From contig CACDPV010000001.1 in the NCBI GenBank assembly GCA_902554885.1, forward strand, positions 1-64,000: DNA of 64,000 bases, read 5' to 3'. The DNA is from Paracoccaceae bacterium. Lineage in GTDB: Bacteria > Pseudomonadota > Alphaproteobacteria > Rhodobacterales > Rhodobacteraceae. The position numbers and the translations under genes were made by a program. Under the pieces are notes generated by a model that saw only the letters and a list, made by a program, of their open reading frames with translations, made no database searches and was not told where the DNA came from. Within the stretch, counting starts at the first letter, position 1, and each line of letters begins with the position of its first letter. Shown here one piece after another: positions 1 to 64,000 of this stretch.

Positions 1-198
1 GGATGGTTAATTTCGGCTCGTTGGAGTGCTGAAGGAAAGCATTTAGGAGCTGGAATTTATAAAGAGCCAACTGGTGCGTCATGTCAATTATGGGGGATTA
101 CCCAGTGGCGCGTAAGGGCTGGTGTAATTGAGGCGGAGTGGCAGCTGTTCAATGAATTTGACCTTATCATGCAAATAACTAAGGCAAAGCACAATTAG
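1..198 (+). CDS. SnoaL-like (NTF2-fold) protein, 3' end only
   Basis: This is the C-terminal 65 codons of a gene cut by the left edge, read in frame 1 and ending in TAG at 196-198. The visible part has the features of the last strands of a SnoaL/ester cyclase-like domain: 'WLISARWSAEGKH', then 'PTGASCQLWGITQWRVRAG', then 'EEW'-like 'EAEWQLFNEFDL'. The family binds small hydrophobic substrates in a conical NTF2 fold and includes polyketide cyclases and many enzymes of unknown substrate. It lies 42 bases upstream of another SnoaL-like gene in the same orientation, so it is probably part of the same operon. The family call is fair; the substrate is unknown. Confidence 0.6.
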   Translation, partial: GWLISARWSAEGKHLGAGIYKEPTGASCQLWGITQWRVRAGVIEAEWQLFNEFDLIMQITKAKHN

Positions 199-240
199 GG
201 AATTTATAAATACCTCTACTTAAGTTTCGAAAGGAAGAAA

Positions 241-1233
241 ATGGTAGGTTTTAAAAATGTTAAGGATTTAGTGCGTGAATATTACTCACAAATAGATTTA
301 GATCCTTTATCAGCCTCGAAGTATTGCGCGCCGAATGCGCTTTGGAGGGGTTACCATCCATTTAATGAAATCTCTGATCCAAATGAAGTTGCGGAGAGAT
401 TTTGGCTACCTTTAAAACACTCTTTGACGAAGATGCAGCGGCGTATGGATCTGTTCATGGCGGGCGAGAACAAGCTTGAGGCAGGAGGCGTTTGGGTTGC
501 CTCAATGGGTCATTTGATGGGGTTATTTGATAATTCATGGTTAGGAATACCTCCCACACGAAAAATAGCAATGTTGCGTTATGCAGAATTTTTGAGAATT
601 GATAATGGTAAAATTACTGACACGGCTATGTTCTTTGATATCCCTAATTTAATGATGCAAGCCGGGCTACAGCCCTTTCCTGTTCAAACAGGAGCACAGC
701 TCATTCAGCCTGGCCCAATGACCCACGATGGACTTATGTTCAGTGATGCTGAACCTAAAGAAGGATTAAAAACTCTCAAAACAATAGAGTTCATGATTGA
801 CGATATTAGGGATTGGAAAGGTCGAGACGAGGAAGGCCTTTTAGTGGAATTACCGCGAAGTTGGAATGACGATATGATCTGGTGGGGACCAGCGGGTATT
901 GGCGCTGCGTACACTATAGAGCGGTATGCCGAGCAACATGCAGGTCCTTTTCGAGATGGTCTTACCGACAAAATTTTTAACGGCCATGTAGCTCGGATTG
1001 CAGAGGGAAGCTTTGGTGGTTTCTTTGGTTGGGCAAATCTTACTTTAACTCCTGCGGGTGGATTTATGGGTATGCCAGCAACTGGCAAAGCCTCAGATAT
1101 GCGTGTGATTGATATGTATAGAAGGTCAGGTGATAAATTAACTGAAAACTGGATTTTTATCGATCTATTGCATTTTTGGTATAACCAAGGTGTCGATATT
1201 CTTTCTAGGACTACTGGTATTGGACGAGTATAG
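241..1233 (+). CDS. Double SnoaL-like (NTF2-fold) protein
   Basis: A 330-residue protein that appears to hold two NTF2/SnoaL-type domains in tandem, roughly residues 1-150 and 180-325. The first half carries 'CAPNALWRGYHPFNE' and ends with 'IDNGKITDTAMFFDIPNLM'. The second half repeats the plan with 'DKIFNGHVARIAEGSFGGFF', 'GKASDMRVIDMYRRSGDK' and 'ENWIFIDLLHFWYNQ'. Such proteins are usually annotated as polyketide cyclase or ester cyclase, but their reactions are mostly unknown. The ATG follows a purine-rich stretch (AAAGGAAGAAA) directly. It is the second visible gene of a co-directional catabolic operon ending near 6367. It could be a hydratase, isomerase or non-catalytic binding protein. 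Confidence 0.7.
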   Translation: MVGFKNVKDLVREYYSQIDLDPLSASKYCAPNALWRGYHPFNEISDPNEVAERFWLPLKHSLTKMQRRMDLFMAGENKLEAGGVWVASMGHLMGLFDNSWLGIPPTRKIAMLRYAEFLRIDNGKITDTAMFFDIPNLMMQAGLQPFPVQTGAQLIQPGPMTHDGLMFSDAEPKEGLKTLKTIEFMIDDIRDWKGRDEEGLLVELPRSWNDDMIWWGPAGIGAAYTIERYAEQHAGPFRDGLTDKIFNGHVARIAEGSFGGFFGWANLTLTPAGGFMGMPATGKASDMRVIDMYRRSGDKLTENWIFIDLLHFWYNQGVDILSRTTGIGRV

Positions 1234-1289
1234 AAATATCAATATTTTTTGTTTTTTGTTCACTTATTTAAGTGACAAGAGTTTCTGGC

Positions 1290-2159
1290 ATGATTGACGC
1301 ACACCATCATCTCTGGGATCTAAACAAAGTATCGTACCCTTGGCTTGAAGCTAAAGGGGTAGTTCGTTTTTTTGGAGACCCAACACCAATCCAGAGAAAT
1401 TACTTACTCACAGAATTCCGCGAAAATGCGGGAGCGGAGGGTTTTCGAGCCTCAGTGCATATCCAAGTAGGTGCCACTGATCCAGTTGGCGAGGCAGAGT
1501 GGATTGACTCTATTGCTCAGGCCAATCCAGATTGGCCTCTAGTGCAGGTTGTATATTGTGATCTCACATCTAAATCCCTCGATAAAGAATTGGATCTCAT
1601 TCAAAAGATTTCTAGCGTGCGAGGTGTTAGGCAAATTGTTGGGCGTTCGTCTGATGAGGACACTAAAAGCGGTACGAATGATTTATTGATTTCGTCTGCC
1701 TTTCATGATGGTCTCGTTGAGTTGGGTAAACGTAATTTATCTTTCGATTTACAGCTTACACCCGCACTAATTGTGCAGGCATCTAAAGTAATGAGTTCTG
1801 CCCCTGATACAAAAATTGTATTATGCCATGCCGGTAGTCCTTCAGACAGATCTGAGCAAGGATTAGAAAGATGGTCTAAGGATTTGAGACTGTTATCAAG
1901 TATGAGTAATATTTTTTGTAAGCTATCTGGCTTAGGAATGTTCGATCATAATTGGACACCAGGCTCTATTGCTCCAATTGTAAATGAATGCGTTCAGCAA
2001 TTTGGTCCAAGCCGCTGTATGTTTGGTTCCAACTTTCCTGTTGATAGTTTGTATTCAGATTACTCGTTTTTAATGCAAGCTTATCGAAGTATCGTTCCAA
2101 AATTAGATTTTGATATGATTTTCGGTAAAACTGCGGAAAAATTTTATAACATAAATTGA
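1290..2159 (+). CDS. Amidohydrolase 2 family hydrolase (PDC-hydrolase/lactonase-like)
   Basis: A TIM-barrel metal-dependent hydrolase of the group containing 2-pyrone-4,6-dicarboxylate lactonase and sugar lactonases. The N-terminal metal motif 'IDAHHHLWD' is intact, a later His lies in 'VLCHAGSPSD', and the catalytic Asp is expected in 'FGSNFPVDS'. I chose the ATG at 1290, which starts the protein with MIDAHHHLW as is usual; an in-frame GTG at 1272 would add six residues, and neither has a strong ribosome site. In context it probably opens a lactone or hydrolyses an amide or ester intermediate of the operon's pathway. The substrate cannot be read from the sequence. Confidence 0.82.
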   Translation: MIDAHHHLWDLNKVSYPWLEAKGVVRFFGDPTPIQRNYLLTEFRENAGAEGFRASVHIQVGATDPVGEAEWIDSIAQANPDWPLVQVVYCDLTSKSLDKELDLIQKISSVRGVRQIVGRSSDEDTKSGTNDLLISSAFHDGLVELGKRNLSFDLQLTPALIVQASKVMSSAPDTKIVLCHAGSPSDRSEQGLERWSKDLRLLSSMSNIFCKLSGLGMFDHNWTPGSIAPIVNECVQQFGPSRCMFGSNFPVDSLYSDYSFLMQAYRSIVPKLDFDMIFGKTAEKFYNIN

Positions 2160-2171
2160 TAGGATGATGAT

Positions 2172-3143
2172 ATGTCAGCAGCACCAACTGAAATAACAGA
2201 ACGTATCGTTCGCTACGGTGATTTATCACCATGTAAAACAGCATTTATTGATGCTCATACTCCCGGTTCAGATCAAAAAGAAAACTTCACGATTATCGGC
2301 GGTGGGGTCTCAGAAAGTGCTGATCAACATATACATATAAACCTTTCTCATGGATTTAATATTGGTGCGGCTGGTCAACCACCTAGATGCAGAAATTCAT
2401 TACATTCGCATCGAACCGCAGAAGTATTTTTTGTGCTATCTGGTCGTTGGAGGTTCTTTTGGGGCCGGTGGGGCACGGCTGGAGAGGTTGTCTTAGAGGT
2501 GGGCGATATAATTAATATACCTACAGGAATTTTTCGTGGATTTGAGAATATCGGAACGGATTATGGGATGATAATGGCAATACTGGGCGGCGATGATGCG
2601 GGGGGAGGAGTTATTTGGGCGCCTCAAGTAATTGAAGATGCCTCTGACCATGGTCTTATTTTATCGGAAAAAGGCCGTCTGTATGATACTAAAAAGGGTC
2701 AAGCGCTTCCACCTAATGAAAAACCAATGCCTCAACTCACGGATAAAGAACTTTTAAAGTACCCGGAACCATCAACTTTGGAAGTAGTTCCCAACCACGT
2801 AGCGAGATATTGGGATATGGTTTCTTTATCGGATACATCACCCGTCAAAGTGATTGGTGAAACTGGTGTGCTTAAAGATAAGCCAGGTTTTGAGGTTGAA
2901 TTTTTGTCCCGTAACTCAGGCGGTGATAAAATGGAGAAATTAGATCGCAGTGATGTGATTATGCCGGTTAAGGGTCATTGGAAGTTAATTTACGATGGAG
3001 GCTCTTTAACTTTAAATCCGGGAGACACAGTATCAGTTCCTGCTGGTGTACAACATAGAGTAGAACCAGCAATGACAGGTCATTGTTCGTTGTATAGAAT
3101 CCGCGCCACTTCTGATCCAGCTGGCCCAACCTGGAAAGGGTAA
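2172..3143 (+). CDS. Bicupin protein (gentisate dioxygenase-like fold)
   Basis: A 323-residue protein with two cupin barrels. In the first (about residues 45-150) the metal-type motif is 'SLHSHRTAEVFFVLSGRW' followed by 'EVGDIINIPTGIFRGFEN'. The second (about 230-315) has 'MPVKGHWKLIYDGG' and 'NPGDTVSVPAGVQHRVEP' but lacks an HxH motif, so probably only the first barrel binds metal. Two-barrel cupins include gentisate and hydroxynaphthoate ring-cleaving dioxygenases, but also isomerases and binding proteins. A ribosome site (AGGA) lies about 8 bases before the ATG. With its neighbours it may act on an aromatic or enol intermediate; this is inference. Confidence 0.75.
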   Translation: MSAAPTEITERIVRYGDLSPCKTAFIDAHTPGSDQKENFTIIGGGVSESADQHIHINLSHGFNIGAAGQPPRCRNSLHSHRTAEVFFVLSGRWRFFWGRWGTAGEVVLEVGDIINIPTGIFRGFENIGTDYGMIMAILGGDDAGGGVIWAPQVIEDASDHGLILSEKGRLYDTKKGQALPPNEKPMPQLTDKELLKYPEPSTLEVVPNHVARYWDMVSLSDTSPVKVIGETGVLKDKPGFEVEFLSRNSGGDKMEKLDRSDVIMPVKGHWKLIYDGGSLTLNPGDTVSVPAGVQHRVEPAMTGHCSLYRIRATSDPAGPTWKG

Positions 3144-3146
3144 GGA

Positions 3147-4265
3147 ATGGTCATCAAAACGACACATGTGGGCTCTCTGCCACGAACTCAAAAGGTAGTT
3201 GATTTTATTTTTGCCAGAGAAAATAAAATATCTTTTTCTCAGGAAGAATTTGACAAAGCAATGAGTGAGGCTGTTTTAGAAACGGTCAGTAGGCAAGTAA
3301 AGGCGGGAATAAACATCGTTTCAGATGGTGAAACGTCAAAAATTTCATATGCAACTTACGTAAAGGACAGATACACAGGTTTTGATGGAGACAGCCCACG
3401 CAATGCACCAGCGGATTTGCAGCAGTTCCCGTCATTTCTTAAGCGATTGGCGGATGATGGTGGAACCCCGCAGTATTCAAGGCCAATGTGTGTTGGAGAG
3501 GTAAGGTCAAAAGGTCAGGGTGAACTTGAAAAGGATATTGCAAACCTGAAGTCTGCAGTGTCGGCATATGGTGCTGAAAAGGGTTTTATGAATGCAGCCT
3601 CGCCAGGTGTTATTTCTCTCTTTTTACAAAATGATTACTATTCATCGCGTGAAAAATATTTAGAAGCATTGGCTGGTGCAATGAAGGCAGAGTATGAAAC
3701 AATTGTGGCAGCGGGTTTGGACTTGCAGCTTGATTGCCCCGACTTAGCACTCTCGCGCCATATGTTATTTAATGACTTAAGCGATGATGAATTTTTAAAG
3801 GTTGCCGGGTTACATGTAGAAGCCCTCAATTATGCTCTTTCAGATGTTCCGAAAGAGAAAGTTCGTGTTCATATATGTTGGGGTAATTACGAAGGTCCCC
3901 ACGTATGTGATATTCCCATGTCAAAGATGTTTGACACGTTGATGAAAACTGACTCGGGCTATGTATTATTTGAAACATCTAATCCAAGACATGGACATGA
4001 ATGGACAGTTTTTAGGGATCGTAAAGCAGATATACCCGATGATAAAATACTGGTCCCAGGTGTTGTCGATACAACTACAAATTTCGTAGAACACCCAGAT
4101 TTAGTTGCCCAAAGGTTGGAACGTTTTGTAGATATAGTTGGCCGGGAACGAGTTGTTGCTGGTAGTGATTGTGGCTTTGGTACTTTTGCAGGCTTTGGTA
4201 CAGTTGATCCAGAAATTGCTTATGCTAAGCTGGAAAGTCTCTCTCAAGGTGCTCAAAAAGTTTAG
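3147..4265 (+). CDS. MetE C-terminal domain-like zinc methyltransferase
   Basis: A 372-residue single-domain relative of the catalytic half of cobalamin-independent methionine synthase. The zinc ligands of the family are all present: His242 and Cys244 in 'VHICWGNYEGPH', Glu276 in 'LFETSNPRHGHE' and Cys342 in 'VAGSDCGFGT'. The N-terminal half of true MetE (about 750 residues) is absent. Stand-alone relatives of this kind often sit in catabolic clusters and are thought to move alkyl groups between thiols and other carriers. It starts 3 bases after the cupin gene, so the two are translationally close. It may demethylate or transfer a C1 group from a substrate here rather than make methionine; that is inference. 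Confidence 0.82.
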   Translation: MVIKTTHVGSLPRTQKVVDFIFARENKISFSQEEFDKAMSEAVLETVSRQVKAGINIVSDGETSKISYATYVKDRYTGFDGDSPRNAPADLQQFPSFLKRLADDGGTPQYSRPMCVGEVRSKGQGELEKDIANLKSAVSAYGAEKGFMNAASPGVISLFLQNDYYSSREKYLEALAGAMKAEYETIVAAGLDLQLDCPDLALSRHMLFNDLSDDEFLKVAGLHVEALNYALSDVPKEKVRVHICWGNYEGPHVCDIPMSKMFDTLMKTDSGYVLFETSNPRHGHEWTVFRDRKADIPDDKILVPGVVDTTTNFVEHPDLVAQRLERFVDIVGRERVVAGSDCGFGTFAGFGTVDPEIAYAKLESLSQGAQKV

Positions 4266-4267
4266 CA

Positions 4268-4984
4268 ATGGAACAAGTTGTTCTCTTGCCAGGTTTAATG
4301 TGTGATGAACGTTTGTTTGGTCCTATTATAAAACCTCTGAAAAAAAATTATCGTGTTCATACACCGGTAATGGACCGCTTCAAAAGTATGGATGAAATGG
4401 CCAATTTTGTATTAAATTCCATAAGTGGTTCTTTTCATACTGTGGGTTTGTCTATGGGCGGAATTATTGCAATGACGCTTGCGATAAACGACCCAAGCCG
4501 GGTTAAATCTATGATTTTGATGGATACCAGTCCTCATTCTGATAGCGCTAGAAAACAAGCAACTCGGGATATTCAAATAAAATCGCTATCAGAGACTAAA
4601 GATTTGGAGCGATTAGTAGCTGAAGAACTAAAGCCAAATTATGTTTATAATGAGCTGACAAATCAACATGTATTAGATTTATGTATGCAAATGGCCCTGG
4701 ACCTCGGCATTGAAGTATTTGCTAATCAATGTTTGGCGCTCAGAAATAGGCAAAGTCTTACGAACTTACTATCACAAATAAACTGTAGAACCTTAGTATT
4801 GTGCGGTGAACATGATAAGCTTTGCCCTGTAAGTGTGCACGAAGAAATGGTAAACTATATTTCAAATTCTACACTGTCAGTTATTCCAAACTGTGGGCAT
4901 TTACCAATTCTAGAGGAACCTGAGATATGTACAAAAGAAATCGCATCGTTTTTGAATTTGGGATTAGATGAATGTCGCGTATAG
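4268..4984 (+). CDS. Alpha/beta-fold hydrolase
   Basis: A 238-residue alpha/beta hydrolase. The oxyanion region is 'LLPGLMCDERLFGP', the nucleophile Ser62 lies in the elbow 'VGLSMGG', the acid is probably the Asp in 'CGEHDKLCPV', and the catalytic His is in 'PNCGHLPILEEPE'. The size and cap region resemble small esterases and meta-cleavage-product hydrolases such as 3-oxoadipate enol-lactonase. It begins 2 bases after the MetE-like gene and overlaps the next gene by 13 bases, so it is firmly within the operon. It most likely hydrolyses an ester, enol-lactone or carbon-carbon bond in the pathway; which one is unknown. Confidence 0.82.
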   Translation: MEQVVLLPGLMCDERLFGPIIKPLKKNYRVHTPVMDRFKSMDEMANFVLNSISGSFHTVGLSMGGIIAMTLAINDPSRVKSMILMDTSPHSDSARKQATRDIQIKSLSETKDLERLVAEELKPNYVYNELTNQHVLDLCMQMALDLGIEVFANQCLALRNRQSLTNLLSQINCRTLVLCGEHDKLCPVSVHEEMVNYISNSTLSVIPNCGHLPILEEPEICTKEIASFLNLGLDECRV

Positions 4985-5742
4985 GTTCCTTTAAATCTCG
5001 GGTTGTGTCACGTGAACTTATGGTAGGTACGTTTCTTAAAACACCTCATTATGTAATGATTGAGGTATTTGCTCAAAGTGGATTTGATTTTTTATGTTTA
5101 GATGCTGAACATGCACCATTTGACCGACGCGCAATCGATGAATGTATGGCCGTTTCCCGCGCATTAGATTTTCCCGTTCTAGTAAGGGTTGGAGATGCTA
5201 GTAACCCAGAGATTTTATCGGCGATAGATTGTGGGGCTGTTGGTATTGTTGCACCTCACATCGAAACATTGTCTCAAGCTGAAGAATTGGCAAAGGCTGC
5301 AAGATTTGGTCTTGGTGGGAGAGGATATGCTGGTTCAACTCGATGGGCTGGTTATGCAACAAAAAAAATGCCTGATTTGCTGGCTCAGTCACAGGACGAA
5401 ACAGTCGTGATTGCTCAAATAGAGGAACCAGCTGCAGTTGAGATTGCAGACTCAATTGCAAGAATTGAAGGAATAGATGGGCTTTTTGCAGGTCCAGCTG
5501 ATCTATCTGTGGGCATGGGTTATAAAAATCAGGACTCAAACGAGTTAAAAGCAGCGTTGAAAAAAGTCGGTTCAGCAGCGAAAGAGAATGGTAAGGGGTA
5601 TGCAAGTTTTATTGGTGATGCAGATCAAGCCAAATCTTGGGCAGAGGACTATGGCGTAAATATATTTTTTGTTGGCTCAGAGCACAGCTTTATAAGAAAC
5701 AAAGCGAATGAAATTTCACTTCGGGTCAAGGAAATCTCGTAA
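4972..5742 (+). CDS. HpcH/HpaI family aldolase/citrate lyase
   Basis: A 256-residue class II, metal-dependent pyruvate aldolase of the HpaI/GarL type. The expected active-site landmarks are present: the base His47 in 'LDAEHAPFD', the Arg of 'VLVRVGD', the metal Glu in 'AQIEEPAAV' and the Asp in 'LFAGPADLSVGMG'. Family members split 4-hydroxy-2-oxo acids into pyruvate or oxaloacetate plus an aldehyde, typically as the last step of aromatic or sugar-acid breakdown. The start overlaps the hydrolase gene by 13 bases. This is the strongest sign that the operon ends in central metabolism. The exact aldehyde product cannot be inferred. Confidence 0.88.
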   Translation: MSRIGSFKSRVVSRELMVGTFLKTPHYVMIEVFAQSGFDFLCLDAEHAPFDRRAIDECMAVSRALDFPVLVRVGDASNPEILSAIDCGAVGIVAPHIETLSQAEELAKAARFGLGGRGYAGSTRWAGYATKKMPDLLAQSQDETVVIAQIEEPAAVEIADSIARIEGIDGLFAGPADLSVGMGYKNQDSNELKAALKKVGSAAKENGKGYASFIGDADQAKSWAEDYGVNIFFVGSEHSFIRNKANEISLRVKEIS

Positions 5743-5758
5743 AAATAGGAGGTGTTTT

Positions 5759-6367
5759 ATGTATTATGACCCTAGTGAAGGACATGGGCTACCCCACAAT
5801 CCATTAAACGCAATTGTATCTCCTCGACCAATTGGTTGGATTTCAACCCGAAGTTATGAAGGTATTGATAATTTAGCACCATATTCTTTTTTTAATGCTG
5901 TTGCTTATACACCCCCCCAAGTTATGTTCTCAGCGACCTCTTCAAAAGTGGACCAGGATGGTACTAAAGATACGGTGGCTAATATCCGCGAAACAGGCGT
6001 TTTCTGTGTCAATATAGTTTCGGAGCAGCAAATTTCTGTAATGAATAAATCATCTCAGGCCCTCTCCAAGGAAATTGATGAGTTTGAATTTTCCGGTATT
6101 AAGAAGCAGGAATGTACGGCCATAAATTGTCCAATAGTAGCGGGTGGCCCAGCTGCATTAGAGTGTAAATTGACGGAAATTATTAAATTATCAGGTGAAG
6201 CAAATTTTGCTGTTTTTGGGGAGGTTATCGGGATCCATATGAGAGATGATTGTATAATAGACGGCCGTTTTGAAATAAAGATGTACAATCCAGTTTCTCG
6301 GCTTGGTTACCGAGATTATGCAATTATAAAAGATCACTTTGAACTTAAGCGTCCTGATGATATTTGA
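5759..6367 (+). CDS. Flavin reductase-like (DIM6/NTAB) FMN-binding protein
   Basis: A 202-residue FMN-binding split-barrel protein. Family landmarks are 'NPLNAIVSPRPIGWISTR', 'APYSFFNAVAYTPPQVMFSA' and 'KDTVANIRETGVFCVNIVS'. I placed the start at ATG 5759 because a strong ribosome site AGGAGGT (5747-5753) sits 5 bases before it; an upstream in-frame ATG at 5708 would overlap the aldolase gene by 35 bases. Members supply reduced flavin to two-component monooxygenases or act as oxidoreductases themselves. No partner monooxygenase is visible in the window, so it may serve an enzyme encoded upstream or act alone. It is the last gene of the operon. Confidence 0.85.
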   Translation: MYYDPSEGHGLPHNPLNAIVSPRPIGWISTRSYEGIDNLAPYSFFNAVAYTPPQVMFSATSSKVDQDGTKDTVANIRETGVFCVNIVSEQQISVMNKSSQALSKEIDEFEFSGIKKQECTAINCPIVAGGPAALECKLTEIIKLSGEANFAVFGEVIGIHMRDDCIIDGRFEIKMYNPVSRLGYRDYAIIKDHFELKRPDDI

Positions 6368-6372
6368 AGGTG

Positions 6373-6936
6373 TTACAAGCTATCGCGTTGGCTTGTAATC
6401 TCCTCAATTGCTTCAGAAATGTGCTCCTGTTGGATATTGTATGCCCCTATATTAACTCTTATTCTATGGGCTCTAATCATAATATCAGCGAGCCTGCTAC
6501 CTTCTGGTATAACAAAGGTGTAATAGGCCAATTCAATTAGTAGACCTAGTGGATCTCTAAAGTATATTGACTTCATAAATCCCCGATCCTTGGGGCCGGT
6601 ATATGCGATTTGGCGTTCCTTTAAACGACTTTCAACTTGCTCGAATACGGCCTGGCTCAATTCGAAAGCTACATGATGCACCGCACCAGTTTCCTGAGAA
6701 ACTTTCTTATTTATATCTTTTCGTTTTTCGTCTGTAAAAATTGTAATTAACCGTCCGTCGCCAGGATCAAAATAAAGATGAGATTCATCAGTGTTATCTA
6801 AATTTGGCTGTTCAAAGATAAAAGGCATACCAAGGACACCTTGCCAGAAGTCTATGGAAATTTCTCGAGTGGCTCCAACCAACGTTATATGGTGAATACC
6901 TTGTGTTGGAATAGTTGCTAGAGTCTTATTTGGCAC
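6373..6936 (-). CDS. VOC family protein (glyoxalase/extradiol dioxygenase-like)
   Basis: A 187-residue vicinal-oxygen-chelate protein with the paired beta-alpha-beta-beta-beta modules. Likely metal ligands are a His in 'QGIHHITLVG', a His in 'GAVHHVAFEL' and the Glu in 'GLLIELAYYTF', the usual 2-His-1-Glu set. It ends 5 bases from the flavin reductase stop and is convergent with the operon. The family includes ring-cleaving dioxygenases and glyoxalase-like isomerases. The placement beside the operon and a TRAP transporter suggests a part in the same pathway, but it has its own transcription from the other strand. Confidence 0.8.
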   Translation of the reverse strand: MPNKTLATIPTQGIHHITLVGATREISIDFWQGVLGMPFIFEQPNLDNTDESHLYFDPGDGRLITIFTDEKRKDINKKVSQETGAVHHVAFELSQAVFEQVESRLKERQIAYTGPKDRGFMKSIYFRDPLGLLIELAYYTFVIPEGSRLADIMIRAHRIRVNIGAYNIQQEHISEAIEEITSQRDSL

Positions 6937-7053
6937 TTTTATCCTGCTTGATTTTAAATAGATTAAAATTAGTTATCAGACTTGAATTTGGTACAAGTTA
7001 CTGGAGCATTTAATAAAGCACTAAATTATCCATCGTACCAAATATGGTGAATT

Positions 7054-9408
7054 TTATTTCAGTAAATCTGGGATTATCGTTACAACCTGTGGGAATAATG
7101 CGAGTAACCCCAGGCCAACTAACTGAATGACCACAAATGGTAGAACCCCTCGATAAATTTGACGGGTAGTAACATGCGATGGTGCAACACCTCTCAAGTA
7201 AAACAGTGCAAAGCCGAAAGGAGGAGTTAGAAATGATGTTTGCAAATTTATCGCTACCATTATGGTTACCCAACTAGGATCGAACGATCCGCCGTAAATA
7301 ACTGGGCCAACAATTGGAATTACAATATAAATTATTTCCAAGAAATCTAATACGAACCCGAGAATAAAAAGAACAAGCATGACGATGAAAAATGCAGTCC
7401 ATTCATTCGAAAAGCTTCTCAGGAACTGTTGGATGTAGTGTTCGCCACCAAATGATATAAGAACTAAATTTAATATTTGTGAGCCGATTAAAATCGTAAA
7501 AACCATCGACGTTACTTTTGCAGTCTCACGCACTACCGGCGCTAAAATGTCTTCTTTATAGAGGTACCAACAGGACCAAAAGATACCAAAAATAGTATAA
7601 ATAAAGGCTGTAAAAGCCACAATAAATGCCAGTATGTTTTCTAAAGACATGTTTTGCGTAAGTCGCATATCAAAATTTATGCCTACTACTAGCATTATTA
7701 TGATTGCGAGTGATATTCGCAATACTGGAGTGACATTCAGTCCATTGCTGCTTAATTTTCTTGCGGTAGCGAGTAGAATTGCTCCTCCTGCACCAAGTGC
7801 GGCGGCCGGTGTTGGGTTAGTAATTCCTCCTAAGATAGAGCCAAGGACTGCAACGATTAAAACGAGTGGTGGGAATACTATTCTTATGAGGTCATTTGCA
7901 AATAAACGATTCAATGACTCTCTGACACCATACAGTGCCATAAGTCCAGGTATAGCAATCAGTAATGTAGTTACGCCTGGACTAGTCAATGCTGAAATAA
8001 AGAGAATGTCACATAACAGTATCAAAACAATGCCAAGACCGCCAATAAGAAGCGGCCGGGTGTCTTTTGTAAAGTCTACCGCTCTACCAAGCATTAGTGT
8101 CACGCCCAACAATAAAGCACTAAGACCGATACCCGTACCGATTGGTGACATTACTGCTAATTTCTCATCAAGAAGCACAGCTCGCTCCTCATCAGAGAGT
8201 TGTCTAGATTCCTGCACACCACCAGCTGCTTCAATTGCTGCTTGTTGTGCAACTGCTGCATCCCAAGCTTCTTGGCCGTGAAGTTCAATCATTGATGCCG
8301 CACATTCGGGATCAACATTTGTACGCAGCGCAGCACCTTCCATAATATCGGAGTAAGTATCTACAATTGTCGATTGGCTACCTACCAAGTTAAATTCAAT
8401 CGACAAAAGAAATACTGCTAATGCGCCAATGGGTAAAAAGAGAGACCACATTAAAAGTTCATTTCTACCTGCACCGTAATAACTTCCATCGCCTCCATCG
8501 CCTTGTATGGCTGGGGCTTTGGATGGGTTAAGCAGTGCATAGCCAAACGCATACAAAGCATACAACAGGGCAAGCATAATCCCGGGAAGAAGGGCTGCTT
8601 GGAAAAGAGTGCCTACCGAAACAACCGCAGGCTCCCCCAGATAAGTCAATGCATCCGTACAGCCTGCCAGCTGGGCTCTATCTTCTTGCGCTGCAGAATA
8701 GATATCTCCCGTTAGTGTTCCCAATAAAACAATGACGATGGAAGGCGGAATGATCTGTCCTAATGTACCCGAAGCAGCGATAACACCTGTTGCTAATTCA
8801 GGTGAATAATTATTTCGAAGCATCGTTGGAAGGGCTAGAAGACCCATTGTAACAACAGTTGCTCCTACAATGCCTGTTGAGGCTGCTAGAAAAGCTCCCA
8901 CCACCACGATTGAGACAGCCAAACCACCGGGAAGAGGTCCAAAAATGTTAGCCATTTTGGTAAGAAGTTCATCAGCTATGCGTGATCTTTCTAGAGTTAT
9001 ACCCATAAGAACAAACATTAATACTGCGAGTAATGTTTCTATGGATTGGCCTGCAAAAACCCTTTCATTCATGCGATTAACGACAAACGATATATTGCGG
9101 TCTAGTGCAACTTCCCACCCTTGGGGAAAAACTGGGTATGCGGCACGTGGTAATTCAGGATGTGTAAAAACAGATATCGCTTCAGGTTTAAAACCCGACG
9201 CCACTACATCTTTAAACGCTTGCGAGCTAGTATCAATAGCTTGGTGAATTAAGAAGCCTTGACCATCCAAAATAGCAATTATGGCAAATGAAATAACTCC
9301 AGCACCACCGATTGCAAATGCCACAGGAAATCCCGAGAGGATGGCCGCGAACAGTGTCGCAAAGACAATGATTAGTCCAATTTCTACCCCGTCTAGACCT
9401 AGTAACAT
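7054..9408 (-). CDS. dctM: TRAP transporter large permease (DctM-type), extended form
   Basis: A 784-residue integral membrane protein, far longer than the usual 430 or so residues of DctM. The canonical parts are present: 'FPVAFAIGGAG' near the N-terminus, 'LAASTGIVGATVVTMG' and 'GVIAASGTLGQIIPPSIV' in the middle, and 'INLQTSFLTPPFGFALFYL' near the end. The extra length is a hydrophilic segment around residues 55-125, another around 345-425 (rich in Ala, Glu and Gln), and additional membrane spans between the two conserved halves. It starts one base after dctQ and is translationally coupled to it. It forms the substrate channel that uses the sodium or proton gradient. Confidence 0.92.
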   Translation of the reverse strand: MLLGLDGVEIGLIIVFATLFAAILSGFPVAFAIGGAGVISFAIIAILDGQGFLIHQAIDTSSQAFKDVVASGFKPEAISVFTHPELPRAAYPVFPQGWEVALDRNISFVVNRMNERVFAGQSIETLLAVLMFVLMGITLERSRIADELLTKMANIFGPLPGGLAVSIVVVGAFLAASTGIVGATVVTMGLLALPTMLRNNYSPELATGVIAASGTLGQIIPPSIVIVLLGTLTGDIYSAAQEDRAQLAGCTDALTYLGEPAVVSVGTLFQAALLPGIMLALLYALYAFGYALLNPSKAPAIQGDGGDGSYYGAGRNELLMWSLFLPIGALAVFLLSIEFNLVGSQSTIVDTYSDIMEGAALRTNVDPECAASMIELHGQEAWDAAVAQQAAIEAAGGVQESRQLSDEERAVLLDEKLAVMSPIGTGIGLSALLLGVTLMLGRAVDFTKDTRPLLIGGLGIVLILLCDILFISALTSPGVTTLLIAIPGLMALYGVRESLNRLFANDLIRIVFPPLVLIVAVLGSILGGITNPTPAAALGAGGAILLATARKLSSNGLNVTPVLRISLAIIIMLVVGINFDMRLTQNMSLENILAFIVAFTAFIYTIFGIFWSCWYLYKEDILAPVVRETAKVTSMVFTILIGSQILNLVLISFGGEHYIQQFLRSFSNEWTAFFIVMLVLFILGFVLDFLEIIYIVIPIVGPVIYGGSFDPSWVTIMVAINLQTSFLTPPFGFALFYLRGVAPSHVTTRQIYRGVLPFVVIQLVGLGLLALFPQVVTIIPDLLK

Positions 9409-9409
9409 G

Positions 9410-10330
9410 TTATTTCCCTGCTTCTTCTGAGGTTCGGATGTCCAAGTCTAGATGCCTTCCCTCTGCTTCTTCACCCTCTCGCCATTCTAAAAATGAGCGA
9501 TAGAAGAACGCCAAAGCATGGATCATTACAAGACCTGTGTAGGCTAAGATAAGTATTTTGAATAGAAAGTATGCGTTAAAGCCGTTTGGCGAAAATCCAA
9601 TTGTCTCGACATTCCATCGAAGTGCTCTTGCCTTCATAACTAATTTTTCTACTGTGTCAGATGCAGATGGCTTTGGAACGATTAAATGCCGCCATAGAAA
9701 AAACCAGCTGTACATCCAAAGTAAGATAGACGCGGGTAACATAAAAAATATGCTTCCAAACATATCTATAATCCTTTTGGCGCGATAACCAACTGCGGAA
9801 TATATTAAATCAACTCTGACGTGTCCGCCCTGAACAAATGTGTAGGTAACACAAAGTGCGACGATCATTGCATTATATAATTTCAGGCTCTCGGACCACC
9901 AACTTACATCAAAAGAAAAAGCTAAGCCGAAGCCTATTGTAATTTCTGAGACTGCAAAAACTCTTTGGATAAATATAATTACGATCTGAATAAGTACCAT
10001 AGTCAGACCCGCCCACGCGAAAAAACGACCGATTGCATTGGCGACTGCCTCAAGCGATGTAACAGTTTTCCACATTAGTGGCCTGTAGTACATGGCGACA
10101 GCAGTATATAGAGCTAAAATTATGGTTGTTGCGAAAAATAATTCAATTGATGCGCCATAATATATAAACCGCATCAATGACTGCTTGTCTTCGGTAGTTT
10201 TTTCCCATGATACCCAATCTAACCACAAGGATGGTTGTGTTAAGGCCGTAAATATATTGGGAAATGCAGAAATGAATTGAGAGACAATCCACAGAATTGG
10301 ACTTTCCGAGAATGTATAATCCGTATCCAT
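9410..10330 (-). CDS. dctQ: TRAP transporter small permease (DctQ-type), extended form
   Basis: About 306 residues, against roughly 160-220 in most DctQ proteins. Several membrane spans are visible, including 'FIYYGASIELFFATTIILAL', 'FFAWAGLTMVLIQIVIIFI' and 'IFFMLPASILLWMYSWFFLW'. The family signature appears as 'YTFVQGGHVRVDLIYSAV'. I placed the start at ATG 10330, preceded by GGGGG about 5 bases away; an upstream ATG at 10351 would add seven residues. The gene follows dctP after 79-99 bases that contain a stem-loop. Together with dctM it makes the membrane part of the transporter. Confidence 0.88.
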   Translation of the reverse strand: MDTDYTFSESPILWIVSQFISAFPNIFTALTQPSLWLDWVSWEKTTEDKQSLMRFIYYGASIELFFATTIILALYTAVAMYYRPLMWKTVTSLEAVANAIGRFFAWAGLTMVLIQIVIIFIQRVFAVSEITIGFGLAFSFDVSWWSESLKLYNAMIVALCVTYTFVQGGHVRVDLIYSAVGYRAKRIIDMFGSIFFMLPASILLWMYSWFFLWRHLIVPKPSASDTVEKLVMKARALRWNVETIGFSPNGFNAYFLFKILILAYTGLVMIHALAFFYRSFLEWREGEEAEGRHLDLDIRTSEEAGK

Positions 10331-10382
10331 AAAACCCCCATTTAAGCACACCGAAACTTAACCATTGTGTACTTTACAAGCA

Positions 10383-10411
10383 AAACGGGCCATTTATAAA
10401 ATAGCCCGTTT
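10383..10411 (-). terminator. Stem-loop between dctP and dctQ
   Basis: A perfect 8-bp inverted repeat (AAACGGGC / GCCCGTTT) with a 13-base loop lies between the dctP stop and the dctQ start. On the minus strand it is followed by only a short T-rich stretch, so it looks like a partial terminator or an mRNA-stabilising hairpin rather than a full stop. The likely effect is more dctP mRNA than dctQM mRNA, as expected for a binding-protein-dependent transporter. Confidence 0.6.
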
Positions 10412-10429
10412 AATCGTCCTAAAGTTTAA

Positions 10430-11515
10430 TTAAACTCTAAACTTGTCACGTTTTCTTGCGAAAACACCATCAGACATGCTCATCCAAGAATAGGTAGAGG
10501 CCATGGAGTCTTCATAGCTTTTTCGAATTGTAGCAAATAAGTCATCATCCATGAAGCCATCTTGAGCTTCTTTAGCTGCTTTACCGAAAGCTTCCCAGAT
10601 AGAGTCATCAAATTCGAGAACTTTGACGCCCGCTGCTTTCAACCTTGCTAATGCTGTAGCATTGTTAGCGTTTGATTGCGCCAAGTTCCAGCTGTGGGTC
10701 GCATGTGCTGCGGTTTCAACAACTGCTTTGTGAGAATCTGACAAAGATTCATATACTTCTAAGTTGAATGACGCACATAGGGCCGATCCGGGCTCGTGAA
10801 AACCAGAAGTATAGTAGAATTTACATATTTCTTGGAAACCAAGACGTTCATCTGCGAATGGACCAATCCACTCTGCACCGTCTATCGCTCCTGAAGCCAA
10901 TGCCTGATAGATCTCCCCACCTGGAAGTGCTTGTACTGAAGCACCTGTAAGGCCTAATGCTTTACCACCGAAACCAGGCATACGGAATTTTAATCCCTGT
11001 AAATCTGCTGCTGAATTAATTTCTTTGTTGAACCATCCACCAGGCTGATGACCAGTATTTCCGCACAAGAAAGACTTCAGGTTGAAAATTGACCCAAGCT
11101 CTGTATGCAGCTCATGTCCACCATTGTGATAGTACCAACTCATTATTTCTGGTCCAGTCATTCCAAATGGAACAGAAGTAAAAAATGCAAAGCCAGGGTG
11201 CTGACCCATAAAATAGTAATCTGCAGAGTGATACACATCTGCTTGACCAGCGCTTACCGCATCAAACACTTCAAACGCGCCTACAAGCGTACCAGCTGGT
11301 TTTTTGTCGATAGTCAGTTGTCCATCAGTCATAGCGCCAACGCGATCACAGAAGTTCTGTGCAGCGTCGTCAAAAACTGCAAATCCTTCTGGCACTGATG
11401 TAACCATTGTTAGCGTGCGTTTGCCTTGGGCATACGCTGGAGCTGCAAGCGTTGCCGCTGCTGCTGTTGCTCCAACTCCTACTGTGGAGTTTTTCAAAAA
11501 AGAACGACGATCCAT
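10430..11515 (-). CDS. dctP: TRAP transporter substrate-binding protein (DctP/TakP-FcbT class)
   Basis: A 361-residue periplasmic solute receptor. It begins with a twin-arginine signal peptide ('MDRRSFLKNS', hydrophobic Ala-rich core, 'APAYAQ' cleavage site). The body carries family blocks such as 'KKPAGTLVGAFEVFDAVSAG', 'LKFRMPGFGGKALG' and 'ASGAIDGAEWIGPFADE', which resemble the class containing the keto-acid binder TakP, lactate binders and the chlorobenzoate FcbT system. A strong ribosome site (GGAGGAG) precedes the ATG. The substrate is probably an organic acid, either a 2-oxo/2-hydroxy acid or an aromatic acid. The hydroxyacid dehydrogenase-like gene at 13.5 kb fits the first, the operon at 1-6 kb the second. 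Confidence 0.92.
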   Translation of the reverse strand: MDRRSFLKNSTVGVGATAAAATLAAPAYAQGKRTLTMVTSVPEGFAVFDDAAQNFCDRVGAMTDGQLTIDKKPAGTLVGAFEVFDAVSAGQADVYHSADYYFMGQHPGFAFFTSVPFGMTGPEIMSWYYHNGGHELHTELGSIFNLKSFLCGNTGHQPGGWFNKEINSAADLQGLKFRMPGFGGKALGLTGASVQALPGGEIYQALASGAIDGAEWIGPFADERLGFQEICKFYYTSGFHEPGSALCASFNLEVYESLSDSHKAVVETAAHATHSWNLAQSNANNATALARLKAAGVKVLEFDDSIWEAFGKAAKEAQDGFMDDDLFATIRKSYEDSMASTYSWMSMSDGVFARKRDKFRV

Positions 11516-11833
11516 TAAATCTCCTCCCGAGTTATAGTTCTCTTACAAAAAAGTTGTCGTAACGTAAATTTGGTTCATTTTTCAGATTGTCAAGCAATCT
11601 GGCGGGTTGGTTACAGCATGTAAGCAGACAAATAAAGGAGAAAATTGCCGTTAAAACCCGAAAAACGGTCTCTTTTTCAGTATTTCCACTGTAAGACATT
11701 AGAAAACAAACATTTTAATTGTTTAAATAAAATACTAACAATACTCGTCTAGTTCTATTTTCGGAAGTAATCTTGATTTTAACCGATTCTAATAAGATCA
11801 ATTTTCAGAACTTTTTATAGAGCGAGCTATTGT
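11516..11833. promoter_or_regulatory. Divergent control region between dctP and the ggt-like gene
   Basis: This 318-base AT-rich gap must hold the promoters for the TRAP operon (minus) and the ggt-like gene (plus). On the minus strand a perfect -35 (TTGACA, 11588-11593) lies within the palindrome at 11583-11601, but its -10 region near 11565-11570 is poor, as for a regulated promoter. On the plus strand a weak inverted repeat (CCGTT/AACGG, about 11648-11670) is followed by T-rich sequence. I see no convincing plus-strand promoter and no small gene. Confidence 0.45.
11583..11601. promoter_or_regulatory. Palindrome over the dctP -35 box, candidate operator
   Basis: CAGATTG-N5-CAATCTG is a perfect 7-bp inverted repeat with a 5-base centre, 68-86 bases upstream of dctP. 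The TTGACA of the presumed minus-strand promoter lies inside it, so a dimeric regulator bound here would cover the RNA polymerase contact. Its form resembles operators of GntR- or IclR-type regulators, which commonly control catabolic TRAP operons. No such regulator gene is next to it in this window. Confidence 0.45.
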
Positions 11834-13420
11834 ATGATTGAAACAGCCCTTGGAACTTCGATTGCGTTTACAGCACCTCATCGGCTCGCGACTAAAGCTG
11901 GTTTTGATATTTTAGAAGCGGGTGGTACCGCTGTAGAGGCCATGGTGGCCGCAGCAGCTCAAATTGCTGTAGTCTATCCACATATGAATAGCATTGGCGG
12001 AGATGGATTCTGGCTGATTAAAAAAACGGATCAATCGCCCGTTGCCATATCAGCGTGTGGGCCTGCCGCTCAACAAGCCACTCCTGAATGGTATGAAAAA
12101 AAAGGATATAAAGCCGCATTGCCAACTAGGGGCCCTTTAGCGGCATTGACAGTGCCAGGCACGATTGCAGGCTGGAAGTTAGCATTGGCGCTCGATAACC
12201 CAAAACGAGCAGTTCCGCTGAATGAATTGCTTTCAGCTGCTGTAGAAAGAGCAAAAAATGGAGTAGCTGTAACGAAGAATCAGCATGAAACACTGGCCTC
12301 CAAAAAGCATGAGCTTGTATCAGTTTCTGGATTTAAGGATTTTTACTTGGATAAAGGTCACGAACCTGAGGTCGGTTCAAAACTTCTTCAAACGAAACTA
12401 GGTGAAACACTTGAGCACTTGGGTCGCGCTGGGCTTAACGATTTTTACACGGGTGGGATGGCAAAGACCCATAGTGATTTTTTAATCAGCGTGGGTAGCC
12501 CATTAAGATTGAATGATTTTGAAAAATTCAAAGCTGAAGTGCAACAACCGCTTTCAATAAGGACTTCAGTAGGACAGATTTTCAATTTAGGTCCCCCAAC
12601 CCAAGGAATGTCTTCGCTAGCCATACTTGGAATTTATGATCGAATAAAAAAAGATAACTGTGATGATTTTGATTTTGTTCATCGACTTGTCGAAGCAACC
12701 AAACAGGCTTTTATCACACGAAATTTAGAGTTGGGTGATCCTGCCAACATGAGGGTAAGCGCTGAGCACCTGATTTCTGACTCATACCTAGATAAATCTG
12801 CTTCGAAAATTTCTGACACTAGGGCAATGGATTGGCCAGAATATGCAAAAAAAGGTGATACTATTTGGATGGGTGCAGTAGATGATGAAGGAACGGTGGT
12901 AAGTTTTATTCAAAGTATTTTTTGGGAATTTGGCAGTGGAGTTATCTGTCCTGAAACCGGAGTTCTTTTCCAGAATCGCGGTGCTGGCTTTTCTTTATCT
13001 CCTGGTCCAAACTGCCTTGCCCCGGGTAGGAAACCATTCCACACTCTTAACCCTGCAATGGCTATTATGAATGACGGCCGCATCGTTTCGTATGGAACAA
13101 TGGGAGGAGAGGGTCAACCTCAAACACAAGCAGCAATATTCTCTAGATATGCATTTCACGGCGTTGATTTACAGCGCTCAATATCTGCACCTAGATGGCT
13201 TTTGGGAAAAACTTGGGGAGATGACACGACTAGTTTAAAGTTGGAAAAGTCTTTCGACCTAGATCTAGTAGAGAAATTGTCTAGTGCGGGTCATGATACT
13301 GAACTGGTTGCGGCGAACAATAGTTTGATGGGTCATGCAGGCGCAGTAGTTAGTCACCCAGATGGTAGAGTTGAAGCGGCATCTGATGCTCGCTCAGATG
13401 GCATTGCACTTGCTGGCTGA
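11834..13420 (+). CDS. Gamma-glutamyltransferase family N-terminal nucleophile hydrolase
   Basis: A 528-residue Ntn-hydrolase of the gamma-glutamyltranspeptidase family. The large-subunit region has 'GTAVEAMVAAAAQIAVVYPH' and 'SIGGDGFWLI'. The expected self-cleavage and catalytic Thr is Thr343 in 'KKGDTIWMGAVDDEG'. The small-subunit region has 'PFHTLNPAMAI' and 'YGTMGGEGQPQTQ'. No signal peptide is seen, so it is probably cytoplasmic, unlike classical periplasmic GGT. The residues after the nucleophile differ from classical GGT (Ile-Trp in place of the usual Thr-His), so it may hydrolyse another gamma-glutamyl or amide substrate. It heads a two-gene unit divergent from the TRAP operon. Confidence 0.85.
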   Translation: MIETALGTSIAFTAPHRLATKAGFDILEAGGTAVEAMVAAAAQIAVVYPHMNSIGGDGFWLIKKTDQSPVAISACGPAAQQATPEWYEKKGYKAALPTRGPLAALTVPGTIAGWKLALALDNPKRAVPLNELLSAAVERAKNGVAVTKNQHETLASKKHELVSVSGFKDFYLDKGHEPEVGSKLLQTKLGETLEHLGRAGLNDFYTGGMAKTHSDFLISVGSPLRLNDFEKFKAEVQQPLSIRTSVGQIFNLGPPTQGMSSLAILGIYDRIKKDNCDDFDFVHRLVEATKQAFITRNLELGDPANMRVSAEHLISDSYLDKSASKISDTRAMDWPEYAKKGDTIWMGAVDDEGTVVSFIQSIFWEFGSGVICPETGVLFQNRGAGFSLSPGPNCLAPGRKPFHTLNPAMAIMNDGRIVSYGTMGGEGQPQTQAAIFSRYAFHGVDLQRSISAPRWLLGKTWGDDTTSLKLEKSFDLDLVEKLSSAGHDTELVAANNSLMGHAGAVVSHPDGRVEAASDARSDGIALAG

Positions 13421-13488
13421 TCTATCATATACTTTTATTGAAAAGTATCTCGAAACCATAATCAGATTGAACATAATTGGTAAAAAAA

Positions 13489-14862
13489 ATGAATGATATC
13501 GATAAAGTTTACGAAATTTTACGAGCTACTTTGGCTGATAGATGTTCGCGGGGTGAAAGCGTTAGAGATCTGCACTCAAGAGACTCAGCATATGCTACTC
13601 CAAGAATGCCAGATATGGTTGTCTTCCCTCAATCTGAAGAGGAAGTATGTAAGGTTGTTAAAACTTGTAACGAGCATTCCTGCCCTGTTGTCCCTTTTGG
13701 TGTTGGCAGTTCGCTAGAAGGTCAAGTAGTCCCTGTCAATGGAGGAGTAAGTATAGATTTTTCCCGTATGAATAAAATAATTTCTGTTGAGAGTGAAGAT
13801 CTTATAGCCACAGTAGAACCCGGAGTGACTCGTGTGCAATTAAATGAGTATCTGCGAGATCAAGGGCTTATGTTCACAGTTGATCCCGGTGCAGATGCGT
13901 CAATCGGGGGAATGTGTGCTACGAGAGCATCTGGTACTAATTCGGTAAGATATGGAACGATGCGCGAAAATGTTTTGGCGTTAAGAGTAGCTTTGCCCGA
14001 TGGGCGACTTATCACGACCGGTTCGAGCGCACCAAAGTCTGCGTCTGGATACGATTTGACGCGACTTTTTGTTGGTTCTGAGGGTACTCTTGGAGTGATT
14101 ACCCAAATAAAACTTCGGCTTTTTGGTCAGCCAGATTCCATAAGGTCATCAAGTTGTATTTTCGATGAGATTTCAGATGCTGTGAACACGGTTATTCTTG
14201 CTATACAATCTGGTATTCCAATCGCTCGCGTTGAGCTCCTTGATGAAACTCAGATGCGTGGGATGAATAATTATAACAAAGATCTGGAATTTCCCGAAAA
14301 ACCACATCTTTTTCTTGAGTTCCATGGGTCATCTGCGAGTACGCAGGAGCAAATAGACGACTTCAAGTCAATTGCAGAGGAGTACGGTGCTTATAACTTT
14401 GATTGGGCAACCAAAACTGAAGAGAGAAACCGCTTGTGGAAAGCTCGACACGATGCATATTATGCGGCAAAATCACTTATGCCAGGTGGCCTGTCATTAG
14501 TAACTGATGTATGTGTTCCTATCTCTGCACTCTCGGCATCAATTGAGAAAACTAAGAAGGCCATTGAAGCATCCGGCTTATTGGCCCCGATCGCCGGTCA
14601 TGTTGGCGATGGCAATTATCATTTGATGATATTATTTGACGGGGAAAGCGAAGATGGACTATCTCGCGCCAAAAGCCTCGCTTCAGAGGTCAATGAAATT
14701 GCCCTAGATTTTGGTGGTACCGTAACTGGTGAGCACGGAATTGGTTCGGGCAAAAGGTCATATATGGAAAGAGAGCATGGTGAAGCTTGGTCCATAATGG
14801 GAAATATCAAAGAATTATTTGACCCAAATAATATAATGAACCCTGGTAAACTTGTTCCTTGA
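13489..14862 (+). CDS. FAD-linked oxidase, GlcD/D-lactate dehydrogenase type
   Basis: A flavoprotein of about 457 residues in the VAO/PCMH fold. The FAD-binding N-terminal domain has 'CPVVPFGVGSSLEGQVVPVN', 'TVDPGADASIGGMCATRASG' and 'GSEGTLGVITQIKLRL'. The C-terminal cap ends with 'IAGHVGDGNYHLMI' and 'VTGEHGIGSGKRSYM', whose His residues bind metal and substrate in this family. It oxidises a 2-hydroxy acid, such as D-lactate or glycolate, to the 2-oxo acid and passes electrons to cytochrome or quinone. I chose ATG 13489; an in-frame TTG at 13477 would add four residues. The neighbouring TRAP system could import its substrate. Confidence 0.88.
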   Translation: MNDIDKVYEILRATLADRCSRGESVRDLHSRDSAYATPRMPDMVVFPQSEEEVCKVVKTCNEHSCPVVPFGVGSSLEGQVVPVNGGVSIDFSRMNKIISVESEDLIATVEPGVTRVQLNEYLRDQGLMFTVDPGADASIGGMCATRASGTNSVRYGTMRENVLALRVALPDGRLITTGSSAPKSASGYDLTRLFVGSEGTLGVITQIKLRLFGQPDSIRSSSCIFDEISDAVNTVILAIQSGIPIARVELLDETQMRGMNNYNKDLEFPEKPHLFLEFHGSSASTQEQIDDFKSIAEEYGAYNFDWATKTEERNRLWKARHDAYYAAKSLMPGGLSLVTDVCVPISALSASIEKTKKAIEASGLLAPIAGHVGDGNYHLMILFDGESEDGLSRAKSLASEVNEIALDFGGTVTGEHGIGSGKRSYMEREHGEAWSIMGNIKELFDPNNIMNPGKLVP

Positions 14863-14868
14863 CGAAAA

Positions 14869-16383
14869 TTAAAAATCTAGGCGAAGCTGGTTATTCTCAG
14901 TAGGCACTACTTTTGTCTTTTTGTTCTTTCTCGGTTTACGCCTCAAACGGCTTGCATGTTTTCGCACTAAACTAATGGTTTCATCTGAGTTTTTAATTTG
15001 TTTTTTGAGTGAATATATTTTTTCTTTTGCAGCAGCTCTGGAGAGTTTTTCATCAACAATTGGTTTCGGGTAACTCAGAGTGGCGTCTTCCAAGAGCCAC
15101 GGCTGATGTATAAATTGTGTTGTCAGATTCTGGAGTTCTGGAACCCATTGCCTTATAAAATGGCCGTCAGGATCTTGATCCATACTCTGTTTAATAGGAT
15201 TATATATACGTATTGAGTTCATGCCAGTTGTACCGGACTGCATCTGTATTTGGCTGAAATGTATGCCAGGTTCATAATCCAGAAATTGTTTTGCTAAGTG
15301 CTTTGCAGTTAAACGCCAATCCAACCATAAGTGGTAACTGGCGAAGCTTACTAACATTGCCCGCATCCTAAAATTTAACCATCCTGTTGTGTTTAAGTAG
15401 CGCATACATGCGTCGATCATCGGGTAGCCAGTCATGCCAGTTTCCCAGGCCTCCAGAACTTTAGTATCAGAATTTGATGGGCGAAGTTTTTCAAAAGAGC
15501 TATGCAATGTATGAGTCTCAATAGACGGCTGATCTTCAAGTTTTTGTATAAAGTGACAGTGCCATCTTAATCGTGATGAAAAGCTTTTTAAGGACTTGAA
15601 ATGTTTTTTATTGTTATTGCCAAGTCCCCGAGCGTATGTTTCTGTAATCTGATAGGCTTCTCGAACTGAAATTTGACCAAATGCCAGATATGGGGAAATG
15701 CGTGAACAGCTTGTTTCAGCTGTTATCGGAGATGACATTTCAAATGTATAATTTTGTCCTCTCGAATTCAAAAATGAATGTAATGTATCAATAGCGGCTG
15801 ATCGCGTTGCGCTCTGAGAGGAAATGGGTTGCACAGCTGATAAGTTTAGCTGTGAGGCTTCTGGAACAGTGTCACTACTAATTTTTATAGACTTAACTTT
15901 AGGAGGCACCGAAGTGAGAGGAGCAGACATTTCAGAATACCACTTACGAGACCATCCATTTCTATTACCGAGGTTACGAATAACCCCATTCTTAGGGATT
16001 TCAGTCCATGCAACCTTATTGCCTTTGGCCCACGATTTTACAGCCTTGTCTCTATTATATGTCCATAAATTCCATGTTTCTTGATGCGAAAAAATGGTGT
16101 TAATTTGGTATTGAGAGTTAAGATGGTCAAAAATATCAATTGCGCTGCCAACCAATACTGTCAGATTCGCACCTATAGCTTTAAGTTGCTTTTCTAAATC
16201 TCTCAGTGCTTCTTTTAAAAAACTATATTGCCGATAGCTATGATCTGGCTCTTTCCAAAGCTCTGGTTCGAAAATAAAAATTGGTAGAACATTACCATTT
16301 TGGGACGCCAGTGAAAGTGGAACATTATCAAATATCCTTAGGTCCCTCTTGAACCAAACGATATTTACAGATGTTTTTGCCAA
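14869..16383 (-). CDS. phr: DNA photolyase/cryptochrome family flavoprotein
   Basis: A 504-residue photolyase-family protein. The N-terminal antenna domain starts 'VNIVWFKRDLRIFDNVPLSL'. The C-terminal FAD domain carries 'RISPYLAFGQISVREAYQ', 'DACMRYLNTTGWLNFRMRAM' and 'IRIYNPIKQSMDQDPDG', all canonical blocks. The Arg- and Lys-rich C-terminal tail is basic, as expected for DNA contact. The likely role is light-driven repair of UV pyrimidine dimers; a (6-4) photolyase or signalling cryptochrome cannot be excluded by eye. It is convergent with the FAD oxidase gene and 6 bases from it. Confidence 0.9.
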   Translation of the reverse strand: MAKTSVNIVWFKRDLRIFDNVPLSLASQNGNVLPIFIFEPELWKEPDHSYRQYSFLKEALRDLEKQLKAIGANLTVLVGSAIDIFDHLNSQYQINTIFSHQETWNLWTYNRDKAVKSWAKGNKVAWTEIPKNGVIRNLGNRNGWSRKWYSEMSAPLTSVPPKVKSIKISSDTVPEASQLNLSAVQPISSQSATRSAAIDTLHSFLNSRGQNYTFEMSSPITAETSCSRISPYLAFGQISVREAYQITETYARGLGNNNKKHFKSLKSFSSRLRWHCHFIQKLEDQPSIETHTLHSSFEKLRPSNSDTKVLEAWETGMTGYPMIDACMRYLNTTGWLNFRMRAMLVSFASYHLWLDWRLTAKHLAKQFLDYEPGIHFSQIQMQSGTTGMNSIRIYNPIKQSMDQDPDGHFIRQWVPELQNLTTQFIHQPWLLEDATLSYPKPIVDEKLSRAAAKEKIYSLKKQIKNSDETISLVRKHASRLRRKPRKNKKTKVVPTENNQLRLDF

Positions 16384-16463
16384 CTTTATCCCTCAAGTTC
16401 GTTAACATTAAGATAGGTAATCTGTACTTAAAAAAACTTTTATTTTTACAGTATATTGTCCGG

Positions 16464-16500
16464 AAAATAAAAGGCTCTGCGTCATATTCGCAAAGCTTTT
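16464..16500 (-). terminator. Rho-independent terminator of tRNA-Lys
   Basis: Just downstream of the tRNA on the minus strand, AAAAGCTTTGCG pairs with CGCAGAGC-C-TTTT around a 7-base loop, with one bulge and one G-U pair. It is followed by TTTTATTTT. This placement and the U-tract fit termination of the tRNA transcript before the photolyase gene. Confidence 0.7.
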
Positions 16501-16507
16501 GTTTTAG

Positions 16508-16583
16508 TGGTGAGCCGTACAGGATTTGAACCTGTGACCCACTGATTAAAAGTCAGTTGCTCTACCAACTGAGCTAACGGCCC
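16508..16583 (-). tRNA. tRNA-Lys (UUU)
   Basis: A complete 76-base tRNA with an encoded CCA end. The acceptor stem is GGGCCGT/ACGGCTC with discriminator A. The D-arm has AGCTCAGTTGGTAGAGC. The anticodon arm ACTGA-CTTTTAA-TCAGT shows anticodon UUU with a purine at position 37. The T-arm contains GGTTCAAAT. All stems pair. It is transcribed away from dapF and has its own promoter and terminator. Confidence 0.97.
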
Positions 16584-16593
16584 ACTAATCAGC

Positions 16594-16622
16594 TAACTAG
16601 GAACACTATGCCTTGGGGTCAA
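16594..16622 (-). promoter_or_regulatory. Promoter of tRNA-Lys
   Basis: On the minus strand TTGACC (16617-16622) and TAGTTA (16594-16599) are separated by 17 bases. The -10 box ends 10 bases before the mature tRNA 5' end, which is the usual arrangement for a stable RNA gene. Confidence 0.6.
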
Positions 16623-16690
16623 GGCCGAAATTAGAGAAAATCGAACTATCTATGGATTCAAGCCGATTTTAAGGGTATACGCGCGCCATT

Positions 16691-17530
16691 ATGCTGTCCA
16701 ACGATAGAAATATATCATTTTTGAAGATGCATGGTCTGGGAAATGACTTTGTTATTATTGATTCACGTCACAAACGCATCAATTTGTCGGCTAATCTTAT
16801 TAGAAAATTGGCAGATCGAAACTTTGGCGTGGGGTTCGATCAATTGGGGATCATTAAGAATAGTGAAGTATCCGATGCTCACTTAACTTTCTTCAATTCT
16901 GATGGCTCTATTTCAGCCACCTGTGGTAATGCTACTCGCTGCATAGCGAATTTTTTGATGCAAGAAACAAAAAAAGACGAACTAGACCTTTCAACGGATC
17001 ACCTATCGTTGAAAGCAAAGCGCGAGACTGATGGATCAATATCGGTAAATATGGGGCTTCCAGATATACATTGGCAAAAAATACCATTGTTGGAGGAACT
17101 TGATACATTATTTCTGCCAATCCCCGGGCAACCAACCGCAACTAGTATGGGTAATCCTCATTGCTCGTTTTTTGTAGATAATTTAGATCAGGTGAAGATA
17201 GAAGCGGAAGGCGCTAAAATAGAAAACCATCCTTTATTCCCTCAAAAAACTAATGTCCAATTTGTCTCTGTTGTCTCTCAGGACCGATTGCGAGTTAGGG
17301 TATGGGAAAGAGGCGTTGGTGTTACTAAGTCGTCTGGCTCGTCGGCCTGTGCTGTTGTGGCTGCATCTGTTCGAAGGAAAATTACTGGAAACCAAGTGCA
17401 TGTTGACCTAGATGGTGGAACTCTGGTGGTTAATTACAAAGATGACGGAATATGGATGAACGGCCCAACGATGCATGTTTTCGATGGACAGCTCAACACA
17501 CAATTTTTGGACTCTGTTTATGAAAAGTGA
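16691..17530 (+). CDS. dapF: Diaminopimelate epimerase, second catalytic Cys replaced by Ser
   Basis: A 279-residue DapF, which interconverts LL- and meso-diaminopimelate for lysine and peptidoglycan synthesis. The N-terminus 'FLKMHGLGNDFVIID' and the middle 'SMGNPHCSFFVDN' are canonical. The first catalytic cysteine is Cys78 in 'ATCGNATRC'. The second should lie in 'ERGxGxTxACGSGAC', but the text reads 'ERGVGVTKSSGSSAC', so the thiol residue is Ser215 (codon TCT, 17333-17335). The length and all other blocks are normal. The 3' end overlaps mtaB by 11 bases. Either activity is altered, Ser substitutes, or there is a base error; no second dapF is visible. Confidence 0.92.
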   Translation: MLSNDRNISFLKMHGLGNDFVIIDSRHKRINLSANLIRKLADRNFGVGFDQLGIIKNSEVSDAHLTFFNSDGSISATCGNATRCIANFLMQETKKDELDLSTDHLSLKAKRETDGSISVNMGLPDIHWQKIPLLEELDTLFLPIPGQPTATSMGNPHCSFFVDNLDQVKIEAEGAKIENHPLFPQKTNVQFVSVVSQDRLRVRVWERGVGVTKSSGSSACAVVAASVRRKITGNQVHVDLDGGTLVVNYKDDGIWMNGPTMHVFDGQLNTQFLDSVYEK

Positions 17531-18779
17531 AGTTAAATTCTCTACATTAGGGTGCCGCCTTAATTCTTATGAGACTGAGGCTATGCGCCATCTAGCAGAT
17601 ACTGCGGGGATAAATGAGGCCGTTGTAATTAATACGTGTGCTGTAACACAACAGGCAGTCAGTAAATCAAGGCAAGAGATTAGGAGGCTCCGACGAGAAA
17701 ACCCAAAATCAACATTAATTGTTACAGGCTGTGCAGCGCAAATAGATCCTAACAGCTTTTCAAAAATGGGCGAAGTTGATTTTGTGCTTGGGAATTCGGA
17801 GAAAATGCGCCCTGAAATCTGGTCTAATTTGTCGTCAGGTTTATCAGCTGAAAGCGAACGTGTTCAGGTAGACGATATAATGTCAGTTTCGGAAACTGCG
17901 AGCCATTTAATAGACGGCTTTGGAACTCGAAGTCGCGCATATGTTCAAATCCAAAATGGATGTGATCATCGTTGTACTTTTTGCGCAATACCATTTGGAA
18001 GAGGCAATTCGCGGTCTGTTCCTGCTGGTGTAGTAGTTGAGCAGATAAAACGTCTAGTGCAAAAAGGCTATAACGAAATTGTCTTGACGGGAGTAGACCT
18101 TACTAGCTGGGGCACAGATTTGCCAATGCAGCCAAAGTTAGGAAACCTGGTACTTAGAATTTTACGTTTAATTCCGGACTTAAATAGGCTTCGAATAAGT
18201 TCGATTGATAGTATTGAGGTCGATGAAGAACTTTTAGATGCAATTTCTACAGAAAGTAGGCTTATGCCGCACTTTCACCTTAGCCTTCAACATGGTGATG
18301 ATCTGATTCTAAAACGCATGAAAAGGCGCCACTTAAGAGAAGATGCGATTTTGTTCTGTGAAAAAGTTCGTAAACTACGACCGGAAGTTACTTTTGGAGC
18401 AGACATAATAGCTGGATTTCCTACTGAGACGGATCAACATTTTGAGAGCTCAATTAAATTAGTAGAAGATTGCGGTTTAACATGGTTACATATTTTTCCA
18501 TATTCCAAGAGAGATGGAACGCCTGCGGCTCGTATGCCCCAGATTGATGGGAAAACAATAAAAAGAAGAGCAAAACTTCTTAGATCATTAGGAAGAAAAG
18601 TACGCACTAAGCATCTCACAGAGCAAATAGGACGAAAGCATAAGGTACTTATGGAAAGTTCTGTTTTAGGTCGGACAGAGCAGTTTGCTGAGGTACTTTT
18701 TGAAAGTCCAAAGAAAGAGGGCTCGATAGTTGATGCTATAATAAGCGATGCTTCAAGTAGTCACTTGATGGCCTATTAG
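17520..18779 (+). CDS. mtaB: tRNA t6A37 methylthiotransferase MtaB
   Basis: A 419-residue radical-SAM methylthiotransferase. The N-terminal cluster-binding cysteines are in 'STLGCRLNSYE', 'INTCAVT' and 'VTGCAAQ'. The radical-SAM motif CxxxCxxC is in 'QNGCDHRCTFCAIPFGRG'. The 'GCRLN' form and divergence from MiaB favour MtaB (YqeV-type), which converts t6A37 to ms2t6A37 in tRNAs reading ANN codons, including tRNA-Lys(UUU) encoded nearby. I placed the start at ATG 17520, overlapping the dapF stop; an upstream ATG at 17475 would give an unusual N-terminal extension. It is translationally coupled to dapF, as in related Rhodobacterales. Confidence 0.9.
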   Translation: MKSEVKFSTLGCRLNSYETEAMRHLADTAGINEAVVINTCAVTQQAVSKSRQEIRRLRRENPKSTLIVTGCAAQIDPNSFSKMGEVDFVLGNSEKMRPEIWSNLSSGLSAESERVQVDDIMSVSETASHLIDGFGTRSRAYVQIQNGCDHRCTFCAIPFGRGNSRSVPAGVVVEQIKRLVQKGYNEIVLTGVDLTSWGTDLPMQPKLGNLVLRILRLIPDLNRLRISSIDSIEVDEELLDAISTESRLMPHFHLSLQHGDDLILKRMKRRHLREDAILFCEKVRKLRPEVTFGADIIAGFPTETDQHFESSIKLVEDCGLTWLHIFPYSKRDGTPAARMPQIDGKTIKRRAKLLRSLGRKVRTKHLTEQIGRKHKVLMESSVLGRTEQFAEVLFESPKKEGSIVDAIISDASSSHLMAY

Positions 18780-18813
18780 ACAAGTATTGCATATTTAACG
18801 TTTGATAAATGTA

Positions 18814-19461
18814 ATGTCCCAACTTAAACAGCCAATTCTTTATAATTTCAGGAGGTGCCCTTACGCAATAAGAGCAAGGCTTGCCCTTTTGCACTCTAAG
18901 GTCAATGTAGAAATTCGAGAAGTAGTCTTAAGAAATAAACCAAAAGAATTTTTAGCTACGTCCCCGAGTGGAACTGTTCCGTCATTGAAGCTTACAAATA
19001 CCGTGCTTGATGAAAGTCTTGATATCATGAAATGGGCCTTAAGTCAGAATGATCCAATTGATTTAATGGACATGCCTGACTATGGGTTTGATTTAATTTC
19101 TGAGTGTGACGGAAATTTTAAGAAGGCCCTTGATAGAGCAAAATATCCAAACAAATTTCCTGATACGGACCCCATTGCATCTAGAGATACAGCCGCTATA
19201 TTTCTCTACAAATTAGAAAAAATACTCGCTCCGAACTTGTTTGGAACCAGATTATCTATAGCTGATTTGGCAATATTACCTTTTGCCAGACAATTTGCGC
19301 ATATAGACCAAGATTGGTTTTATGACCAAGACTGGATTAATTTAATCAAGTGGGTAGATAATTTTAAGCAAAGTTCAGTATTTATTAGCATTATGACCAA
19401 ATTAGCTCCGTGGCAGCGAGGTGATGCGCCAGTAATGTTTTCTGATCTATATTGTTCCTAA
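18814..19461 (+). CDS. Glutathione S-transferase-like protein with CPYA motif
   Basis: A protein of about 215 residues with a thioredoxin-fold N-terminal domain ('YNFRRCPYAIRARLALL', 'TSPSGTVPSLKL', 'LDESLDIMKWAL') and an all-helical C-terminal domain. The CPYA motif at the start of helix 1 is like glutaredoxin 2 and omega-class GSTs, which carry out thiol transfer or reduce mixed disulfides rather than classical conjugation. The 'DESLDI' part aligns with the glutathione gamma-glutamyl site. I chose ATG 18814; an upstream TTG at 18802 is possible. It follows mtaB by 34 bases and precedes another GST gene. Substrate unknown. Confidence 0.8.
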   Translation: MSQLKQPILYNFRRCPYAIRARLALLHSKVNVEIREVVLRNKPKEFLATSPSGTVPSLKLTNTVLDESLDIMKWALSQNDPIDLMDMPDYGFDLISECDGNFKKALDRAKYPNKFPDTDPIASRDTAAIFLYKLEKILAPNLFGTRLSIADLAILPFARQFAHIDQDWFYDQDWINLIKWVDNFKQSSVFISIMTKLAPWQRGDAPVMFSDLYCS

Positions 19462-19552
19462 TAATCATAGCCATCGACTGATCTTTATGTTTGCGTTACA
19501 AAATTTCTTGTGAATATTAGTTTTAAAATTTGTCACATTACAAAGGGTTTAA

Positions 19553-20218
19553 ATGTTCCGACTATATCACGTCCCGTTATCACCATTTTGTAGAAAAGTT
19601 CGATTAAGTCTTGCGGAGAAGAAGATTGAGGTTGAGCTTGTTGAGGAGCGTTATTGGGACAAGTCTGCAGAATTTTTGAGAAGAAATCCTGCTGGTAAAT
19701 TACCTGTATTGAAAGTTGGTGATGAAATACTTTCTGAAAGTACTGCAATATGCGAGTATTTAGAAGAAGAATATCCTGATAAAGCTTTGTTGCCAGATAA
19801 TCCTAAAGACAGATTTGAGGCTCGCAGATTGGTCTCATGGTTTGATGATAAATTTCATAATGAAGTAACATCTAAGCTCCTATATGAGCGGGTAAATAAA
19901 AAAATAATGGGACAGGGTTTTCCTGATAGTAAAAATATAAAAGAGGGTTCAAAAAATATTAAGTATCATATCGATTATATGGCTTGGCTGTTAGAGCATA
20001 GGCGTTGGCTGGCAGGGGAAGTTATGACCCTTGCAGATTTTGCTGCTGCCGCTCATTTTTCTACCCTTGATTATTTAAGCGACATAGATTGGAGCAGGTC
20101 TAATGCTGTGAAAGATTGGTATGCTAAGATAAAATCAAGACCAGCTTTCCGCAACTTACTGGTTGACCAAGTTTCAGGCTTCCCACCGCCGCTGCATTAT
20201 AATGATTTAGATTTTTAA
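19553..20218 (+). CDS. Glutathione S-transferase family protein
   Basis: A 221-residue GST. The N-terminal thioredoxin-like domain has 'MFRLYHVPLSPFCRKVRLSL', the cis-Pro block 'NPAGKLPVLKVGDE' and the glutathione-binding 'LSESTAICEYLEEEYPD'. The C-terminal helical domain contains 'WLAGEVMTLADFAAAAHF', with the usual N-capping Asp. A good ribosome site (AAAGGG) precedes the ATG by 6 bases. It lies just upstream of queG, an arrangement I recall from Rhodobacterales genomes. The specific reaction is unknown; a role in detoxification or thiol homeostasis is likely. Confidence 0.88.
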   Translation: MFRLYHVPLSPFCRKVRLSLAEKKIEVELVEERYWDKSAEFLRRNPAGKLPVLKVGDEILSESTAICEYLEEEYPDKALLPDNPKDRFEARRLVSWFDDKFHNEVTSKLLYERVNKKIMGQGFPDSKNIKEGSKNIKYHIDYMAWLLEHRRWLAGEVMTLADFAAAAHFSTLDYLSDIDWSRSNAVKDWYAKIKSRPAFRNLLVDQVSGFPPPLHYNDLDF

Positions 20219-20233
20219 CTCATTGGAAAAGCT

Positions 20234-21262
20234 GTGACAGATTTAAAATCTAAATTGTTAGGCCGTGCGAAGGAGCTAGGTTTCGATTTAACAAAAGCTT
20301 GCAGCCTGTCTGAAATCCCATCCATTTCTGAGTCTTTCCGAGAATTTTTAAGATTGAACTACCATGGACAAATGACTTGGCTTTCAGAGAAAATTGAGTG
20401 GCGTGAAGATCCGAAAATTCTTTGGCCTGAGGCTAAAACAGTCATAATGCTTGCTCAAAGTTATAAGCCAATTCACAATCCTATGGAGGTCCTCAAACAC
20501 CCCGATAAAGCTGCAATATCTGTATACGCACAAAATAAGGATTATCATGTAGTTATTAAAAAAAAATTAAAGTCGCTTGCACGGTGGTTGATTAACGAGG
20601 CTGGTGGACAGGTGAAGGTTTTCGTTGATACTGCGCCCGTACCGGAAAAACCGTTGGGACAGGCAGCTGGGTTAGGTTGGCAAGGAAAGCACACAAATCT
20701 GGTAAGTCGTGATCTAGGAAACTGGTTTTTTATTGGTTCTATTTTTACGACTTTAGAAATTACTCCAGATCATCCTGAGCAGGACCATTGTGGCTCATGT
20801 CAGTCATGTATTGATATTTGTCCTACTGAAGCTTTCCCCAAACCTTATCAAATGGATGCTAGACGTTGCATTTCTTACCTGACCATAGAACACCGTGGTC
20901 CAATTGAAATCGAGTTAAGATCAAAAATTGGAAATCGAATATATGGTTGTGATGACTGTTTGGCTGTCTGTCCTTGGAATAAATTTGCAAAAGCCGGTAA
21001 TGAGACAAAGCTTTTCGCACGAGAGGAACTAAAAATGCCAGACTTGACTGAGCTTGTAACCCTAGATGACAAAGCGTTTAGAGATAAATTTTCCGGCAGC
21101 CCAATAAAACGTATTGGTCGCAATAGGTTTGTAAGAAATGTTTTGTATGCGATTGGTAATTCAAAAGAGCAGAAATTTAAAAAAGTTGTACAGCCTCTTA
21201 TTAAAGATCCAGATTTAGCGGTACGAGACGCTGCGACATGGGCGCTTACTCAGTTATTATGA
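20234..21262 (+). CDS. queG: Epoxyqueuosine reductase
   Basis: A 342-residue cobalamin- and iron-sulfur-dependent enzyme for the last step of queuosine synthesis in tRNA. The N-terminal domain has '[15 protein letters not shown]' and the '[20 protein letters not shown]' block with the catalytic Asp. Two [4Fe-4S] sites are visible: '[16 protein letters not shown]' and '[14 protein letters not shown]'. The C-terminus '[19 protein letters not shown]' is a HEAT-like region found in the family. The start is GTG 20234, 15 bases after the GST stop, so the two genes are probably co-transcribed. Other queuosine genes are not in the window. Confidence 0.93.
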
Positions 21263-21329
21263 ATAGGTGATAATTAATGCCCTGAAAGTTTTTGATTTAA
21301 ATTTAAAGGTTAAGTTTTAGGAGCCTGAA

Positions 21330-23324
21330 GTGACATTTTTCTTAGGGGTAGATACTGGCGGCACTTACACGGATGCTGTTATTTTACAAAATGAAACAAA
21401 AGTTATAGCTAGTTCAAAGGCACTTACTACCCGTCAAGACTTAGCTTTGGGCATATCCGAAGCAGTAAGAAATGTAATCAGTAAGTCGTCAATAAAAACA
21501 GAAGATATTTCTCTTGTATCGCTTTCAACCACGTTGGCGACAAATGCACTTGTTGAAGATCAAGGTGGAAGAGTTGCATTAATATTTGTTGGGTTTCGCG
21601 ATGGTGACCTAGCAAAGCATAGTATTCATGATGCACTGAGAGGTGATCCAGTTTTACAATCAAAAGGTGGTCATAATCATGCTGGTGAGGAAAAATGCCA
21701 AATTAATGTTGGAGAAATAAGAGATTGGGTTTTGAACCTTGACGGTATATCAGCTTTTGCCGTAGCGAGCCAATTTGCAACCCGTAATGCTGCACACGAG
21801 CTTCAAATTATGGAATTAATAAAGAGCTTAACTGATAAGCCTGTAACAGCCTCTCATCAATTGTCTGCGAAGCTTAATGGACCACGAAGGGCTCTTACTG
21901 CTGTTCTTAATGCAAGACTTATAGGGATAATTGATGAATTAATAGGACGCTGTGAGGCGACCCTTTCTAATCTTAAAATTAATGCTCCTTTAATGGTCGT
22001 ACGCGGTGATGGCGCACTCATTTCCTCAAGTGAGGCCCGAGAAAAGCCTATCGAGACTATCTTGAGTGGACCAGCTGCTTCTATAGTGGGTGCAAAATGG
22101 ATGACTAATCTAAATCTGGGGTTCGTCTCTGATATAGGTGGGACTACAACCGATGTTGCATTATTAAAAGATGGGCGTCCTGCGCTTGATGCCGCTGGAG
22201 CTCGCGTTGGTAATTTTCGCACAATGGTAGAGGCTGTAGCAATGCGTACAACCGGATTGGGCGGTGATAGCCAAGTACATTTTCTATCTGAAGGACTAAT
22301 GGGGGGCTTACAGTTGGGTCCCAAAAGGTTGGTGCCTATTTCCTTACTCGCTCATCAAGAACCACATATCCACGAAATTTTGGATGAACAATTGAAAAAT
22401 ACGGCTCCAGGCGAGTATGATGGTAAATTTGTTCGTCTAATTTCAGAGCCAGCTGAGCATAGTTTGACCTCTAGGGATATGAAAGTGCTTTCACGAATTG
22501 AGAGAAACGCAAAGGCACTTAGAGCGGTTATTCAGACTAGGATTGAGATTAAGTCTTTAGAGCGACTAGTATCCCGAGGTATGGTACAAGTTTCAGGTGT
22601 AACACCTTCTGATGCCAGTCATGTGCTAAAAATTATGGCTTCTTGGGATTCAGAAGCCGCAGAAAAAGCTATTACGCTTTTTGGCCGTAGGCGTAAGGGT
22701 TCTGGTGATTTGTTGGGAGAAACTGCAGAAGATTTATCAAGATTGATCATTACTCAATTACATCGGCAAACAGCTTCATTTTTATTAGAAAGTGCATTTC
22801 GTGAAGAAGATAAGTTTGATCAGCCAGCAGAAGAGTTGGCAAATAATATACTAATGTTTGCAGGTCTCACTGGTCATAAGAATATTGTTAAAATTGATAC
22901 TGGTTTAAATTTGCCCGTAGTAGGTTTGGGTGCTTCCGCTTCGTCATATTATCCTGCAGTCGGCGATCTTTTGAAGTGTGATCTGATTCTTCCGGAGCAT
23001 GGCGATGTTGCGAATGCTATTGGCGCAGTAGTGGGGCGTATTACTATGAGAGTTCAGGGGTCTGTAACTGCTCCTAATGAAGGTCAATTTCGAGTACATT
23101 TGCCCGATGGGCCAAAGGATTTTTTAGATGAGAAAAATGCACTAACCTGTTTAGAAAATTTTCTGTTGGATCAAGCAGTTGATCAGGCCCGTACCTCTGG
23201 TGCGGCTGATATCGTCACCAATGTATTCAGAGATATTAAAAAAGCAGAGGCAGAAGCACGTCAAATTTTTGTCGAGGCGCTTGTTATTGTTGAAGCATCT
23301 GGACGCCCAAGAATATCTAAGTAA
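21330..23324 (+). CDS. Hydantoinase/oxoprolinase A subunit family protein (HyuA)
   Basis: A 664-residue ATP-dependent hydrolase subunit of the actin-like fold. The N-terminal domain begins 'FLGVDTGGTYTDAVIL' (phosphate loop 1) and has 'STTLATNALVEDQGGRVALI'. The second domain carries 'GPAASIVGA' and 'SDIGGTTTDVALLKDGRPAL'. Family members open cyclic amides such as 5-oxoproline or hydantoins with ATP, usually with a HyuB partner. No HyuB gene is adjacent here, which is unusual. The start is GTG 21330 after a good ribosome site (AGGAG). The true substrate is unknown. It is convergent with trhO. Confidence 0.85.
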   Translation: MTFFLGVDTGGTYTDAVILQNETKVIASSKALTTRQDLALGISEAVRNVISKSSIKTEDISLVSLSTTLATNALVEDQGGRVALIFVGFRDGDLAKHSIHDALRGDPVLQSKGGHNHAGEEKCQINVGEIRDWVLNLDGISAFAVASQFATRNAAHELQIMELIKSLTDKPVTASHQLSAKLNGPRRALTAVLNARLIGIIDELIGRCEATLSNLKINAPLMVVRGDGALISSSEAREKPIETILSGPAASIVGAKWMTNLNLGFVSDIGGTTTDVALLKDGRPALDAAGARVGNFRTMVEAVAMRTTGLGGDSQVHFLSEGLMGGLQLGPKRLVPISLLAHQEPHIHEILDEQLKNTAPGEYDGKFVRLISEPAEHSLTSRDMKVLSRIERNAKALRAVIQTRIEIKSLERLVSRGMVQVSGVTPSDASHVLKIMASWDSEAAEKAITLFGRRRKGSGDLLGETAEDLSRLIITQLHRQTASFLLESAFREEDKFDQPAEELANNILMFAGLTGHKNIVKIDTGLNLPVVGLGASASSYYPAVGDLLKCDLILPEHGDVANAIGAVVGRITMRVQGSVTAPNEGQFRVHLPDGPKDFLDEKNALTCLENFLLDQAVDQARTSGAADIVTNVFRDIKKAEAEARQIFVEALVIVEASGRPRISK

Positions 23325-23326
23325 AT

Positions 23327-24241
23327 TTAATTCCCATCATACCCAACCATGTGCTTTTCTCCTCGATCACGTGCGAGCTTTATTTGTTTTTGTCTCTCTC
23401 GAAAACGGCCTTTATCGTAATCAGAGGTTTTATCAAAGCATTGGTGGCAAGAAACACCATGCTCATATTTCGTGTGATTTTGATCTTTTGGAAGGATAGG
23501 GTGACGACACGCATAGCACAACTGATGCGGACCCTCATTTAGCTCATGCCCAACTGAAACCCTTGCATCGAATACAAAGCAATCACCTTCCCAGCTACTC
23601 CGTTCTTCAGGAATTTCTTCTAAATATTTAAGAATGCCACCTTTCAAATGGTGTACCTTTTTTACTCCTTTTCCCAAAAGGTAGTTGGTTGATTTCTCAC
23701 ATCTAATCCCACCAGTGCAGAACATAGCAATTTTTTTATTGTGAAATTTATCTTTATTTTTCTCCCACCATTCTGGAAATTCGCTGAAACTTTTTGTATT
23801 GGGATTCACCGCACCTTTGAAGGTTCCAATGCCTACCTCATAATCATTTCTTGTATCAATAAGCACGACATCGGGAGAATTTATCAAAGAATCCCAATCT
23901 TTGGGTTCAACATATTTTCCCACTTTTTCTGCAGGGTTCACATCAGGCTGACCCATAGTTACAATCTCTTTTTTAATTTTTACTTTCATTCTTGGAAATG
24001 GTGGTAAAGAAGCGATACTTTCTTTATGCTGAATACCTCTGCAACCTGGTAAACTTTTTATATATTCTATGACATTATCAATGCCCCTTCTAGAGCCTGC
24101 GATTGTGCCATTTATTCCTTCTGGTGCCAGTAAAAGTGATCCAGTAACCCCTGATAAATTACATTTATCCTGCAATGGGCCACATATTTTTTGGTGATCT
24201 TTAAATCTTGTAAAATGATATAATGCAGCGACTATAAACAT
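23327..24241 (-). CDS. trhO: tRNA uridine(34) hydroxylase, rhodanese-domain (YceA/TrhO)
   Basis: A 304-residue protein with an N-terminal acylphosphatase-like domain ('LLLAPEGINGTIAGS'), a rhodanese domain with active-site Cys175 in 'MFCTGGIRCEKS', and a C-terminal Cys-rich part ('CYACRHPI', 'GVSCHQCFDK') that probably binds zinc. TrhO uses oxygen to form 5-hydroxyuridine at position 34 of certain tRNAs; older annotations call it a rhodanese-related sulfurtransferase. The length and domain order match the family. It ends 3 bases from the hyuA stop on the opposite strand and lies downstream of serA. Confidence 0.9.
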   Translation of the reverse strand: MFIVAALYHFTRFKDHQKICGPLQDKCNLSGVTGSLLLAPEGINGTIAGSRRGIDNVIEYIKSLPGCRGIQHKESIASLPPFPRMKVKIKKEIVTMGQPDVNPAEKVGKYVEPKDWDSLINSPDVVLIDTRNDYEVGIGTFKGAVNPNTKSFSEFPEWWEKNKDKFHNKKIAMFCTGGIRCEKSTNYLLGKGVKKVHHLKGGILKYLEEIPEERSSWEGDCFVFDARVSVGHELNEGPHQLCYACRHPILPKDQNHTKYEHGVSCHQCFDKTSDYDKGRFRERQKQIKLARDRGEKHMVGYDGN

Positions 24242-24313
24242 TACTTAAACTCTAATATCTAAAAACGTTTTCATATTTTTTGATCATTTGAAAATATCAA
24301 ATTATCGTATTAA

Positions 24314-25912
24314 TTACTTAGTTATTTCAAATGCCAAAGGCTTAACCTGTTTGAACATACCAGTGTCCTTTAATTGGTTTACTGCATCTGCAGTTATTGG
24401 TCCATCAAGATAAAGTAAAGCTATGGCTTCACCACCAATTTCTGCTCTTCCTAATGTAAAATTTGCAATATTCGTATCGTTTGAGCCGAGAATTTGCCCT
24501 AGTTGGCCTATTATTCCGGGAACATCTTCGTTGGTGGTATATAGCATATGTTTTCCAACTTCTGCATCTAAGTTTATACCTTTTATTTGTATAAATCTTG
24601 GTTTTCCGTCACTAAATACTGTGCCTCCAATCGACCGTTCTTTAGTTTTGGTCGCAGCTGTTACTTTTATATATCCATCAAAAGCTCCAGATTTGTCTTG
24701 GTTTGTTGTAGAAATTTGGATGCCTCGCTCTTTTGCAATCACTGGAGCCGAAACCATGTTTACATCTGGATTTACCTTTTTCATGATTCCAGCGATGACT
24801 GAACAGTTTAGGGCCGCTAAATTCATTTTTGATACCGTGCCGTCGTATAAAATATTTATGGCTTCAAGAGGTTCGTCGGTCATCTGTCCAATAAAACTTC
24901 CTAGGTGCCCGGCTAAGTTAACCCAGGGGCGCATTATTTTGGCCTCTTCCGCAGTCATTGAAGGCATATTTAAGGCGTTTTCTACGGCACCATCATTTAG
25001 GTAGTTAGCCATTTGCTCAGCTACCTGAATTGCAACATTTTCTTGTGCTTCGCTCGTCGCGGCACCAAGATGAGGGGTGCAAACAACATTTGGAATTTGG
25101 AATAATGGGTTTTCTTTAGCTGGCTCATCTGAGAATACATCGAAAGCGGCTCCGGCTATGTGTCCCGATTGTATCAGATCAGCTAGAGCATTCTCATCAA
25201 CTAAACCACCTCTTGCACAATTAATTATTCTAACGCCTTTTTTAGTTTTCATCAAATTCTCACGACTTAAAATATTTTTTGTGGCGTCAGTAAAAGGAAC
25301 GTGGAGAGTTATGAAATCTGACTTTTCTAACAGTTCATTAAGTTCAACCTTATCTATACCCATACTCTCTGCTTTTTCTTCGCTAAGGAAGGGATCATAT
25401 GCTAGTACTTTCATTTGCAGGGCACGAGCTCTCTCACAAACAATTCCGCCAATATTACCGGCTCCAATTACACCAAGCGTTTTTCTGGTCAGCTCTACAC
25501 CCATAAACTTTGACTTTTCCCACTTTCCCTGATGTGTCGACATTGATGCCTCAGGTATTTGCCGTGCTACTGCAAACATCATAGCGATTGCATGCTCGGC
25601 AGTAGTTATCATGTTGCCAAAGGGTGTATTCATCACAATAATACCCTTTTTGGATGCTTCCTCCTTATCGATATTGTCTGTTCCAATGCCAGCTCGTCCG
25701 ATTACTTTTAGTTTGTTTGCATTTCTAAGAATTGTAGGTGTGACCCTAGTTGCTGACCTTATGGCCAAGCCATCATAGTTACCTATTATTTTAGCAAGTT
25801 TTTCTTTGTCTTTGCCAACTTCAGGCATGAAATCAACTTCAATACCTTTGTTCTGAAATATTTTTATAGCAGTCTCAGATAACTTATCCGAAACGAGTAC
25901 CTTGGGTACCAT
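24314..25912 (-). CDS. serA: D-3-phosphoglycerate dehydrogenase
   Basis: A 532-residue long-form PGDH for the first committed step of serine synthesis. The substrate domain starts 'PKVLVSDKLSETAI', the NAD-binding loop is 'TLGVIGAGNIGG', catalytic blocks are 'INCARGGLVDENAL' and 'CTPHLGAATSEAQENVA', and the C-terminal ACT domain includes 'HMLYTTNEDVPGIIGQLG'. Between them is the intervening domain of the long type. A strong ribosome site (AAGGAG) lies 6 bases before the ATG. It follows serC by 62 bases on the same strand, so the pair is an operon under the leader upstream of serC. Confidence 0.97.
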   Translation of the reverse strand: MVPKVLVSDKLSETAIKIFQNKGIEVDFMPEVGKDKEKLAKIIGNYDGLAIRSATRVTPTILRNANKLKVIGRAGIGTDNIDKEEASKKGIIVMNTPFGNMITTAEHAIAMMFAVARQIPEASMSTHQGKWEKSKFMGVELTRKTLGVIGAGNIGGIVCERARALQMKVLAYDPFLSEEKAESMGIDKVELNELLEKSDFITLHVPFTDATKNILSRENLMKTKKGVRIINCARGGLVDENALADLIQSGHIAGAAFDVFSDEPAKENPLFQIPNVVCTPHLGAATSEAQENVAIQVAEQMANYLNDGAVENALNMPSMTAEEAKIMRPWVNLAGHLGSFIGQMTDEPLEAINILYDGTVSKMNLAALNCSVIAGIMKKVNPDVNMVSAPVIAKERGIQISTTNQDKSGAFDGYIKVTAATKTKERSIGGTVFSDGKPRFIQIKGINLDAEVGKHMLYTTNEDVPGIIGQLGQILGSNDTNIANFTLGRAEIGGEAIALLYLDGPITADAVNQLKDTGMFKQVKPLAFEITK

Positions 25913-25974
25913 GTTGAACTCCTTAATTAATAAAATAAAAAATACGTTTAAAGGCCAATTACAGGGCGGGTGTC

Positions 25975-27120
25975 CTAAACATGCCTCGTTAATTCCTCAT
26001 GATACGCCCATTCAAGCCATGGTAGCATCAGTTCCAAATCAATTTTATTGACGGTTCCACCACACCATATTCGTAGCCCAGGTGGTGCATCCCTGTAAGC
26101 GGCAATATCAAAAGCGACCTTTTCATTTTCTAAGCGCTTAGAAATATCTTTTGAAAATGCGACTCCATCACTAATATTTGGATCTGTAAATTGTAGACAA
26201 ACGGATGTTACTGAACGGGTACTGGGGTCAACAGCAAGATTATCTATCCAATCTCGTTGATCGCAGAAAGACCAAACTGTTTTTGCGTTAGCTTCTGCTC
26301 GGGCAATCAGTTTGTCTAAGCCGCCTATCTCTCTAGCCCATTTCAAGGCATATAAGAAATCTTCAACTGCCAACATTGACGGTGTATTAATTGTAGCACC
26401 CTCGAAAATACCTTGGATTAATTTATTGTTTTTGGTCATTCTGAATATTTTTGGCACTGGCCAATTAACTTTATGATTTTCTAAGCGCTCAATCGCTTTT
26501 GGAGATAAGATTATGACACCATGCGCTGCCTCTCCACCCATCACTTTCTGCCAGCTAAATGTTGTTACATCTAACTTTTCGAATGGTAATCTGACGGCAA
26601 AGGCGGCTGATGTTGCATCACATATTGTCAGACCTTTCCGTTCAACTGGTATATCCTCTCCGCTCTGCATACAAACACCAGAAGTTGTGCCATTCCATGT
26701 AAACACCACGTCGTTGTCATAATCGATTGAAGACATGTCAACGATGTGACCATAGTCAGCGGTTATAATCTCAGGTTTAATCTTTAACTCATTTACAACA
26801 TCATTAATCCAGTCTTTTCCAAAGCTTTCCCAAGCTACCATTGTAGTTCTTCGGGCACCTAGCAAAGACCACATCGCCATTTCCACGGCTCCAGTATCTG
26901 ACGCTGGGACAATCCCCACTTTATAATCGGTGGGAATTTCTAAGATGTCTTTTATATTGTCTATTACTTCTTTAAGTTTGCGTTTTCCCACATTAGCACG
27001 ATGTGATCTGCCTATTGCAGCTGTGCCTAGGTTATCGGTGGAAAATGTGGGATATTTGGCGCATGGCCCAGAAGAAAAATACGCGTTATCCGGCCGCGCA
27101 ACCGGTTTTTGTTTATCCAT
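25975..27120 (-). CDS. serC: Phosphoserine aminotransferase
   Basis: A 381-residue PLP enzyme that converts 3-phosphohydroxypyruvate to phosphoserine. The PLP lysine is Lys192 in 'TTFSWQKVMGGEAAHG'; other landmarks are 'GPCAKYP', 'ASDTGAVEMAMWSLLGAR' and 'WNGTTSGVCMQSG'. The sequence belongs to the alphaproteobacterial/archaeal type that differs from E. coli SerC. An AAGGG ribosome site is 8 bases before the ATG. It is the first gene of the serC-serA operon and is preceded by a structured leader that may be the known serC RNA motif. Confidence 0.96.
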   Translation of the reverse strand: MDKQKPVARPDNAYFSSGPCAKYPTFSTDNLGTAAIGRSHRANVGKRKLKEVIDNIKDILEIPTDYKVGIVPASDTGAVEMAMWSLLGARRTTMVAWESFGKDWINDVVNELKIKPEIITADYGHIVDMSSIDYDNDVVFTWNGTTSGVCMQSGEDIPVERKGLTICDATSAAFAVRLPFEKLDVTTFSWQKVMGGEAAHGVIILSPKAIERLENHKVNWPVPKIFRMTKNNKLIQGIFEGATINTPSMLAVEDFLYALKWAREIGGLDKLIARAEANAKTVWSFCDQRDWIDNLAVDPSTRSVTSVCLQFTDPNISDGVAFSKDISKRLENEKVAFDIAAYRDAPPGLRIWCGGTVNKIDLELMLPWLEWAYHEELTRHV

Positions 27121-27177
27121 TTATTTTACCCTTACAGATACATGCCCCTCGTTGGGGAGGGGTGTCCCACCAAAATC
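27121..27177 (-). ncRNA. Candidate serC leader RNA motif (cis-regulatory)
   Basis: The 57 bases upstream of serC on the minus strand are GC-rich and can fold: GGTG-GGA-CACC (27161-27171) and CCCCT-N8-AGGGG (27145-27162). The two stems share the CC bases, so they may be alternatives. The second stem lies close to the AAGGG ribosome site (27129-27133). A serC motif described by comparative genomics in alphaproteobacteria occurs exactly here, ahead of serC-serA. The assignment rests on position and shape; the ligand or regulator, if any, is not known to me. Confidence 0.6.
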
Positions 27178-27204
27178 GTTATAGATTTTGAAAGACTTTC
27201 ACAA
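27178..27204 (-). promoter_or_regulatory. Possible promoter of serC-serA
   Basis: On the minus strand TATAAC (27178-27183) lies just ahead of the folded leader, so transcription would begin at or near its first base. A TTGTGA -35-like box (27199-27204) has a short 15-base spacer, so this part is weak. Confidence 0.35.
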
Positions 27205-27263
27205 GTCAGAATTAAAGGTTATGTCATGTTAACATTCGGATAAAATGTAAGTGAAAATATCAA

Positions 27264-28154
27264 ATGTATAATGTTATGCTTCTATGCTCTTATAGAAAAG
27301 GGGTTCTCACTCAGCACTTGGTTAACTCAGTTTATTCGTCCATGGATGGCCAGGATCTTAAATGGCTCGGCAATCATGAAGCGATATGTTTCAACATAGA
27401 GAAAAAGAGCAACGCGCATCGAAAAATATGGTCGCATTTGCAGCTCTTGAAAATAGATATGGTGGTCCAGAAGAAAGAAACTCATTTCAAGTCGTTACTT
27501 TTAGCTGACATGGATAGCACTATGATAGAGCAAGAATGTATTGATGAACTTGCAGATATGTATGGAGTTGGAAGTGAAGTAAGAAAAATAACAATGCGTG
27601 CCATGAATGGAGAGTTAGGGTTCCAAGATGCTTTGAAAGAGCGAGTAGCCTTATTGGCGGAATGCCCTGATACAGTTGTCGAAGAAGTGTTGGAGCAGAG
27701 AATTACCTTACGCCCAGGTGGGAAAACTTTGGTTAATACGATGAAGGCGAACGGTGCATATACAGCCTTAGTTTCGGGTGGTTTTACCGCTTTCTCAGTT
27801 CCTGTTGGAGAAATTTTGGGTTTTGATGAGCAGCACGCAAACATACTACACAAAGAAAATGGGATATTTACAGGTCAGGTAATCGATCCAATTTTAGGAA
27901 AAAATGAAAAAGTAAACCGATTAAAGAGCTTGGTAAAAGATAGAGGTCTCTCACAAAAGGATGTATTGGCAGTTGGAGATGGGGCTAATGACTTGGGAAT
28001 GTTAGAGATAGCCGGAATGGGCGTTGCCATGCATCCTAAACCAATTGTAGCCGAAAAATGCGATATTGTTATTAACCACTGTGATTTGACTTCTTTGCTT
28101 TATCTTCAAGGTTATAGAAAAGAAGAATTTGTAGGCACTAAAACTAAAAGTTAG
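27264..28154 (+). CDS. serB: Phosphoserine phosphatase
   Basis: A 296-residue HAD-family phosphatase completing serine synthesis. The nucleophile motif is 'LLADMDSTMIEQE' with Asp82 and Asp84, motif II is in 'TALVSGGFTAFS', and motifs III/IV are in 'ILGKNEKVNRLK' and 'VGDGANDLGMLEIAGMGVA'. The N-terminal 70 or so residues form a short extra domain typical of proteobacterial SerB. It is divergent from serC with a 143-base gap, so all three serine genes cluster. The start at ATG 27264 is likely; ATG 27276 in the same frame is the alternative. Confidence 0.95.
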   Translation: MYNVMLLCSYRKGVLTQHLVNSVYSSMDGQDLKWLGNHEAICFNIEKKSNAHRKIWSHLQLLKIDMVVQKKETHFKSLLLADMDSTMIEQECIDELADMYGVGSEVRKITMRAMNGELGFQDALKERVALLAECPDTVVEEVLEQRITLRPGGKTLVNTMKANGAYTALVSGGFTAFSVPVGEILGFDEQHANILHKENGIFTGQVIDPILGKNEKVNRLKSLVKDRGLSQKDVLAVGDGANDLGMLEIAGMGVAMHPKPIVAEKCDIVINHCDLTSLLYLQGYRKEEFVGTKTKS

Positions 28155-28237
28155 TCAGATTTCGCACCTATGTGTTTGAATAAGATTTTAACGGTCTATA
28201 TCTTAGTTTGATTGAAGAAAAAGCAGGAGTAGATGTT

Positions 28238-28681
28238 GTGTCAAAATACTTTAAAGACTTAAAGCGGGTTGACCAATTAAATGAGATAGAGCACTGGGTT
28301 ACCCAAGAAAACGGGACAGAGCGACCGGGCACCGGAACATATCTGAATAATAAAGAGATGGGTATTTACGTAGATATCGTTTCGGGAGAGCCCTTGTTTT
28401 CATCTGATGATAAGTTTGAATCTGGCTGTGGTTGGCCTAGTTTCACTAAACCATTAATCTCGGCACATGTTACCGAGTTACAAGACAGTAGCCATGGAAT
28501 GTCGCGTACTGAGGTGAGATCAAAATTTGCAGATAGTCACCTCGGACATGTCTTCCCTGACGGGCCAAGGGATAGAGGCGGTTTACGTTATTGTATAAAT
28601 TCTGCTAGCCTTCGTTTTATTCCGGTCGATGAGATGGAAGCAGAGGGCTATGGTGAATACATTAGTAAAATAGGGGTATAA
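28238..28681 (+). CDS. msrB: Peptide-methionine (R)-S-oxide reductase
   Basis: A protein of about 147 residues with the MsrB fold. The catalytic Cys is in '[13 protein letters not shown]', the second Cys is in '[12 protein letters not shown]', and '[12 protein letters not shown]' is canonical. The two CxxC zinc motifs of many MsrB proteins are absent ('[12 protein letters not shown]' and '[11 protein letters not shown]' instead), placing it in the zinc-free subgroup. I chose GTG 28238, which has an AGGAG site 8 bases upstream; an upstream TTG at 28208 is less likely. It repairs oxidised methionine with thioredoxin and sits one base from msrA. Confidence 0.9.
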
Positions 28682-28682
28682 T

Positions 28683-29186
28683 ATGGCTAAGGCAATTTTT
28701 GCTGGTGGATGTTTTTGGGGCATGGAAGAATTAATTCGCGTTCGCCCTGGTGTGCTGCGTACTCGCGTCGGATATACTGGTGGCCATGTAAGTAATCCTA
28801 CCTATCGAATGGTTTGTACAAAAACAACTGGGCATGCAGAAGCTATAGAAATTGAGTATGACAATGATCTTACCTCATACAGACATCTTTTAGAGTTCTT
28901 TTTTAAAATTCATGACCCGACTACCTTAGATCGTCAGGGAAATGATATTGGCGATTCCTATAGGTCAGAAATATTTACTTTGAGCACCGAACAAGAAAAT
29001 GAAGCCCAACAAATAATCTCTGAGATTAATAAAAGTGGGCGTTGGCCAGGAAAAGTAGTTACCGAGGTTTCAAAGGCTACTGAGTTTTGGGAAGCTGAGC
29101 CAGAGCATCAGAATTATCTACAAAGATATCCTAGGGGTTATACGTGCCATTTTCCAAGAGATAATTGGATATTATCGCACTCCTAG
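28683..29186 (+). CDS. msrA: Peptide-methionine (S)-S-oxide reductase
   Basis: A 167-residue MsrA with catalytic Cys10 in '[11 protein letters not shown]'. Other family blocks are '[19 protein letters not shown]', '[12 protein letters not shown]', '[18 protein letters not shown]' and 'YRSEIF'. It starts one base after the msrB stop, so both reductases are made together and cover both sulfoxide stereoisomers. There is no signal peptide, so it acts in the cytoplasm. The length matches the class without a C-terminal resolving-cysteine extension. Confidence 0.96.
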
Positions 29187-29241
29187 TTCACTTAAGATCT
29201 TACTCTTTTTTGAAGTCGCTCCTTTTGTAAAATTCTTGTCG

Positions 29242-29270
29242 TTGACGATGAAAAAAATAGCTCCTATTCT
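29242..29270 (+). promoter_or_regulatory. Likely sigma-70-type promoter of the aminotransferase/polyamine genes
   Basis: TTGACG (29242-29247) and TATTCT (29265-29270) are spaced by 17 bases and lie 43 bases upstream of the aminotransferase ATG. The spacing is ideal and both boxes are close to consensus. Confidence 0.5.
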
Positions 29271-29312
29271 TTTTAAGGCTCAAACAGAGCGTTTTTAGTG
29301 AGGCTCCAGTAA

Positions 29313-30710
29313 ATGAATATCAGAAACCATTTTCCTACTGAGGAATTACAAAAGCGTGATGCGGCGCATCATTTGCACCCATTTTCAGCTCAAGATGATC
29401 TGGCTAAAAAAGGGTCAAAAATAATCACCTCTGCGCAGGGTGTTTATGTTTTCGATAGTAATGGTGAACAAATTTTGGATGCTATGGCTGGTTTATGGTG
29501 TGTAAATATCGGTTATGGCCGAGAAGAATTGGCTCAGGCTGCAGAACGGCAAATGAGAGAATTGCCCTATTATAACACTTTTTTTCAGACTACGCATATT
29601 CCTGCGATTGATCTTTCAGAAAAACTTGCGCAATTAGCGCCAAGGGACCTCAATCATGTATTTTATGCTGGGTCAGGGTCTGAAGCAAACGACACTAATA
29701 TTCGCATTGTGAGGCAATACTGGGCCTCATTGGGTTATTCAGAAAAAAATATAATAATCAGTCGAAAAAATGCATATCACGGCTCTACTCTGGGTGGGGC
29801 TTCTTTAGGGGGTATGAGTGCGATGCATAAACAGGGCGGTTTGCCTATTCCTGATGTGCACCATATCAATCAACCCGATTGGTGGGCAGAAGGTGGTGAG
29901 CTTAATCCAGAGGAATTTGGGTTGGCTAGAGCGAGAGAACTTGAAGAAGCAATAATTGAACTAGGTGAAAATAGAGTAGCAGCCTTTATAGCAGAGCCTG
30001 TACAAGGTGCGGGTGGGGTTATAGTTCCGCCAGATACATACTGGCCGGAAATTCAGAGAATTTGCGATAAGTACGAGATAATTTTAATTGCTGACGAAGT
30101 TATTTGCGGTTTTGGAAGAACTGGTAATTGGTTCGGCTCACAAACGATGAATATCAGGCCAGATATTATGACAATAGCCAAAGGCCTGAGCTCTGGCTAT
30201 CAGCCGATTGGTGGTTCGATCGTTACAAAAAAAATAGCTGATGTCATCGGAAAAGATGAGTTTAACCATGGTTACACTTACTCAAGTCATCCGGTTGCGG
30301 CTGCAGTTGCCTTAGCAAATTTAAATATTATCGAATCTGAAGGAATTATTGATCGCGTTCGTAATGATACGGCGCCATACTTAGCGACAAAATGGGCAAC
30401 TTTAGCGGACCATCCAATGGTTGGTGAAGCAAAAATTGTGGGCATGATGGGATCAATAGCATTGACGCCTAATAAAACAAATCGGGCTAGATTTTTAGCA
30501 CCATCTGGTACGGTAGGCTATATTTGCCGAGAACGTTGTTTTGCAAACAATCTTATAATGCGTCATGTTGGAGATCGAATGATTATATCCCCGCCCCTGA
30601 TCATAGACAAAGAGCAGATTGATATTTTGATTGAACGGGCTTGGAAATCGTTGGACGAGGGTATGAGCAATGTCAAAGAAAAGAAACTGTGGGAAAGTGC
30701 TCCGATCTGA
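29313..30710 (+). CDS. Class III aminotransferase, probably putrescine-pyruvate type
   Basis: A 465-residue PLP-dependent omega-aminotransferase. The PLP-binding Lys290 is in 'IMTIAKGLSSGYQPIGG'; 'GSGSEANDTNIR', 'NAYHGSTLGG' and 'ADEVICGFGRTGNWFG' are the cofactor-binding blocks. The overall sequence resembles SpuC-like putrescine or beta-alanine:pyruvate aminotransferases. The gene directly precedes a polyamine-type ABC transporter, which supports putrescine as substrate, giving 4-aminobutanal and alanine. A GAGG site lies 9 bases before the ATG. Taurine- or other amine-pyruvate specificity remains possible. Confidence 0.9.
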   Translation: MNIRNHFPTEELQKRDAAHHLHPFSAQDDLAKKGSKIITSAQGVYVFDSNGEQILDAMAGLWCVNIGYGREELAQAAERQMRELPYYNTFFQTTHIPAIDLSEKLAQLAPRDLNHVFYAGSGSEANDTNIRIVRQYWASLGYSEKNIIISRKNAYHGSTLGGASLGGMSAMHKQGGLPIPDVHHINQPDWWAEGGELNPEEFGLARARELEEAIIELGENRVAAFIAEPVQGAGGVIVPPDTYWPEIQRICDKYEIILIADEVICGFGRTGNWFGSQTMNIRPDIMTIAKGLSSGYQPIGGSIVTKKIADVIGKDEFNHGYTYSSHPVAAAVALANLNIIESEGIIDRVRNDTAPYLATKWATLADHPMVGEAKIVGMMGSIALTPNKTNRARFLAPSGTVGYICRERCFANNLIMRHVGDRMIISPPLIIDKEQIDILIERAWKSLDEGMSNVKEKKLWESAPI

Positions 30711-30844
30711 TTATTTGAGTTGAAGAAATATTATCAAAAACAAATCATTAGATAAATTTCTTATATACTGTTGATCTGTCGTTAACTCTTATGTTCTAAT
30801 CGGACGATTCTATAGCAAAGATAACAAACACTAGGGTTTAGATA

Positions 30845-31945
30845 TTGGCCAAAGATTCGAATTTAGAAGCTTTTGTAAGCTTCAACCGTGTTCAAAAGAG
30901 CTACGATGGTGAAACTCTGGTAGTGAAAGATCTTAATCTTGAAATCCCGAAAGGTGAATTTTTAACTATGCTTGGCCCATCTGGTTCGGGCAAAACCACT
31001 TGTTTGATGATGCTGGCTGGTTTTGAAACAGCTACCCATGGTGATATAATGTTGAATGGAATTTCAATAAACAATATCCCTCCTCACAAGCGTGGCATTG
31101 GAATGGTATTTCAAAACTATGCTTTGTTTCCTCATATGACTGTAGCAGAAAACTTATCGTTTCCTTTAGAAGTTAGAAAGCTTGAAAAATCCTTGCGCGA
31201 AGAAAAGGTAAAAAGAGCCTTGGATATGGTGGAAATGGGAGAGTTTAAAGGACGTAGGCCTGCACAGCTCTCTGGGGGCCAACAGCAGCGAATTGCCCTT
31301 GCACGCGCGCTTGTATTTGAGCCAGAGCTGGTTTTGATGGATGAACCATTAGGTGCGCTAGATAAACAACTTCGTGAGAAAATGCAGTTTGAAATAACGG
31401 CGCTTGCACATCGTCTTGGGATTACAGTTGTATATGTTACCCATGATCAGACAGAGGCCCTGACAATGTCAGACAGGGTCGCTGTTTTTAATGATGGCCG
31501 AATTCAACAATTAGCTACGCCAGACCAATTGTATGAAGAACCAGAAAACAGTTTTGTTGCACAATTCATTGGTGAAAATAATACTCTGAACGGGGTAGTA
31601 AAGGAATTGAAAAGCGACGTTGCAGTAGTTAAACTGGATAGTGGTGATATTATTGAGTGTAAACCAGTAAATGTTTCTGAAGTCGGCGAGCGAACTCAAG
31701 TTTCTATCAGACCTGAGAGAGTAGAACTGAATAAAAATAAGCTTCCAAAAAAAGCACATACTTTGACTGCTGAAGTTTTAGAATTTATTTACATGGGTGA
31801 TACTTTTCGCACCAGACTTAAGGTAGCTGGTAACGAAGACTTTATTGTAAAAACAAGAAATTCGTCTAATCAAGTGCGTCTAAAGCCCGGAGAGAAGGTA
31901 GACATAGGTTGGTCTCCAGAGTGCTGTCGTGCTTTAGATGCGTGA
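30845..31945 (+). CDS. potA: Polyamine-type ABC transporter ATPase (PotA/PotG-like)
   Basis: A 366-residue ATP-binding subunit. Walker A is 'LGPSGSGKTT' (Lys50), the Q-loop is in 'MVFQNYALFPHMTV', the signature is 'LSGGQQQRIALARAL', Walker B is 'LVLMDEPLGALD' and the switch His is in 'VYVTHDQTEAL'. The C-terminal 110 residues form a TOBE-type regulatory domain ('TQVSIRPERVEL'). The start is TTG 30845, with AGGG upstream. It lies in the order ATPase, binding protein, permease, permease. The family imports spermidine or putrescine. Confidence 0.92.
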   Translation: MAKDSNLEAFVSFNRVQKSYDGETLVVKDLNLEIPKGEFLTMLGPSGSGKTTCLMMLAGFETATHGDIMLNGISINNIPPHKRGIGMVFQNYALFPHMTVAENLSFPLEVRKLEKSLREEKVKRALDMVEMGEFKGRRPAQLSGGQQQRIALARALVFEPELVLMDEPLGALDKQLREKMQFEITALAHRLGITVVYVTHDQTEALTMSDRVAVFNDGRIQQLATPDQLYEEPENSFVAQFIGENNTLNGVVKELKSDVAVVKLDSGDIIECKPVNVSEVGERTQVSIRPERVELNKNKLPKKAHTLTAEVLEFIYMGDTFRTRLKVAGNEDFIVKTRNSSNQVRLKPGEKVDIGWSPECCRALDA

Positions 31946-32056
31946 AAAGGAGTTGGTTTAGCTTATTCATTCTTGAATAGAGCTTTCACAGTGTTGGTTA
32001 AGTTGCCCGTGAGGCTGATACTGTTTTGCTAACAACGGGTAAAATGGGAGAAGGTA

Positions 32057-33163
32057 ATGAACTTCACTAAAACAATTATGACAACTGCTTCAGCAGCATT
32101 GATTTCTGGTGCCGCTTTTGCAGAAAGTCACATGTCTATGGAAATGACTATCGTATCTTGGGGTGGAGCATACTCCAATTCTCAATTGAGAGCATACCAT
32201 GAGCCGTATTCTGCAAAAACTGGTGTGACAATCCTCAATGATGATAGTTCCTCAACAGCTGTAGCTCAATTGAGAGCGATGAATGAAGCAAACAATATAA
32301 CATGGGATGTTGTTGACGTAGAAGCTGCCCCAGCCATGCAGCTTTGCGATGAAGGCCTAGCTATGGAAATTGATCCAGATACTATGCTTGCAGCAGCACC
32401 AGATGGAACGCCTGCATCTGAAGATTTTGGCGATATGCTCGTTTCAGAGTGTTTCATTCCACAAATCGTATACTCAACTACATTTGGGTATCGAACGGAT
32501 CTTGTAGGCGATACGCCTCCTGATAATGTCTGCGCAGTTTTTGATACCAAAACGTATCCAGGAAAACGCTCACTTTTCAGTGTTCCAATTAATCAGATGG
32601 AGTGGGCTCTACTTTGTGACGGCGTAGCTAAATCAGAGATTTATGACGTACTGGCGACCGAAGACGGTCAAGACCGCGCACTTGCGAAACTGGATACCAT
32701 TAAAGACGATGTTATCTGGGTTTCTTCCGGTTCTGATACGCCTCAGTTACTTGCTGATGGTGAAGTCATTATGGGCGCTACTTACAATGGACGTCTGTTT
32801 TCTTTAATTGAAGAGCAAAAACAGCCTGTTGCGATGATTTGGGACGGACAGGTGATGGACTTAGACGGTTGGATTATTCCAGCTGGATTGAGCCCTGAAA
32901 GACAAGCTCGTGCTCTGGACTACATTATGTTCGCAACAGACACCCAACGGCTGGCTGATCAGGCAAAATACATCAGTTATGGTCCTGCCAGAGCGTCATC
33001 AGCTCCATTGGTCGGTAAACACGCTGATCTTGGGATAGATATGGCTCCTCATATGCCAACTGCCCCCGAAAATTTATCAAGAGCATTTTTGATGAATTAT
33101 GATTTCTGGGCGGATTACAGAGACGATCTGGATGCTAAATTCCAAGCTTGGTTAGCAAAATAA
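32057..33163 (+). CDS. potD: Polyamine-type ABC transporter substrate-binding protein
   Basis: A 368-residue periplasmic binding protein with a Sec signal peptide ('MNFTKTIMTTAS', hydrophobic core, 'GAAFAES'). The mature part begins 'MTIVSWGGAYSNSQLRAYHE', typical of the PotD/PotF class. 'ITWDVVDVEAAPAMQLCDEG' and 'LDGWIIPAGLSPERQARALD' are further family blocks. It is separated from potA by 111 bases with a strong ribosome site and is followed by a stem-loop before the permeases, which should raise its expression. Polyamine binding is inferred from family and neighbours. Confidence 0.9.
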   Translation: MNFTKTIMTTASAALISGAAFAESHMSMEMTIVSWGGAYSNSQLRAYHEPYSAKTGVTILNDDSSSTAVAQLRAMNEANNITWDVVDVEAAPAMQLCDEGLAMEIDPDTMLAAAPDGTPASEDFGDMLVSECFIPQIVYSTTFGYRTDLVGDTPPDNVCAVFDTKTYPGKRSLFSVPINQMEWALLCDGVAKSEIYDVLATEDGQDRALAKLDTIKDDVIWVSSGSDTPQLLADGEVIMGATYNGRLFSLIEEQKQPVAMIWDGQVMDLDGWIIPAGLSPERQARALDYIMFATDTQRLADQAKYISYGPARASSAPLVGKHADLGIDMAPHMPTAPENLSRAFLMNYDFWADYRDDLDAKFQAWLAK

Positions 33164-33178
33164 TTAATTGTTAATAAT

Positions 33179-33201
33179 AGAAGGGCCTGTAGAGCCCTTC
33201 T
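33179..33201 (+). terminator. Stem-loop between the polyamine binding protein and permease genes
   Basis: A perfect 8-bp hairpin (AGAAGGGC / GCCCTTCT) with a 7-base loop starts 16 bases after the binding-protein stop. Only a few T follow, so it is probably a leaky terminator or a 3' mRNA stabiliser that favours the binding-protein mRNA over permease mRNA. Confidence 0.6.
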
Positions 33202-33250
33202 TATCACACATAATTTAAGCAAAATTTATTTTTGCGAATAGGGCCTGTTG

Positions 33251-34525
33251 ATGATAAGCACTCCCTCAGATAAGATTTTGTTATCGGCAGATGGTAGGCC
33301 TTTAAAGCAAAGCCTCAGTCGTTCGCTAAGACAGCAAAAAATAAGAGCATTATTGCTTATTGCGCCGTTGCTGATTTTTATTTTCGTAGCATTTATAATG
33401 CCGATTGTTTCGATGCTATCTCGATCGGTCGAGAATGACTTAGTATCGCAAACATTGCCTCAAACAGTTCAAGCACTTCAGTCTTGGGATGCTTTAAGTG
33501 GGGAACTACCATCGGAGCCTGTATATGCTGCATTTGCCTTAGACATTCAAAATGCTGCCAAAGCAAAAGTTCATACTAAGGTCGGACTAAGGCTTAACTA
33601 TGAAAAGTCAGGGATCGCATCACTATTTAAGAAGACAGCAAGAAAAGCAAAAAAATGGGATATTCAAAATGACGGTCCATTTAAGGACAAATTAATAAAA
33701 GTTCACAAGGGGTGGGGCGAAGTAGAAGTATGGCAAACTCTGAAAACGCATAGTCCGCGATACACCTCTGGATATTTTTTGAATGCAATCGATATGCGTA
33801 AAACAGCAGAAGGTGCAGATTTTCAACCTGAAGATAAAACTATTTTGATTAAGCTGTTCCAACGCACTCTTATTATGTCTTTGATAATTACATTTTCGTG
33901 TATTCTTCTTGGCTATCCAGTAGCGTGGTTACTTGCAAATTTACCTATGCGACAGGCAAACCTCCTTATGATCTTAGTGCTCTTGCCATTTTGGACATCC
34001 TTACTGGTGCGAACATCAGCTTGGAAGGTAATGTTGCAGCAGCAAGGGGTCATAAATGATATTTTAGTGCAACTTAGCCTAGTTTCAGACGAGGCCCGTC
34101 TAATTATGATAAATAATGAGATTGGGACCATTGTTGCTATGACGCATATTCTTTTACCATTTATGATTTTACCAATGTACTCGGTTATGCAAACAATACC
34201 TCCAAGTTATTTGCGCGCCGCTAAGTCGCTAGGCGCAACAAACTGGACTGCTTTTTGGAGGGTATATTTCCCTCAGTCAGTACCTGGTATTGGAGCTGGT
34301 TCAATTCTAGTTTTTATACTTGCGATTGGCTATTATATTACACCTGAGATTGTAGGTGGCACGAAAGGTGTCTTCATATCCAACCGTATAGCTTATCACA
34401 TATTGAAATCCTTAAATTGGGGACTGGCGGCTGCCTTAGGCACAATTCTACTTGTTGCAGTGCTAGTCTTATATTGGACCTACGATAAAATTGTAGGGAT
34501 CGATAATGTGAAATTAGGTGGGTAG
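33251..34525 (+). CDS. potB: Polyamine-type ABC transporter permease 1 (PotB-like)
   Basis: A permease of about 424 residues. After a charged N-terminus there is a first membrane span ('ALLLIAPLLIFIFVAFIMPI'), then a long hydrophilic, mostly extracytoplasmic segment (about residues 60-195), then the usual spans. The coupling (EAA) loop is 'LRAAKSLGATNWTAFWRVYF'. The long segment makes it larger than the 285 or so residues of E. coli PotB, a form I recall as common in alphaproteobacteria. ATG 33251 is preferred to an adjacent TTG. It overlaps or abuts the second permease gene. Confidence 0.9.
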   Translation: MISTPSDKILLSADGRPLKQSLSRSLRQQKIRALLLIAPLLIFIFVAFIMPIVSMLSRSVENDLVSQTLPQTVQALQSWDALSGELPSEPVYAAFALDIQNAAKAKVHTKVGLRLNYEKSGIASLFKKTARKAKKWDIQNDGPFKDKLIKVHKGWGEVEVWQTLKTHSPRYTSGYFLNAIDMRKTAEGADFQPEDKTILIKLFQRTLIMSLIITFSCILLGYPVAWLLANLPMRQANLLMILVLLPFWTSLLVRTSAWKVMLQQQGVINDILVQLSLVSDEARLIMINNEIGTIVAMTHILLPFMILPMYSVMQTIPPSYLRAAKSLGATNWTAFWRVYFPQSVPGIGAGSILVFILAIGYYITPEIVGGTKGVFISNRIAYHILKSLNWGLAAALGTILLVAVLVLYWTYDKIVGIDNVKLGG

Positions 34526-34529
34526 GAGT

Positions 34530-35741
34530 ATGAGTGAGCCTAAAATCATCTATTCGAACCCATTTATATTTACCGTTACGTCTATGGGGATAATGGGAGG
34601 TTTAGTAGGATTAATTTTTGGTGTTGCTAATGGATCTGGCCCTATAGGTCTGATTTTTGGGGCTTTTTTTATGGTTCTGATGAGTTTCTTAGTGATATTT
34701 TTGAGTAAAAATGAATCTTTTGTGCGCTACAGTATTTGTGTGTTTCTTACACTAATTGGGTTCTATTTTGTTGGGATTATTGGATTATTTTTAGGGCTTT
34801 TGTTGGGTTTGTTTTCGAGCTGGTTCTTATTCTGGCTTCACTTAGGAAGATATAGGGCAAAGCTCCAGCCATATCTTTCGTCGGGTCAGGTTTTGTGGCA
34901 CTACACGTTCAGAGTTATATGTGGAATTATTTTTTTATTTCTAATCACGCCAATTCTTGTGGTGATGCCATTGTCGTTTAATGCACAGGATTTCTTCACT
35001 TTCACTCCTGAGATGCTCAGATTTGACCCAGATGGATATTCACTAAAACATTACAGAGATTTTTTTACCAATAATGAATGGCAGCGATCTTTTAAAAATT
35101 CATTGTTAATTGCTCCAATTGCAACAATAGTCTCGGTGTCACTTGGTACACTTGCTGCTATTGGCTTGAGCCAAAGTCATGTGCCATTTAAGAGGGCAAT
35201 TACTGCGGTTCTAATCTCGCCGATGATTGTTCCTTTGATCATTTCGGCAACCGGGATGTTTTTCTTTTACTCTCATGTTGGAAATTTTCTAGAAGACACT
35301 TTAGGGCTTGATAAAAATTTTGTTGGTTACGTCAAAGTTATTCTTGCTCACAGCGTTTTGGGTATTCCATTTGTAATAATTACAGTGACTGCAACGCTCG
35401 TAGGCTTTGATAATTCTCTGACGAGGGCAGCAGCAAATATGGGAGCAGATCCGGTTAAGACATTTTTCAAAATACAAATGCCACTCATTTTGCCTGGCGT
35501 AATATCTGGTGGATTGTTTGCTTTTATTACCTCTTTTGATGAAGTCGTCGTCGTGATGTTCGTCGGCTCTACAAATCAAAAAACTTTACCATGGCAAATG
35601 TTTACTGGATTGAGAGAGCAAATAAGCCCCACAATCCTAGCAGTTGCAACTATATTAGTTGTGATCTCTATCGCTCTACTAGTAACTCTTGAATTACTGC
35701 GAAGGAGATCCGAAAGGTTGAGAGGTTTATCGCCTGGTTAA
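34530..35741 (+). CDS. potC: Polyamine-type ABC transporter permease 2 (PotC-like) with N-terminal membrane extension
   Basis: A permease of about 403 residues. The C-terminal 280 residues match PotC, with 'VVMPLSFNAQDFFTFTPE' and the coupling loop 'LTRAAANMGADPVKTFFKIQ'. The first 110 or so residues are extra: several Gly- and Phe-rich membrane spans ('GIMGGLVGLIFGVANGSG', 'FYFVGIIGLFLGLLLGLF') joined by short loops. ATG 34530 is preferred; an in-frame GTG at 34518 would overlap the potB end. It closes the transporter operon. Confidence 0.9.
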   Translation: MSEPKIIYSNPFIFTVTSMGIMGGLVGLIFGVANGSGPIGLIFGAFFMVLMSFLVIFLSKNESFVRYSICVFLTLIGFYFVGIIGLFLGLLLGLFSSWFLFWLHLGRYRAKLQPYLSSGQVLWHYTFRVICGIIFLFLITPILVVMPLSFNAQDFFTFTPEMLRFDPDGYSLKHYRDFFTNNEWQRSFKNSLLIAPIATIVSVSLGTLAAIGLSQSHVPFKRAITAVLISPMIVPLIISATGMFFFYSHVGNFLEDTLGLDKNFVGYVKVILAHSVLGIPFVIITVTATLVGFDNSLTRAAANMGADPVKTFFKIQMPLILPGVISGGLFAFITSFDEVVVVMFVGSTNQKTLPWQMFTGLREQISPTILAVATILVVISIALLVTLELLRRRSERLRGLSPG

Positions 35742-35793
35742 TTTAAATTAAAATTAGCATTTCGAATTGGTACAAAGATTAGTTGGATGAAAA

Positions 35794-36717
35794 ATGACTA
35801 CGGCGTTTATAACTCATAGCGATTGTTTAAAACATGAAACACCACCAGGTCATCCGGAGCAGGTGGCTCGCTTAAAATATATTTTGGAAGCTACAAAAGA
35901 TCTGGATTTACTTAGAATTGAGGCTCCGCTTGCTACTCAAAAAAATATTCTTAGTGTGCACCCTCAATCTCATATTGACTTAATAAATGCCAACAGTCCG
36001 GAAGATGGAACGCGACCTTTAGATGGCGACACTCACATGTCACCGGGTACTATTTCTGCTGCATACAGAGCGGCGGGTGGCGCCGTCTGTGCAGTGGATA
36101 CAGTTCTTTCTGGCAAAGCGAAGAATGCGTTTGTTGCCGTGCGGCCTCCTGGACATCATGCGGAAACACAGGTGCCGATGGGTTTTTGTTTATTTGGTAA
36201 TATAGCAATTGCTGCTAAACATGCCTTGGATTTTCACAAATTATCCAAGGTTGTGGTAGTTGATTTTGATGTACATCATGGCAATGGAACACAAGATTTG
36301 TTATGGAATGAACCTCGTGCTTTAACAATTACAAGTCATCAAATGCCGCTTTGGCCGGGCACGGGGCGCCCTGAAGAGCGAGGTGAATATGATAATGTTT
36401 TAAATCTTCCATTACCGCCAAACTCCGACGGGTCATACATGCGAAGCATGTACCGAGAAAAGGTATTTCCCAAAATGCGTTCTTTCAACCCAGATCTGAT
36501 ACTCTTATCAGCTGGCTTTGATGCTCATATTGATGACCCATTAGCCGAATTGAAATGGGAAGTAGATGACTTCGCTTGGATAACCAGAGAGGTATGTAAT
36601 TTGGCAACGGATTGTTGTTCGTCTAGAGTGGTTTCCATACTCGAAGGAGGGTATAATTTAGATGCACTTGCTGCGTGTACAAAAGCACACATCGAAAATT
36701 TAATAGAGGCAAACTAA
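35794..36717 (+). CDS. Histone deacetylase family protein
   Basis: A 307-residue deacetylase/amidohydrolase of the arginase-deacetylase fold. The catalytic His pair is His121-His122 in 'VRPPGHHAETQVPMGFC', and the zinc ligands are in 'VDFDVHHGNGTQD' (Asp159, His161) with a further Asp in 'LSAGFDAHIDDP'. 'LEGGYNLDALA' is the final block. Bacterial members act on acetylated small molecules, such as acetylpolyamines, or on proteins such as acetyl-CoA synthetase. The polyamine transporter lies just upstream, which makes acetylpolyamine a reasonable guess. Its stop overlaps the xseB start (TAATG), a linkage typical of Rhodobacterales. Confidence 0.9.
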   Translation: MTTAFITHSDCLKHETPPGHPEQVARLKYILEATKDLDLLRIEAPLATQKNILSVHPQSHIDLINANSPEDGTRPLDGDTHMSPGTISAAYRAAGGAVCAVDTVLSGKAKNAFVAVRPPGHHAETQVPMGFCLFGNIAIAAKHALDFHKLSKVVVVDFDVHHGNGTQDLLWNEPRALTITSHQMPLWPGTGRPEERGEYDNVLNLPLPPNSDGSYMRSMYREKVFPKMRSFNPDLILLSAGFDAHIDDPLAELKWEVDDFAWITREVCNLATDCCSSRVVSILEGGYNLDALAACTKAHIENLIEAN

Positions 36718-36959
36718 TGAGTGATAAAAAAATTGAAGAGATGACTTTTGAGGAAGCTATGGCTGAGTTGGAAGCAGTAGTTGATCAACTAGACCGTGGA
36801 GATGTTGCACTTGATGAGTCGATAAAATTATATGAACGAGGTGCGCTATTAAAAAAACGTTGTGAAAGAAAACTCAAAGAGGCTGAAGAGAAAGTATCCG
36901 CAATTACCTTGGATGAAGATGGAAATCCAAATGGCACTGTCAAAATGGATGGACTATAA
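36717..36959 (+). CDS. xseB: Exodeoxyribonuclease VII small subunit
   Basis: An 80-residue helical-hairpin protein with the family pattern 'MTFEEAMAELEAVVDQLDRG' and 'LDESIKLYERGALLKKRCE'. It binds the large subunit XseA (not in the window) to form the single-strand exonuclease VII. The start is the ATG overlapping the deacetylase stop; an upstream ATG at 36675 would add 14 residues inside the previous gene and is unlikely. It precedes ispA by 3 bases. Confidence 0.93.
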   Translation: MSDKKIEEMTFEEAMAELEAVVDQLDRGDVALDESIKLYERGALLKKRCERKLKEAEEKVSAITLDEDGNPNGTVKMDGL

Positions 36960-36962
36960 AAG

Positions 36963-37829
36963 TTGGATAGCGAATTAGAGGCTAATTCATCAGCAATAGA
37001 TGAGCATTTTAAATATGTTTTTAAGTCTTTTGGGAGAAGCCGTGTAAATGAAGCAATGCAATATGCTCTTTTAGGAGGGAAAAAATTGCGGGGCTATTTA
37101 GTAAACCAGTCCTCAAAACTTTTTGAAATTGATCTCCCAAAATCTATTTGGGCGGCTTGTTCGATTGAAGCCTTGCATGCTTACTCGCTTGTTCATGATG
37201 ATTTGCCGGCAATGGATAATGACGATCTGCGGCGTGGAAAGCCAACTGTCCACAAAAAATGGGACGAGGCTACAGCAATTCTTACGGGCGACGCATTACA
37301 GACACTTTCATTCCAACTTCTCAGTGACCCAAGATTTAAAGTTGGCGATGATTGCAGGCTAAACTTAGTATATGAACTATCTGTTGCATCAGGTGCCGAC
37401 GGTATGGTGCTTGGCCAGGCGTTAGATATTTTAGCAGAAACGGCTGATGCACCTCTAAAATTGGATGACATTGTTCGAATGCAAAGAATGAAAACTGGTG
37501 CACTAATCGAATGGTCAGCATGCTCAGGAGCGGTGATTAGTGGGGAAGATCCAAGTGCTTTATTGGAGTATTCTAGATCGGTTGGTTTGGCATTCCAGAT
37601 TATGGATGATATTTTAGATATTGAAGGTGACCCTTCAAAGGTAGGAAAGCGCGTGAACAAGGATCAAGACGCTGGCAAAGCCACCTTTGTATCTCTGCTA
37701 GGGATGGATACTGCAAAGAGCCATTCTGCTTCTTTAATTGATAGGGCTAATGAAGCGTTAACTCCATATGGCGCAAGAGCAAAGAACTTGCAGCGGTTAG
37801 CGAGTTTCGTTATTTCGCGCAACAAGTGA
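36963..37829 (+). CDS. ispA: Polyprenyl (farnesyl/geranyl) diphosphate synthase
   Basis: A 288-residue all-helical trans-prenyltransferase. The first Asp-rich motif is in 'SLVHDDLPAMDNDDLRRGKP' and the second in 'AFQIMDDILDIEGD'; 'LLGGKKLRGYLV' provides basic diphosphate-binding residues. It condenses dimethylallyl/geranyl diphosphate with isopentenyl diphosphate, giving the C15 precursor of ubiquinone side chains and undecaprenol. The start is TTG 36963, 3 bases after xseB. It is followed at 18 bases by dxs, which supplies the precursor pathway, so this is an isoprenoid operon. Confidence 0.94.
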   Translation: MDSELEANSSAIDEHFKYVFKSFGRSRVNEAMQYALLGGKKLRGYLVNQSSKLFEIDLPKSIWAACSIEALHAYSLVHDDLPAMDNDDLRRGKPTVHKKWDEATAILTGDALQTLSFQLLSDPRFKVGDDCRLNLVYELSVASGADGMVLGQALDILAETADAPLKLDDIVRMQRMKTGALIEWSACSGAVISGEDPSALLEYSRSVGLAFQIMDDILDIEGDPSKVGKRVNKDQDAGKATFVSLLGMDTAKSHSASLIDRANEALTPYGARAKNLQRLASFVISRNK

Positions 37830-37847
37830 AGTAAACTGAGGTATTTA

Positions 37848-39776
37848 ATGAACCAAAGGCCCGATACACCAATGCTCGATCAGGTCCAAACACCTGCCGA
37901 CTTGAAGCGTTTTAATGATGAGGAGTTAAAATGCTTGGTAAATGAGTTGCGTAATGAAACTATATCTGCTGTCTCTGAAACCGGTGGGCATTTAGGTGCT
38001 GGATTGGGTGTAATTGAGTTATCTGTAGCACTGCATAACGTTTTTGATGCACCTAAAGATAAAATAATATGGGATGTGAGTCACCAAGCTTACCCACATA
38101 AAATTTTAACTGGGCGACGCGACAGAATTAGAACTTTAAGACAAAAAAATGGCCTTAGTGGTTTCACAAAGCGTAGCGAAAGTGAATACGATCCCTTCGG
38201 TGCAGCGCATTCTAGTACTTCTATAAGTGCTGCTTTGGGTTTCAAAGTTGCGCACGACTTGGGTGGTAATTGTAAAGCTGGGCTAGGCGATGCTATTGCT
38301 GTAATTGGTGATGGTGCAATGTCTGCAGGAATGGCTTATGAGGCTATGAACCATGCAGGGCATTTGGGCAAAAGATTAGTGGTTGTCTTGAATGATAACG
38401 AAATGTCTATAGCACCCCCAGTTGGAGCCCTTTCGAGTTATTTATCCCAGCTTTATGCAGGTGCTCCATTCCAGGATCTAAAAGCAGCTGCGAAAGGCGC
38501 TATTAGTTTCCTGCCAGAACCTTTCCGCGATGGTGCAAAGCGAGCAAAAGATTTGTTGAAGGGTATGGCTGTCGGTGGCACAATGTTTGAGGCTTTAGGA
38601 TTTTCTTATATTGGACCAATTGATGGCCATGATCTAGACCAACTATTACCTGTCTTAAGAACTGTAAAACAGAGAGCAACAGGACCCATCTTATTACATA
38701 TCATAACAAAAAAAGGTCGAGGATTTGCTCCTGCGGAAAATGCACATGATAAAGGGCATGCAACTGCTCAATTTGACTTAGTTACTGGGAAACAGGAAAA
38801 AGGCACATCCAATGCAATAAGCTATACAGCCGCTTTCTCAAATGCGTTAGTTAGTCTTGCGTCTAACGACAATAAAATTTGTGCTGTTACTGCAGCAATG
38901 CCAGATGGAACTGGATTGAAAATTTTCTCGGAGAGGTACCCGTCTAGATGCTTTGACGTTGGAATTGCAGAGCAACACGCAGTAACTTTTTCCGCTGCAC
39001 TGGCGGCTGGTGGTATGAAGCCGTTCTGTGCAATTTATTCAACTTTTCTTCAAAGAGGTTATGATCAGGTTGTTCATGATGTGGCAATACAGAGATTACC
39101 AGTTAGGTTTGCTATTGATCGCGCAGGTCTAGTCGGTGCTGATGGCGCCACCCATGCGGGCAGTTTTGATATATCGTTCCTTACGAACCTACCTAACTTC
39201 GTTGTTATGGCACCTGCCGATGAGGCTGAACTAGTTCATATGGTGAAAACAGCTGCTGAGTATAACGAGGGTCCAATAGCGTTTAGATACCCTCGAGGGG
39301 AGGGAGTGGGAGTAGAGTTGCCAAGCGCTGCAGATATATTAGAGATTGGTAAGGGTCGAATAATCAATAATGGCAGCAAAGTTGCTATTTTATGTTTTGG
39401 TACTCGCTTAAAAGAAGTTTTAAAAGCATCTGAACTTTTAAGACCAATGGGTTTTGATATAACAGTTGCAGATGCTCGCTTTGCTAAACCACTTGATCAT
39501 GATTTGATTGAAGTTTTATGTTCGAAACATGAGGTCTTAATTACAGTTGAGGAGGGTGCCATTGGAGGTTTTGGCTCTCATGTTGCTCAATATGCTGCTG
39601 AAAGAGGTTTGTTTGATAATGGGCTTAAGTTTAGGTCAATGTTTCTTCCTGATATTTTTATTGATCAAGCAAGCCAATCGGATATGTACAATGTAGCGGA
39701 AATGAATTCCGAGCATATAGTTAGCAAAGTATTAGACACTCTAGGTATTTCCAAAATTAATACGAAATTAGCATAA
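37848..39776 (+). CDS. dxs: 1-deoxy-D-xylulose-5-phosphate synthase
   Basis: A 642-residue thiamine diphosphate enzyme for the first step of the MEP isoprenoid pathway. The diphosphate-binding motif is '[18 protein letters not shown]' with '[10 protein letters not shown]'. The transketolase-type middle domain has '[20 protein letters not shown]', including the Glu that activates the cofactor, and '[18 protein letters not shown]'. The C-terminal domain has '[17 protein letters not shown]'. A GAGG site lies 6 bases before the ATG. It is the last gene of the deacetylase-xseB-ispA-dxs unit. Confidence 0.97.
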
Positions 39777-39799
39777 GAAAATTATACTGCTACTAAATC

Positions 39800-40657
39800 T
39801 CATTTTCCAGCCAATGCATTTAGGCCGGTCTCAAAGTTTGGATATTTTAAAGTGATTTTTAATTCGCTTTTAATCCGGTCATTCTTTACGCGCTTATTTT
39901 CGGAATAAAAACTTTTTGCCATAGGACTTAAATCAGCTTCGTCAAAAGCCACCTTTGGTAGATCAGGATAGTTGATTAATTTCGCTGCATAATCCAAGAC
40001 CTCATCTGGTGCCGCGGGCATGTCATCACATACGTTATATACTGAACCATGACTTGGCATTTCTATAGAGGCTCTCAATACTCTTGCAATATCTTCAACG
40101 TGGATACGACTGAAAAATTGGCCTGGTTTACTTATTAACTGAGCTTTTCCTGACCTTATTTTATCCAGGGGACTTCGACCTGGTCCATATATTCCAGCTA
40201 GTCGAAATATATGTAATGGTAAATCATTTATGCCGGACCAATTGTTTTCCGCTTTTACTCTCAGGAGACCTCGGTTGCTTGATGGGTTAACTGGGATGTT
40301 CTCATCAACCCATTTCCCATCGTGATTACCATATACACTAGTCGTAGATAGATATCCAAACCATGAAAGATTTCTAGATCTTGATATAATTGCTTGTGCA
40401 AATCTTTTAAAGACAGGATCTCCAATTTCCGTTGGTGGTATGGAATGTAAAATGTAATCTGATCGATTTATAACGGATGTAATTTTAGATGCATCAGTCC
40501 AAATTAGTGGCTTTACACCTTTTTTAATTAGCAAATCAGCGGTTTGAGAGTTCCTGGTAGTACCAAATATTTCCCAGTCTATGTCTTTTATATAGTCTAC
40601 AAACGCATTTGCAGTGTAGCCGTGTCCGAATATCAATAAACAAGGACGGTTCATCAT
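39800..40657 (-). CDS. NAD-dependent epimerase/dehydratase-like SDR protein
   Basis: A 285-residue Rossmann-fold protein of the extended SDR type. The nucleotide loop is 'LLIFGHGYTANAFVDYI', a YfcH/YeeZ-like form. The catalytic region is 'GYLSTTSVYGNHDGKWVDE', with Thr/Ser and Tyr but the usual YxxxK Lys not obvious, and 'HIFRLAGIYGPGRSPLD' follows. The family is often annotated as SDR of unknown function or nucleoside-diphosphate-sugar epimerase. It is convergent with dxs and lies on the same strand as nhaA. The reaction is unknown. Confidence 0.82.
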   Translation of the reverse strand: MMNRPCLLIFGHGYTANAFVDYIKDIDWEIFGTTRNSQTADLLIKKGVKPLIWTDASKITSVINRSDYILHSIPPTEIGDPVFKRFAQAIISRSRNLSWFGYLSTTSVYGNHDGKWVDENIPVNPSSNRGLLRVKAENNWSGINDLPLHIFRLAGIYGPGRSPLDKIRSGKAQLISKPGQFFSRIHVEDIARVLRASIEMPSHGSVYNVCDDMPAAPDEVLDYAAKLINYPDLPKVAFDEADLSPMAKSFYSENKRVKNDRIKSELKITLKYPNFETGLNALAGK

Positions 40658-40755
40658 GTTACTAACTATCTGATCACTTCTTAAGCTTATCGGATTTTAT
40701 TTTCTCAACCAAAATTAAAATGCGTGAAGCCATGTATCAAAAGACTATTTGCAGC

Positions 40756-42009
40756 TCAAGCTTCTAACTCTCTCTTTTCTACCTTAGTAATTTTACCAAC
40801 AATAATCGATAAAATTGCTGCTGCGAAACTAAATAATGCTCCCATTTTTGCGGCATCCTGTACAGGTCCAGCATCAAAAGCTACGGTTGCTACAAATAGT
40901 GAAACTGTGAAGCCGATTGCTGCCACAAAACCAATTACTATAAGGTCGACCAATCTTAAACCTTCCGGCATACCCAATTTAAGTGGTACTGCAGCGAGCC
41001 ACCCAAATAGAAATATACCTATCGGTTTTCCTATAATAAGGCCAGCAAGGACCAGCCAAGTTGCATCACCAATCGCTGAAAACTCTACACCTGCATTTAG
41101 CAAACCAAAGAAGAAAAGGACTACCTCTACAGGATGTTTTAGAGCATGCTCCATAGTATTCAAAAGGTCATGAACATGTTCTTCCGCCTGGTCAAAAAAA
41201 CCAAAAGCTCGATCCGCATGAGGAATCGCGGGAACAATCGGAAGCAAACCTAATGCTGGATGTAGTCCTGAACGCATAAAACCATACCAACTTATGCAAC
41301 CGGCAATTGCGTAAGGCCAAAAAGATAGGTTCTTACGTATCCATGTAGATCTAGCTTGGCTTTGATCGTTGTCATCGAGTTTTCCTGGAAGCCAATTGAA
41401 GAGTAGATATGCTAATAATGCGGCTCCAGCGGACAGTAGCAGCCATTCTGGAGCAAGTTCACCAGAGGGATAAAATATTGCTAGAATAATTAGACCGGCA
41501 GCATCATCTGCAATAGCTAAGAGCAATAAGAAACTTACAGCAGGGTGACCAGAGCCAAATACCAAGCGCCCAACCAGATAACAGAAAGCTATATCTGTTG
41601 CAGTTGGAATTGCCCACCCATTCGCGACTGCATTGTAGGTGTCGGACCCGAGCATCATAGCCATCCCCAAATAGACCGCAATTGGCCCAAACATACCACC
41701 AGCAGTTGCGAACAAAGGAGTGGCTGCTTTTTTACCCCTTAAACTACCATTTTCAAGGATGATTGCTTCCCACACTTCTTTTGCCGCAATAGCAAAGAAC
41801 AAGGCCATCAGAACATCATTCACCAAATAGTGCAGTGTTAGAGTACGGTGGCCATGGTGATAATGACCAATAGGAGAATAGTCCCAAATAACATAATCCA
41901 CAAAATGGTGGTAACTGCCCGGATTAGTATTAGCCCAAATCAAAGCTATAATGGCTCCAATTATGAGTAGAAGAGAATAGTTAGTTAAGAAATTCCAAAC
42001 GCGATACAT
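40756..42009 (-). CDS. nhaA: Na+/H+ antiporter NhaA
   Basis: A 417-residue membrane antiporter with about 12 spans. Diagnostic segments are 'WAIPTATDIAFCYLVGRLVF' and the ion-binding Asp pair in 'LLLLAIADDAAGLIILAIFY'. 'LFFGLLNAGVEF' and 'GKPIGIFLFGW' match the later helices. It exports sodium in exchange for protons and controls pH and salt balance, as expected for a marine cell. The loop around residues 60-80 is His-rich ('HHFVDY', 'GHYHHGHRT'), which may relate to pH sensing; that is inference. It is transcribed alone, 146 bases after the MarR gene. Confidence 0.95.
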   Translation of the reverse strand: MYRVWNFLTNYSLLLIIGAIIALIWANTNPGSYHHFVDYVIWDYSPIGHYHHGHRTLTLHYLVNDVLMALFFAIAAKEVWEAIILENGSLRGKKAATPLFATAGGMFGPIAVYLGMAMMLGSDTYNAVANGWAIPTATDIAFCYLVGRLVFGSGHPAVSFLLLLAIADDAAGLIILAIFYPSGELAPEWLLLSAGAALLAYLLFNWLPGKLDDNDQSQARSTWIRKNLSFWPYAIAGCISWYGFMRSGLHPALGLLPIVPAIPHADRAFGFFDQAEEHVHDLLNTMEHALKHPVEVVLFFFGLLNAGVEFSAIGDATWLVLAGLIIGKPIGIFLFGWLAAVPLKLGMPEGLRLVDLIVIGFVAAIGFTVSLFVATVAFDAGPVQDAAKMGALFSFAAAILSIIVGKITKVEKRELEA

Positions 42010-42155
42010 CTAAATACATACCTTATTTTTTTGGGGCTACCTATCAACAAATACTTTTTATATCAAGAGGCGGAATACAGTATGTTATCTGATCTATTAC
42101 CCATTTTAATGCTATTTAGTAGCTAGCCTATTATAATAAAAGTTCAAGTTAGGCT

Positions 42156-42587
42156 TTATTCTAATTTTTGCCTTAGTTCTCTTAAAATGGGTACAATAGC
42201 TTTAAGACGCTCTTCTCCCATATCTCGAGCCAAGTCCTCTATAATCGGTGTAACGGCTGTTAGAGCATTGTTTCGTGCAACCATGCCGGCTGGGCTAATG
42301 CTAACCATTTTGCGTCTAGCGTCTTCCCAATCTGGTCTTACATGAATATATCCAGATAACTCTAATTTATTTAAGGTATTTGTAATTGCTCCCCTTGTAA
42401 CTCTGAAACTTCTTGCAATTTGAGCAGGGGTCCGTTCGATTTTAGTATGGCTCAGTTGATTAAGTACTGAAAAATGAGACAGCTCCATACCTTTAGGTAA
42501 TACTTTAGCTAAACGATTTCTCACCAACTGTTCTAACGCAAGAATTTCTCCAAAAAGTGGTACTGCTAGAGAGCTGTCGTTATCCAT
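42156..42587 (-). CDS. MarR family transcriptional regulator
   Basis: A 143-residue winged-helix regulator. The DNA-binding part is 'TPAQIARSFRVTRGAITNTL' with recognition helix, followed by the wing 'YIHVRPDWEDARRKMVSISP'. The N- and C-terminal helices should form the dimer interface. MarR proteins usually repress a nearby gene until they bind a small molecule. It starts 2 bases after the nitrilase-family gene, so the two are co-transcribed, as I recall for this locus in Rhodobacterales. The target is unknown. Confidence 0.9.
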   Translation of the reverse strand: MDNDSSLAVPLFGEILALEQLVRNRLAKVLPKGMELSHFSVLNQLSHTKIERTPAQIARSFRVTRGAITNTLNKLELSGYIHVRPDWEDARRKMVSISPAGMVARNNALTAVTPIIEDLARDMGEERLKAIVPILRELRQKLE

Positions 42588-42589
42588 GC

Positions 42590-43426
42590 TTATTCATAAC
42601 TATAATTACAATCGTGCGTCAATGATGGCAATTTAGAACGAGCGATTTCCACTTTAGAAAGATCGCATGAAAAGTATGATATATTATTTGTATTCCCTTT
42701 TGCATCGACCAAAACCGTTCCCCAAGGGTCAACTACCATTGAGTGCCCATATGTTTTTCTGTTACCCCCATCAGAAAAATTGTGCGTTCCCGCTTGTGCC
42801 GGTGCAATTACAAAAGCGCCGTTTTCTATTGCGCGAGCACGGAGAAGTATTTCCCAATGAGCTTTTCCTGTCGGGACTGTGAATGCAGCGGGTACCGTTA
42901 ACAGTTGTGCACCTCGTTGAGAAAGACCTCTGTAAAGATTGGGAAACCTCACATCGTAGCATATACTCAGGCCAAATTTCCCAATATTAGTTGAAACTAC
43001 TTTTGCATGCTTTCCCGCTAAAAAATTTGAACTTTCACTATATTTTTCCGTCTCTGATATGGTAACGTCAAACATATGGAGTTTATCATATTTTCCCAAA
43101 ACTTTGCCTGACATATCGATAAAAAAAGACCGATTTACGAACTTTTCCTCATTCTTATTTTGTTTTAGAGCTAAAGAACCAACTAATATATTAATAGATT
43201 TTTTTTTAGCAGTGTCGGTCAAACTCGCCAAGGTAATATCTTCTTCTTCTATTTCTAGAACTTTTTTTTGTTGTGATCTACTGTTTGAAATGCAGTTTGC
43301 AGTCTCCGGTAAGGCGATAAAATCGACGTTTTTGGATGCAGCTGAATTGATCATATTATCTATGACTTCCAAGTTTTCTTTTGGTTTATCCGTTGATGAC
43401 AGTTGAAGAAGTGCGCCTTTCCACAT
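42590..43426 (-). CDS. Carbon-nitrogen hydrolase (nitrilase superfamily, Nit1/deaminated-glutathione amidase-like)
   Basis: A 278-residue nitrilase-fold amidase with the complete catalytic triad: Glu41 in 'FIALPETANC', Lys115 in 'LGKYDKLHMFDV' and Cys156 in 'LSICYDVRFPNLYR'. 'MVVDPWGTVLVDA' is the usual end block. The 'KLHMFDV' form resembles the Nit1/NitA branch, which hydrolyses deaminated glutathione, a metabolite-repair reaction. The gene lies directly downstream of a decayed glutaredoxin gene, so the locus is linked with glutathione, which supports that assignment without proving it. Confidence 0.88.
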   Translation of the reverse strand: MWKGALLQLSSTDKPKENLEVIDNMINSAASKNVDFIALPETANCISNSRSQQKKVLEIEEEDITLASLTDTAKKKSINILVGSLALKQNKNEEKFVNRSFFIDMSGKVLGKYDKLHMFDVTISETEKYSESSNFLAGKHAKVVSTNIGKFGLSICYDVRFPNLYRGLSQRGAQLLTVPAAFTVPTGKAHWEILLRARAIENGAFVIAPAQAGTHNFSDGGNRKTYGHSMVVDPWGTVLVDAKGNTNNISYFSCDLSKVEIARSKLPSLTHDCNYSYE

Positions 43427-43437
43427 TGGTTAATCTT

Positions 43438-43702
43438 TCAATAATTTTCAAGTTTTCCGAATTGCTGCATTGCATAAAAATTCTGCGAAACCACCCAAAT
43501 GCGCATTATTTAGATAGATTTGTGGTATTGTCCGCATGTTGTTTGCTTTTCTCTTCATCTCGCCTCTAAGCATTGGATCAGATGACATATCTATCTTTAA
43601 GTAACTAATATCCTTGTCACTTAGCAGTCTTTTTGCCGAGTAACAAAATCCATGTGTTTGGGTCGAATATAAGTCAATATTTTTTACTATAACAGGTTTC
43701 AG
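43438..43702 (-). pseudogene. grxC: Decayed glutaredoxin gene (grxC-like)
   Basis: Reading the minus strand from CTG at 43700-43702 gives a clear Grx3 match: 'LYSTQTHGFCYSAKRLL', 'MLRGEMKRKANNMRTIPQIY' and 'NNAHLGGFAEF'. Three defects are seen. The start position holds CTG rather than ATG, with an in-frame TAA three codons upstream. The first active-site Cys of the CPFC/CGFC motif is His (codon at 43652-43654). A run of five T/A at 43476-43480 shifts the frame; removing one base restores a normal tail ending 'YAMQQFGKLENY' with a stop at 43438. Without that change the frame ends at 43448. It lies in its usual place before the nitrilase-family gene. It could be an error-bearing live gene only if CTG starts and the monothiol form works. 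Confidence 0.75.
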
Positions 43703-43818
43703 CCCTTTTTACGCTAATCTATGATGTTGTTCTTGAGCGATTGGTTTTTAAGTATTAAGTGCTCTTCAAGACTATATCAATTTTAGAATTTTATTATCAA
43801 GTTGGAAAATACTGTTAA

Positions 43819-44640
43819 ATGAGCCATCCTAATATATTAGTGGACCATAAAGCTTTGGAAATGAATCGAAATAGAGCAATCGGTCGAGATGAGTATTTTC
43901 TACATGAACTAGCTATAGCAGAGATCAAAGATAGGCTTAGTAGTATTAATAGGGATTTTCAGTCAATTGCTATTGTCTCGGGCCTGTCAACTCCTTGGGG
44001 CAAAGCATTTCCAAAAGCCACGATTATTCAAGATAAAGAAAACTTAAATTTAGCTGATGGTAAATATGACCTCATAATACATGGAATGGCACTTCATTGG
44101 GCAAATGATCCTGTTGGCCAACTAATTCAAGCAAGGCTTGCTCTTAAAAACGATGGTTTAATGATTGCTGTATGTTTAGGTGGAACGACATTGAACGAAC
44201 TGCGTAACGTATTCATAGAGGCCGAAACAAAATTATTTGGTGGAATTCACCCGAGATTTATGCCTTTGGCAGAAATTCGTGACCTTGGCTCGCTTATTCA
44301 AAGAGCTGGATTTGCTTTGCCGGTAGCAGATAGTATAATTACAGAGTGCTTGTACAACGGATTTTACAAGATACTCCATGACTTGCGCGCAATGGCTGAA
44401 ACAAATGTGCTTATTAATAGGACAAAATATTTCGCAAGACGCGGCCTTTTTGAATATGCCTCTGAGCTGTACGAAAAGCAATATTCCAGACCAGATAAAA
44501 TGGTTATTGCAACCTATGAACATATTTATCTGACAGGCTGGGCGCCTGATCCGAGTCAGCAGAAGCCTTTAAGGCCTGGAAGTGCGCAAGTGCGATGGGC
44601 TGATGCGCTTCGATCAAAGGAATCTTATTTGCCTGATTGA
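43819..44640 (+). CDS. SAM-dependent methyltransferase-like protein (BioC/NDUFAF5 type)
   Basis: A 273-residue class I methyltransferase-like protein. The C-terminal part carries diagnostic NDUFAF5-family text: 'KILHDLRAMAETNVLINR', 'ATYEHIYLTGWAPDPSQQKP' and 'LRPGSAQVRWADAL'. The SAM region is short: 'IAIVSGLSTPWGKAF' replaces the usual Gly-rich loop, and 'YDLIIHGMALHWANDPVG' is motif post-II. The mitochondrial homologue hydroxylates an Arg in complex I, so this protein may act on NADH dehydrogenase assembly. It is divergent from the decayed grxC locus. The degenerate SAM loop leaves the activity uncertain. Confidence 0.82.
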   Translation: MSHPNILVDHKALEMNRNRAIGRDEYFLHELAIAEIKDRLSSINRDFQSIAIVSGLSTPWGKAFPKATIIQDKENLNLADGKYDLIIHGMALHWANDPVGQLIQARLALKNDGLMIAVCLGGTTLNELRNVFIEAETKLFGGIHPRFMPLAEIRDLGSLIQRAGFALPVADSIITECLYNGFYKILHDLRAMAETNVLINRTKYFARRGLFEYASELYEKQYSRPDKMVIATYEHIYLTGWAPDPSQQKPLRPGSAQVRWADALRSKESYLPD

Positions 44641-44705
44641 CCATAGGGATAAATGTTTTATGTCAATTAATAATTAAGGTTGACTATTAGCTCTGAAGGA
44701 AAAAA

Positions 44706-45770
44706 ATGTTTGACACTTCAACGCCACTTGAGACGCCACTGCATGCCACAATAGACCATCCAAAAATACCAAAACAGAAAGTTGGTGTCTTAGTTTCAAA
44801 TTTAGGGACGCCCGATAATTATGATTATTGGTCAATGAGAAGGTATTTGAACGAATTTTTGTCTGACAGAAGAGTAATCGACTACTCCCCATTTTTATGG
44901 CAGCCGTTGTTACAGTTGTTAATCCTTACTTCAAGGCCTTTTAGGTCTGGTGCTGCCTACAAGTCAATCTGGAATGAAGAACGGTCAGAAAGTCCATTGT
45001 TGACAATAACTAAAGATCAAACAGCCGCCATCAAGAAAATAATGCAGCAGCAACATGGCGATGGTATAGCCGTCGAGTTTTGTATGCGCTACGGGAACCC
45101 ATCGACGAAGTCTAAAGTCAGGTCTTTAGTGAGCATGGGGTGCAGTAAAATTCTATTTTTTCCGCTATATCCCCATTACGCAGGTGCCACTAGTGCAACT
45201 GCTAATGATCAATTTTTCCGAGCGCTTATGAACGAGAAATGGCAGCCGTCTGTTCGAACTGTTGCTCCCTATTTTGATAATTCTTTATATATTGACGCAT
45301 TGGCCAAGTCCGTCGAAACTGCATACAGAAAAGCAGATAAAAAACCAGAAATTTTAGTCTGTTCTTACCACGGAGTTCCTCGGCGTTACCTGGTACAAGG
45401 AGGTGATCCATATCATTGCCAATGTCAAAAAACCACGCGACTTCTCAAAGAGCGGCTTGGCTGGGATGATACTAAGATTGTAACTACTTTTCAGTCTAAA
45501 TTTGGACCTGAGGAGTGGTTAAAGCCATATACTGTGGAGGAAGTCGCAAGATTGGCCAAGGAGGATGGAAAGAAGCATATAGCGGTGATTGCTCCTGCTT
45601 TTTCGGCAGATTGTATCGAGACGCTTGAAGAGATAAATGAGGAAATAAAGGAAAGTTTTGAGGAAGCTGGCGGTGATGAGTTTTTGTACATTCCTTGTTT
45701 AAATGATGAACCGTTGCACATTGGCGCTCTTTGCAAAATTATTGACGATAATTTAGCTGGATGGATTTAA
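44706..45770 (+). CDS. hemH: Ferrochelatase
   Basis: A 354-residue HemH that inserts Fe2+ into protoporphyrin IX. It has 'KVGVLVSNLGTPDNYDYWSM' at the N-terminus, the active-site His in 'VCSYHGVPRRYLVQGGDPYH' and the conserved Glu region in 'FSADCIETLEEINEE'. The 'YHCQCQKTTRLL' segment with Cys residues is common in alphaproteobacteria. A ribosome site (GAAGGA) precedes the ATG. It is convergent with the MaoC-like gene 2 bases away. Confidence 0.95.
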   Translation: MFDTSTPLETPLHATIDHPKIPKQKVGVLVSNLGTPDNYDYWSMRRYLNEFLSDRRVIDYSPFLWQPLLQLLILTSRPFRSGAAYKSIWNEERSESPLLTITKDQTAAIKKIMQQQHGDGIAVEFCMRYGNPSTKSKVRSLVSMGCSKILFFPLYPHYAGATSATANDQFFRALMNEKWQPSVRTVAPYFDNSLYIDALAKSVETAYRKADKKPEILVCSYHGVPRRYLVQGGDPYHCQCQKTTRLLKERLGWDDTKIVTTFQSKFGPEEWLKPYTVEEVARLAKEDGKKHIAVIAPAFSADCIETLEEINEEIKESFEEAGGDEFLYIPCLNDEPLHIGALCKIIDDNLAGWI

Positions 45771-45772
45771 CA

Positions 45773-46228
45773 CTAAAGATACTGTTTTTCTATCCAGCTA
45801 GCTAATAAGGCAGGTTTTGAGTTTCCTTCTATTTCAACTTTGGTAGCCCAGCTTAGTGTTATAGTTTTGGGATTTTTTTCAGCAATGGAGGAAAGTATGA
45901 ATACTCCTCTGATGTTATCGTCGCATTTGACCGGCGCCAAAAACCTTAGCTTATCAAAACCTATGTTTATTCCCATCCTCATGCCCTCAGTTTCCGGAAC
46001 AGCATCATAATACATTGCAGATAGTAGGGACATTGTGAGAAAGCCGTGTGCAATTGTTGTCCCAAATTTAGTTCTTTTGGCTTTGTCATGATCGATGTGA
46101 ATAAATTGGTTATCCTGCGTGACCTTTGCGAAAGAATTTATAAGTTCCTGATCAACTTTGAACCACTTTGATGTCCATTCTTTATTATCTTGATCAGTGA
46201 ATAGCTTTCTAATATCATGCGTGGTCAT
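45773..46228 (-). CDS. MaoC-like (R)-specific hydratase
   Basis: A 151-residue single hot-dog-fold hydratase. The hydratase 2 motif is 'FAKVTQDNQFIHIDHDKA', with catalytic Asp and His, followed by 'FGTTIAHGFLTMSLLSAM'. Family members hydrate enoyl-CoA to (R)-3-hydroxyacyl-CoA and may link beta-oxidation to polyhydroxyalkanoate. The N-terminal 'MTTHDIRKLF' has no signal peptide. It stands alone between hemH and rnd on the minus strand. Confidence 0.88.
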   Translation of the reverse strand: MTTHDIRKLFTDQDNKEWTSKWFKVDQELINSFAKVTQDNQFIHIDHDKAKRTKFGTTIAHGFLTMSLLSAMYYDAVPETEGMRMGINIGFDKLRFLAPVKCDDNIRGVFILSSIAEKNPKTITLSWATKVEIEGNSKPALLASWIEKQYL

Positions 46229-46363
46229 TTTTTATCAAAACTTTGCTCTATGGTCTGCCGTCTGATGCTGGGATGTCTTATTTGTTTTTAAAATTCTTCA
46301 ACTAGTTGCTTCCACTTAGCATAATGTTTATTGCTGGATAATGAAAGAGATGGGGTTAATGAG

Positions 46364-46975
46364 TTGACTAATATACTTCATAAAGGCGATTTGCCAGATA
46401 CGTTGGATCTTGGATCTACTGTTGCGATAGATTGTGAAACGATGGGGCTCAACCTTTATAGGGATAGATTGTGTTTAGTCCAATTGTCTGGTGGTGATGG
46501 AATTGCTCATATGGTACAAATTGCGGCAGGACAAGATTCTGCTCCAAATTTGTGCAAATTATTGGCTAATGAAAAAATATTAAAAGTCTTCCATTTTGGA
46601 CGTTTTGACATAGCTGCCTTGTTAAATACGTTTGGTATTTTAACTAGCCCTGTTTATTGTACCAAAATTGCGAGCAAATTAATACGAACTTACACCGACC
46701 GGCACGGTCTAAAAAATTTATTACAAGAGTTTTTACATACAGATATTTCCAAACAGCAGCAATCTAGTGATTGGGGTTCAGAAACGTTAACAGATGCCCA
46801 ACTTGAATACGCTGCCTCAGATGTTTTGTATCTCCATAGTCTGAAGAACGAACTTGATCTTCGACTAAAGAGAGAGGGCAGACTTGATTTGGCCAAATCT
46901 TGCTTTGATTTTTTGCCAACACGTGCCATGCTCGATCTGGCCGGCTGGCCCGAGACTGATATATTTGCACACTAG
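46364..46975 (+). CDS. rnd: Ribonuclease D-like 3'-5' exonuclease
   Basis: A protein of about 203 residues with only the DEDDy exonuclease domain. The acidic residues are in 'VAIDCETMGLN', 'FHFGRFDIAALL' and 'QLEYAASDVLYLHSL' (YxxxD). The HRDC domains of E. coli RNase D are missing, as is normal for this alphaproteobacterial form. I chose TTG 46364, which gives the usual short N-terminus 'MTNILHKGDLPD'; an upstream TTG at 46331 would add 11 residues. It heads the rnd-lptC-lptA-lptB series and trims 3' ends of stable RNAs. Confidence 0.88.
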   Translation: MTNILHKGDLPDTLDLGSTVAIDCETMGLNLYRDRLCLVQLSGGDGIAHMVQIAAGQDSAPNLCKLLANEKILKVFHFGRFDIAALLNTFGILTSPVYCTKIASKLIRTYTDRHGLKNLLQEFLHTDISKQQQSSDWGSETLTDAQLEYAASDVLYLHSLKNELDLRLKREGRLDLAKSCFDFLPTRAMLDLAGWPETDIFAH

Positions 46976-46988
46976 GCTGGATTAGCAC

Positions 46989-47597
46989 TTGGCTATTTAT
47001 GATAAAATATATTTTCGTGTAATTAATTTTTTAAAAATTGCACTCCCGTTCCTTGGAGTGAGCTTAATGATCGCAATGTTTGTTCTCTCCAGAGATCAAA
47101 CAGCACAAGCAGTTTTGCCATTTGATAAAAATCAATTTGCAGATGAACTTGCAAAGCAACAAATTAATCAGCTTTATTACTCAGGGCAAACTGGCGCTGG
47201 AGACGAACTTGCATTGTCTGCGCAATCGGCCGTTGAGGGCTTTGATGGACAAAAAATGCTTGAAATGAGGGCTGTTAGCGCATCCATCAAAGGTAAAAAT
47301 GGATTAGAAATTGAGGCAACTGCACAATTTGGACAATATTTATACTCCGAAAAATTACTCAAGATGACAGGCGCAGTTTTGATTTCCAGTTCATCTGGTT
47401 ATAAATTATCATCTCCAGAGTTACGTATATTAATAGATGGGACTTATATTTTTAGCGAGGGCCCAATTGAAGGTTTATCGCCTATGGGTAAGATTAATGC
47501 AGGAAGAATGGAAATAACGAGAAAAAATGCCAAGGCGCCAATGCAGCTGTGGTTTGGTGAAAAGGTTGTTTTGGATTATGAGCCTAGCGAAATCTAA
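46989..47597 (+). CDS. lptC: LPS export protein LptC
   Basis: A 202-residue LptC with an N-terminal membrane anchor ('FLKIALPFLGVSLMIAMFVL') and a periplasmic beta-jellyroll. It passes lipopolysaccharide from the LptBFG complex to LptA. The start is TTG 46989, 13 bases after the rnd stop. Sequence conservation in LptC is low, so the call leans on its size, topology and position immediately before lptA and lptB. Confidence 0.85.
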   Translation: MAIYDKIYFRVINFLKIALPFLGVSLMIAMFVLSRDQTAQAVLPFDKNQFADELAKQQINQLYYSGQTGAGDELALSAQSAVEGFDGQKMLEMRAVSASIKGKNGLEIEATAQFGQYLYSEKLLKMTGAVLISSSSGYKLSSPELRILIDGTYIFSEGPIEGLSPMGKINAGRMEITRKNAKAPMQLWFGEKVVLDYEPSEI

Positions 47598-47608
47598 TAG
47601 AGGGATTA

Positions 47609-48106
47609 ATGGCTAAAGCATTTTTATTCATATTCCTTGGTATTTTACCAAGTTATCTATTATCAGAAAATCTAGAGGGAGGTTTTGGTACGATTGTAAA
47701 TGACCAAAAAGAGCCGATTTCTTTTTCTTCAGATAGCTTATTTTTCAATGAAAAAACAGGAACAAGTGAAATGAAAGGGAGCGTAAATATTAGCCAAGGC
47801 GAGACAAGTTTATCATCTAATTACGCAGAAATTTCATTTAATATGAATACAAATGAATTAGAAAGATTTTTTGCTAGTGGCGAGGTAGTGTTAAAGAGTG
47901 GTAATGATATCGCAATGGGTGATGAAGCAGTATATGATTTTATAAAAAATGAATTGACCATATTAGGCGATGTATATTTCTCACAAGCTGGAAGTACAAT
48001 AAAAGCTGAGAAAGCTGTAATTAACACTGAAACGGGTTCCGCGTCGATGATGGGTAGTGTGAAGACAACGTTGATGCCTCTTGGACAGGAAGGCGACGGC
48101 GAATGA
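47609..48106 (+). CDS. lptA: LPS transport periplasmic protein LptA
   Basis: A 165-residue OstA-like protein with a short signal sequence ('[20 protein letters not shown]'). The repeat strands of the jellyroll are visible in '[20 protein letters not shown]', '[18 protein letters not shown]' and '[19 protein letters not shown]'. It forms the periplasmic bridge for lipopolysaccharide between LptC and LptD. The stop overlaps the lptB start by four bases (ATGA), indicating coupling. Confidence 0.88.
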
Positions 48107-48855
48107 CGAAGTTAATCTCAGAAAACGTACAGCCTGGTTTAGTCGTTCAAGGTTTACGAAAGAGTTACCAAAAAAAAGCTATAATCCAAGATGTTTCGCT
48201 CTCTGTCAGGAGAGGAGAAGTAGTCGCCCTGCTTGGGCCGAATGGTTCAGGTAAGACTACATGCTTCTATGCCATAGCAGGTCTGATTCAAGCAGACGGT
48301 GGTAAGGTATCTTTGGATGGGTATGATATAAGTACATTGCCTATGTATAGAAGAGGGCGTCTTGGCATAGGATATTTGCCGCAAGAAATGTCGATATTTA
48401 GAGGTTTGAATGTACAAGAAAACATAATGGCAATCTTGGATATTACAGAAAAAGACATTCATAAGCGAAGAGAACGACTTGAGGAGCTTATGGCTGAATT
48501 CTCGATAGAACACTTGAGAACTGCTCCTGCGCTTGCATTGTCTGGAGGAGAGCGACGGCGAGTTGAAATAGCAAGATCACTCGCTGCTAATCCGAAGTAT
48601 TTACTTTTGGATGAGCCGTTTGCTGGTGTAGACCCTATCTCAGTGTCAGATATACGCTCTTTGGTACACGATTTGAAGGATCGAGGAATCGGGGTTTTAA
48701 TTACAGACCACAATGTACGGGAAACGCTTGATATAGTTTCACACGCATATATCTTGCATGATGGTAAAGTATTGATGGCAGGCGCACCAGATGAAGTCGT
48801 TGCCAATGAAAATGTGCGGCGGGTTTATCTTGGCGATAATTTCAAAATCTCATAA
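48103..48855 (+). CDS. lptB: LPS export ABC transporter ATPase LptB
   Basis: A 250-residue ATPase. Walker A is in '[18 protein letters not shown]', '[19 protein letters not shown]' is the Q-loop with the LptB-type 'PQE', the signature is '[15 protein letters not shown]', Walker B is '[12 protein letters not shown]' and the switch His is in '[12 protein letters not shown]'. These features set it apart from Liv-type ATPases. The membrane partners LptF and LptG are not in the window. It is followed by 191 bases with a promoter for hpf. Confidence 0.95.
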
Positions 48856-48873
48856 AATTTGTAACAATTTTAA

Positions 48874-48902
48874 TTGACACAAAATCTGTGGTCTATTTTA
48901 AT
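48874..48902 (+). promoter_or_regulatory. Promoter of hpf-ptsN
   Basis: A perfect -35 TTGACA (48874-48879) and a -10-like TTTAAT (48897-48902) are 17 bases apart. They lie about 145 bases before the hpf start at 49047, leaving a long untranslated leader. This would let the ribosome-hibernation gene be expressed apart from the lpt genes. Confidence 0.55.
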
Positions 48903-49046
48903 GGAATCAGATTTCATACTGGTTAAAGCATAATTTAACTAGATCTCGATTTCGAAAAGACCTCTGAATTTATGCAAAAGGTGTCAAAGCAGTTTGCTGA
49001 GTTGGGCTTTTTATTATCTGTCGTTTTTTTCATGAAAGGAATGAAG

Positions 49047-49613
49047 ATGCGCTATCAAGTATCTGGAAAACAAATTGATATCGGTACTGCATTGCAACAG
49101 CATGTTAAGAGCGAAATTGATGAAGTAGTTTCAAAATACGCTGAGCGTCCAACCGATGCTATAGTTGTTTTTTCAAAGAGTGGTCATGAGTTTGTGTGTG
49201 AAGCCACAGTTCATTTGTCAACGGGTCTAACTGCCCAGGCGCGGTCACATGAAAATGAGATATATGCATCATTCGATAATTGTGCTGCCAAGATGGAAAA
49301 ACAATTACGTCGCTACAAAAGAAGATTAAAAGACCACCACGCCGCAAGAACGACACCTGTTGAACTTTCCTCTGCTTCATCATATATCCTCGTTTCAGAA
49401 CATGAAAACGAAGAATCAGAGCCAGAAAATCTACAGCCAATTATTATAGCTGAAGTAGAGACAACAATACCAAAACTATCTGTTGGTGAAGCGGTAATGC
49501 AAATGGAGATTTCAGGTAAGGAGTTTTTCGTATTTAAAAATGATGCAAACAAACTTGTTAGTATTGTTTATCATAGGGACGACGGGAACATTGGCTGGAT
49601 TGAGCCAAAGTAG
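49047..49613 (+). CDS. hpf: Ribosome hibernation promoting factor, long form
   Basis: A 188-residue protein. The N-terminal HPF/RaiA domain starts 'MRYQVSGKQIDIGTALQQHV' and includes 'CEATVHLSTGLTAQARS'. The C-terminal domain 'GEAVMQMEISGKEFFVFK' through 'GNIGWIEPK' is the long-HPF dimerisation domain that ties two 70S ribosomes into inactive 100S particles. I placed the start at ATG 49047 because AAAGGA lies 6 bases before it and the protein then starts like its homologues; an upstream ATG at 48972 would add 25 residues. ptsN follows at 33 bases, a classical linkage. Confidence 0.93.
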   Translation: MRYQVSGKQIDIGTALQQHVKSEIDEVVSKYAERPTDAIVVFSKSGHEFVCEATVHLSTGLTAQARSHENEIYASFDNCAAKMEKQLRRYKRRLKDHHAARTTPVELSSASSYILVSEHENEESEPENLQPIIIAEVETTIPKLSVGEAVMQMEISGKEFFVFKNDANKLVSIVYHRDDGNIGWIEPK

Positions 49614-49646
49614 AAAATATTGGAATATTAAGGAATAGTTGCTGAA

Positions 49647-50111
49647 ATGGAACTCTACGATTTGCTTCACCCTGAGGCTGTAAAGGTAGTAGCAGCAGCA
49701 TCCAGTAAAAAGAGGGTGCTGCACGACATGGCTCAGTTGGCAGGAAATTGCTATGATATGAGGGCTGAAGTCTTATTAGAAGCTTTACTTGAGCGTGAGA
49801 AGTTGGGTCCAACTGGGGTAGGGCATGGTGTAGCTTTACCACACGCTAGATGCATGGATGTTGGTAGAGTTTGTGGGGCTTTCATTTTATTGGAGTCTCC
49901 TGTAGATTTTGGATCTGTAGATAAACTACCAGTCGACGTAATATTTGGACTATTTGCTCCTGAAAATGCTGGAGTTGACCATTTGAAAGCGTTAGCAATT
50001 GTTTCAAGGACGCTGCGCGATAGTTCTATATGTGCGAAATTGAGAGCAAACCCTGATCAACAAACGCTTTTCACCATTTTAACGGAAAATCAAAAAATAC
50101 AAGCCGCCTAA
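49647..50111 (+). CDS. ptsN: PTS IIA-like nitrogen-regulatory protein PtsN
   Basis: A 154-residue EIIA-Ntr protein with the phosphorylated His66 in 'GHGVALPHARCM'. Other blocks are 'RVCGAFILLESPVDFGSVD', 'VDVIFGLFAPENAG' and 'HLKALAIVSRTLRD'. It is the output of the nitrogen phosphotransferase relay and regulates potassium and nitrogen metabolism through its phosphorylation state. It is in the usual place after hpf. Its 3' end overlaps the convergent cysQ gene by 4 bases. Confidence 0.94.
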   Translation: MELYDLLHPEAVKVVAAASSKKRVLHDMAQLAGNCYDMRAEVLLEALLEREKLGPTGVGHGVALPHARCMDVGRVCGAFILLESPVDFGSVDKLPVDVIFGLFAPENAGVDHLKALAIVSRTLRDSSICAKLRANPDQQTLFTILTENQKIQAA

Positions 50112-50902
50112 TATTTGATTAAGTCTTTTTTGCTGTGAGCTACGAAAAATGGGTTTTCAAAACTGGGTTTTCCGTAACCAAGAGGTTGCTTTGTTAAAAG
50201 ATTTGTAACGTAACCACCTGCCCCTGAAAGTATAGCATGACCGGCTGCCGTATCCCATTCCATGGTGCGGCCCAATCTTGGATAAAAGTCAGCTTCACCA
50301 TTTGCTATAAGACAAAATTTTAATGATGAACCTGCATTTTTGCAATTTAATACAGAATATTTAGCGATATACTCTTTTGTTTCGAAATTAATATGCGATT
50401 TTGAGGCTACCACAGTTAAAGCATTTGCATCGGGAACTGATACTCGAAGCGGCTTATTTATCGTTTGTCCTGCTTTAGCTGATAATTTTACAGTTTCGTA
50501 AGATTTACCATTTTGATCAGTTGAAAATAATCGTTTAATTGCTGGTGCGTACACAACGCCATGAGTTGGCGTGCCATTTTGAATGTAAGCAATATTTACG
50601 GTGAATTCTCCAGTTTTATTAATAAATTCTTTAGTTCCATCTAGGGGATCAACTAAAATAAAATTATCTGTTTTTAGATAGTGGCTTTCTAACTTTTCTT
50701 CAGTAACTAAGGCGACATCTGGAAATGCCTCTTTCAATCCTTGATAAATTATGGTGTCTGCTGCTTTATCAGCATTTGTTACAGGACTGGAGTCAGTTTT
50801 TGTTTCAATTGCAACATTACCTTTCGAATAGATTTCCATAATTTTATCACCAGCTTGTAATGCTAAATTACGAAATACTTGAGTTAATTTAATGTAGTCC
50901 AA
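50108..50902 (-). CDS. cysQ: 3'(2'),5'-bisphosphate nucleotidase CysQ
   Basis: A 264-residue inositol-monophosphatase-fold phosphatase. Metal-binding blocks are 'ALVTEEKLES' and 'FILVDPLDGTKEFINKTGEF', and the C-terminal 'GRTMEWDTAAGHAILSGAGG' completes the site. CysQ removes 3'-phosphoadenosine 5'-phosphate formed in sulfate assimilation. The 'DPLDGTKEF' form is typical of CysQ rather than of inositol monophosphatase ('WDPLDGT-N'). It is divergent from dnaK and convergent with ptsN. Confidence 0.93.
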   Translation of the reverse strand: MDYIKLTQVFRNLALQAGDKIMEIYSKGNVAIETKTDSSPVTNADKAADTIIYQGLKEAFPDVALVTEEKLESHYLKTDNFILVDPLDGTKEFINKTGEFTVNIAYIQNGTPTHGVVYAPAIKRLFSTDQNGKSYETVKLSAKAGQTINKPLRVSVPDANALTVVASKSHINFETKEYIAKYSVLNCKNAGSSLKFCLIANGEADFYPRLGRTMEWDTAAGHAILSGAGGYVTNLLTKQPLGYGKPSFENPFFVAHSKKDLIKY

Positions 50903-51036
50903 ACTTTATTATCCTCTTAAAATTCAAATAGATTTTGGCGGCTTAAACTTTGTCTCCCCCGATTTAGCTAATTGGTCAAGTAGCTTTATAAAATTACCGC
51001 AGATAAATTAAATTTTATATAAAATGTGCGATATGG

Positions 51037-51065
51037 TTGAAGCTTTGCTAAACGCTACTTATATA
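51037..51065 (+). promoter_or_regulatory. Candidate dnaK promoter (heat-shock-type)
   Basis: TTGAAG (51037-51042) and TATATA (51060-51065) are 17 bases apart, with CTTATATA overlapping the -10. The TTGAAG and CTTATAT parts resemble alphaproteobacterial RpoH promoters as well as the housekeeping form. The distance to the dnaK start is 99 bases. Confidence 0.5.
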
Positions 51066-51108
51066 CACCTCGATTGAATTGAAACCAGGAAAGCCTAAAT
51101 CAAGAAGT

Positions 51109-51130
51109 AAATTTGAGTATGTTCAAATTT
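51109..51130 (+). repeat. AT-rich inverted repeat in the dnaK leader
   Basis: AAATTTGA-N6-TCAAATTT is a perfect 8-bp inverted repeat followed by TTTTTC, within the presumed dnaK 5' untranslated region. It would form an A-U-rich, heat-labile stem in mRNA about 34 bases before the start. The ribosome site (GAGGA) is outside the stem. Confidence 0.6.
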
Positions 51131-51164
51131 TTTCGAATTGCCACGTAAATAATGAGGAAAAGTA

Positions 51165-53075
51165 ATGGGTAAAGTAATTGGAATTGACTTGGGAACGACT
51201 AATAGCTGCGTTGCTATAATGGATGGTTCTCAGCCGCGTGTTATAGAAAATGCAGAAGGAGCTCGAACGACTCCATCTATCGTGGCATTCTCAGACAGTG
51301 AAAAGTTGGTAGGTCAGCCAGCCAAACGCCAAGCTGTTACAAACCCAACAAATACTGTGTTTGGAGTTAAGCGCCTGATTGGCAGACGTGTTGATGACTC
51401 CAATTTGGAAAAAGATAAAAAAAACCTTCCCTTTAACGTCATTGATGGTGGTAATGGAGATGCCTGGGTCGAAGCTCAAGGCGAGAAATATAGTCCATCC
51501 CAAATTTCTGCTTTCATATTGCAAAAAATGAAAGAGACAGCAGAGGGTTATTTAGGCGAAGATGTGTCCCAGGCTGTTATTACAGTCCCTGCTTATTTCA
51601 ATGATGCGCAAAGGCAGGCAACAAAAGACGCTGGCAAAATTGCTGGGCTTGAAGTTCTTAGGATTATAAACGAACCAACCGCTGCTGCTTTGGCCTACGG
51701 TTTAGATAAAAATGAAAGCAAAACAATTGCAGTTTATGATCTAGGCGGTGGTACATTTGATGTTACAATTCTAGAAATTGACGATGGATTATTCGAAGTA
51801 AAATCAACAAACGGTGACACTTTCCTCGGTGGTGAGGACTTTGACATGAGGATCGTTAATTACCTTGCAGATGAATTCAAAAAAGAGAATGGCGTTGACT
51901 TAACAAAGGATAAAATGGCGCTTCAACGTCTAAAGGAAGCAGCAGAGAAGGCTAAGATTGAACTTTCCTCCGCTAGTCAAACAGAAATTAACCAGCCATT
52001 TATCTCTATGGATTCTAGCACTGGCCAACCACTGCACATGGTAATTAAACTAACTAGAGCTAAGCTGGAAAGTTTAGTTAGCGACTTGATCAAGGCGTCA
52101 ATAAAGCCATGTCAGGCGGCTCTGAAAGATGCGGGCTTGTCGACGTCTGATATAGACGAAATAGTCCTTGTCGGTGGAATGACACGTATGCCAAAAGTGA
52201 TGGAAGAGGTTACTAAATTTTTTGGTAAAGAGCCTCACAAAGGTGTAAACCCAGATGAAGTTGTGGCGATGGGTGCGGCTATTCAAGCTGGTGTGCTTCA
52301 GGGTGATGTAAAAGATGTTGTGCTTTTGGATGTTACTCCCTTATCTCTTGGAATAGAAACTCTAGGAGGAGTATTTACTAGATTAATCGACCGAAACACA
52401 ACTATTCCGACTAAAAAATCTCAAGTGTTTTCGACGGCGGAAGATAATCAAAATGCCGTGACAATTCGTGTTTTTCAAGGAGAGCGCGAAATGGCTACAG
52501 ACAATAAGATTTTAGGACAATTTAACTTGGAAGATATTCCCCCAGCGCCTCGTGGAATGCCGCAAATAGAAGTGACCTTTGATATTGACGCTAATGGTAT
52601 TGTGTCTGTTTCCGCAAAAGATAAGGGTACCGGTAAGGAACAAAATATAACTATTCAGGCCTCTGGTGGACTTTCGGACGAGGACATTGAAAATATGGTT
52701 AAAGATGCAGAGGAGAATGCAGAAGCGGATAAAGAGCGCCGAGAGTTGATTGAAGCCAAGAATCAGGCAGAAAGCCTGATCCATTCTACAGAAAAGTCGA
52801 TGGAAGAGCACAGTGACAAGGTAGATCCGACAACTATTGAAGCAATTGAATTAGCTATTTCGGCATTAAAGGAAGAGTTAGAAACTGAGGATGCTGGAAA
52901 AATTAAATCGGGAATTCAGAATGTAACAGAGGCAGCGATGAAATTAGGTGAAGCAATATATAAAGCCAGCCAAGAAGATAGCGAAAACGCTGATAAAGAA
53001 CCTGGTAGTGCTGATTTTGACGACAATATTGTTGATGCTGATTTTGAAGATCTCGATGATGAAAAACGCTCTTAA
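51165..53075 (+). CDS. dnaK: Molecular chaperone DnaK (Hsp70)
   Basis: A 636-residue Hsp70. The ATPase domain has '[18 protein letters not shown]', '[20 protein letters not shown]' and '[16 protein letters not shown]'; the linker is '[18 protein letters not shown]'; the substrate-binding domain and lid follow. The C-terminal tail ends in '[13 protein letters not shown]', an acidic end near the usual EEVD-like motif. A GAGGA site lies 6 bases before the ATG. It folds nascent and stressed proteins with DnaJ, encoded 66 bases downstream, and GrpE, not in the window. Confidence 0.98.
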
Positions 53076-53141
53076 TGGAGAAATGCCTTTTGATGGCAAA
53101 CGTTAGGTTGATGGATAGAGACCTTAGAAGGAGCGTTTTTT

Positions 53142-54269
53142 ATGTCAAAGCGTGACTACTACGACGTATTGGGTGTAGCAAAAGGTTCTCAAGCAGACGC
53201 CATAAAAAAGGCTTATCGGACTAAAGCTAAGGAACTTCATCCGGATCGAAATTCAGACAACCCTAATGCGGAATCTCAGTTTAAGGAAGTTAATGAGGCT
53301 TATGAAGTCTTAAAAGATGCTGATAAAAAGGCTGCATACGATAGATATGGTCACGCTGCTTTTGAAGGTGGGGGCGGACAAGGTTTTGGTGGTGGGGGAG
53401 ATTTTTCTAGTGCCTTTTCTGATGTTTTTGATGATCTTTTTGGTGATTTCATGGGTGGCGGCCGAGGCGGCAGGAAACAACAGTCACGAGGGTCAGACTT
53501 ACGCTATAATTTATCAATTTCGCTGGAAGAAGCTTTCGCTGGACTGCAAAAGACAATTAATATTCCATCTGCAGTTACATGCGGGTCGTGTAATGGGACC
53601 GGAGCTGCTGGGGGATCTTCGCCTACCACATGTCCGACGTGCTCTGGATTAGGCAAGGTTAGGGCCACTCAGGGTTTTTTTACTGTTGAAAGAGGTTGTC
53701 CAACTTGTTCTGGAGTAGGACAGATCATTAAAAACCCGTGTTCTTCGTGTGGAGGACAAGGAACACAGAAGAAAGACAAAGCACTGAGTGTAAATGTTCC
53801 ACCAGGTGTTGAAACCGGAACTAGAATTCGGCTTGCGGGTGAAGGTGAGACGGCTCCCCGAGGTGGTGTGTCCGGTGATTTATATATCTTTATTGAAGTT
53901 TCGAAGCATAAAATTTTTGAACGGGACGGCCTAAACCTTTTTTGTAGAGTACCAGTTTCAATGGCAAAAGCGAGTTTGGGTGGAGAGGTGGAAGTTCCTA
54001 CAATAGATGGTGGGCGGAGTAGAGTTCGAATTCCAGCAGGCAGCCAGTCTGGTCGACAAATGAGGTTAAAGGGTAAAGGTATGCCTGCTATAAAAACAAT
54101 TCAGAAGGGTGATATGTTTATTGAGATGGCAGTTGAAACTCCTGTCAATTTAACTGCTAAACAAAAAGAATTATTACAGGAGTTTGAAGAACTTTCTGAA
54201 GACAATAATCCTGAGACAAATAGTTTCTTTTCCTCGGTTAAAACCTTTTGGGAGTCTATGAAGGGCTAG
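53142..54269 (+). CDS. dnaJ: Chaperone DnaJ (Hsp40)
   Basis: A 375-residue type I DnaJ. The J-domain has the HPD motif at residues 33-35. A Gly-rich stretch (about 75-115) follows. Four zinc-finger repeats are complete: 'CGSCNGTG', 'CPTCSGLG', 'CPTCSGVG' and 'CSSCGGQG'. The C-terminal substrate-binding domain includes '[20 protein letters not shown]'. It stimulates DnaK ATP hydrolysis and delivers clients. A strong ribosome site (AAGGAG) precedes the ATG. It forms an operon with dnaK. Confidence 0.98.
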
Positions 54270-54270
54270 C

Positions 54271-55104
54271 TTAGAGAACGGCCTTTGCTTTCATAGATAA
54301 AGTTCCATCTTTTTTTATTGCCCATAATACAACGTCATTGCCCTTTTTTTTGCATGCAATAGAAAAGTCATTTGGTCCTGATATCGGTGAAATACCTCTA
54401 AACTCGAAATATGAGGGCTTTTTTTGGCTTAATCGTACGGATAAATCTACCAATAAAGTAGCTACTAAAGGCCCATGAAAAACAAGCCCGTTATATCCCT
54501 CAGTGTTTATAGCGTATTCATTATCATAATGGATGCGATGCCCATTAAATGTCAGTGCTGAGTATCTGAACAAAAGAGTGCTTGAAGGCTTAATTTTTTC
54601 GCAAATTTCCCAGTCTGTCGGAGCAATAATGCTATTAATATGTTTATCATTGATTTTTGGATCTTCCCGATAAACGATATCGTGCTCTTCTACTAAGCAG
54701 AGTTCTCCGTTTTGGAAATACTGGTGCTTTACAGTAACAAAGCAAAGTTTCCCTGAGCTACCTTCTTTCTCATCTACTGATAGTATCGTTGATTTTTTAT
54801 GTCCTTCTATCCCAAGCAATAAGGGTTTTTTAAACCAAAACCTCCCGCCTGCCCACATTCGTCGCGGTAAAGTTACTGGTGGTAAAAAACCACCTTTTTC
54901 AGGATGCCCATCTCTTCCTAGCCTAGAAATTTTTTCTGACTCTAAAAAATACAGCCAATGCCATAATGGTGGTAATTCGTCTCCGTCAGTGAGGGTAGCG
55001 TCTCGATTTAGAGTATTTTCCATAAATTGCGCATATAAGGGTGCCAGTTTATCATTTTTTTCTTGTGTCTTCCCTATCCACTTAGAGTACTCTGAATTAC
55101 GCAT
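54271..55104 (-). CDS. Mesaconyl-C4-CoA hydratase-like MaoC dehydratase
   Basis: A 277-residue double hot-dog hydratase. The sequence has 'LPPLWHWLYFLESEKISRLG' and 'RMWAGGRFWFKKPLLLG' in the first half, and 'FRYSALTFNGHRIHYDNEYA' then 'GLVFHGPLVATLLVDL' in the second, with the catalytic Asp and His in the hydratase motif. This arrangement matches mesaconyl-C4-CoA hydratase and itaconyl-CoA/HTD2-type hydratases of actinobacteria and proteobacteria. It may act in C5-dicarboxylate or acyl-CoA breakdown. It is convergent with dnaJ (1 base gap) and divergent from a CocE-type hydrolase. Confidence 0.85.
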   Translation of the reverse strand: MRNSEYSKWIGKTQEKNDKLAPLYAQFMENTLNRDATLTDGDELPPLWHWLYFLESEKISRLGRDGHPEKGGFLPPVTLPRRMWAGGRFWFKKPLLLGIEGHKKSTILSVDEKEGSSGKLCFVTVKHQYFQNGELCLVEEHDIVYREDPKINDKHINSIIAPTDWEICEKIKPSSTLLFRYSALTFNGHRIHYDNEYAINTEGYNGLVFHGPLVATLLVDLSVRLSQKKPSYFEFRGISPISGPNDFSIACKKKGNDVVLWAIKKDGTLSMKAKAVL

Positions 55105-55271
55105 TATAGACCACCTAAACTAAAAAAATGATAATGGTAAGATACTGAAACTAATATTGATCTGGAATATAGTGTATTATTAATAATTTGGTATTAGTAC
55201 ATTCTAATTATATTCTTTCTTAACTACATAGTCTTCGGTGGTGAACTTACTAAGTTTCAGGATGATAAGGA

Positions 55272-57269
55272 ATGAAAAATAAAGTTTTTGAAGTACAGGA
55301 AGAGCAAGATGTAGGAATTGTTCTTTCGGATGGATGCAGGTTATCGTCTCGGATTTGGATGCCAAAAGATAGTGAAGTTCATCCCGTACCGGCAATCTTA
55401 GAGTATTTGCCCTACAGAAAAAGAGATGGAACAGTTGCGCGCGATTGTCTGACTCATCCATTTATTGCTTCACATGGATACGCTTGCGTTAGAGTTGATA
55501 TGCGAGGGAATGGTGATAGCAATGGCATAATGGAGGACGAGTACACAGAGTTAGAGCTTAGTGATGGTGTAGAGGTTATTAATTGGTTAGCAGCCCAGAG
55601 CTGGTGTGACGGGAAAATTGGGATGATGGGTATTAGCTGGGGTGGTTTTAACTCTCTACAAATTGCAGAACTTGCGCCTGAGCCTTTGAAAGCAATAATC
55701 ACACTATGTTCAACGGTTGATAGGTATGCAGATGACATTCATTATAAAGGTGGTTGCTTATTAAATGAAAATTTAGGTTGGGGATCGACCATGTGGTCTT
55801 ATTCCTCAAGGCCTCCCGATCCAATGCTTGTTGGGGATGCATGGGTTAATATTTGGACCAAGCGCCTGAAAACAGAGCCATTTTTACCCATAAAATGGCT
55901 TGAGCATCAAACTCGTGATAATTATTGGAAGCATGGCTCTGTTTGTGAAAATTATGATGGGATACAGTCAGCGGTTCTTGCTATCGGCGGTTGGGGTGAT
56001 GCGTACAAAAACGCAGTGTCGCATTTGGTCTCTAATATAAAGTCACCTGTTAAAGGTGTAGTTGGACCATGGGTTCATAAATATCCTCACTTTGCAGTTC
56101 CTGAACCTAAAATAGGTTTTCTACAAGAAGCTCTAAGATGGTGGGACCGGTGGTTGAAGGAGATAGAGACGGGAGTAGAAAAAGATCCAAAATATACCGT
56201 TTACTTAATGGATGGTGTTAGACCCCAATCCTGGTATGCTGAAAGACCGGGAGTGTGGGTTAATGAAGATAACTGGCCTGATGGTCCGAAGATGAGTACC
56301 TTTAGTTTAGATGCGAATTCTAAACTAACTGAATATCACATAACCCAAGATCTTAATGATATTGTCTGTTCACCACAAGATTGTGGTTTAGATGGAGGCG
56401 AATACTGCGCAATCTGGCTTGGCCCAGAAATGCCCGGAGATCAAAGACGAGATGATAGTTACTCGCAGTGTTATGATAGCGAAACGTTAACTTACAGACT
56501 TGATATTATTGGGGCACCAGTTATTCGGCTCAAGATTAAAAGTGATGCCAAGTCTGGACAGGTTATAGTTAGGCTCAATCATATTCATCCTGATGGAGCC
56601 TCGACAAGAATAACTTATGGTTGCCTCAATTTATCGCATCGAAATGGTTATGAAAAAACCTCTGATATTGTCCCAAACGAATTGATGGATATTGAAGTAA
56701 TCCTTGATCAAATCGCTTATAGAGTTCCCGAAGGTCACAAAATAAGAGTATCAATCTCTAATTGTTACTGGCCTCTCCTTTGGCCAACGCCTGATAAAGA
56801 TACGCTAACTCTTGTTCAGGGAAAATTTGACCTGCCAATTTCATCACATGGAGACTTAGATGAACGTAAATTCCAACCTGCTGTTGTGGGGGAGCCGTGG
56901 AAGATTAAATCTTTAAGAGAAGGGGGCAATCAAAGGAATGTAAAACGTGATTTAAAATCTGGAATTGTTACTACAGAAATAATTGATGACTTTGGTAAAA
57001 GAATGGACCAAGAGCATGGTCTTATTACAGGTTCTACTGCTAGGGAATGGTGGTCGATACATCCCGATGATCCACTTTCTGCTCATGGCCGCACACATTG
57101 GACGGAAGAAATTGAAAGAGCAGACTGGTCGGTTAGGACTGAGACTTACGCAGAAATGTGGAGTGACTATGAAACCTTTTACATAAAAGCCTCTCTTATG
57201 GCTTTTCATAATGGTGATTTAGTATTTGAAAAGGAATTTAACGAAGAAATTCAGAGGCTAAAACACTAG
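55272..57269 (+). CDS. CocE/NonD family hydrolase
   Basis: A 665-residue hydrolase of the Xaa-Pro dipeptidyl-peptidase/cocaine esterase family. The catalytic domain has nucleophile Ser122 in 'GMMGISWGGFNSLQIAEL', with 'VRVDMRGNGDSNG' before it and 'GPWVHKYPHFAVPEP' with the catalytic His after it. The C-terminal half is a jellyroll domain containing 'IRVSISNCYWPLLWPTPDK'. No signal peptide is evident. Family members hydrolyse acyl esters, amides or proline peptides; the substrate is unknown. It is divergent from the hydratase gene with a 167-base promoter gap. Confidence 0.88.
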   Translation: MKNKVFEVQEEQDVGIVLSDGCRLSSRIWMPKDSEVHPVPAILEYLPYRKRDGTVARDCLTHPFIASHGYACVRVDMRGNGDSNGIMEDEYTELELSDGVEVINWLAAQSWCDGKIGMMGISWGGFNSLQIAELAPEPLKAIITLCSTVDRYADDIHYKGGCLLNENLGWGSTMWSYSSRPPDPMLVGDAWVNIWTKRLKTEPFLPIKWLEHQTRDNYWKHGSVCENYDGIQSAVLAIGGWGDAYKNAVSHLVSNIKSPVKGVVGPWVHKYPHFAVPEPKIGFLQEALRWWDRWLKEIETGVEKDPKYTVYLMDGVRPQSWYAERPGVWVNEDNWPDGPKMSTFSLDANSKLTEYHITQDLNDIVCSPQDCGLDGGEYCAIWLGPEMPGDQRRDDSYSQCYDSETLTYRLDIIGAPVIRLKIKSDAKSGQVIVRLNHIHPDGASTRITYGCLNLSHRNGYEKTSDIVPNELMDIEVILDQIAYRVPEGHKIRVSISNCYWPLLWPTPDKDTLTLVQGKFDLPISSHGDLDERKFQPAVVGEPWKIKSLREGGNQRNVKRDLKSGIVTTEIIDDFGKRMDQEHGLITGSTAREWWSIHPDDPLSAHGRTHWTEEIERADWSVRTETYAEMWSDYETFYIKASLMAFHNGDLVFEKEFNEEIQRLKH

Positions 57270-57412
57270 GAAATCAATAATATCTTAAATATTACAATTG
57301 AAAACATTTCATAAATGTCTTAAGGGCAGCGGTGTAATGCTTAGCTTTGCATATTTTTGCGCTAAACCCACAAACTTTGCACCAATTTTGACGATTGAAA
57401 GGTTAACTTTAA

Positions 57413-59655
57413 ATGTCACGCACTGCCGACCCAGACATATTGTATACAATTGTAGACGAAGCGCCAGAACTTGCTAGTTCTTCTTTACTCCCAATTGTTC
57501 GCTCTTTCGCAGCATTGGCAGGTATCAATATTGGAAGCAAGGATATTTCTCTAGCAGGAAGAATCAAGGCGACTTTTGGCAATTATTTAAAAGAAGACCA
57601 AAAACAAACTGATGGTCTAAAAGAGCTTGGTCAAATAGTTCAGAATCCGAATGCCAATGTAATTAAACTTCCGAATATATCAGCGTCTGTACCACAGCTG
57701 GTGTCTGCAATAAAGGAGTTACAGTCACAAGGGTTCGCAATACCTGATTATCCCTATGAACCATTAACAGATCATGAAATCGGCGTGCGAAAGCTCTATG
57801 ATACAATAAAAGGGTCAGCTGTTAATCCCGTTTTACGGGAGGGAAATTCAGATCGCCGCGCAGCTAAAGCAGTAAAAAAATATGCAATGGCCAATCCGCA
57901 TTCCATGGGAAAATGGAGCTCTAGTTCTTCGACCCATGTTTCGTCAATGAGTGGGAACGACTTTTTTGATAATGAAAAGTCCGGTACTATCCAAGAAAGT
58001 CAGGTTGGTTTTGCAAGAATTGAATTTACTGACTCCGAAGGAAATATCGAGAATTTAAAGACAGATATAAAATTAGACTATGGTACAGTCGTAGATGCAA
58101 CTTTTATGTCTGTAGCAGATCTTCGTGCTTTTCTGTCGCATGAAATTAAAGAAGCAAAAAAGCAGGATGTACTTTTTTCTGTTCACTTGAAAGCTACTAT
58201 GATGAAAGTATCTGATCCAATTATTTTTGGTCATGTTCTTTCTGTTTTTTTTAAAGATGTTTTTGAAAAACACGGCAAGCTACTAAATGAGTTGGGTGTG
58301 AACCCTAATTCAGGGCTTGGTGACATTTTAGACCGTGTTTCGCAAAACTCAGAAATTATTGAAGAGTTTAATGCTATCATTGAGCAACAAGCAGATTTAT
58401 ATATGGTAGATAGTGACAGAGGAATAACAAATTTGCATGTTCCTTCTGACGTTATAATAGATGCGTCTATGCCTGCCCTGATTAGAGCAGGAGGAATAGC
58501 GTGGGGTCCAGATGGATCTACTAAAGATACCAAGTGCATCATTCCTGATAATTCATACGCACCAGTTTATGAAGAAGCGATAAATTTTTTTAAGAAAAAA
58601 GGTGCTTTAGACCCTTCAAGTTCAGGTACTGTTGCCAATGTCGGTTTGATGGCACAAAAGGCTGAGGAATATGGCAGTCACCCTACTACATTTGAAATTC
58701 CACGAGACGGGACTGTTCGGTATATCCTTGAAAATGGAGCTGTCTTGCATGAGCATAAAGTTAAAACTGGTGATATTTGGCGGTCATGTTCTGTAAATAA
58801 AGCTCCTATACTGGATTGGATTTCACTTGCTATAGAGCGTCAGGTGGCCACAGGTGCGCAGGCAATATTTTGGCTTGATCAGAATAGAGCTCATGATGCG
58901 CAATTAATTCCAATCGTAACACAGGTCTTAAATAAAAAGGGACTGTATGATAAATTTAAGATTATGTCACCCAGAGAGGCCACAAGGGCCACCCTTGAGA
59001 CAATTACTAAAGGACAAGATAGTATTGCAGTTACTGGAAATGTTCTTCGAGATTACCTAACTGATTTATTTCCAATTCTAGAGCTGGGTACTTCAGCGAA
59101 GATGTTGTCTATTGTAAAACTAATGAATGGGGGGGGGGCCTATTTGAAACTGGAGCTGGTGGCTCAGCCCCAAAACATGTTCAACAATTACAACAAGAAA
59201 ATCATTTAAGATGGGATAGCTTAGGAGAATTTTGTGCTTTAGGAGAGAGTTTTAATTTTCTTGCGGCTAATTCTGAAAATCAGAAAGCTGCGGCACTTGG
59301 ATTAGCTATTGAAAAAGCGACGCAGGGAATATTGGATAACAATAAGTCTCCTAGTCGAAAGGTTGGTGAAATAGACAGCCGGCACAGTCACTTCTTTTTT
59401 GCTATCTATTGGGCTGAAGCCCTTGCTGAGCAACAACAAGACCAAGATTTAGCTGTAAGATTTACCTCTGTCTTTAATTTGTTAAAGGAAAATGAGACTA
59501 AAATTCTTCATGAATTAGATAGCACTCAAGGAGTGGAGGTTGAATTAGGTGGATACTATCATCCAGATAGAGAAAAGGTAGCCAAAATTATGCGTCCATC
59601 TCCAACAATGAATTCAATCATTGATGAAATACTCCCTAATATTAAGTTTCACTAA
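57413..59655 (+). CDS. icd: NADP-dependent isocitrate dehydrogenase, monomeric type, frameshifted at poly-G
   Basis: The first frame encodes 598 codons (to 59209) matching the N-terminal part of the roughly 740-residue monomeric IDH: '[20 protein letters not shown]', '[18 protein letters not shown]', '[20 protein letters not shown]' and '[20 protein letters not shown]'. At the ten-G run (59129-59138) the frame is lost and nonsense follows. The true C-terminus continues in another frame from 59140: '[20 protein letters not shown]' to '[20 protein letters not shown]', ending at 59655. Eight G would give the family's 'NGGGLFETG' and a 746-residue enzyme; eleven would give one extra Gly. It oxidises isocitrate to 2-oxoglutarate in the TCA cycle. 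It may be a sequencing error, phase variation or slippage decoding. No second isocitrate dehydrogenase gene is seen. Confidence 0.9.
59129..59138. repeat. Homopolymer tract of ten G in the isocitrate dehydrogenase gene
   Basis: AAT followed by ten G and then CCTATTTG. It codes for the Gly run of '[10 protein letters not shown]' when it has eight bases. It is a striking tract in AT-rich DNA and the point of the frameshift. Confidence 0.9.
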
Positions 59656-59708
59656 TACAAAAAATTTACGATTTTTATCGAATGCTAATTTTAAAGTAAG
59701 GATCTGAT

Positions 59709-60569
59709 GTGAGTTACCCTCTAGATTATGACCCACCAAAAATTTGGAAATGGGAAAATGAAAATGGTGGGGCTTTTGCATCCATTAACCGTCCAATAGC
59801 TGGGTCAACACATGACAAAACCTTACCTATTGGACAACACCCGTTCCAACTATACTCTCAAGGAACCCCAAACGGTATTAAAGTCACTGTTATGTTTGAG
59901 GAACTTTTAGCACTTGGTCATAGCGATGCAGAGTATGATGCATGGTTGGTTAGTATCGGTAAAGGGGAACAGTTTGGGTCAGATTTTGTTACTATTAATC
60001 CAAATTCAAAAATTCCGGCACTTTTAGATTATTCCGGGGATGAGCCTATAAGGGTTTTTGAATCGGGGGCCATACTTTTATATCTTGCTGAAAAGTTTAA
60101 TTCGCTTTTGCCGACGCAAGGCAATCGACGAACAGAAGTTCTTAATTGGCTTTTTTGGCAGATGTCTAGCACGCCTTACCTTGGAGGTGGATTTGGTCAT
60201 TTTTATGTATATGCACCAGAAAAAATACAGTATGCAATTGATCGCTATTCGATGGAAGTGAAACGTCAGCTAGATGTTCTTGATCGTGAGCTATCGAAAA
60301 AAGAATTTATAATTGGAGATGAATATACCATTGCGGACATATCAATATGGCCCTGGTATGGGCGTTTAGTGTTAGGTGAACAATACGGTGCTGCTGATTT
60401 TTTACAAGTCAGTGATTATCACAACGTCTTGCGGTGGGCAAAAAAATTAAGTGCAAGGCCCGCTGTAATGCGTGGTGAGCGTATCAATCGAAGATCAAAA
60501 ATTCCTAATCAGTATTTGCTTGAACGACACAGTAGCTCTGACTTTGAGGCACTTGATTTTGGCACTTAG
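59709..60569 (+). CDS. yghU: Glutathione S-transferase, YghU-like disulfide-bond oxidoreductase
   Basis: A 286-residue nu-class GST. The N-terminal extension ends at 'KTLPIGQHPFQLYSQGTPNG', the signature that follows is 'IKVTVMFEELLALG', the cis-Pro block is 'NPNSKIPALLDYSGD', and 'FESGAILLYLAEKFNSLLPT' binds glutathione. The C-terminal helical domain has 'YTIADISIWPWYGRLVLGEQ'. E. coli YghU binds two glutathione molecules and has disulfide-bond reductase activity. The start is GTG 59709 after AAGGA. It follows icd by 53 bases on the same strand and may share its transcript. Confidence 0.92.
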   Translation: MSYPLDYDPPKIWKWENENGGAFASINRPIAGSTHDKTLPIGQHPFQLYSQGTPNGIKVTVMFEELLALGHSDAEYDAWLVSIGKGEQFGSDFVTINPNSKIPALLDYSGDEPIRVFESGAILLYLAEKFNSLLPTQGNRRTEVLNWLFWQMSSTPYLGGGFGHFYVYAPEKIQYAIDRYSMEVKRQLDVLDRELSKKEFIIGDEYTIADISIWPWYGRLVLGEQYGAADFLQVSDYHNVLRWAKKLSARPAVMRGERINRRSKIPNQYLLERHSSSDFEALDFGT

Positions 60570-60634
60570 AGAAAGCGACGATATCTAATGCTCATATTTG
60601 TTTTTAAAACAATTAAATTAACAGTATCTATTGC

Positions 60635-61336
60635 TTAGATACCGAGAAAGGTCTGTGTAACGTCTTTAGAAGATCTTAATTGAACTGATGATCCAGACCA
60701 AACTATTTTTCCCCTGTGAATAATATTGTGGTTATCGGAAATAGTTAACAAATCTTTCAAGTTTTTGTCGATAATTAAAATTGGTATGCCACTATCACGT
60801 ATGTTCTTAAGGGCTTCCCAGATTTTTTCTCGAATTATGGGTGCAAGTCCCTCGGTCGCTTCATCTAAAATCAAAAGTTTAGGGTTTGTTAGCAGAGCTC
60901 TTCCAATTGCCAACATCTGTTGCTCGCCTCCTGAAAGCAAATTACCCATGAACTTTTCTCGTGACTTCAGATTTGGAAAAAGCTCATAAACTCGTTCCAA
61001 AGTCCAAGTTAGATTTTTCGTTTTAGTAAAGTTTGCAGTAGCAATAAGGTTTTCATGTGCCGTTAAGTTAGGAAAGATTTGACGCCCTTCAGGCACAAGG
61101 CCAATACCTAATTTAGCGATTTTGAAGCTGGGTAAATTAGTTATATCTTGTCCATTAAATAAAACAGATCCACTAGTTTTGGACTTGATATTCATTATCG
61201 AGCTAATGGTTGTAGTTTTACCCATCCCATTTCGTCCTAAAAGTGTCGTGACCCCCGCTGGCTCTATATTTAGAGATACACCAAATAGTGCTTGGCTCGC
61301 TCCATAATGCGTTTCAACATTGTCCAATGTTAACAT
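60635..61336 (-). CDS. livF: Branched-chain amino acid-type ABC transporter ATPase LivF
   Basis: A 233-residue ATPase. Walker A is 'LLGRNGMGKTTTISSIMN' (LivF-type RNGMGKTT), 'GLVPEGRQIFPNLTAHENL' is the Q-loop, the signature is 'LLSGGEQQMLAIGRAL', Walker B is 'LLILDEATEGLAP'. The switch position reads 'ILIIDKNLKDLL', with Lys where the usual His lies in LivG, as is often seen in LivF. It overlaps livG by one base (TAATG). The substrate, branched-chain amino acid or amide, cannot be set without the binding protein. Confidence 0.93.
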   Translation of the reverse strand: MLTLDNVETHYGASQALFGVSLNIEPAGVTTLLGRNGMGKTTTISSIMNIKSKTSGSVLFNGQDITNLPSFKIAKLGIGLVPEGRQIFPNLTAHENLIATANFTKTKNLTWTLERVYELFPNLKSREKFMGNLLSGGEQQMLAIGRALLTNPKLLILDEATEGLAPIIREKIWEALKNIRDSGIPILIIDKNLKDLLTISDNHNIIHRGKIVWSGSSVQLRSSKDVTQTFLGI

Positions 61337-62088
61337 TAAATTCCCCCCAAATAAGCGCTTTGGACTTCGGAGTCGCGTCTAATAGTATTGGGTTTCCCAG
61401 TTGCTATTATTTCCCCTGATACTAATACGGATATTTGGTCTGCTAAAGCAAACACCGCATCCATATCGTGCTCTATTAATAATATAGTTTGTTGCCCTTT
61501 GAGCCGCTTCAGCAGGGCGATCATTTCTTTTGTCTCCGTAGGACCCAGACCAGCCATTGGCTCATCAAGTAGCAAGAGCTGTGCGTCTGATGCCAATGCC
61601 ATAGCAATCTCTAGTTTGCGACAATCCCCATGGCTTAAACTTGCAACTGGTTGATTAATGGCCTCAATTAGTCCTACTTGACGTAGACAAAAGTCAATTT
61701 TTTTAAAAAAAGTATACTGATTATTAGATGCCTTAAAAAAATTAAAGGAATTTTCTCGAGTTGTATCCGTCGCTAATTGTATATTTTCAGAAACTGTTAG
61801 TGATTTCATAACCGATGTAATTTGGAATGTTCGATTTATTCCAAGCCGAGATTTTTTGTACTCTGAGACTTTTGTAACATTGGTATCTTGAAAAAAAATT
61901 TGCCCACTATCGGGAAATATTTGTCCAAATATTTGTGAAATTAGTGTAGTTTTTCCAGCTCCATTTGGGCCAATTATAGCATGTAATTCTCCCTCTAATA
62001 TGGATAGGTTAAGGTCTTTCGTCGCTATCACACCGCCAAATTGTTTATTAAGGTTTTTAATTTCTAATATATCAGCCACAATTTGCAC
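61336..62088 (-). CDS. livG: Branched-chain amino acid-type ABC transporter ATPase LivG
   Basis: A 250-residue ATPase. Walker A is in 'AIIGPNGAGKTTLISQIFG', the LivG-type 'LGINRTFQITSVMKSLTVSE' follows, the signature region is 'VASLSHGDCRKLEIAMALAS', Walker B is 'LLLLDEPMAGLGP' and the switch His is in 'LLIEHDMDAVF'. The signature begins 'SHGDCR' instead of the usual 'SYGEQR', a permitted variant in this family. The start is GTG, at 62088 or three codons later at 62079, which has a better ribosome site. It lies one base after livM. Confidence 0.92.
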   Translation of the reverse strand: MQIVADILEIKNLNKQFGGVIATKDLNLSILEGELHAIIGPNGAGKTTLISQIFGQIFPDSGQIFFQDTNVTKVSEYKKSRLGINRTFQITSVMKSLTVSENIQLATDTTRENSFNFFKASNNQYTFFKKIDFCLRQVGLIEAINQPVASLSHGDCRKLEIAMALASDAQLLLLDEPMAGLGPTETKEMIALLKRLKGQQTILLIEHDMDAVFALADQISVLVSGEIIATGKPNTIRRDSEVQSAYLGGI

Positions 62089-62089
62089 C

Positions 62090-63037
62090 TTACTTTGATA
62101 AGAGTGAGGATAAGCCGCCCCTAAAAAAGAGGACCACAGCGATTAAAAGGAGCCCAAAAGGGAGGTGCCAATAAATTGTAATTGAAGATAAAACCTCTTC
62201 TAAAATGACAAACACTATTGCACCAAAAAGGGGACCCATCACCGTCGCGACACCTCCCAGTATTACCATAAACATCAATTCCCCAGACCTGGACCAATCG
62301 ATCATTTCGGGAGATATGAACGTAGTAAAGTTTCCTAAAAGCACCCCAGCGAAACCACAAATAATTCCTGAAAATACAAAAGCTATTAATTTGTGAAGAT
62401 AAACATTGTAACCTAGTGAAACCATACGGGCTTCGTTATCTTTGATTCCAGATAAAATTAAGCCAAAGTTTGATTTTGTAATAAGTTGAACAAGCCACAT
62501 AAAAAAGATCAAGCTCGAAAATGATACTAAAAACATTTGGATGGGGTCGTCTAGATTAATTAGTGGTATCTGTGATCTAGTATTTATAACCAAACCGTCA
62601 TCACTGCCATATTCTTCAATTGACACAAATAGATAGTACGCCATTTGTGAAAATGCCATCGTAATCATTATAAAATAAACGCCCTTTGTCTTTAAACATA
62701 TCAGTCCTGTTAAAAATGCAAATAATCCGCTAATCACTATAGCAATCGTGATATGTATAAACCCATTGTTCGTTGCTAGAAAATCTAATCCGCCATAAAG
62801 CCAGTGATGTGCTGGTATCCCAACAGCATAGGCGCCAAGCCCCAAATAAGCTGCATGGCCAAAAGAAATCATACCACCATATCCGAGGATAAGGTTCAAA
62901 CCAACTGCAGCTATCGCCAAAATACATAAACGAGTAGCCAAATCCAGATAGAATGACATTCCGATTTGATTAAAAATGATCGGCAAGACTAATAGAGAAA
63001 CTAAAATGAGAAACTTAAATGATCTGATAAATTGCAT
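62090..63037 (-). CDS. livM: Branched-chain amino acid-type ABC transporter permease LivM
   Basis: A 315-residue permease with about eight to ten membrane spans. Diagnostic parts are 'LNLILGYGGMISFGHAAYLG', 'GLICLKTKGVYFIMITMAFS' and the coupling region 'GLILSGIKDNEARMVSLGYN'. The segment 'GSDDGLVIN' corresponds to the conserved GGTDGL block with a changed first Gly, and is typical of transporters near urea/amide or unknown-substrate LivM. It is preceded by livH with a 10-base gap. It imports an amino acid or related compound across the inner membrane. Confidence 0.92.
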   Translation of the reverse strand: MQFIRSFKFLILVSLLVLPIIFNQIGMSFYLDLATRLCILAIAAVGLNLILGYGGMISFGHAAYLGLGAYAVGIPAHHWLYGGLDFLATNNGFIHITIAIVISGLFAFLTGLICLKTKGVYFIMITMAFSQMAYYLFVSIEEYGSDDGLVINTRSQIPLINLDDPIQMFLVSFSSLIFFMWLVQLITKSNFGLILSGIKDNEARMVSLGYNVYLHKLIAFVFSGIICGFAGVLLGNFTTFISPEMIDWSRSGELMFMVILGGVATVMGPLFGAIVFVILEEVLSSITIYWHLPFGLLLIAVVLFFRGGLSSLLSK

Positions 63038-63047
63038 GAGCGTAGAT

Positions 63048-63971
63048 TTACCCTAATCTTGGAGGGAACAAACCCTTTGGTTTAAACGACAGTATCAACG
63101 CCATCATTAAGTAGATCGACATTGACGAAATCGCTGGAGCCGAATTTTCGGCAGCACCTGTACTCATGAAGAGTTTGAAAAGATCGTCTAGAAAAGAGCG
63201 TCCAAGGGTATCAATTAATCCGATAAGCAAAGCAGCTACAAATGCACCTTTTACAGAACCAATTCCGCCTACTATAATTACCACAAAAGCAGTTATAATT
63301 ATATTGTTTCCCATACCAAGTGAAGCTTCTGTAATAGGCGCAATTAGCATCCCTGCAATTCCGGCCAGAGTTGCGCCAATAGCAAATACGATTGCAAACA
63401 GTGTTCTTATATCAATGCCTAATGCTGCAACCATTGTTCTATTAGATGCGCCTGCCCTTATTAACATTCCTAATTTGGTAAAATTTACAAGCCAGAGTAG
63501 ACCAAACGCTGCTGTTAGTCCCACCACGATTATCAATAGCCTAAATGTAGGTATTTCAATATTTTCTGAGATCGTGATTTGTCCATCTAAGTAGTTTGGT
63601 AGAGGAATGGCAATTCCAGCCGGGCCCCAAATCAAATGAGCAATCGTATCAATCACCAAAATTGCACCAAATGTTCCTAGTACATGATCCAGATGATCCC
63701 TCGCGTAGAGTGGGCGTGCCAAAAAAATTTCAAACGCATATCCAATTATCGCAATAACGGGTAACGACAATATTACCGCAAATAAATAACTATCGAGTGC
63801 ATAAGTAAGTGAAGCACATATGAACGCTCCCAACATATAAATCGAACCGTGTGCAAGGTTTACGAAATCTAAAATTCCAAAAATTAAGGTAAGCCCCGAG
63901 GCAACCAGAAATAGAAGGACGCCCAATTGAAGCCCATTTAGTACCTGTATCAAAAGCAGAGTATAGTCCAA
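63048..63971 (-). CDS. livH: Branched-chain amino acid-type ABC transporter permease LivH
   Basis: A 307-residue permease. Landmarks are 'GLQLGVLLFLVASGLTLIFG', 'FVNLAHGSIYMLGAF', the coupling-loop region 'MLIRAGASNRTMVAALGIDI' and 'IVGGIGSVKGAFVAALLIGL'. All four membrane and ATPase genes are in the order livH-livM-livG-livF. The periplasmic binding protein gene is missing and probably lies upstream of 63971, beyond the right edge. The promoter is therefore also outside the window. Confidence 0.93.
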   Translation of the reverse strand: MDYTLLLIQVLNGLQLGVLLFLVASGLTLIFGILDFVNLAHGSIYMLGAFICASLTYALDSYLFAVILSLPVIAIIGYAFEIFLARPLYARDHLDHVLGTFGAILVIDTIAHLIWGPAGIAIPLPNYLDGQITISENIEIPTFRLLIIVVGLTAAFGLLWLVNFTKLGMLIRAGASNRTMVAALGIDIRTLFAIVFAIGATLAGIAGMLIAPITEASLGMGNNIIITAFVVIIVGGIGSVKGAFVAALLIGLIDTLGRSFLDDLFKLFMSTGAAENSAPAISSMSIYLMMALILSFKPKGLFPPRLG

Positions 63972-64000
63972 TACTGCCCCTAGATCTTTATAAGCTAATT

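Follow-up and report, generated by a model that had tools for sequence, protein, structure and literature searches.

In the assembled sequence the gene for monomeric NADP-isocitrate dehydrogenase is split at an uninterrupted run of ten G, within the 64,000-nucleotide stretch analysed here (the window); as a feature of the organism, this split is most likely not real. The reading that we prefer, with a probability of about 0.77, is that the true run has eight G and acquired an indel during amplification, sequencing or assembly. The initial annotation had left three explanations in competition, namely an assembly or sequencing error, phase variation, and routine transcriptional or ribosomal slippage. 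The first fits best, since G/C runs of nine and ten break unrelated housekeeping genes while runs of eight stay in frame; the other two are not supported. Taken as biology, the split would represent a phase-variable TCA-cycle gene. The comparison with related genomes suggests a warning on draft assemblies instead, and the split is probably not a new mode of gene control.

The split gene and its two halves

The frame starting at the ATG at 57413 on the forward strand reaches ATG-AAT (59123–59128), then exactly ten G (59129–59138) and then CCTATTTGAAAC. As assembled, this open reading frame has 598 amino acids with its stop ending at 59209, and homology ceases at the ten-G run although the frame reads on. 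The N-terminal 572 codons (57413–59128) are in frame up to the run, where the frame is lost; 59139–59209 forms the out-of-frame tail of the 598-residue frame with the stop at its end, and the C-terminal 171 codons of the same gene, stop included, lie in the other frame (59140–59655, likewise forward strand). In the profile search 57413–59143 matched positions 2–574 of PF03971 with 877.7 bits, and 59140–59652 matched positions 573–734 in the different frame with 237.5 bits, which covers all 734 positions of the family model, split over two frames. With TIGR00178 the N-terminal half matched positions 3–580 (810.4 bits) and the C-terminal half positions 579–742 (219.8 bits); the halves were scored separately and unjoined, and the cut-off of 950 bits as one protein was not reached. 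The sequence and the PF03971 and TIGR00178 matches of each half bear out the first claim made for this gene, a frame break exactly at the ten-G run. Equally borne out is the proposal that a tract of eight or eleven G at 59129 would preserve the frame and that a −1 slip would lengthen the product by one Gly.

Judged by sequence, this is an unremarkable gene for monomeric NADP-isocitrate dehydrogenase from a Rhodobacteraceae-type bacterium. Both halves match this family (PF03971, TIGR00178; solved as 1itw and in six further distinct chains) end to end, and the frame change at the ten-G run is the sole difference. The intact orthologue of the nearest sister genome, G012 (746 amino acids), aligns with the solved structure 1itw over residues 6–736 of 746. 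In comparison with this orthologue, dN and dS amount to 0.024 and 0.184 for the N-terminal part (ratio about 0.13) and to 0.012 and 0.102 for the C-terminal part (ratio about 0.12). The dN/dS values against G006 and G011 are likewise near 0.1 on either side of the run. Constraint looks equal on both halves, and the part 3′ of the run is free of decay. Separate translation of the C-terminal part is unlikely, its frame having no listed start before TTG 59332, about 190 bases in.

The ten-G run is the only G/C run of at least nine bases in the assembly of 1,460,046 bases. Given base composition alone, such a length is no more than mildly unusual: the window contains three overlapping 8-mers against 0.63 expected, and three were reached in 7 of 100 shuffles. 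The element that is not due to chance is the position of the run, flanked by two halves of one conserved gene. A search for literature joining monomeric isocitrate dehydrogenase and frameshift found none, and searches of phage records and of IMG/VR, the latter with a 26-base piece beside the run, were without result.

The site in relatives

Comparison of the tract length in close relatives, which had been suggested as a check, revealed interrupted or short runs in all ten genus genomes in which the site was seen, and an uninterrupted ten-G tract in none of them. G012 carries GGAGGCGG at the site (AAT GGA GGC GGC CTA), G006 and G011 carry GGAGGGGG (AAT GGA GGG GGC CTT), and in the remaining genus genomes shown AGT or AGC precedes a mixture of Gly codons. 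Eight G is the closest uninterrupted version of the sister-genome site that keeps the frame. Across the family, a motif scan of 394 genomes, about one per genus, yielded 110 matches in 109 genomes, genomes with a variant motif being uncounted. The pattern tolerated lengths from three bases shorter to two bases longer, and 109 of the 110 matches were in frame with a span of 29 bases; only the genome of the window, G000, was off frame (31 bases). An in-frame tract of eight G occupies the site in G393, a distant member of the family.

We infer the following sequence of events. Synonymous changes in the lineage would have converted an interrupted run of the sister type into eight uninterrupted G, still in frame, and two further G would then have been gained during DNA amplification, sequencing or assembly. 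The living organism most likely makes intact enzyme. Support for an artefact comes from the off-frame state in 1 of 110 family matches, the in-frame eight G of G393, the equal constraint on both halves and the presence of the mismatch-repair genes in G000 (see below).

Long G/C runs in the genus

Every G/C run of at least eight bases was tallied in the 16 genomes of the genus. The 114 runs consist of 89 of length eight, 15 of nine and 10 of ten, with none longer. We examined 106 of them, including all 25 of length nine or ten; the eight left out are all of length eight. A script required at least 60 open codons on either side and then compared the frames. Runs less than 180 bases from the end of a locus and identical contexts (L174, a copy of L122, in frame) were dropped from the genus count, locus L156 is not included in it, and lipB, valine-tRNA ligase and TspO were classed 'nc' by the script. 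Coding runs were in frame in 42 of 49 cases at length eight, 3 of 6 at nine and 2 of 6 at ten, while 31, 8 and 4 runs, respectively, were non-coding or unclear. Lengths nine and ten combined give 5 of 12 in frame and 7 of 12 off frame. The A/T runs of 7–9, counted from the examined stretches only and not from whole genomes, were in frame in 160 of 166 cases. Fisher tests of G/C runs of nine and ten gave p = 0.003 against G/C runs of eight and p = 1e-6 against A/T runs of 7–9, values that serve as a guide only because sister genomes share ancestry. Manual assignment gave 15 distinct coding contexts of length nine or ten, of which 5 are in frame, the third that is expected had selection never seen these lengths. 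With about six in ten coding G/C runs of nine or ten off frame in the genus drafts (7/12), gene losses there should therefore be distrusted without reads.

Breaks of the same kind were found in unrelated conserved genes of similar drafts, and frame breaks at long G/C runs are not specific to the isocitrate dehydrogenase gene. Of the 25 nine- or ten-base runs, 10 were found, by hand and with NCBIfam matches of the halves, to break a conserved gene, the isocitrate dehydrogenase gene of G000 among them; six are in frame (five distinct contexts), and the other nine are non-coding, at a gene end or unassigned. Runs of ten break mfd in G005, an aldehyde dehydrogenase gene in G001, a CoA-transferase gene in G014 (in G002 the run has eight and is in frame), and both lipB and valine-tRNA ligase in G009. 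Runs of nine break tspO in G001 and three genes in G014, namely mfd, with its halves named by similarity to G005, a sarcosine-oxidase-alpha-type gene and an alpha/beta-hydrolase-type gene with weak matches only. A full mfd frame occurs in 8 of 10 genomes with a close match, and valine-tRNA ligase is intact in 13 of 14; the site itself was displayed for 6 of the 10 and 11 of the 14 loci, respectively, the others being missed by the search motif. Valine-tRNA ligase is essential, and its break is therefore unlikely to be the true state of a living cell unless rescued.

The pattern resembles homopolymer indel errors in draft assemblies in that a single frame loss falls on the longest G/C run of the assembly and unrelated genes of sister drafts are broken alike; it differs in that A/T runs are unaffected here. 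None of the 32 coding A/T runs of 7–9 in the window breaks its frame, so the assembly is not generally poor, and a general homopolymer error as in pyrosequencing is not supported. In the accessible parts of the literature on single-cell or assembly indels, a measure of G-run error in such drafts was not found.

Several observations run counter to an artefact. If the true lengths were eight or nine, the errors would be mostly gains; losses are often expected from PCR stutter. The unbroken A/T runs of the window belong here too, as does the control outside the genus: among the runs listed from 14 genomes, three G/C runs of at least ten were in frame by eye (L259, L263, L273) and one of these four clear cases was broken (L271), the rest being unclear, two runs of 46–47 skipped and the set too small for a test. 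The script classes were set aside for this control because frames stay open by chance in G+C-rich genomes. A further counterpoint is the shape of the length distribution in the genus, which ends sharply at ten, with tens (10) too frequent beside nines (15). Finally, two related species both have mfd off frame, and shared biology is another possible reading of this. G/C runs of nine and ten in housekeeping genes of the genus might truly vary in living cells and be tolerated, with off-frame copies of isocitrate dehydrogenase, valine-tRNA ligase, lipB and mfd rescued through exceptionally efficient slippage of a polymerase or ribosome on G/C runs. We regard this as very improbable. If the run lengths were real, the loci would provide a natural test of cell survival under frame loss in essential genes.

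Two contexts show how such runs behave in sister genomes. Four of these genomes (loci L127, L131, L218 and L234, from G002, G005, G015 and G014) share a gene context in which eight G stand in frame ahead of ATTATGGAT; runs of eight can therefore be stable. Upstream of a gene that we take to be mraZ-like, its neighbours having been viewed in L179 and L169 only, lies an uninterrupted conserved G run of the form CGCGCTCCT-G8..10-ATACTGCTC. Over eight sister loci this run has eight G in six (L125, L149, L224, L229, L231, L240), nine in one (L169) and ten in one (L179). Its length differs between sister genomes, so real length drift is possible. Rfam gave no match on three of the loci with this run.

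Possible length change, slippage and gene loss in the living cell

The main rival to an indel introduced during amplification, sequencing or assembly is a real slipped allele, that is, an eight-G run unstable in vivo and a sampled cell or population that is off frame, perhaps reversibly as in phase variation. The accessible part of a report on Propionibacterium acnes (PMC4746626) documents G/C runs whose length varies between members of one species, in part with Sanger checks, and the 8/9/10 G of the run beside the mraZ-like gene also allow for real drift. The constraint on both halves would fit a recent slip as well. Against this stand the mismatch-repair genes of G000, which are present at full length (MutS as a frame of 885 and MutL of 637 amino acids). 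Loss of mismatch repair as the cause is rejected for this genome. Across the genus, 14 of 16 genomes yielded MutS and 13 of 16 MutL, 11 of the latter above the cut-off; G005 shows neither, and the MutL matches of G001 and G009 are fragments or at a contig end, so that these three genomes are uninformative on mismatch repair. Moreover, runs of nine and ten display no in-frame excess, and valine-tRNA ligase, which a cell should not survive losing, is no exception. A slipped cell would also bear the cost of losing what is seemingly its only isocitrate dehydrogenase, no second one having been found in the 53% complete assembly. Taken together, we consider a slipped allele unlikely.

For phase variation of this particular gene, as the initial annotation had also proposed, the comparison gave no support: no sister genome whose site was seen has the run, G000 possesses both MutS and MutL, and of the 110 family matches it alone is off frame. 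As far as the accessible part of PMC4746626 describes the G/C tracts of Propionibacterium acnes, the likeness lies in a long G run within an open reading frame and in lengths that differ between related genomes. The difference is that housekeeping genes are hit here and that the run is not conserved in the isocitrate dehydrogenase gene; among the relatives whose site was seen, eight G occur in this gene in the distant G393.

If the ten G were real, routine transcriptional or ribosomal slippage might still yield some full-length enzyme with one extra Gly. The three in-frame GGG codons before the shift site would make a −1 slip conceivable, and both halves are still constrained, as in slippage-corrected frameshifts, in which a constrained gene has its assembled frame broken at a homopolymer. 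Neither a conserved off-frame junction nor a stimulatory RNA structure downstream, as known from programmed ribosomal frameshifting, was observed. The 90-nt stretch 59139–59228, the one stretch tested and with pseudoknots not considered, has z = +1.04, with equally good folding in 171 of 200 shuffles. None of the sister genomes seen at this site carries the run, and with 109 of 110 family matches in frame no other match is off. In the accessible part of a transcriptome-wide study of E. coli and Buchnera, whose coverage of long G/C runs is unchecked, all homopolymer transcription insertions fell in A/T runs (PMC5574713). Slippage, transcriptional or ribosomal, is accordingly not supported and has, in our estimate, only a slight chance of being correct.

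A genuine recent pseudogene, with a different isocitrate dehydrogenase encoded elsewhere and acting in its place, is hardly probable either: G000 is 53% complete, so a substitute enzyme could be out of view, but there is no sign of relaxed selection and the PF00180 search, which takes up the proposed check for another isocitrate dehydrogenase, found none in this 53% complete assembly. In G000 PF00180 matches a single gene, leuB (TIGR00169, 456.7 bits against a cut-off of 353.2), which has leuC- and leuD-like frames as neighbours. Three genomes of the genus are at least 90% complete; in these, the main PF00180 matches are leuB as well and a weak match in G007 is pdxA, every classified match being one of the two. 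The two others in these three genomes, a contig-end fragment in G011 and a weak match in G010, appear leuB-like and pdxA-like, respectively, by eye only.

The same search revealed two irregular leuB loci. In G010 leuB (L160:1486–2587) is broken by an in-frame stop and a frame change, with no long homopolymer in the stretch shown; the drafts therefore contain other lesions too. G011 apparently has two leuC-leuD-leuB clusters that differ from each other and are both truncated at the end of a contig (L164:1–192, corresponding to G011:C105, and L159, corresponding to G011:C45), and with a stated contamination of 4% this genome may be a mixed bin.
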